DNA of 21,707 nt, from positions 1 through 21,707 of IMG/VR virus record IMGVR_UViG_3300032293_001469; one strand, 5' to 3'. Shown in pieces: positions 1-21,707 of the stretch; the first letter of the stretch is position 1, and each line of letters begins with the position of its first letter. Made by a program: the position numbers and the translations under genes. The stretch comes from a virus. The notes beneath the pieces were generated by a model. It searched no databases. It was not told the DNA's origin and saw only the letters and a program-made list of their open reading frames with translations.

Positions 1-48
1 GTCCGCGATAGACATCCCAGACGCCGCCCATGATTCCTTGTCGAACAT
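1..48 (-). CDS. 5' end of an unidentified gene (cut by the window edge)
   Basis: Only the first 16 codons are present, beginning MFDKESWAASGMSIAD. The ATG is at 46-48. It is preceded by a very good ribosome binding site (AGGAGG, complement at 55-60) with a 6-base spacer, and by a promoter at 68-96 that would start transcription about a dozen bases before the ATG. The gene is therefore likely the first of a new transcription unit downstream of SSB. Too little protein is visible to assign a function. Confidence 0.7.
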   Translation of the reverse strand, partial: MFDKESWAASGMSIAD

Positions 49-67
49 TGTCGACCTCCTACCCGGG

Positions 68-96
68 ACCATAGCGCCCCGCGTTTATCTTGGCAA
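68..96 (-). promoter_or_regulatory. Sigma70-type promoter for the gene starting at 48
   Basis: On the minus strand a -35 box TTGCCA (91-96; 5 of 6 to TTGACA) is followed after exactly 17 bases by a -10 box TATGGT (68-73; 4 of 6 to TATAAT). The expected start of transcription is near 61, so the leader would be very short and begin at the ribosome binding site. The promoter at 3710-3738 has the same -10 hexamer, the same 17-base spacer, GGGG near the end of the spacer and a closely related -35. That match is the main support. Confidence 0.65.
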
Positions 97-112
97 ACTA
101 AAATAGAGGAGC

Positions 113-139
113 CTTGAATAAGCCCGCCGCTTATTCAAG
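113..139. repeat. 27-bp palindrome (11-bp arms): operator or terminator
   Basis: The arms CTTGAATAAGC and GCTTATTCAAG pair perfectly around a 5-base centre. The element lies after the SSB stop codon and 17 bases upstream of the -35 box of the promoter at 68-96. The stem is AT-rich and is not followed by a clean run of T on the minus strand, only TATTTT after several bases. A protein-binding operator therefore fits at least as well as an intrinsic terminator for the SSB operon. Confidence 0.6.
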
Positions 140-146
140 CGAGCCC

Positions 147-187
147 GATTGCGTCGGAATTGCGCGAAACGCAATCAGGACGCAATC
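147..187. repeat. Three copies of the octamer ACGCAATC around the SSB stop codon
   Basis: ACGCAATC occurs directly at 169-176 and 180-187 (11-bp period) and inverted at 147-154. A smaller hairpin (159-175, ATTGCG/CGCAAT arms) sits between them. The last copy overlaps the SSB stop codon. The cluster is immediately upstream of the palindrome and promoter that serve the next gene, so it could hold binding sites for a regulator. This role is inferred only from position. Confidence 0.45.
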
Positions 188-623
188 AGAACGGAATCGG
201 GTCGGAGTCGTCCGGACCCGGAGGAGGAGCCGCCGGAGCGGGTCGCGTCACCGGGACCGCTCCCATCCAGACCGCCGCGCCGAGGTCTCGCGACTGGTCC
301 TCCGCTTTCCGCGTGTCGAGGAAGGTGACCCGGTCCGCGATGACCTCCCAGACCTTCTTCGCCGCGCCCTGCTTGTCCTGGTATTCCCGCGACTGGAGAC
401 GCCCCTCGACGTAGATTAGCGCGCCCTTGCGGACGTACTTGTCGACGAGCTCCGCCGTCTTCCCGAAGACGCTGACCTGATGCCACTCGGTCCGCTCCTC
501 GTCTTTGACCTTCTCCGAGGTCGCGAGGCTGAAGCCACAGACCGCCGTCTGGGTCGAGGTGTACCGGGTTTCCGGGTCGCGACCGACGCGCCCGATGAGC
601 TGGATTCGATTCAATGACGCCAT
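186..623 (-). CDS. ssb: Single-stranded DNA binding protein (SSB)
   Basis: A 145-residue protein with the bacterial SSB layout. Residues 1 to about 103 form the OB fold, with the typical N-terminus MASLNRIQLIGRVGRDPETR, the EWHQVSVFGKTAELVDKYVRKG stretch split by the usual strand turns, and the YVEGRL strand. A Pro/Ala-rich linker follows, and the acidic tip ends DSDPIPF, matching the partner-binding tail (consensus DDDIPF). SSB coats single-stranded DNA in replication and recombination and recruits partners through this tip. The start at 621-623 has GGAGG 8 bases upstream, embedded in the last codons of the preceding gene, 3 bases away. SSB is the last gene of the operon that also encodes RecT, so the two probably act on the same DNA. 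Identification is very secure. Confidence 0.96.
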   Translation of the reverse strand: MASLNRIQLIGRVGRDPETRYTSTQTAVCGFSLATSEKVKDEERTEWHQVSVFGKTAELVDKYVRKGALIYVEGRLQSREYQDKQGAAKKVWEVIADRVTFLDTRKAEDQSRDLGAAVWMGAVPVTRPAPAAPPPGPDDSDPIPF

Positions 624-626
624 CTC

Positions 627-1199
627 TCACTCCTCCCCGCTGAATGGCGGGTTCCCGATGATTGACCGACGGACCGCCCGCCGGATTCCGTGCTGTTCTC
701 TGAGCCTGTCGAGCGACGTCCGCGCTCGATGACATGAGCCGACGAGGACTCCCGGATGCATGCCGAGGATGTCCGCGATAACGTCCGCCTCGCCTCGCGT
801 CGGCACGTTGTAGCCCTCAAAGTAGCCCCGCGTGACACCGTAGGTCAGACCCAGACGCTCCGCGAGAGCGGCTCGACCTCCGACCAGACCCTCCGCCGCG
901 CGGAGCTGACCGATGAGCTCGCGGAGCGCGGGGTCCGTCTGGGTCCAGCCCTTGAACATCCGACGCTCCGAGGTCGAGTCGCGGACCCGCGTCCGGCTGT
1001 CGACCTCAACAGGCTCCGGCTCCGGCTCTCGCTTCTCCGCGAAGATGTCGAGCTGGACCGCCGGAGCCGCCGCGACCGGACGACGACCGAGCCCGGCCTC
1101 CGCGAGAATCGCCGCGTCGATGGTCGCCTGGACCTCCGCGGAGAGCCCCAGCGCCCGCGAGCGCTCGAGCATCGTCAACACTTCATCTAGCTTCTTCAT
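627..1199 (-). CDS. Helix-turn-helix protein with possible beta-clamp binding peptide
   Basis: A 190-residue protein. I chose the ATG at 1197-1199 rather than longer in-frame starts because GGGAGGA lies just upstream and because this follows the preceding stop codon. Residues 1-35 look helical. Residues 49-53 read QLDIF, which resembles the QL[SD]LF peptide that binds the bacterial sliding clamp. Residues 55-80 are charged and probably disordered. Residues 105-150 resemble a Cro/CI-type helix-turn-helix (GGRAALAERLGLTYGVTRGYF, then PTRGEADVIADILGM). The gene lies between the RecT part of the operon and SSB. It could be a replication accessory or initiator, or a transcription regulator; the sequence does not decide. 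A GGGG-loop hairpin precedes its ribosome binding site. The GEE C-terminus encodes the SSB ribosome binding site. Confidence 0.8.
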   Translation of the reverse strand: MKKLDEVLTMLERSRALGLSAEVQATIDAAILAEAGLGRRPVAAAPAVQLDIFAEKREPEPEPVEVDSRTRVRDSTSERRMFKGWTQTDPALRELIGQLRAAEGLVGGRAALAERLGLTYGVTRGYFEGYNVPTRGEADVIADILGMHPGVLVGSCHRARTSLDRLREQHGIRRAVRRSIIGNPPFSGEE

Positions 1200-1213
1200 G
1201 TCCTCTTCCTCCC

Positions 1214-1230
1214 GACCGCTCCCCGCGGTC
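1214..1230 (-). promoter_or_regulatory. Leader hairpin, copy 3 (GGGG loop)
   Basis: On the minus strand GACCGC and GCGGTC pair around the loop GGGGA. The stem starts within the stop codon of the gene at 1229-1555 and ends next to the ribosome binding site of the gene starting at 1199. It is a shorter version of the hairpins at 3100-3119 and 3377-3394. Confidence 0.6.
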
Positions 1231-1555
1231 ATTCTTCGCCGAGCTGCTCCTCGAGCTCGGTCGCTTGGTCCTCTGATAGATGTCCGAGAATGTCGACCCA
1301 AGCCCCGCGCCGCTGGTACCAGACCGCGCGGAGCTCCCATCCCGCCGCCTCTCCGGGACACTCCCACGTCGCCCGCTCTCCCGGCCTCCATGACGCATCG
1401 ACCATCACCTCGACCTCGACCTCCTCCGCGTAACGTAGGGTCGCCGAGACGCCCGAAGGCTCCGTCCGGTAGTAGGTCCGACGACCGCCCGCGCATCGAG
1501 CATCGAGCCGCCGCCGACGGTACGCGAGGAGCCGCCGCTTCTCCGCCTCGCTCAT
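1229..1555 (-). CDS. Hypothetical protein, 108 residues
   Basis: I do not recognise the family. The N-terminus is very basic and helical (SEAEKRRLLAYRRRRLDARC). The middle (about residues 35-90) alternates strands and turns and is rich in Trp and Glu, as in a small beta domain. The C-terminus is acidic and ends LGEE. The ATG overlaps the stop of the preceding gene by the ATGA arrangement at 1552-1555, so translation is probably coupled. The gene sits in the recombination/SSB operon, and its stop codon begins the leader hairpin of the next gene. That it is a real gene rests on the gene-to-gene overlap and on codon use like its neighbours. Confidence 0.75.
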   Translation of the reverse strand: MSEAEKRRLLAYRRRRLDARCAGGRRTYYRTEPSGVSATLRYAEEVEVEVMVDASWRPGERATWECPGEAAGWELRAVWYQRRGAWVDILGHLSEDQATELEEQLGEE

Positions 1556-2013
1556 TCCGGCCTCCCGTCCGCATCGCCCGGGGCGAAGAAGTCCGGGGAC
1601 GACCAGTCGAGGACGTCGAGCGTCGCCGACTTGGGAGCCTGGACCGAGGGAGGAGGAGGAGGAGGGGGGACGAACCGGGAAGGGTTACGCTCGCGAGTGA
1701 CTCGGAGACGGTCGCCCTCGGGGACGCTGAGGACGCATCGCGAGGCGAGGCGCTCGAGCGCGACCCGCTGAGCCTCGACCCGCGACGTCGTCTCCGCCGT
1801 CATTTCGTAGCACGTCCCGAGGTCCTCGAGCATCCGCGCCTCGACCTGGTCGACACATGACCGCGTCGCCGCCTCGATGCTCTTCCCGACCTCTTCTCCG
1901 TTCCGACTCCCGACGATAAAGGTCCCCGTGATTCCGAGGAGGACGCCGAGACCGAGCGCCGCCCAGTCGAGCGGACGAGGTTCCGGCTCCCCGATGGTGA
2001 GACCGCCGCTCAT
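1552..2013 (-). CDS. Single-pass membrane protein with polyproline tail region
   Basis: A 153-residue protein. The start is at 2011-2013, where ATG overlaps the preceding stop codon as ATGA; longer in-frame starts would run deep into the preceding gene. Residues 17-36 form one hydrophobic segment (WAALGLGVLLGITGTFIVGS). Residues 38-100 look like an amphipathic helix or coiled coil and carry three cysteines. A run of seven prolines follows near residue 120, then an acidic C-terminus. One N-terminal membrane helix plus a coiled coil is also the outline of inner-membrane spanins, but there is no endolysin or outer spanin nearby, so I do not assign lysis. Its neighbours are recombination and replication genes. 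Function unknown. Confidence 0.75.
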   Translation of the reverse strand: MSGGLTIGEPEPRPLDWAALGLGVLLGITGTFIVGSRNGEEVGKSIEAATRSCVDQVEARMLEDLGTCYEMTAETTSRVEAQRVALERLASRCVLSVPEGDRLRVTRERNPSRFVPPPPPPPSVQAPKSATLDVLDWSSPDFFAPGDADGRPE

Positions 2014-2225
2014 GGTCGCACGCGAGTAGCGCCCATCGACGCGAGGATGTCGGAGAGCTGCTCCTCGAGGCGCGAGGGGCTCTCGCGGACGTAGAGGAGC
2101 GCGCCGAGGTACAATCCCGCCGAATGAATCAGGTGGATGTCGGGCTCCATCACGCCGCGCGCCTGGACGATTCGATTCGCGTCGCGGACGAGCTGCGCCC
2201 ATTCATTCCATCGTTCCATTTCCAT
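2010..2225 (-). CDS. Small hypothetical protein, 71 residues
   Basis: I do not recognise this protein. It is mostly helical by composition, with a mixed charged/hydrophobic N-terminal part and the stretch AGLYLGALLYVRES in the middle, which is too short and too polar to call a membrane helix with confidence. The ATG at 2223-2225 lies 3 bases after the RecT stop codon. It has GGAGG 8 bases upstream, formed by the last codons of the RecT gene. A second in-frame ATG two codons later is possible. The gene ends in an ATGA overlap with the membrane protein gene. Confidence 0.72.
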   Translation of the reverse strand: MEMERWNEWAQLVRDANRIVQARGVMEPDIHLIHSAGLYLGALLYVRESPSRLEEQLSDILASMGATRVRP

Positions 2226-2228
2226 AGC

Positions 2229-3086
2229 TCATTCCTCCCCGCCGTAACTGACCGTCTTCGCCATCGCCTCGTCCCGCGCCGCCGCCCATCCCGCGAGATG
2301 CGCCGCGCCCTTAGGGGTCCCGAGGTATCGGAGCGCCGCCTCGACGCGGGTCAGGTCAGCGGTCCCGAGGTCCACTCCGTCGCGAGCGAGGAGCTCCTCG
2401 ACGAACTGGGGAGCGTCAAACTCGAGGGTCATCATCTGCTCGATGAGCCGCCGACGCTTAGCCTGAGAGGTCTCCGCCGCCGGGACGATCTCGACGACGT
2501 CGACCGCGACCGCCTCCGCCTTGACCTCGACGACCTGAGCCTCGACGACGGGACGGACCGTCTCGACCTGGGTACGAGGCGCATCGAGCGGAGCCGCGAG
2601 CTCGTCGGGGTCATAGATGCCCGCGACGAGGTCCGGGTAGACGATGCGGGCCAGAGCGGACGCGCATCGAGCGCGGAGCATCGCCTCGGGATAGGAGCGC
2701 CATCCCTGACCGCCGACGAGCCCGGCCCGCGTCGCCTGCTCGATGGTCCATGTGAGGACCGTCGGCTCCGTGTCGCCTTTGCGCCGCGTCGTGTAGGTCG
2801 CCCGCTCCCGGGTCGTCTCGACGCATCGCCACTCGACGCACTCCCCAGACCGACGGACGAGCGCGACCGTCGCGTCCGCCGAGAGGGTCACCTTCCCCTT
2901 GATAACCGATAGCATCCGGAGCGATTGCATGGGCGCGAAACCCAGCTCGCGACCTGCCATGAGCACAATCAGCGCGTCCTGCGGGCGATTCCGGAGCGCA
3001 TCCGGAGCGAGCGCGGACGAGGCCGCGACGACCGCGGTCGCGCCGAGAGCGTCCGCCTGGAGAATGATGTCCGTAGTGTTCGCCAT
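2229..3086 (-). CDS. recT: RecT-family single-strand annealing recombinase
   Basis: A 285-residue protein. The start at 3084-3086 has GGAGG 5 bases upstream, and the N-terminus is MANTTDIILQADALGATAVV. Residues about 30-180 carry the RecT pattern: ALIVLMAGRELGFAPMQSLR, then VIKGKVTLSADATVALVRRS, a Trp-containing EWRC strand, GWRSYPEAMLRARCASALAR and the close YPDLVAGIYDPDEL. Known RecT proteins pair complementary single strands after exonuclease resection. The last 100 residues form a Val/Glu-rich linker and a small helical domain. No RecE-like or lambda Exo-like exonuclease is visible in the window. The SSB encoded downstream is a natural partner. The gene is preceded by a GGGG-loop hairpin leader. 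Confidence 0.9.
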   Translation of the reverse strand: MANTTDIILQADALGATAVVAASSALAPDALRNRPQDALIVLMAGRELGFAPMQSLRMLSVIKGKVTLSADATVALVRRSGECVEWRCVETTRERATYTTRRKGDTEPTVLTWTIEQATRAGLVGGQGWRSYPEAMLRARCASALARIVYPDLVAGIYDPDELAAPLDAPRTQVETVRPVVEAQVVEVKAEAVAVDVVEIVPAAETSQAKRRRLIEQMMTLEFDAPQFVEELLARDGVDLGTADLTRVEAALRYLGTPKGAAHLAGWAAARDEAMAKTVSYGGEE

Positions 3087-3099
3087 ATGTCCTCCGTGA

Positions 3100-3119
3100 G
3101 ACCCGCTCCCCAGCGGGTC
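3100..3119 (-). promoter_or_regulatory. Leader hairpin of recT, copy 1 (8-bp stem, GGGG loop)
   Basis: On the minus strand GACCCGCT and AGCGGGTC pair around GGGG, followed by TCACGGAGGACATATG, which contains the recT ribosome binding site and start codon. The copy at 3377-3394 is the same except that one C:G pair is missing from both sides of the stem. That paired change indicates the fold itself is conserved. There is no following T tract, so it is not a standard terminator. Confidence 0.75.
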
Positions 3120-3126
3120 GAGATTG

Positions 3127-3363
3127 TCAGTAGGCCGCGAGAGCGTCGCCGCAGTCGACCCGGCCCTCTTTCCACGCCGCGAGGAGCATCGAGCGGAGCT
3201 CCTCCCCGTCGGTCCACTCATCATCTTGGTCGATGATGATGGAGGCCTCCGCGCCCTGGTAGCGGACGAGGACGTGAGCGACCGAGGGCTGATAGGACTC
3301 GAGCCACTCCGCGCACTGAGCGACCGTCCCCGAGAAGCGACCCTTGCAAGTATCGATGACCAT
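3127..3363 (-). CDS. Small hypothetical protein, 78 residues
   Basis: I do not recognise the family. The sequence looks like a compact mixed alpha/beta domain: an N-terminal strand (MVIDTCKGRFSG), a helix (TVAQCAEWLESYQ), strands AHVLVRYQGAEASIIIDQ, an acidic turn and a C-terminal helix. It has three cysteines. The ATG at 3361-3363 has GGAGG upstream in the same leader that precedes recT. The gene is second in the operon that starts at the promoter near 3710, immediately before recT. Sharing the recT leader suggests the two are expressed to similar levels; its role is unknown. Confidence 0.75.
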   Translation of the reverse strand: MVIDTCKGRFSGTVAQCAEWLESYQPSVAHVLVRYQGAEASIIIDQDDEWTDGEELRSMLLAAWKEGRVDCGDALAAY

Positions 3364-3376
3364 ATGTCCTCCGTGA

Positions 3377-3394
3377 GACCGCTCCCCAGCGGTC
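3377..3394 (-). promoter_or_regulatory. Leader hairpin, copy 2 (7-bp stem, GGGG loop)
   Basis: On the minus strand GACCGCT and AGCGGTC pair around GGGG, followed by the same TCACGGAGGACATATG found in front of recT. The two leaders are otherwise identical over about 35 bases. This could be a recent duplication or a shared control element setting access to the ribosome binding site. Confidence 0.75.
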
Positions 3395-3442
3395 GATGTG
3401 CATCCCAGACCCCGTAGGGTTTCGACCCGCGCCCGGGTCTCG

Positions 3443-3661
3443 TCAGTGGGTCAAGGAGTCAGGGTGATTCATCTCGCCAACCGTGAACACGAAACACTCC
3501 GCCGTCCGCATGTTCATACGGAGTCCGCGCTTAGCAGCGCTCACGCGGACCGCTCGAGCAACATGGTCGAGACTTGCTCCAGATACTAGATGCTGGTTGA
3601 CCGAGCGGCAGAGCGTCGCATTCGTCAAAAGCTTATCCATCATGAATCCGTCGATGCTCAT
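3443..3661 (-). CDS. Small hypothetical protein, first gene of the recT operon
   Basis: A 72-residue protein that I do not recognise. It looks largely helical (MDKLLTNATLCRSVNQHLV, then SLDHVARAVRVSAAKRGLR) and is basic in the middle, with two cysteines. The pattern SLDHVARAVRVSAAKR might be part of a small DNA-binding helix pair, but this is weak. The ATG at 3659-3661 has AAGGAG about 9 bases upstream. It lies about 40 bases downstream of the expected transcription start of the promoter at 3710-3738, which makes it the first gene of the recT-ssb operon. Confidence 0.72.
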   Translation of the reverse strand: MSIDGFMMDKLLTNATLCRSVNQHLVSGASLDHVARAVRVSAAKRGLRMNMRTAECFVFTVGEMNHPDSLTH

Positions 3662-3709
3662 CGTCTGTCTCTCCTTGTTTCCGTCGCCGACTCCGCGTCG
3701 ACGAAAGAG

Positions 3710-3738
3710 ACCATATCCCCGCCTGATTTAGTTTGCAA
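3710..3738 (-). promoter_or_regulatory. Sigma70-type promoter of the recT-ssb operon
   Basis: On the minus strand a -35 box TTGCAA (3733-3738) and a -10 box TATGGT (3710-3715) are separated by exactly 17 bases. A T-rich stretch lies just upstream, which may help polymerase binding. It is in the main gap between the late genes, which end at 3811, and the first gene of the next operon at 3661. It closely matches the promoter at 68-96. The T-rich stretch near 3740-3746 might also help end the late transcript, but I see no convincing terminator stem. Confidence 0.65.
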
Positions 3739-3810
3739 ATAAAAACAGAAGGGGGACGCGCTTTCTTGGTCGATTGTCGGAAGCCCGCGCCGTTGCTCGA
3801 CCTGAGGCGC

Positions 3811-6807
3811 TTAGCCTACGTCTCGACCGCGGTCGCCTGCGGCTCCGAGCGTATGCGCCGCGTCAGAGAGATAGGCATATCGCCGTGTCGCCGGGGTCGC
3901 GTCATCGTAGGACGCATGGTCGAGAGCATCCCCCGCCGTGAGCCCGTGAGCCGCTGAGAGCTCGACGACGTCCCCGACGATGCTCACGATGTCGACCTCG
4001 ACGCCCGCGCCCCAGTCGCCCGCCGGGACGCATCGGACGCGGTCGCCCGGGGCGAAGTAGTCGAGGGAGGTCCTCGCGAGGTCCGTCTGGGTCTCGCCCG
4101 TCCCGGGGTCGGTCGTCGAGGTGTAGACGTTCCCCGCGGTCTGAACCTCGGTCGGGGAGACGACGGAGAGGACCTCGAGCGAGGGGACCCATCCGGAGGG
4201 ACGGAGCCCGGTCGACTGGAGCGTGAGCGCGAGACGCCCGCCCGACCAGTCCCGCTCGAGCCCCATGACGCGACACGGCTCCGCGACGAGACCGAGCGTC
4301 CCGTCGATGCGGACCGCGCTCCCACTGGTCAGCGTGACCGCGTCCCCGACCGCGACCTCGAGCGCGCCCGGATGGTCGACCGAGACCGCGAGCTGGTAGC
4401 GGACGCGAGGGACGCCGACGCGCCGTCGGAGATGCTGGATTACCGGGAGGAGCGCCGCGACCGCCTCGAGCGGACCGCCGTCGACGTCGATTCCCCGCAT
4501 GTCGAGGGAGAGCTGCTCCCCGCCGTCTCCGCCCGCCGCATCGACCGCGTCGGAGTCGACGAATGTCGTGATGCGCGTCGGCCTTCCGGTCCCGTCATAG
4601 TTGGTCGAGACCTTGTAGGCGCGGACGACTTGACCGTCGACCGCGCTTGTGACCTGACCGTCCGCGAGGATGTCCGCGTCCGCGATGCTCATCACCGGAG
4701 CCGCGTCGGAGGCCGGGGAGAGGGAGACGAGCGCGAGCTTCTGTCGACCGTCAAGGTAACGCTGGACGACCGCGCCGCCGAGTAGGGTCAGCACGTCCCC
4801 GAGGGAGTCCTCGACCGTCTGGGTCGAGTCGACATCGAACGTCGAGCCCTCGAGCGCGGAGGGTATTGGGAAGGTGAAGAAGGAGGGCTCGAAGATGTCC
4901 GCCTGGTTGAGGTTTGCCCCGTAGGGGAAGACGTCGAAGAGCCCATTCGTCCCGTTGCCGACGCCGCTCTCCATGAGTCGGAGGAGGAGCTCGGTCGGAG
5001 GGGTCCCGTAGCTCCGCGCCTGAGGTGTTACCGTGACCGGAGTCCCGTGGTCGAGCGCGTAGAGGTCCGGAGAGGAGACCGCCGAGACCGCGAGCGCGTA
5101 GCCGATAGGGTCGCCCGTGTCAGGGTCGAGGACGACCGAGGACCCGTTGATTTCGACGTCGAAAGCGCCCGTCGAGAAGTTGACGTCGTCGCCCCCAGAG
5201 AGGCGGACCGACATCGGACCGCCCGCGCTCCAGATGTCGTCCTCGACGAGGATGTAGGGCTCCGCGCTCTGGTACCACGCGAGCGCGGGACCTCGACACG
5301 GGAGCGCCGCGAGCGCGCCGAGGGTCGCCTCTCCGGAGAGGACGTCATTCCGAATCGCAATCGACCCCGCCTCGATGTCGATGATGTGCGCCGCGTCGTC
5401 CGGTCCGCGATAGTCGAGACCGACGCAGATGTCCGACGGAGACGGGACCCATCGGAGCGTGAGCTCGGACCCCGGCTGGGGCTCCTCGACGAGACCCGCC
5501 CGGAACTCCCAGCTCGTCGCGCCCTGAGTGAGCGAGACCGACGCCCATCGACCCGCGTCGCCCTGAGTCGTGTCGACGGTCCAGCGGTCGAGGCGATGGG
5601 TCGCGAGGTTGTAGGCCGCGAGGCCCGCGTCCGCGCCCGCGATGGCGACGAGGAGACGCTCCGGCCATCGGACGACCTGAGGTCCGCTGTCGTCGATGAG
5701 CGAGAGCCGCGCATCTTCCGCGAGCTCCGGACTCCTTAGGTTGTATTCGCCGATGGGGGGATTCGGATCGAGGTCCAGCTCGAGCGGACCGGGTAGACGC
5801 GCCGTCGTTTCGTATCGCGTCCCGCCGAGGAGGACCGCTCCGCTCCGAGGATGACCCGCCGGGAGCGTGATGTCCGATTGCGCGACATGCGCCGAGTACG
5901 CATCGAACGTGAGCCGCGCATTCAGGGCGATGACGTCGACGACGCCGCGATAGGCCGCGCCGACGGGCCAGACCTGACGGACGCGGATGTCCGACGCCCG
6001 ACCCGGGGCGAAGTAATGCCAACCGCGGAGGAGCTTGGTCGAGGTCGCCCCAGCGGAGAGCCGCTGACGCATCGCCGCCGACATCGCCGCGACCTTGACG
6101 GTCAGCGTCATTCCGTCGCCGGAGAGCTCCGGCTCGCGGTCGAGGACGCCGCGCCATATCTCGACATATGGACCGACGCGGACACCGTCGACGACCGGAG
6201 CCGCTTGGACGATTGCCGGACGACCTCTCCAGAAGGTGACCTCGCGGGTCACGGTAGGCTGAGCGCCGCGCGTCGGCTGGTAGAGGTGACGGGAGATGCG
6301 AGAGTACGCGACGCCTCGAGCGCATCCCTGGAGCTGGGTCCCGATGGTCGCCGTCGGCTGGAGCGCCTCGAGGCCGCAGTGGACGAGGCCCGACCATGAG
6401 GAGACGTCGTCGACGACGTCGACGTCCGTCGGTCCCGCCTCATGGGGAACGGTCGCCGCGATTTTCGTCGCCTCCGCTCCTCGAGGCCCGATGCGCCGGA
6501 GGGTCGACACTGGGTCGATGGAGTGTGTCGCCGCGGTCCGAGTCGCCGCGGAGACCGGAGCATCCCGCGCCGCGAGACGTATCGTCACGGGAGCCTGAGA
6601 GACCTTGCTCCGGATGTCGTCGACGGTCGCCGACTCCGGCCCCAGAGAGAGGAGCGCGCAGACGTCGCGATAGTCGAGCCCGACCGTCCCGGGGATAGCC
6701 GTCACGTCCGGAGCGGGACCACAGAAATAGCGGTCCGTGACGCCCGCAATTGTGAGGACGACCGCGAGCTCGCGACCGCGGAGAGCATCGACGAGAGGAT
6801 CGCTCAT
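3811..6807 (-). CDS. Large tail-tip / baseplate hub protein, 998 residues
   Basis: This is the largest gene in the window and the last of the tail module. No single domain is certain. The protein is a long series of short beta strands and turns with few charged helices, as in multi-domain tail-tip proteins. Residues about 840-905 (beginning ALEVAVGDAVTLTSGSAVRI and continuing to a WSGGRLALTLQSTG strand pair) resemble the terminal beta domain seen in many baseplate or tail-tip hub proteins. Position also supports this: it follows the tape measure gene and three other tail genes. A role in DNA ejection or host contact is likely by position; I cannot see a receptor-binding or peptidoglycan-cutting motif. 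The ATG overlaps the preceding stop by 4 bases (6804-6807). It could instead be a central tail fibre. Confidence 0.72.
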   Translation of the reverse strand: MSDPLVDALRGRELAVVLTIAGVTDRYFCGPAPDVTAIPGTVGLDYRDVCALLSLGPESATVDDIRSKVSQAPVTIRLAARDAPVSAATRTAATHSIDPVSTLRRIGPRGAEATKIAATVPHEAGPTDVDVVDDVSSWSGLVHCGLEALQPTATIGTQLQGCARGVAYSRISRHLYQPTRGAQPTVTREVTFWRGRPAIVQAAPVVDGVRVGPYVEIWRGVLDREPELSGDGMTLTVKVAAMSAAMRQRLSAGATSTKLLRGWHYFAPGRASDIRVRQVWPVGAAYRGVVDVIALNARLTFDAYSAHVAQSDITLPAGHPRSGAVLLGGTRYETTARLPGPLELDLDPNPPIGEYNLRSPELAEDARLSLIDDSGPQVVRWPERLLVAIAGADAGLAAYNLATHRLDRWTVDTTQGDAGRWASVSLTQGATSWEFRAGLVEEPQPGSELTLRWVPSPSDICVGLDYRGPDDAAHIIDIEAGSIAIRNDVLSGEATLGALAALPCRGPALAWYQSAEPYILVEDDIWSAGGPMSVRLSGGDDVNFSTGAFDVEINGSSVVLDPDTGDPIGYALAVSAVSSPDLYALDHGTPVTVTPQARSYGTPPTELLLRLMESGVGNGTNGLFDVFPYGANLNQADIFEPSFFTFPIPSALEGSTFDVDSTQTVEDSLGDVLTLLGGAVVQRYLDGRQKLALVSLSPASDAAPVMSIADADILADGQVTSAVDGQVVRAYKVSTNYDGTGRPTRITTFVDSDAVDAAGGDGGEQLSLDMRGIDVDGGPLEAVAALLPVIQHLRRRVGVPRVRYQLAVSVDHPGALEVAVGDAVTLTSGSAVRIDGTLGLVAEPCRVMGLERDWSGGRLALTLQSTGLRPSGWVPSLEVLSVVSPTEVQTAGNVYTSTTDPGTGETQTDLARTSLDYFAPGDRVRCVPAGDWGAGVEVDIVSIVGDVVELSAAHGLTAGDALDHASYDDATPATRRYAYLSDAAHTLGAAGDRGRDVG

Positions 6808-7445
6808 AGCGTTTGACCCCAGACCGGGAGGACCGCGACCGCGTGAAGTCGAGCGGAGACCGTCGTCGCCCGGATGACCGCGACCGCGCCGCGGAGGTCA
6901 AACGTCGACGCGACCGCCTCGAGCGCTCGAGGTAGGGAAGGGAGAGCCGCGACCGCGAGACCCGCCCGCCGGATGTCCCCGGAGTAGTACCACGTCGGGA
7001 CGAGCCGTCGGCTCCCGTTAGGCCGCTCCTCCTCATTCCCGCGGAGGGACCCGTCGGACCTCTGCCATCTGATACCGACGTCGACGACCGAGCCGCCGAC
7101 GTCCTCGAGCTGGACCGTGACCGAGGGGACTGACGTCCCGCCTGACGCCTCGGACGAGACGAGGACCGCGACCTGGAGCGCCTCATCGAGAGGCCCGACG
7201 AGGTACGCCGCGCGGACCGTCTGATTGATTCCATTCGCCGAATGGACGTAGCCGTTCAGATTCGCCGCCGCCGACTCGACGACCTGGGAGACATGGACCG
7301 TCTGCCAGCTCCGAGCATAGACGCCCGCGACCGTGTTCACGCCGTCCGCGAGCGCCGCGAGCGTCTGACCGAGGACGGGTCGTCCCGACTGGGTCGGGAG
7401 CGGGGACGGAGGGACGAGCCGACGGGAGGTGTAAGCGATGCTCAT
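6804..7445 (-). CDS. Tail-associated protein, 213 residues
   Basis: I do not recognise a named family. A helix near residues 25-45 (LGQTLAALADGVNTVAGVYA) is followed by strand-rich sequence to the end. The helix and the strands after it resemble the N-terminal part of the neighbouring 348-residue protein, with a shared pattern AALA..VN......ARS. The two are probably related, perhaps by duplication. Coupled translation is indicated by ATGA overlaps at both ends (7442-7445 and 6804-6807). From its place between tape measure and tail tip, it is likely a small structural or assembly protein of the tail end. Confidence 0.72.
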   Translation of the reverse strand: MSIAYTSRRLVPPSPLPTQSGRPVLGQTLAALADGVNTVAGVYARSWQTVHVSQVVESAAANLNGYVHSANGINQTVRAAYLVGPLDEALQVAVLVSSEASGGTSVPSVTVQLEDVGGSVVDVGIRWQRSDGSLRGNEEERPNGSRRLVPTWYYSGDIRRAGLAVAALPSLPRALEAVASTFDLRGAVAVIRATTVSARLHAVAVLPVWGQTL

Positions 7446-8488
7446 GAATAGCTCCAGAGGAGGAGGCCGTTAACCGCATCGACGGTCGACATCGTCCCGG
7501 GGAGGGTCGCCCACTGAGCGGGGTCCGGCTGGGGCCAGAGTTGGACCGCTTGCCACTGGACGGAGAGGTCCTGAGCATACGCCCCGGGACTATCCGCCCG
7601 CCGTATCTCCTCGACCTTAGCATCGCGGACCGAGAGCGCGCCGAAGGCTAGGACCGTCCCGCCGCCCGCGTGACGGAGGAGGACATCGCCCGCCGCGACG
7701 CTCGACGCGACGACCCGCGAGTAGAGGTCGACCGCTCGGTCCGCCGAGTCAATGAAGCGCGGGGAAAGCCACTGATGAGCGTAGGGAGGGAGGCGGTCCT
7801 GACCCGCTAACTCGACGTTTCGGAGGTCCGAGACGTTGACGTGAACTCTCGGGAGCGCCCCGAGAGCGTCGATGGTCGCGTAAGCCTGAGACCCTATCCG
7901 CGCCGAGAGGGGTCGGTCCGCGACCGTCTCCCCATCGTCGAGCGCCGTCCGACCGTCCGCCGTCGTCCCTGCTGGGAGGGACGCGAGCGCGGGCCAGTAG
8001 ACGAGCAGGGACGCGACCTCGACCGCATTCGTCGACCCCGCGAGGCGGAGCCGGATGGTCTCCCGCGAGAGGAGGAACGCGACGTCGAGCGAGCCCGTGT
8101 AGGCCTTCCACGTCGCGTCGAGTCCGGAGACCGCGTTGACCGTAAAGGAGTCGCCCGCATTCACCGACTGGACCGTGACGGAGTGAGAGGACCCCGCGAC
8201 GCCCGACCGGACGCGAGCAATGACGACGACCGAGACGACCGCGCCGCCCTCGAGCTCCGGGATGGTCCACTCCGCGACCGTCGCCGGGACCGCGGAGGTC
8301 CGGGCACACGGGACCGAGCCCGCCGTCTCCGCCCACGCCTGAGCGATGACCGGAGACCGCGCGACATGGGCGAGGCTCCAGTTGACCGCCGACGCGAGCG
8401 CCGCGACACGGTCCGCCTTCAGCGGCTCCCCCGTGAGGAGTGTCGACGGGTCGACCGGGGAGAATGTCGCCGGGATGGTCCGCGCCAC
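7442..8488 (-). CDS. Tail-associated structural protein, 348 residues
   Basis: It begins with GTG at 8486-8488, directly after the stop of the preceding gene. GGAGG lies 8 bases upstream inside that gene's end. The N-terminus has a helix (VAALASAVNWSLAHVARS) followed by beta-rich sequence, similar to the 213-residue neighbour. The middle holds several strand pairs such as SHSVTVQSVNAGDSFTVNAV, as in a carbohydrate-binding or jelly-roll-like domain, but no specific family is evident. No transmembrane or signal sequence is seen. It is likely a virion protein of the distal tail, possibly involved in surface contact; the last point is a guess from its beta-rich make-up and position. Confidence 0.72.
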   Translation of the reverse strand: MARTIPATFSPVDPSTLLTGEPLKADRVAALASAVNWSLAHVARSPVIAQAWAETAGSVPCARTSAVPATVAEWTIPELEGGAVVSVVVIARVRSGVAGSSHSVTVQSVNAGDSFTVNAVSGLDATWKAYTGSLDVAFLLSRETIRLRLAGSTNAVEVASLLVYWPALASLPAGTTADGRTALDDGETVADRPLSARIGSQAYATIDALGALPRVHVNVSDLRNVELAGQDRLPPYAHQWLSPRFIDSADRAVDLYSRVVASSVAAGDVLLRHAGGGTVLAFGALSVRDAKVEEIRRADSPGAYAQDLSVQWQAVQLWPQPDPAQWATLPGTMSTVDAVNGLLLWSYS

Positions 8489-9766
8489 TTAGGGCTCCTC
8501 CGCAATCGTCACGGAGACGTCCGAGCTCCGGACCCGCGCGCCGTCGAGCCCGAACGTCGAGGTCGACCCGGAGGACGCCGCAACCCGCCCGACGATGCGC
8601 CCCTTTAGATGCTGGGTCGTGTAGGCCGTCGTGAACTCGGCGACCGTCGAGCCCGTGTAGAGTTGCTCGACGTGTCGATGTCGCCGAGGGTCGCCGATGT
8701 CGAGCCAGAGCGTGAGCGGCTGACCGCGTCCGGAGTTAGGCCAGAAGGCGCGGACCGCTTGTCCTTCCTGGTCGAGTTGGGAGGTCGGTCCGCGGAGCGT
8801 ATAGGTTACATCGTGAAGGGTCGACGCGCCGATGTGTCGACCCCGCGCCCGACCGTCCGCGAGGGTCACGGCTCCATCGATGCTCTCGGTCGAGACCTGG
8901 TAGCGGGACATCCCGCGGTAGAGGACGAGGACCGCGGGACATGGATAGGTCGCCGTGAGGATGGAGCGACCGAGGACCGTCGAGACCGACTCGGACCCCG
9001 TGAAGCCGAGGAGCCGACGGAAGGCGAGGCCCGCGTCCGTCGCGAGCCACGTCACCGCGGGGACGCCCGACGGGTAGGAGGTCCAGACCTTCCCCGCGTC
9101 GTCGACGCCCCAGCGGACCCGGAAGTCGGGCGAGTCCGTGTAGAAGTTGTCGAGGCGCTCGAGGGAGGAGACCGGACCGAGGCCGTCCTCCGAGTCCGTC
9201 GAGGCGCGGAGCGCCGTCGGGATAGACTGGACCCGCGCCGTCGTCGTCGAGAGCACACACGCCGTCACGCCGTCCGTTAGCGTGACAGCATTCGGGGAGA
9301 CGTAGAGGTCCAGATTCCCCCTCCGCCACGGCTCCGGAGCCGTTACCTGTTGGAAGGCCCCGACCGTCGACGACGACGTCGAGCCCGTCGAGAAGCCCCA
9401 CGCATTCCCCGAGGAAGCCGCGAGGTCGAAAGAGGCGAGGTCGACCGTCGGGACGCGGACCGCGACGCGGTCGTCTTCGGTCAGGATGACCTCCCACGAA
9501 TCGCCCGCGGAGCCGCCCGCCGTGACCCAGCTCGAGCGGAGCTCTTCCGTCATCGACCGCCCCGACTGGGAGCCGTACCCACTGAGGAATCCGAGGACGT
9601 CCGGGAAGCGACCGCCCGAGAAGGTCGACGCCGACGGGGTCATGATGACGCCCGTCCCGCCGCGCTCGAAAAGCGTCTCGCCGAGGAGCTCCGCGACGTC
9701 GACGCCCCGGAGGAGCGCGGGATACTTCTTCGCCTGAGGTTGTGAGCCGAGGACGAGGGAACCCAT
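8489..9766 (-). CDS. Distal-tail-region protein, 425 residues
   Basis: This gene follows the tape measure gene, where siphovirus genomes usually place the distal tail protein. It starts at ATG 9764-9766, sharing a base with the tape measure stop (TAATG), and has no separate ribosome binding site, so reinitiation is likely. The protein is beta-rich and rich in Ser, Thr and Gly. Near residues 330-360 the stretch VRAFWPNSGRGQPLTLWLDI is followed by paired strands resembling the ring-forming half of distal tail proteins, but I cannot confirm the family. It is longer than a minimal distal tail protein (about 250 residues), so an extra domain is likely. Confidence 0.7.
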   Translation of the reverse strand: MGSLVLGSQPQAKKYPALLRGVDVAELLGETLFERGGTGVIMTPSASTFSGGRFPDVLGFLSGYGSQSGRSMTEELRSSWVTAGGSAGDSWEVILTEDDRVAVRVPTVDLASFDLAASSGNAWGFSTGSTSSSTVGAFQQVTAPEPWRRGNLDLYVSPNAVTLTDGVTACVLSTTTARVQSIPTALRASTDSEDGLGPVSSLERLDNFYTDSPDFRVRWGVDDAGKVWTSYPSGVPAVTWLATDAGLAFRRLLGFTGSESVSTVLGRSILTATYPCPAVLVLYRGMSRYQVSTESIDGAVTLADGRARGRHIGASTLHDVTYTLRGPTSQLDQEGQAVRAFWPNSGRGQPLTLWLDIGDPRRHRHVEQLYTGSTVAEFTTAYTTQHLKGRIVGRVAASSGSTSTFGLDGARVRSSDVSVTIAEEP

Positions 9767-11619
9767 TACGCGACCGCCAGTCTAGAAGACGCGAGGGACC
9801 CGGACCGGGACTCCCGCTGGGATTGCCGGACAAGGACATCGGAGACTTGCTCGACCCCGAGGACGACCGTCACATTCATCGACGGGCTCGACTGACCCGG
9901 AGCGGAGTAACTCGCGGTCCGGTCTCCGCCTCCCCCCGCGCCCGCTGACCCGCCGCCGCTCGGAGCGTCCGTCCGACCCGCGCCGAGAGCGCGAGCCGTG
10001 AGACCCAGCGTGACACCGACCGCCGCCATAGCCGCCGACGCCGCGCCGAGGGTCGCCGGATTCCACCACGGACCGAGGAGGCCCGGGCTGAATGCGGACG
10101 CAATAGCCGCCGCGCCGAGGAACACGCTGTAAGAGAGCGACTGAGACGCGAGCGAGGCCGCGACCTCTCCCGCGACCTTCTTAAAGCTCTGGCCAAACTT
10201 CCCGCCCGTGATGATGAGATTTGCGAGCGCCTGACCGACCGCGTCCGCAAATCCCTTGACCGCCGAGACGCCGACGCTCTGGAGGTCGAGCGCGCTCTGA
10301 GTTACCGCCGAGAAGTTGGCTTTCAGCGCCGCGCCCTGTTGCTCGAGCTGTATCGCGAGCGAGGCCGCCGCGTCCCCATCGAGCGCCGCCTGGAGACGTC
10401 GAGCGCGCCCGGCTTCCTCTTCTTGCCTGACCGCCTCCGCGCTCTCGACCATGCCCCCGACCATACCGACGCCCGACGCCGCCGCCGCTCCGACCGCGTC
10501 GAGACCGGGGATGTATCCCGCGACCGTCTGACCCGCCGCCGCGAGAGACGCCGCGAGCGCCGCTCGGTCATTCGCCGCGTTGATGTCCGCAATCGCCGCC
10601 GCCGCCTCTTTCCCCAGCTCGCGGAGCCTGAGGAGCTGTGCCTCGTCCTCTTTGCGTCGGCGCTCCGCCGCGGCTTCCTCTTCGGCTTCCTGCTTTCGAC
10701 GTTGCTCCGCCGCTCGACGGTAGGCCTCCGCCGCTTGCTCCCGCGCTTTCGCTTGCTCCTCGATGCGCTTCTGAGCCGCCGCCGCATTCGCCGCCGCCGC
10801 CTTAGTCGCCGCCTCCTCCGCGCGGGTCTGGAGACCGAGGCTCTTTCGGACGCGGTCGTCCTGAGCCTCCGCCTCTTTCGCCGCGGTCCGCCGGAGGTCC
10901 AACAGCTCCGCGTATCGGAGGAGCGCCGCCGCCGCCGCCTCGTCCGCCGCGCGCGCCGACTTGAAAAGCCGAGTCGTTTCCGCGACGTCCTCGCGTCGAC
11001 CCTTAGCCCGGAGCTCGTCCGCCTTCTTTCGCGCCTCCTCCGCCTCCTTCTCTTTCGCGAGCTGGAGACCGAGCGCCTGGAGCGCCTCGTCGTTTAGCTT
11101 CTGGAGGCGGTCACTCTGCTGTTTATTGAGCGTCGCTCCGACGTCCGCGAGGATGCGCTCCGCGTCCGAGAGCTCCGCCGGGGTCTGGCCTATCTGCGAA
11201 TAGAAGGCCTCGACGTCCGAGGTCGACGCCTTAGCCGCGTCGCCGATTTTGCGGAGCTCCGCCGTTATCTGCTCCGACGACTTCGCGAAGACGCCCGCCG
11301 CCTTGCCCGATTCGTAGAGGGCCTTCCCCATCTCGACGAGCTGGCTAACGACCTGCCCCAGCGGACCCGCGAGACCGACGCCGAGAGCGACCGACGCGAG
11401 GTCGACCGCTCCGGAGAAGGTCCGCATGGGCTTCTCGACCTTGTCGACCGCATCGTCGAGAGACTTCGTGGCCCGCTCAAACTGCGAGAAGAGCCCGCCC
11501 GCCTTGCCCGCGGATTCCCCGGTATCCTTAGCCGCTTTCGCGACCTTGCGGAGCTTCTCTTCGCTTTCCGCGGCCCCAGTGACCTCGACGTCTACTCCGA
11601 TTTTCCCGTCCGAGACCAT
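9766..11619 (-). CDS. Tail tape measure protein, 617 residues
   Basis: This protein sets tail length and is expelled through the tube during DNA injection. The evidence is the long helical, Ala/Lys/Glu-rich body, strongest at residues 215-345 with heptad-like stretches such as RRAAEQRRKQEAEEEAAAE. The N-terminus is typical (KIGVDVEVTGAAESEEKLRK). Hydrophobic segments lie around residues 70-95 and 485-545. The tail assembly chaperone frameshift gene lies directly upstream. Tape measure length usually scales at about 1.5 angstrom per residue, which gives a tail near 90 nm, short for a siphovirus. The ATG at 11617-11619 has GGAGG close upstream and lies just after the stop of the chaperone extension. 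Confidence 0.92.
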   Translation of the reverse strand: MVSDGKIGVDVEVTGAAESEEKLRKVAKAAKDTGESAGKAGGLFSQFERATKSLDDAVDKVEKPMRTFSGAVDLASVALGVGLAGPLGQVVSQLVEMGKALYESGKAAGVFAKSSEQITAELRKIGDAAKASTSDVEAFYSQIGQTPAELSDAERILADVGATLNKQQSDRLQKLNDEALQALGLQLAKEKEAEEARKKADELRAKGRREDVAETTRLFKSARAADEAAAAALLRYAELLDLRRTAAKEAEAQDDRVRKSLGLQTRAEEAATKAAAANAAAAQKRIEEQAKAREQAAEAYRRAAEQRRKQEAEEEAAAERRRKEDEAQLLRLRELGKEAAAAIADINAANDRAALAASLAAAGQTVAGYIPGLDAVGAAAASGVGMVGGMVESAEAVRQEEEAGRARRLQAALDGDAAASLAIQLEQQGAALKANFSAVTQSALDLQSVGVSAVKGFADAVGQALANLIITGGKFGQSFKKVAGEVAASLASQSLSYSVFLGAAAIASAFSPGLLGPWWNPATLGAASAAMAAVGVTLGLTARALGAGRTDAPSGGGSAGAGGGGDRTASYSAPGQSSPSMNVTVVLGVEQVSDVLVRQSQRESRSGSLASSRLAVA

Positions 11620-11620
11620 G

Positions 11621-11986
11621 TCACCTCCGCGCGCTGGACCGCGTGACCTCGTATCCCTCGACGACCCGGAGCTCGCGAGCGAGCGTTAGGACGCCATCGA
11701 GGACGACCGCCGCCGGGGATGGTACCACATCCTCCGCGCTCTGGCCCCTCCCGGTCCATTCGTAGACGTCGAGGACGACCCCGACCCATCGAGCGTCGAC
11801 CTCGCAGAGAGGACACGCCGCGAGGCCTTCGTGAGTCTCGCTCTCGAGCGCCATCGTGAGCGGTCCCGGCTCATGGGGGAGACCGTCACGCTCAGCACAT
11901 CGAGCGCATCCCTCGACGTGAAGTCGGACCCCGTGTCTCTGCGCCGCGCCTCGCCACGCGATAGACCTCAGGGCGAGGGCTTGGAT
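11621..11986 (-). CDS. Tail assembly chaperone, T-like extension made by -1 frameshift
   Basis: This is the -1 frame continuation of the gene at 11968-12414. It adds 121 residues to the first 143 of the upstream frame, giving a fusion of about 264 residues, close to lambda gpGT. The frame has no ATG, GTG or TTG between its upstream stop and residue 45 of the extension. The only ATG, at 11854, would cut off the first cysteine pair. Residues 27-30 (CARC) and 58-61 (CPLC) form two CxxC pairs that look like one zinc-binding unit, which argues for translation well upstream of 11854. In lambda the G and GT products coat the tape measure protein before tube assembly. A CTG overlapping the upstream stop (CTGA) is an alternative but less likely start. 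Confidence 0.85.
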   Translation of the reverse strand: MQALALRSIAWRGAAQRHGVRLHVEGCARCAERDGLPHEPGPLTMALESETHEGLAACPLCEVDARWVGVVLDVYEWTGRGQSAEDVVPSPAAVVLDGVLTLARELRVVEGYEVTRSSARR

Positions 11987-11992
11987 TTTCCC
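11949..11992 (-). promoter_or_regulatory. -1 ribosomal frameshift signal (slippery site plus stem-loop)
   Basis: The heptamer GGGAAAA (complement at 11986-11992) is in the right phase, read as ..G GGA AAA in the upstream frame. Lambda G/T uses GGGAAAG. After a 7-base spacer comes a perfect 7-bp GC-rich stem, CCTCGCC with GGCGAGG (11972-11978 with 11949-11955), closing a 16-base loop that contains the upstream frame's stop codon. Slippage by one base leads into the open frame ending at 11621. Confidence 0.9.
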
Positions 11993-12414
11993 AGCGTGCT
12001 CACCCTCGCCACATGGTCGACGACCTCGGAGACGAGCGAGATGACCGCCGCTCCCTCGAGCCTGTCATAGAGTCGAGCGACCGGGTAGCCCGACGCCCCG
12101 CGGACGAGGTCCGGGAAGTCGGAGATGTTCTCGATGACGTCCGCCGCTATCGCCTCGAGGCGAGCGAGGCCCCGAGAGATGTCGTCTCCCTCGGGCTCCC
12201 GCGCCGCCCTTAGGTCATGGAGAGCGACCGAGCGCTTACTGAGCGCCCGGGCCTCGACCCATGTCGCATTGTCCGGGACGACGAGGGCTCCGATGTCCCG
12301 GGTCTCCGCATAGACACGACACGCCTCCTCATCGTTCGCCGACTGAATCGCCGGGTCGCAGAGGAGGACGAATCGCGTCGGAATGGCCGCCGACACGACT
12401 ACGGTAAGAGCCAC
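11968..12414 (-). CDS. Tail assembly chaperone, G-like product
   Basis: A 148-residue protein directly upstream of the tape measure region, matching the size and place of lambda gpG (140 residues). It starts with GTG (12412-12414), preceded by AAAGG about 8 bases upstream. The fold looks helical after a short N-terminal strand region; the second half (about residues 75-140) is strongly helical and acidic. Most ribosomes would stop at 11968-11970; a minority should shift at 11986-11992 to make the longer chaperone. Family assignment rests on position, size and the complete frameshift signal, not on recognisable sequence similarity. Confidence 0.85.
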   Translation of the reverse strand: MALTVVVSAAIPTRFVLLCDPAIQSANDEEACRVYAETRDIGALVVPDNATWVEARALSKRSVALHDLRAAREPEGDDISRGLARLEAIAADVIENISDFPDLVRGASGYPVARLYDRLEGAAVISLVSEVVDHVARVSTLGKSKPSP

Positions 12415-12425
12415 GGTCTAACCTT

Positions 12426-13718
12426 TCAGGAACAGAACGCGAGGAGGAAGTAAGCCCCATTCGCCGCGGTCGGGGTCCCGCTGGTCCCGACGAACTCACT
12501 CGAGGCCGCGGAGAGAGTGCACGTCGAGTATGACCGCTCGTCCTCGACCGTGTCGCCCGGGAGCTCCGAGACATACGCCGACGGGATGATGAGCGCCGCG
12601 CCCGCGAGCTCCCCGCCCTCGAGCGGGAGAACCCATGTATAGGTCGAGCCGAGCCGGAGCCAGTCGCGGAGCGTCGCCCTCGCGAAGTCCGAGAACGTGA
12701 GCGAGACCGTACACTGAGCGGAGACGACCTCCGCATCCGCCGCCCCGACGATGCTCGTCGTCGCGGAGCCGACCGGGTCGAGACCGATTGCGATGGTCGC
12801 CTCCCAGCCGCGGAGGGTCGCGACCGTCCGAGCGCCCGTGGTGATGTCGCCATAGACAGCCTGTCCCCAGCGCTTGAGCGCCGTCCCGTTCCCGATGTTG
12901 CTCGGAGCCGCGAGCGCGCCGCCGTAGGCCTGGGTCGTCTTGTAGGCGGGCGAGAGTTGAACCGAGATTTCAGCCGTCCGCGAGTCGTCACCTGCAAACG
13001 CGATGCCGACCTGATTCGCGCGACAGCCCGTCGCCTCGACCTCCCGAGCGCGGTCGCGATACCGGACCGCGAGGGACGTCGCCCCGACCGCCCCAATCTC
13101 CGGATAGACGACCGAGCATAGCTTGACGAGGTCGCCGACCTGGGGAGCCGCGGAAAAAGCCGGTCGGACCGTGACCTGATTCGTCCCGCCATTGATAGCC
13201 GTGACGACGCCGTACTCCGTGAGCCGCGCCGCGCTGACCCACGCGACCACGTCGCCCGGATTCGTCAGACTGAGGTCGCCCGCGCTGACCTCGAACACGG
13301 TCGTCGAGACCGCCGCCGTAACCGTGACAGCGCTCCCGCCGTTCTTGCTTACCGTCCCGAGGGAGGTCGCGAGGAGCTCCTTCAGTCGGGTCGACCCGAA
13401 GTTGAGACCCTGAGCGCTCTCGCCCTTGAAGACGAGCGTGAAGTCCCCGAGCTCCCGGATAGCGGGCTCGCCGCTGGAGAGATACGGAGCCTCGACCTCC
13501 GGGACCTGACCCGCGCCGCTCGTCGAGACCGAGGGCTCCGAATAGAGAGGGATGGTCGCCGACTCCGCCGCGCTCGACGAGCTCGTCCGCGTCGGCTTGA
13601 TGGCGTTGTACGTCAGAGAGCTCGTGTCGACGAGCGCATGGTCCGTCGCGCTCGGGCTCCCGTAGGTCGATTCGATGGCGATGGCGACACTCTGTCCGCC
13701 GAGACGTCCCGCGCTCAT
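12426..13718 (-). CDS. Major tail tube protein, 430 residues
   Basis: This protein is expected to polymerise into the tail tube. It is beta-rich, starts with a short N-terminus followed by AIAIESTYGSPS, and contains typical tail-tube features such as a strand with FTLVFKGESAQG. Residues about 130-200 look like an inserted beta domain (AVTVTAAVSTTVFEVSAGDL through QVTVRPAF). This would explain why it is longer than lambda gpV (246 residues). Position between the tail terminator candidate and the chaperone genes is the classic place for this protein. The ATG at 13716-13718 overlaps the preceding stop as ATGA and has AAGGAG 6 bases upstream, a strong site for a highly expressed protein. Confidence 0.85.
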   Translation of the reverse strand: MSAGRLGGQSVAIAIESTYGSPSATDHALVDTSSLTYNAIKPTRTSSSSAAESATIPLYSEPSVSTSGAGQVPEVEAPYLSSGEPAIRELGDFTLVFKGESAQGLNFGSTRLKELLATSLGTVSKNGGSAVTVTAAVSTTVFEVSAGDLSLTNPGDVVAWVSAARLTEYGVVTAINGGTNQVTVRPAFSAAPQVGDLVKLCSVVYPEIGAVGATSLAVRYRDRAREVEATGCRANQVGIAFAGDDSRTAEISVQLSPAYKTTQAYGGALAAPSNIGNGTALKRWGQAVYGDITTGARTVATLRGWEATIAIGLDPVGSATTSIVGAADAEVVSAQCTVSLTFSDFARATLRDWLRLGSTYTWVLPLEGGELAGAALIIPSAYVSELPGDTVEDERSYSTCTLSAASSEFVGTSGTPTAANGAYFLLAFCS

Positions 13719-14170
13719 GTGCTGCTCCTTACGTTTAGGCGGACACGGAGGACGTATCCGGTAACTCGGTCAATGTCGCCCCGCGTCTCGACTTGCGTCT
13801 CCGGTAGGACCGCGAGGTCGGAGACATGCGAGGACCAAAAAGAATGGGGACGGAGCGCGCCCATGATGAGCGCCGCGTCCGAGGTCGGAGCCCATGCCGC
13901 GAGCGGTCCGAGGTCCGCGTCCCGGTAGAGGACGACGACCGTCAGGGATTGCGAGACCTCGTCGAGGACGTCCCCGACGACGAGCCCGGTATCGATGACC
14001 GGACCCCAGTCGACATAGACCGCCCGCGAGCCGACTCGGTCCGACTCCGCGAAGAGCTCCCCCTCGCTCCGCACATCGGGGACGACGAGGAGCCGGAGCC
14101 CTGGAGCATGCGTCGGCTCGAGCGCCGCGAGGAGAGGCCCCATCGCCTCGACTAGGGTCTCGACGCTCAC
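13715..14170 (-). CDS. Tail terminator candidate, 151 residues
   Basis: I place the start at the GTG at 14168-14170, which overlaps the preceding stop codon as GTGA. The longer ATG start would run 100 bases into the preceding gene. The sequence is a mixed alpha/beta small domain: an N-terminal helix (VETLVEAMGPLLAALE), then strands LRLLVVPDV and SLTVVVLYRD, and a C-terminal strand pair. This layout and the position just before the tail tube gene fit the tail terminator family (lambda gpU-like), which caps the tail tube and joins it to the head. The family call is by context. Confidence 0.72.
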   Translation of the reverse strand: MSVETLVEAMGPLLAALEPTHAPGLRLLVVPDVRSEGELFAESDRVGSRAVYVDWGPVIDTGLVVGDVLDEVSQSLTVVVLYRDADLGPLAAWAPTSDAALIMGALRPHSFWSSHVSDLAVLPETQVETRGDIDRVTGYVLRVRLNVRSST

Positions 14171-14739
14171 GCCTGCTGACCCGCCGTCGAGCGCGCCGCA
14201 GCCGCCGCGACTATCTCCGGGAGGACCGCGTCCAAGTCTTGAACGTTGCGCGGACTCACTCCGAGCCATTCGCGCTTTTGATTGACGCCCTGAGCGTAAG
14301 CCGTCGCCCCGCCGCGAACCTCGATGCGCGCCTGGGTCGATGTCGTCCGGACGACGCGGAGCGACCGCGAGAGCTGACCGGAGAGAATCAGGTCGACCTC
14401 GACGGAGGCCTCTTTGAGACCCTTCCGCGACTCCTCTTTGAATTGGCGATATCCGCCCTCATAGAAGCGCCCGACCGTCTCGCCCTTACGCGGACCGCGT
14501 CGCCCTTTCCACGGAGTCCCGCCGCGCGGCTTCAGCCGTCGAGCCGTCTCCGAGGCGAAGTAGACGACGCGAGCCTTCTTTGAGTAGTCATCGAATGGCC
14601 CGTCTTTGACGTCGAGCCCCTCGAAGAAGGCCCGCTGAGTGATGCTCGCTCGGAGTTGCTCCGCGATGTCCTTCATCGCCGCCTCGTCGATGAGACGGCT
14701 CGGAAACCGTGAGAGGTCGATCTTCACCTTGACGCCCAT
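14167..14739 (-). CDS. Neck / tail-completion protein, 190 residues
   Basis: A very basic protein with a lysine- and arginine-rich middle (KPRGGTPWKGRRGPRKGETV, about residues 70-90). It has an N-terminal helix, the segment GPFDDYSKKARVVY and a polar helical C-terminus. Proteins with this outline, lying between the head-tail connector and the tail terminator, are often HK97 gp10-like or Mu gpG-like (virion morphogenesis) neck proteins; I cannot choose between these. The ATG at 14737-14739 lies 2 bases after the stop of the preceding gene, and the end overlaps the next start by 4 bases. Confidence 0.72.
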   Translation of the reverse strand: MGVKVKIDLSRFPSRLIDEAAMKDIAEQLRASITQRAFFEGLDVKDGPFDDYSKKARVVYFASETARRLKPRGGTPWKGRRGPRKGETVGRFYEGGYRQFKEESRKGLKEASVEVDLILSGQLSRSLRVVRTTSTQARIEVRGGATAYAQGVNQKREWLGVSPRNVQDLDAVLPEIVAAAAARSTAGQQA

Positions 14740-14741
14740 CG

Positions 14742-15779
14742 TCAGCGCTCGTCCGTCACGCGAGAGCGCTCGATGAGGTAGGGAGCCGCGTCGGGAGCAA
14801 AGTCGACGACGCCGCGATTCGTGAAGGTGCTCCCGATTCGCGAGGTCATCCGCGAGACGACCGCCGCGAGCTGCTCCCCTGGGTCGACCGCTCCGTTACG
14901 GTCGAGGTCCGACCAGTCGACGAGCGCGAGCTGCGCCTCGATCTCCGCGACCGCCCGCTCCCGGTAGTAGGTCGCGAGGGTCGTCCGGTCCTGACCTCCG
15001 ACCATCGTCCCGTCGAGGATGGTCGCCGCCGAGAGGTAAGCATGGGCGCGGATGAATGCTCGACCGGGGAGGATGTCCTCGACCCGCGGAGCGATGCGCG
15101 TCCGGATGAGCCCGACGAGCTCGTCGAGCGCCGCCTCCCGCTGAGCCCTCCAGCTCGATTGACCGACTGGACGCGAGCGGAGGTCGGGGACGTAGCCGAG
15201 GAGGTCGGAGTCGCCGAGACCCGTCGCGAACTCCATCGCGACGACATGGAGGACGTCCCGGTCGCGTCGATAGTCGACCGCTTCTCCGCTGATGGGGTCG
15301 AGGGATGTGTAGTCGATGGTCCAACGGACGCCCCGCGTCGGGGTCGCCGGGAGGTCGAGAGCCGGGATGGTCGCCGAGAACTCCGACCAGTAAAGAGTCG
15401 GATTCGACGTCACGATGTCGACCGGGAGAGGGAGCGCCTCCGCGAGCTCGAGGACGCCGCCGCCCACGCTGAGCGAGACGATGCGGACGACCCGGACCGG
15501 AGCGCCGACGATACCCTCGCCACGGATGACCGCGGGAGACGGAGAGCCTATCGCCGAGAGCGCCGCGAATGAGCCAGAGAGGCCCCACGTTACCGTGAGG
15601 GATCGACGGTCCGCGGAGATAGCCGAGACCGTATCGGGGGACCGTGTCGCCGTGAGCGCGTAGGTCTGAGACCCCGCGGGCCAGTCGACGACGAGAGACG
15701 GAGCGATGGAGACGTAGCCGTCCGGAGGGCTCCATCTGAACCGATGAGCGAGACCCGTAATGAGCTTGCGCGCCGTCAT
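14742..15779 (-). CDS. Head-tail adaptor protein with EF-hand-type loop, 345 residues
   Basis: The first 150 residues are beta-rich (for example RRSLTVTWGLSGSF and PVRVVRIVSLSVGGGVLELA). The second part is helical, as in adaptor or connector proteins: ALDELVGLIRTRIAPRVEDI and TTLATYYRERAVAEIEAQLA. Residues 291-302 read DLDRNGAVDPGE, a full match to the 12-residue EF-hand calcium loop at positions 1, 3, 5, 6, 9 and 12. The ribosome binding site is weak (TAGGGTG). It lies between the minor head protein and the neck protein, so an adaptor role is likely. The beta-rich N-terminal half is unusual for this role and could be a separate surface or connector domain. Confidence 0.7.
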   Translation of the reverse strand: MTARKLITGLAHRFRWSPPDGYVSIAPSLVVDWPAGSQTYALTATRSPDTVSAISADRRSLTVTWGLSGSFAALSAIGSPSPAVIRGEGIVGAPVRVVRIVSLSVGGGVLELAEALPLPVDIVTSNPTLYWSEFSATIPALDLPATPTRGVRWTIDYTSLDPISGEAVDYRRDRDVLHVVAMEFATGLGDSDLLGYVPDLRSRPVGQSSWRAQREAALDELVGLIRTRIAPRVEDILPGRAFIRAHAYLSAATILDGTMVGGQDRTTLATYYRERAVAEIEAQLALVDWSDLDRNGAVDPGEQLAAVVSRMTSRIGSTFTNRGVVDFAPDAAPYLIERSRVTDER

Positions 15780-15810
15780 GCCGACACCCTACCACAGACC
15801 GCGGAGAGAG

Positions 15811-16647
15811 TCACCGCGCCGCGGCGTTAGCCGCTCGGACGTCCGCCTCGGTCGCTTCTTTATAGCCCCAGCGGAGCGCTTGGCTGAGAGGGACCGCGAG
15901 CCACGAATGGCGACAGTTGTAGCCGCCCCCGCTCTCGAGCGGATGGGGGAGGCCCGTCTGATTATTGTCGAGCTTGCGGACGAGGTCCCGCGAGAACCAG
16001 CGCCCGACGCATTCCTCGCAAAATGGCCGCGTGAGCCCGTCGTCCGGTCCGCCGTAGGCATAGCCGACGGGGAGGTCCGTCGTGTCAGCGTAGGCATTCG
16101 CGAGCGCCCGCGCATAGACCGCCGTCTGGGTCCTCGCCTCGGTCGCCGCCTTCTCGAGCGAGACTCCGAGCCGCTCCGAGAGCCGCGAGGATAGCTCGGT
16201 CAGGCTCTCGAGGCGGTAGCCCTCCCGCATCATGGGGACGAGCTCCGTCGAGAGGGTCAGATTGAGTGCCCGGAAAGCGTCGACCGCGTCCCGTTGCGCC
16301 GCGTCGATGATGGTCGCGAGCTCCTCGACGTCGACGACCGTCTCGGGGTCGAGACCGACCTCGCGGAGGAAGTCGGGAGTCGCCCGCTCGATAGCGTCGA
16401 GACCGTCTAACCACTGGTCCTGTATCTCGCCCGTCTCGTCCGCGACCGCCGCCGCGACCTGGTCGAGCTGGAGCGCGAGAATCCCAGACCTCCAGTCCCC
16501 GCCGCCCGCGTCCGTCGCGAGCTCGAGGAGTCGGTCGCGCAAAGAGTCACGGAGCCCGACGAGCTCCGCGCCGATGCGATTCCCCAGACGGTCGAGGTCC
16601 GCCTGACGACGCCGGAGCGCCGCGCGGATGTCCGCCGGGATTGCCAC
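15811..16647 (-). CDS. Minor head protein, Mu gpF-like, 278 residues
   Basis: This protein class is found near the portal and takes part in head assembly or DNA injection. The first 190 residues are helical. The C-terminus has the typical signature: GGPDDGLTRPFCEECVGR (residues 199-216), then LPHP and GGYNCRHSW (241-249). C210, C213, H235, C245 and H247 could bind zinc. The start is GTG at 16645-16647, 3 bases after the preceding stop, with AAGGG upstream. Pairing with a DUF935-type portal supports the Mu-like origin of the head module. A 31-base gap separates it from the next gene. Confidence 0.85.
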   Translation of the reverse strand: MAIPADIRAALRRRQADLDRLGNRIGAELVGLRDSLRDRLLELATDAGGGDWRSGILALQLDQVAAAVADETGEIQDQWLDGLDAIERATPDFLREVGLDPETVVDVEELATIIDAAQRDAVDAFRALNLTLSTELVPMMREGYRLESLTELSSRLSERLGVSLEKAATEARTQTAVYARALANAYADTTDLPVGYAYGGPDDGLTRPFCEECVGRWFSRDLVRKLDNNQTGLPHPLESGGGYNCRHSWLAVPLSQALRWGYKEATEADVRAANAAAR

Positions 16648-16650
16648 GGG

Positions 16651-16917
16651 TCAGCCCTTCCGCTTACGCGCTGGGATGGTCCGCGGAGTAGAGGGAGGGA
16701 CGTCGACCGGAGCCACGTCCGAGGGTCCGCCCGCGTCGAGAATGGAGGCGATGACCGCCTCGACCTCCGGGGGAGCCTGATAGTCGAGGAGGACCGCGTC
16801 CGTCCCGAGTAGCCGCGAGGCCGCGAGCCACTGCTCCCGCGTCATGTCGACCTCTGCGGGAGCATTGTAGAACCCGAACCGAGGGAGAGGACGGAGGAGA
16901 CGGACGCGGGCTCCCAT
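16651..16917 (-). CDS. Small head-region protein, 88 residues
   Basis: I do not recognise it. The N-terminus is basic with Gly/Phe-rich strands (RVRLLRPLPRFGFYNAPAEV), followed by a helix (MTREQWLAASRLLG), an acidic helix and a Pro-rich tail ending PARKRKG. The ATG at 16915-16917 shares a base with the stop of the major capsid gene (TAATG), so it is probably made by reinitiation. Small genes of this size after the capsid gene often encode head-completion or connector parts, but nothing here proves that. Confidence 0.72.
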   Translation of the reverse strand: MGARVRLLRPLPRFGFYNAPAEVDMTREQWLAASRLLGTDAVLLDYQAPPEVEAVIASILDAGGPSDVAPVDVPPSTPRTIPARKRKG

Positions 16918-17987
16918 TAGGCGACGACCGCCGTCACGAGGTAGCCGAGCTGCGCGTCGCAGACGACCTCGTCCGAGTAGACCTCAGCCGCGACGATGGA
17001 GCCGACCGCCTGGGGAGGAGCCGTCTCATAGGAGCGGACCGAAATCGGGAGGGCGATTCCGTCCATGCTCACGCCCTGACCGGAGAGGCCGTCCTCGACG
17101 AGGAGGAGAGCCGCGACCGCGCGCGTCATGATGTCGCCCGACGCATTCGCGACCGAGTCCGCACCCTCGAGGCAACCCATCCAGAGGCTCTTACCCCAGA
17201 TGTAGGAGCTCGCGAAGGCGACGCCGTCCGCCGAGGTCTGCTTCCGACCGCCGCCGATGAGGAGGTTCAGCCCCAGCTCCGCGCGGACGAGCTCGACGAG
17301 GAATGCATCGCTCGCGACCTGACGAGCCGCGGGAGCCGCGCCCGCGCCGCCCGCCGACGCGACGAAACGAATGCCCGAGGCCGCGAGGCTCCGAGCCATC
17401 GCGTCCGCGACCTCGCGACCCATGATGACCGTATCAGCGTCCCGCCCGTAGGCCTGAGCGCGGAGGATGGTCTTCAAAATGTGCAGGTCCTGAACCGGGG
17501 TCGCCGTGACCGTCGTCGACCACTGCGAGCCCGCGCCCGGGACCGCGCCGAGAGCCGCGTCGGGCCAGTTGGACGCCGAGAAAAAGAGGTCCGCCGTCCG
17601 GCTCTCCATGTCGAGAGCGAGCTTCCGACCGATAGCGCCCGCCTCACGTTCCGTGAGGTCCGTCGGGAACTGGCTCCGCTGCGAGAGCTTCGTCGGGATG
17701 ACGTCGCTCGCGAGCTTGTACTCCTCGCAGTTGTAGTTGACGCTGGTCGGACCGCCGAGAGCGCGCCGCGGATAGTCCGCGCCGAGAGCCGTCGCGACGA
17801 CCTGGGGCGAGCCCATGTAGCCCGACGAGGCCTCGACGAAGATGGTCCCGCGATGAGCGGTCGGGACGACCTGCTGAATGGGGAGCTTGGGGAAGACCAG
17901 ACCCGCCACGCTCTGCGCCGCGCCGATGGCTGCGCCGGAGAGGATGGGGGAGACTGGAGCGAGCTGGGAGATGTTGGCCGCGCTCAT
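16917..17987 (-). CDS. Major capsid protein, 356 residues
   Basis: This is expected to be the main shell protein (HK97-like fold). Support comes from its position after the decoration protein and protease/scaffold genes, its typical length, and sequence features: a helical N-terminus, the strand region around VNYNCEEYKLASDVIPTKLS (residues 83-102), a long helix REAGAIGRKLALDMESRTAD resembling the spine helix, and an alanine-rich C-terminal domain. The ATG at 17985-17987 has AAAGG about 8 bases upstream. The protease upstream might remove an N-terminal piece, but I cannot place a cut site. Confidence 0.85.
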   Translation of the reverse strand: MSAANISQLAPVSPILSGAAIGAAQSVAGLVFPKLPIQQVVPTAHRGTIFVEASSGYMGSPQVVATALGADYPRRALGGPTSVNYNCEEYKLASDVIPTKLSQRSQFPTDLTEREAGAIGRKLALDMESRTADLFFSASNWPDAALGAVPGAGSQWSTTVTATPVQDLHILKTILRAQAYGRDADTVIMGREVADAMARSLAASGIRFVASAGGAGAAPAARQVASDAFLVELVRAELGLNLLIGGGRKQTSADGVAFASSYIWGKSLWMGCLEGADSVANASGDIMTRAVAALLLVEDGLSGQGVSMDGIALPISVRSYETAPPQAVGSIVAAEVYSDEVVCDAQLGYLVTAVVA

Positions 17988-17998
17988 GGTTCAGCCTT

Positions 17999-18394
17999 TC
18001 AGGGGAAGATGGAGTGGTGGATGTTGATTTCGGCGGTCGCGCCGTCGGCGGTCGCGCCCGTCGAGGTCGAGCCGCTGAGGACGACGCCGAGGATACGGTC
18101 GCCCGACGCCGCCGCGACGAGCTTGCCGTCCGCGTCCGCCGTGACGAACTTGCCCGGGTCGATAGCGCCGCTCGCGATGGCGAAGGGACACACGCCGAGG
18201 AGCTGGACGTCGACGATGTCACCCGCGACGCCGCTCGAGAGAGCCACGCCGAGAAGATACTCGCCCGCGCCCGTCGCCTGAGCCGCCGCCGCGATGCCGC
18301 CGCTCAGCCCGTCCGCCTTGACCACGCGACCGCGCGTCACGGTCCCCGTGAGGCGGTACGACTTGATCGACTGGAGACCATTCACGCTTGCCAT
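17999..18394 (-). CDS. Capsid decoration protein, DUF2190-like, 131 residues
   Basis: A compact, almost all-beta, Gly/Ala-rich protein with repeated short strands: GRVVKADGLSGGIAAAAQAT, EYLLGVALSSGVAGDIVDVQ and RILGVVLSGSTS. This pattern fits the DUF2190/cement-type head decoration proteins, which bind the outside of the shell and stabilise it. It has one cysteine. The ATG (18392-18394) is directly adjacent to the stop codon of the protease/scaffold gene. The family call is from pattern and position. Confidence 0.82.
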   Translation of the reverse strand: MASVNGLQSIKSYRLTGTVTRGRVVKADGLSGGIAAAAQATGAGEYLLGVALSSGVAGDIVDVQLLGVCPFAIASGAIDPGKFVTADADGKLVAAASGDRILGVVLSGSTSTGATADGATAEINIHHSIFP

Positions 18395-18796
18395 TTACGC
18401 CCCCTGCTTGATGCCGCGGAATCGCGACAGCATGTCATTAGCGCGGGCCACCTCAGCCGCGCGCGGATCCTGCTTGACCTGCTCGACGTCCGCCGCCGCG
18501 CCGCCGTGACCGACCGGGCTCGCGACCGCCACGATAGGCGAGAGGTCCGAGAGCATCGCCCCGACCTCCTCGACCCCGAGGCGGACCGCCCGCTCGACCC
18601 ACTCACCGCGCCGCGCCTGGGGAATGCGCCCCGCCGAGACGTGAGCCTCGACCATGCGCTCCGCGTCGCGCTTCTGGAGCTCCGCGGTCGCGCTCTGCGC
18701 CGCGGTCGCCGCCGCCTCGAGCTGAGCGCGCATCGCGTCCAGCTCCTTCGTGAGCGCCTCGACCTGAGCGTCGAGCGCCTTCGTTCCCTCGCTCAT
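18395..18796 (-). CDS. Nested capsid scaffold protein (in-frame start inside protease gene)
   Basis: In frame with the protease gene, codon 376 is an ATG (18794-18796). It is preceded by CAGGAGGT (complement at 18804-18811), an almost complete match to the anti-Shine-Dalgarno sequence, with 8 bases between GGAGG and ATG. Such a strong site inside a gene is unlikely by chance. The product would be 133 residues: a coiled coil (LDAQVEALTKELDAMRAQLE, about residues 6-25 onward) and a helical basic C-terminus. This matches the lambda C/Nu3 arrangement, in which the protease C-terminus and the free scaffold share sequence. The scaffold guides shell assembly and is then removed. Confidence 0.82.
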   Translation of the reverse strand: MSEGTKALDAQVEALTKELDAMRAQLEAAATAAQSATAELQKRDAERMVEAHVSAGRIPQARRGEWVERAVRLGVEEVGAMLSDLSPIVAVASPVGHGGAAADVEQVKQDPRAAEVARANDMLSRFRGIKQGA

Positions 18797-19921
18797 GTCG
18801 AGGACCTCCTGAGACCCGTCCGAGGTAGACGCGGAGGCCGTGACGGTCCGGACACGCCGCGAGTAATCGAGAGGCATCGAGCCCCCGAGGAACATCCAGT
18901 CGTCGGACTCGGACGCGACACGGTCCGCGAGTCCGCGAGAGACCGCCTCCGCCGCGCCATAGACCGACCCATCGCCGAGAGCCTCGATGGTCGTCCCGCG
19001 GTCCGACGCGATTTCCGCGAGCATGACGCCCGCCATCTCGTCGACGCGCCGCTGGAGACCCGCGATGTAATCCGCATCATCGACCGATGCGCGCTTCTTC
19101 GGGGTCTGGGAGCTGACGACCTCGACCGTCTGACCCTGCTCCGCGTCGCGGTAGAGGGTCGTGATGACGCCGACGGACCCGACCTGAGCGAGCGGAGATA
19201 GGACGACCTCGTCCGCCGCCGCCGCGACCCAGAGCGCCGCCGACGCCGCCATCCCGGAGACGTAGGCGACGACGTAGATTCCCGCCTCTCGAGCGCGAGC
19301 AATCGCCCGCCGCGTCTCGCGGACTCCCGAGACGTAGCCGCCCGGGGAGTCGACATGGAGGACGACGGTCCGCTCCCCCTGGAGTTGAGCGCGTCGGAGC
19401 TCCATCCGCGCCGAGTAGTAGTCCAGAGGGTACAGAGGCCCCTCGACATGGACGACCGAGAGCGCGCCCTCGACCGTCCGCCGCGGAGCGCCCGCGAGGA
19501 GCGCGCCGACGTGACTCGGCTCGACTGCCATCGCGGAGACGCCGGGACTCACGCGAGCGCCCGCGCCGCCGCTCTCTTCTTGAGCCTTGCGGACGAGATA
19601 GAGCTGTTGGAGCCCCTCGACCCAGTCCTCGCCCGGGTCGCCGCCCCAGAGGAGCCACGCGACGAATCCGGGGGACTCGGAGCCGGGGACGTCGTCGACG
19701 CCCTCCTCCCAGTCGCTCTCATGGCGCGCGAACCACGCCGGAGCCTCGACCGTCGCCCACTCCTCCGACTGAGGCTCCCCGTCCGCGATGGAGTTAGCCC
19801 GACGGATGGTCTCCGGATTCGGGTCGCCGGAGCGTCCCGCCTGGTGTAGCTCGACGCCTCGACGCGCCGCGTCGCGGACCGCCTCGGGAGGTGTGAGCTC
19901 ATCTTGCGTGAGGAGAGGCAT
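18395..19921 (-). CDS. Prohead protease, S49 (SppA/lambda C) family, with C-terminal scaffold
   Basis: A 508-residue protein. Residues 11-107 form an N-terminal module seen in some phage proteins (VRDAARRGVELHQAG; SPGFVAWLLWGGDPGEDW). Residues about 150-340 form the S49 peptidase: VHVEGPL, LHVDSPGGYVSG (187-199), and GMAASAALW with the expected nucleophile Ser227. GSVGV follows at 248-252, and SQTPKKRAS holds candidate catalytic lysines 275 and 276. Residues 376-508 are the scaffold portion, also made separately. The enzyme is expected to cut scaffold and itself during head maturation. The ATG at 19919-19921 shares a base with the portal stop (TAATG). The extra N-terminal module is longer than in lambda C. 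Confidence 0.92.
   Translation of the reverse strand: MPLLTQDELTPPEAVRDAARRGVELHQAGRSGDPNPETIRRANSIADGEPQSEEWATVEAPAWFARHESDWEEGVDDVPGSESPGFVAWLLWGGDPGEDWVEGLQQLYLVRKAQEESGGAGARVSPGVSAMAVEPSHVGALLAGAPRRTVEGALSVVHVEGPLYPLDYYSARMELRRAQLQGERTVVLHVDSPGGYVSGVRETRRAIARAREAGIYVVAYVSGMAASAALWVAAAADEVVLSPLAQVGSVGVITTLYRDAEQGQTVEVVSSQTPKKRASVDDADYIAGLQRRVDEMAGVMLAEIASDRGTTIEALGDGSVYGAAEAVSRGLADRVASESDDWMFLGGSMPLDYSRRVRTVTASASTSDGSQEVLDMSEGTKALDAQVEALTKELDAMRAQLEAAATAAQSATAELQKRDAERMVEAHVSAGRIPQARRGEWVERAVRLGVEEVGAMLSDLSPIVAVASPVGHGGAAADVEQVKQDPRAAEVARANDMLSRFRGIKQGA
18804..18811 (-). promoter_or_regulatory. Strong internal ribosome binding site for the nested scaffold
   Basis: CAGGAGGT on the minus strand is placed 8 bases (from GGAGG) before the in-frame ATG at 18794-18796. 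It is one of the best ribosome binding sites in the window, although it lies in the middle of an open gene. Confidence 0.82.
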
Positions 19922-21339
19922 TAGACGCCCTCGGGGATGATGGAGGAGGGAGGAGAGAGCGGAGCGGGACGGAGCGTCCGACCGAGACGCTCACGCTCGG
20001 AACGGACCTCCGCCGCGCGCGTCGGAGCCGGGAGCTCGAGCGCCTGACGGATAGCGCGCTCGTCCTCCGCGCTCGGAGTGATGACGCCCGCGGAGAGGAG
20101 CTGGACGACGTCCCCGACCTTCTCGACCCAGAGGCTTGAGCGGATGCCGGAGTACGTCAGACGCGGGAGCTCATCGAGCGGAATCGGTCCGATGTTCGCG
20201 AGGACGATAGCCCGGAGATACCCCGCGAGCCCCTCGCTTACCCACTGACAGAGGTCGCCCGCCATTTGCGCCGCGAGCTCCGCATGGGTCTGCGCGGTCG
20301 CGTATGCGCCGGAGCTCGACGCGCTCCCGAGCGCGAGATGCTGAGCATAGAACGCTTGAAGGATTTCCCTTGAGAGCGCCTCGATGGTCGCGTTCAGTCC
20401 CTCGACCGAGCTCGGAGCGGAGAAGGTCAGCGTCGCCCACGATGGGAGGACGAGCGCGCTCTCCTCATGGGAGGTGTATCGACGGAGCGTCTCGAGGAGC
20501 TCGTCGCGAGCCGCTTCATATTCGGTCGTCGATGGCGCGGAGCCATTGACGCGAGCGAGGCGCTCTTCGTCGATGCTAATCGTCGGAGTCGGGACCGCGT
20601 AGCGCTGGGAGAGGACCTGTCGGAGCTGAGCCGCTCGACGGTAGTCCTGAGCGAGCGGCTCGACTTGCCGAAGAAGTCCGACGCCCTCGACGCCTTCCGA
20701 GAGCGAGGGCCAGACGAGATGGACGAGCCGCTCATAGGGGATGCGGACATCGCCGACGCTTGAGAGGCCGCCCGGCTCGCGGAGCCACTGGTCGACCGCG
20801 ACGAGACGCCGCCCCTCATAGACCCATCGCCGGATGCTCGACTGGTCGCGAGGTTCAAGGTCGATGTAGGTCGTCCCCTGGTAGGGATACGCGACCATCT
20901 CCGCGAGCGAGAAGCCGTAGAGAGCGCCGACGAGGAGCTGACGGAGCCGCGCCTCCCAGCTAGGGAGCGCGAGGACCCGACCATCCCACTCGATAACCGG
21001 AGCCGAGTAGCCGCCGAGACCGAGCGTCCGCCGGATGACCTCCGCCGCCGCTTCCGAGGCCGGAGAGTCCGGAGCCGGAGCGACATCCCATGTCGCTGAC
21101 GTCGCGAGTCCGAGGAGCGCCTGAGCGCCGACGGCACACGGAGCGCATCGCATCGCCTGACGATACGCCGCAATCCGCGGAGCGACCGCGACGAGACGCT
21201 GATTCGTCTCCCCGTCATTGACTGGGAGGGACTGAGTCCCGACGCCCTGACCGGGGACCGCCTCGGGAGCGGAGTAGCTCTGGACTCGGGTCGTAGTCGC
21301 CACGGGCCAGAGACTAGCACAGACCGTCAGAAGATGCAC
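19921..21339 (-). CDS. Portal protein, DUF935 / Mu gp29-like
   Basis: The portal forms the ring through which DNA is packaged and leaves the head. The 472-residue sequence fits the DUF935 type: LRQLLVGALYGFSLAEMVAY (about residues 135-154), a domain with IDLEPRDQSSIRRWVYEGR, VHLVWPSLSEGVEGVGLLRQ, a helix-rich core, and a C-terminal part with SSSGAYATAQTHAELAAQMA. Pairing with the Mu gpF-like protein supports this. The start is uncertain: GTG at 21337-21339 gives 472 residues, while GTG at 21301-21303 gives 460. Neither has a good ribosome binding site. The gene follows a 260-base gap with repeats, so it may be the first gene of a transcription unit. Confidence 0.86.
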   Translation of the reverse strand: MHLLTVCASLWPVATTTRVQSYSAPEAVPGQGVGTQSLPVNDGETNQRLVAVAPRIAAYRQAMRCAPCAVGAQALLGLATSATWDVAPAPDSPASEAAAEVIRRTLGLGGYSAPVIEWDGRVLALPSWEARLRQLLVGALYGFSLAEMVAYPYQGTTYIDLEPRDQSSIRRWVYEGRRLVAVDQWLREPGGLSSVGDVRIPYERLVHLVWPSLSEGVEGVGLLRQVEPLAQDYRRAAQLRQVLSQRYAVPTPTISIDEERLARVNGSAPSTTEYEAARDELLETLRRYTSHEESALVLPSWATLTFSAPSSVEGLNATIEALSREILQAFYAQHLALGSASSSGAYATAQTHAELAAQMAGDLCQWVSEGLAGYLRAIVLANIGPIPLDELPRLTYSGIRSSLWVEKVGDVVQLLSAGVITPSAEDERAIRQALELPAPTRAAEVRSERERLGRTLRPAPLSPPSSIIPEGV

Positions 21340-21599
21340 ACCCCGTCAGGACACGCACGCCGGAGCGTCGCTCGAGGCGCGACGCGGGGTCGTCTACCGA
21401 TGACCGGACGGAGCTTTAAGAGCCTCGGTCCTGACGGGGGATGCGGAGAGATTGTCGGGGTCGGGCCCTCTCGACGCGCCGCCGCGACCCATTCGCGCCA
21501 TTCACGCCGAGAGGTTGACTCGCCAGACCCGGGCAGCGACTCCCGAGGACGACCCCGGGGAGAGAGTACACGACGCGCGGAGGTTGTACACGCTTTGAG
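21340..21599. other. 260-base intergenic region with repeats, no convincing gene
   Basis: This is the longest gap in an otherwise packed window. It holds a 12-bp inverted repeat (21341-21352 and 21428-21439), a hairpin between those arms (21365-21385, GCGTCG/CGACGC), and two direct copies of GTACACG exactly 20 bp apart (21566-21572 and 21586-21592). I see no clear -35/-10 pair. Open frames across it lack a usual start or a ribosome binding site. It may carry control or packaging sites for the head operon. Confidence 0.6.
21341..21439. repeat. 12-bp perfect inverted repeat, arms 75 bp apart
   Basis: CCCCGTCAGGAC at 21341-21352 and its exact reverse complement GTCCTGACGGGG at 21428-21439. The left arm ends 2 bases from the GTG start of the longer portal reading. 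A second hairpin (21365-21385) is nested between the arms. Confidence 0.75.
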
Positions 21600-21707
21600 T
21601 TAGCGCTCGTCGAGCACCATCGACGGACCGCGACGCGCTGGAGCTGGTCGAGGCTCTCGCTCTCGAGGAGCATCCGCGAGGTACCAGAGGACCTCCCGGA
21701 CCGCGTA
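21600..21707 (-). CDS. 3' end of an unidentified gene (cut by the window edge)
   Basis: The last 35 codons and a TAA stop (21600-21602) are visible. The protein end starts YAVREVLWYLADAPREREPR and finishes SMVLDER. The first dozen codons have the GC-rich third positions typical of this phage; the later part less so. A terminase gene usually lies just before the portal, so this could be the end of the large terminase, but no terminase motif is present in so short a piece. A competing frame starts at 21673, so the reading frame itself is not certain. Confidence 0.5.
   Translation of the reverse strand, partial: YAVREVLWYLADAPREREPRPAPARRGPSMVLDER

Follow-up and report, generated by a model that had tools for sequence, protein, structure and literature searches.

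G/GT frameshifting in phages is a textbook recoding event, and the locus described here raises the question of whether two reading frames of a virus known from metagenomic sequence are joined in this manner or represent two separate genes. The sequence analyzed, hereafter the window, comes from a metagenome and is a virus record of 21.7 kb and 68% GC; the locus lies on its minus strand, denoted (-). We conclude with high confidence that the G and T frames of the window are connected by a programmed -1 ribosomal frameshift of the phage G/GT (lambda) type, a reading based on the signal, its conservation, coding selection in the -1 frame, the gene order, and the chaperone-like fold of the G protein.

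Reading frames and gene order of the G/T locus

The zero-frame gene G, a putative tail assembly chaperone, occupies positions 11968..12414 (-) and encodes 148 amino acids, from a GTG start at 12414, which is backed by the alignment of relatives, to a TGA stop at 11968; 143 residues precede the slip site and five follow it. The slippery heptamer GGGAAAA is located at 11986..11992 (-), in the phase G GGA AAA as originally predicted, with five codons between it and the zero-frame TGA. The -1 frame, denoted T, covers 11621..11985 (-), comprises 121 codons and a stop (11623..11621), and is homologous in all relatives; its first codon after the slip borrows base 11986, and the GT fusion amounts to 143 + 121 = 264 amino acids. 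The prediction that the T frame is open for 121 codons with no ATG before codon 45 was borne out, the first ATG being that at 11854, where a 77-codon ORF (11621..11854, -) begins that a gene caller would report. Judging from the reading frames, G and T appear to be joined only via a -1 frameshift, T being without a start of its own.

Under this reading of the locus as a programmed frameshift, most ribosomes would translate G from GTG 12414 and terminate at 11968, yielding the 148-aa chaperone, whereas in a minority a one-base backward slip on G GGA AAA would carry translation into the -1 frame as far as 11623..11621, yielding the 264-aa GT protein. We infer that such slippage takes place, and likewise its efficiency and the binding roles of G and T considered below.

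In the window and its relatives, G/T is located between the gene in the major-tail-protein position and a tape-measure-like gene. The former, the upstream neighbor (12426..13718, -), encodes 430 amino acids and is conserved in relatives at 46-98% identity. The latter (9766..11619, -) encodes a coiled-coil-like protein of 617 amino acids with a weak SMC match, of which the ends are conserved and the middle is divergent in most relatives. The order of protease, capsid, head genes, tail protein, G/T, tape-measure-like gene, and downstream tail genes is kept across the relatives. The name “major tail protein” rests on gene order because no named family matched, and the tape-measure-like protein produced no match to curated tape-measure families; the names of both neighbors are accordingly based on order, size, and composition rather than on a curated family. 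A second GGGAAAA is present in the window clade at 11607..11601 (-), in codons 5-7 of the tape-measure-like gene; as a slip site of the same type it was rejected, its phase being GGG AAA A.

Among cultured phages, tblastn searches with the major capsid protein, the major tail protein, and the fusion yielded no match; the only similarity was a weak one, that of the portal to Erythrobacter phages. Two scans of genome contigs with the tail and capsid alignments, aimed at the host, found no relative. Elsewhere in the window, a single-strand DNA binding protein (186..623, -; PHROG 44, E 1e-48) and a RecT-like annealing protein (2229..3224, -; PHROG 561, E 1e-35) are encoded at one and the same end of the fragment. 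The head module (16917..21339, -) contains a Mu-type portal (PF06074) and an S49/Mu-I-like protease as well as two head proteins, one small and one major, the latter belonging to PHROG 1005; the unnamed tail module is next to it. Two types of major capsid protein are found among contigs that are closely similar in the tail and G/T genes: those of L023 (1775-2839) and L031 (1775-2839) are 66-67% identical to the capsid protein of the window, versus 47% for those of L022 (1769-2824) and L030 (1775-2830), which suggests exchange within the head module.

Conservation of the slippery site and coding in the -1 frame

The heptamer by itself is uninformative: about 2.1 in-phase A/T-type heptamers are expected from codon-shuffled genes and one was observed, GGGAAAA at 11992..11986, so that the heptamer count, being not above chance, was rejected as stand-alone evidence. 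The case rests on comparative evidence because the heptamer and the downstream stem are each unremarkable in a sequence of 68% GC. Two findings go beyond chance: the heptamer is conserved at one codon in all relatives spanning the site, and selection acts in the -1 frame ahead of the first ATG.

Relatives were gathered by scans with the 430-aa tail protein; all are metagenomic contigs, at about 97, 79, 70, and 46% identity in the major tail protein. Of the additional contigs, 22 extend as far as the site, and all of them have a slippery heptamer at the same place and in the same phase; two others stop short of it. Collapsing duplicates left 18 distinct sequences, every one of which carries the heptamer at the same codon and in the same phase, as GGGAAAA (11 sequences) or CCCAAAA (7 sequences) and in no other form. 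The original prediction had proposed examining conservation of GGGAAAA in related phages; the slippery form proved to be retained throughout, and a broken heptamer beside two intact frames, named there as a refuting observation, occurred in 0 of the 18.

On the tree of the major tail protein, GGG and CCC were exchanged at least twice, and L021, with CCC, is nested among GGG relatives with strong support. Each such switch comprises three adjacent substitutions and replaces Gly by Pro, or the reverse, in the zero-frame protein, with the slippery pattern retained. Given that the switch took place at least twice, the conserved entity is the X XXA AAA pattern and not the amino acids. The switch could have come about by local recombination, yet even then one slippery form was substituted for another. 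The exchange of GGGAAAA and CCCAAAA is clean natural evidence of selection on the slippery pattern itself. In addition, the Lys codon of the heptamer is AAA in every sequence, whereas the genes of the window prefer AAG over AAA by 80:17.

The annotation that a standard gene caller would probably produce corresponds to a rival reading, in which no frameshift occurs: G terminates at 11968, and ATG 11854 starts a protein of its own, 77 aa in length. This ATG does exist, and Met is found at its position in the window and in the L017 and L018 lineages, but not in the lineage of 46% identity, and no Shine-Dalgarno sequence was found in front of it (the next gene has GGAGG). The 43 codons separating the heptamer from the ATG are conserved, and in the -1 frame they evolve under purifying selection, dN/dS being 0.00-0.27 across all pairs compared, including low values for very close pairs (0.04 for the window and L008, 0.04 for the window and L009). 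Differences are concentrated at the third codon position of this frame (2, 1, and 15 at the three positions between the window and L009); when the bases are read in the zero or +1 frame instead, every computable ratio exceeds 1. The segment left untranslated by an independent 77-aa gene is therefore protein-coding. Two independent genes would also separate the two conserved cysteine pairs, one of which precedes the ATG and the other follows it, and would leave the conservation of the heptamer unexplained. ATG 11854 of the 77-codon ORF most likely does not mark the start of an independent gene, and we consider the two-gene reading highly improbable. The expectation that a split gene call would lose 44 residues including a CxxC pair was correct, and reading the locus as a frameshift corrects the annotation by restoring these residues, one of the two conserved cysteine pairs among them.

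The remaining alternatives concern how the break between the frames arises. One is synthesis of the T extension through RNA polymerase slippage or some other recoding, instead of tandem tRNA slippage on GGGAAAA; translational and transcriptional slippage are indistinguishable from sequence by itself. The heptamer, however, contains a run of only four A, which is short for polymerase slippage, and the conserved element is exactly X XXY YYZ, switching between GGG and CCC, as predicted by tandem tRNA slippage; we regard this alternative as very unlikely. An assembly error or a decayed gene might be suspected in a 21.7-kb metagenomic virus record, but the same two-frame layout recurs in 22 further contigs from several lineages and many samples, and both halves are under purifying selection, so that the relatives already refute this explanation and we assign it a negligible probability. 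The preferred reading remains the programmed frameshift.

In relatives outside the clade of the window, the zero frame runs 42-48 codons beyond the heptamer, and a substitution analysis of these relatives found no zero-frame constraint on the extension. The early stop within the hairpin loop (see below) is peculiar to the clade of the window, because elsewhere the zero frame runs on.

Hairpins around the slip site

Downstream of the heptamer, a 7-nt spacer (11985..11979) is followed by a hairpin (11949..11978, -) that is a possible stimulator of slippage, with arms at 11978..11972 and 11955..11949 forming a perfect 7-bp stem (CCTCGCC/GGCGAGG) and a 16-nt loop that includes the zero-frame TGA (11970..11968). 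All of these elements were found as described in the original prediction, which had taken them for a complete signal. The stem, however, is ordinary for a GC-rich sequence: about 2.0% of minus-strand positions precede an equally good stem, and the folding energy of the downstream 50-mer places it only within the most stable quarter of the 50-mers of the window. Furthermore, the stem is absent in the L011/L021 lineage. The hairpin alone was accordingly rejected as evidence, being neither above chance nor universal, and it is not needed for the frameshift argument.

The 3' arm GGCGAGG is retained in the window, L017/L018, and 46% lineages, whereas the 5' arm occupies different alignment columns in different lineages. 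In the 46% lineage, the pairing 5' arm is found at a shifted position, and the stem is present in most members, the L025-type losing the outer pair. The 3' arm encodes a conserved Trp-Arg-Gly, and protein constraint may explain part of its conservation; the Arg codon is CGA in all cases (all 29 between-lineage pairs, where 8.2 were expected). Stimulatory RNA structures downstream of X XXY YYZ sites are common but not obligatory, and a stimulatory role of this hairpin is plausible.

An alternative hairpin (11972..12010, -), specific to the clade of the window, can be formed by pairing of GGCGAGGG (12010..12003) with CCCTCGCC (11979..11972) and would hold the heptamer in its loop. RNA folding of the region from -30 to +60 in the window sequence favors this pairing over the downstream stem, and the two structures are mutually exclusive, the CCCTCGCC strand being shared with the downstream 5' arm; the upstream arm GGCGAGGG is absent in L017 and others. 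The downstream hairpin (GGCGAGG at 11955..11949) might form only after the ribosome opens the upstream GGCGAGGG/CCCTCGCC hairpin (12010..12003 for the former strand). In the clade of the window, the slip site is flanked by a motif present in three related copies (12010..11949, -).

The G and T proteins and comparison with known systems

Searches of G against Pfam, PHROG, and NCBIfam gave no match, and those of the GT fusion against Pfam and PHROG gave no meaningful one; two members of the fusion alignment matched Pfam DUF5794 (best E 0.00085), weak zinc-finger matches also occurred, and overall these family searches yielded nothing useful. A profile search of the fusion against the gpG/gpGT families, proposed with the original prediction, detected no sequence match to gpG/gpT; the hhalign probability for similarity to lambda gpG or gpT was 0.2% for both halves. 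PDB profile searches with G and T produced chance-level matches only.

The AlphaFold model of G (pLDDT 81.5) matched 3KLU (YqbN) with a Z score of 5.8, an rmsd of 4.5 over 102 residues, and 10% identity, a modest Z score but the only PDB match with Z ≥ 2. Several matches of the model in BFVD are named tail assembly chaperone, none of them below an E value of 0.001. YqbN (3KLU) and HK97 gp13 are phage tail assembly chaperones (PMC9603447), and the G model points, with moderate strength, to a fold of this type. For T, the model is of low confidence (pLDDT 68.8), and its structure search returned nothing convincing: the matches were weak and partial, with Z no higher than 3.1.

The T part contains two cysteine pairs, CxxC at residues 170-173, encoded before ATG 11854, and CPxC at residues 201-204, encoded after it. 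In the alignment, Cys170 and Cys201 do not vary, whereas the last position is His in one lineage. These pairs may resemble a zinc ribbon; in a literature search on zinc in G/GT chaperones, none of the 7 papers retrieved was pertinent by title. The combined proposal that, in the clade of the window, the slip rate is tuned by the two exclusive hairpins and that T is a metal-binding version of gpT (CxxC...CPxC/H) is speculative, and we consider it improbable. To our knowledge, a metal-binding type of gpT is not recognized in lambda.

The locus extends the G/GT frameshift to a metagenome-only phage group without a named family for G or T. Its G/GT membership is based on layout, signal, and fold; sequence homology to lambda was tested and not detected, either in G or in T. 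By analogy with lambda and Lactococcus phage TP901-1, the tape measure protein would be coated by G, both on its own and within GT, the T part would recruit the tail tube protein, and the G:GT ratio would be set by the rate of slippage. In lambda, the order is likewise tail tube, G, T, and tape measure, with the -1 extension joined to G by a slip. The original prediction had drawn attention to a nearly identical lambda heptamer at the same place in the gene order, and the same tools applied to lambda recovered GGGAAAG in the same phase as GGGAAAA of the window, with five zero-frame codons after the heptamer in both phages. Lambda T is without cysteine, in contrast to the conserved Cys pairs of T in the window. 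As for the YqbN (3KLU)/HK97 gp13 type, G differs in that its identity to 3KLU is 10% and no family is matched by sequence.

TP901-1 shows the same gpG/gpGT layout, with the slip site GGGAAAG (PMC4493119). In this phage, no tails are made once the slip site is lost, and forced fusion results in non-infectious particles, the mutants showing the importance of slippage as well as of the ratio (PMC4493119). G/GT frameshifting is widely conserved across long-tailed phages despite low sequence similarity, and G_GGA_AAG and C_CCA_AAG are highly shift-prone in E. coli (PMC5009743); the first triplets of these sites, GGG and CCC, are the same two types that are found in the window and its relatives.
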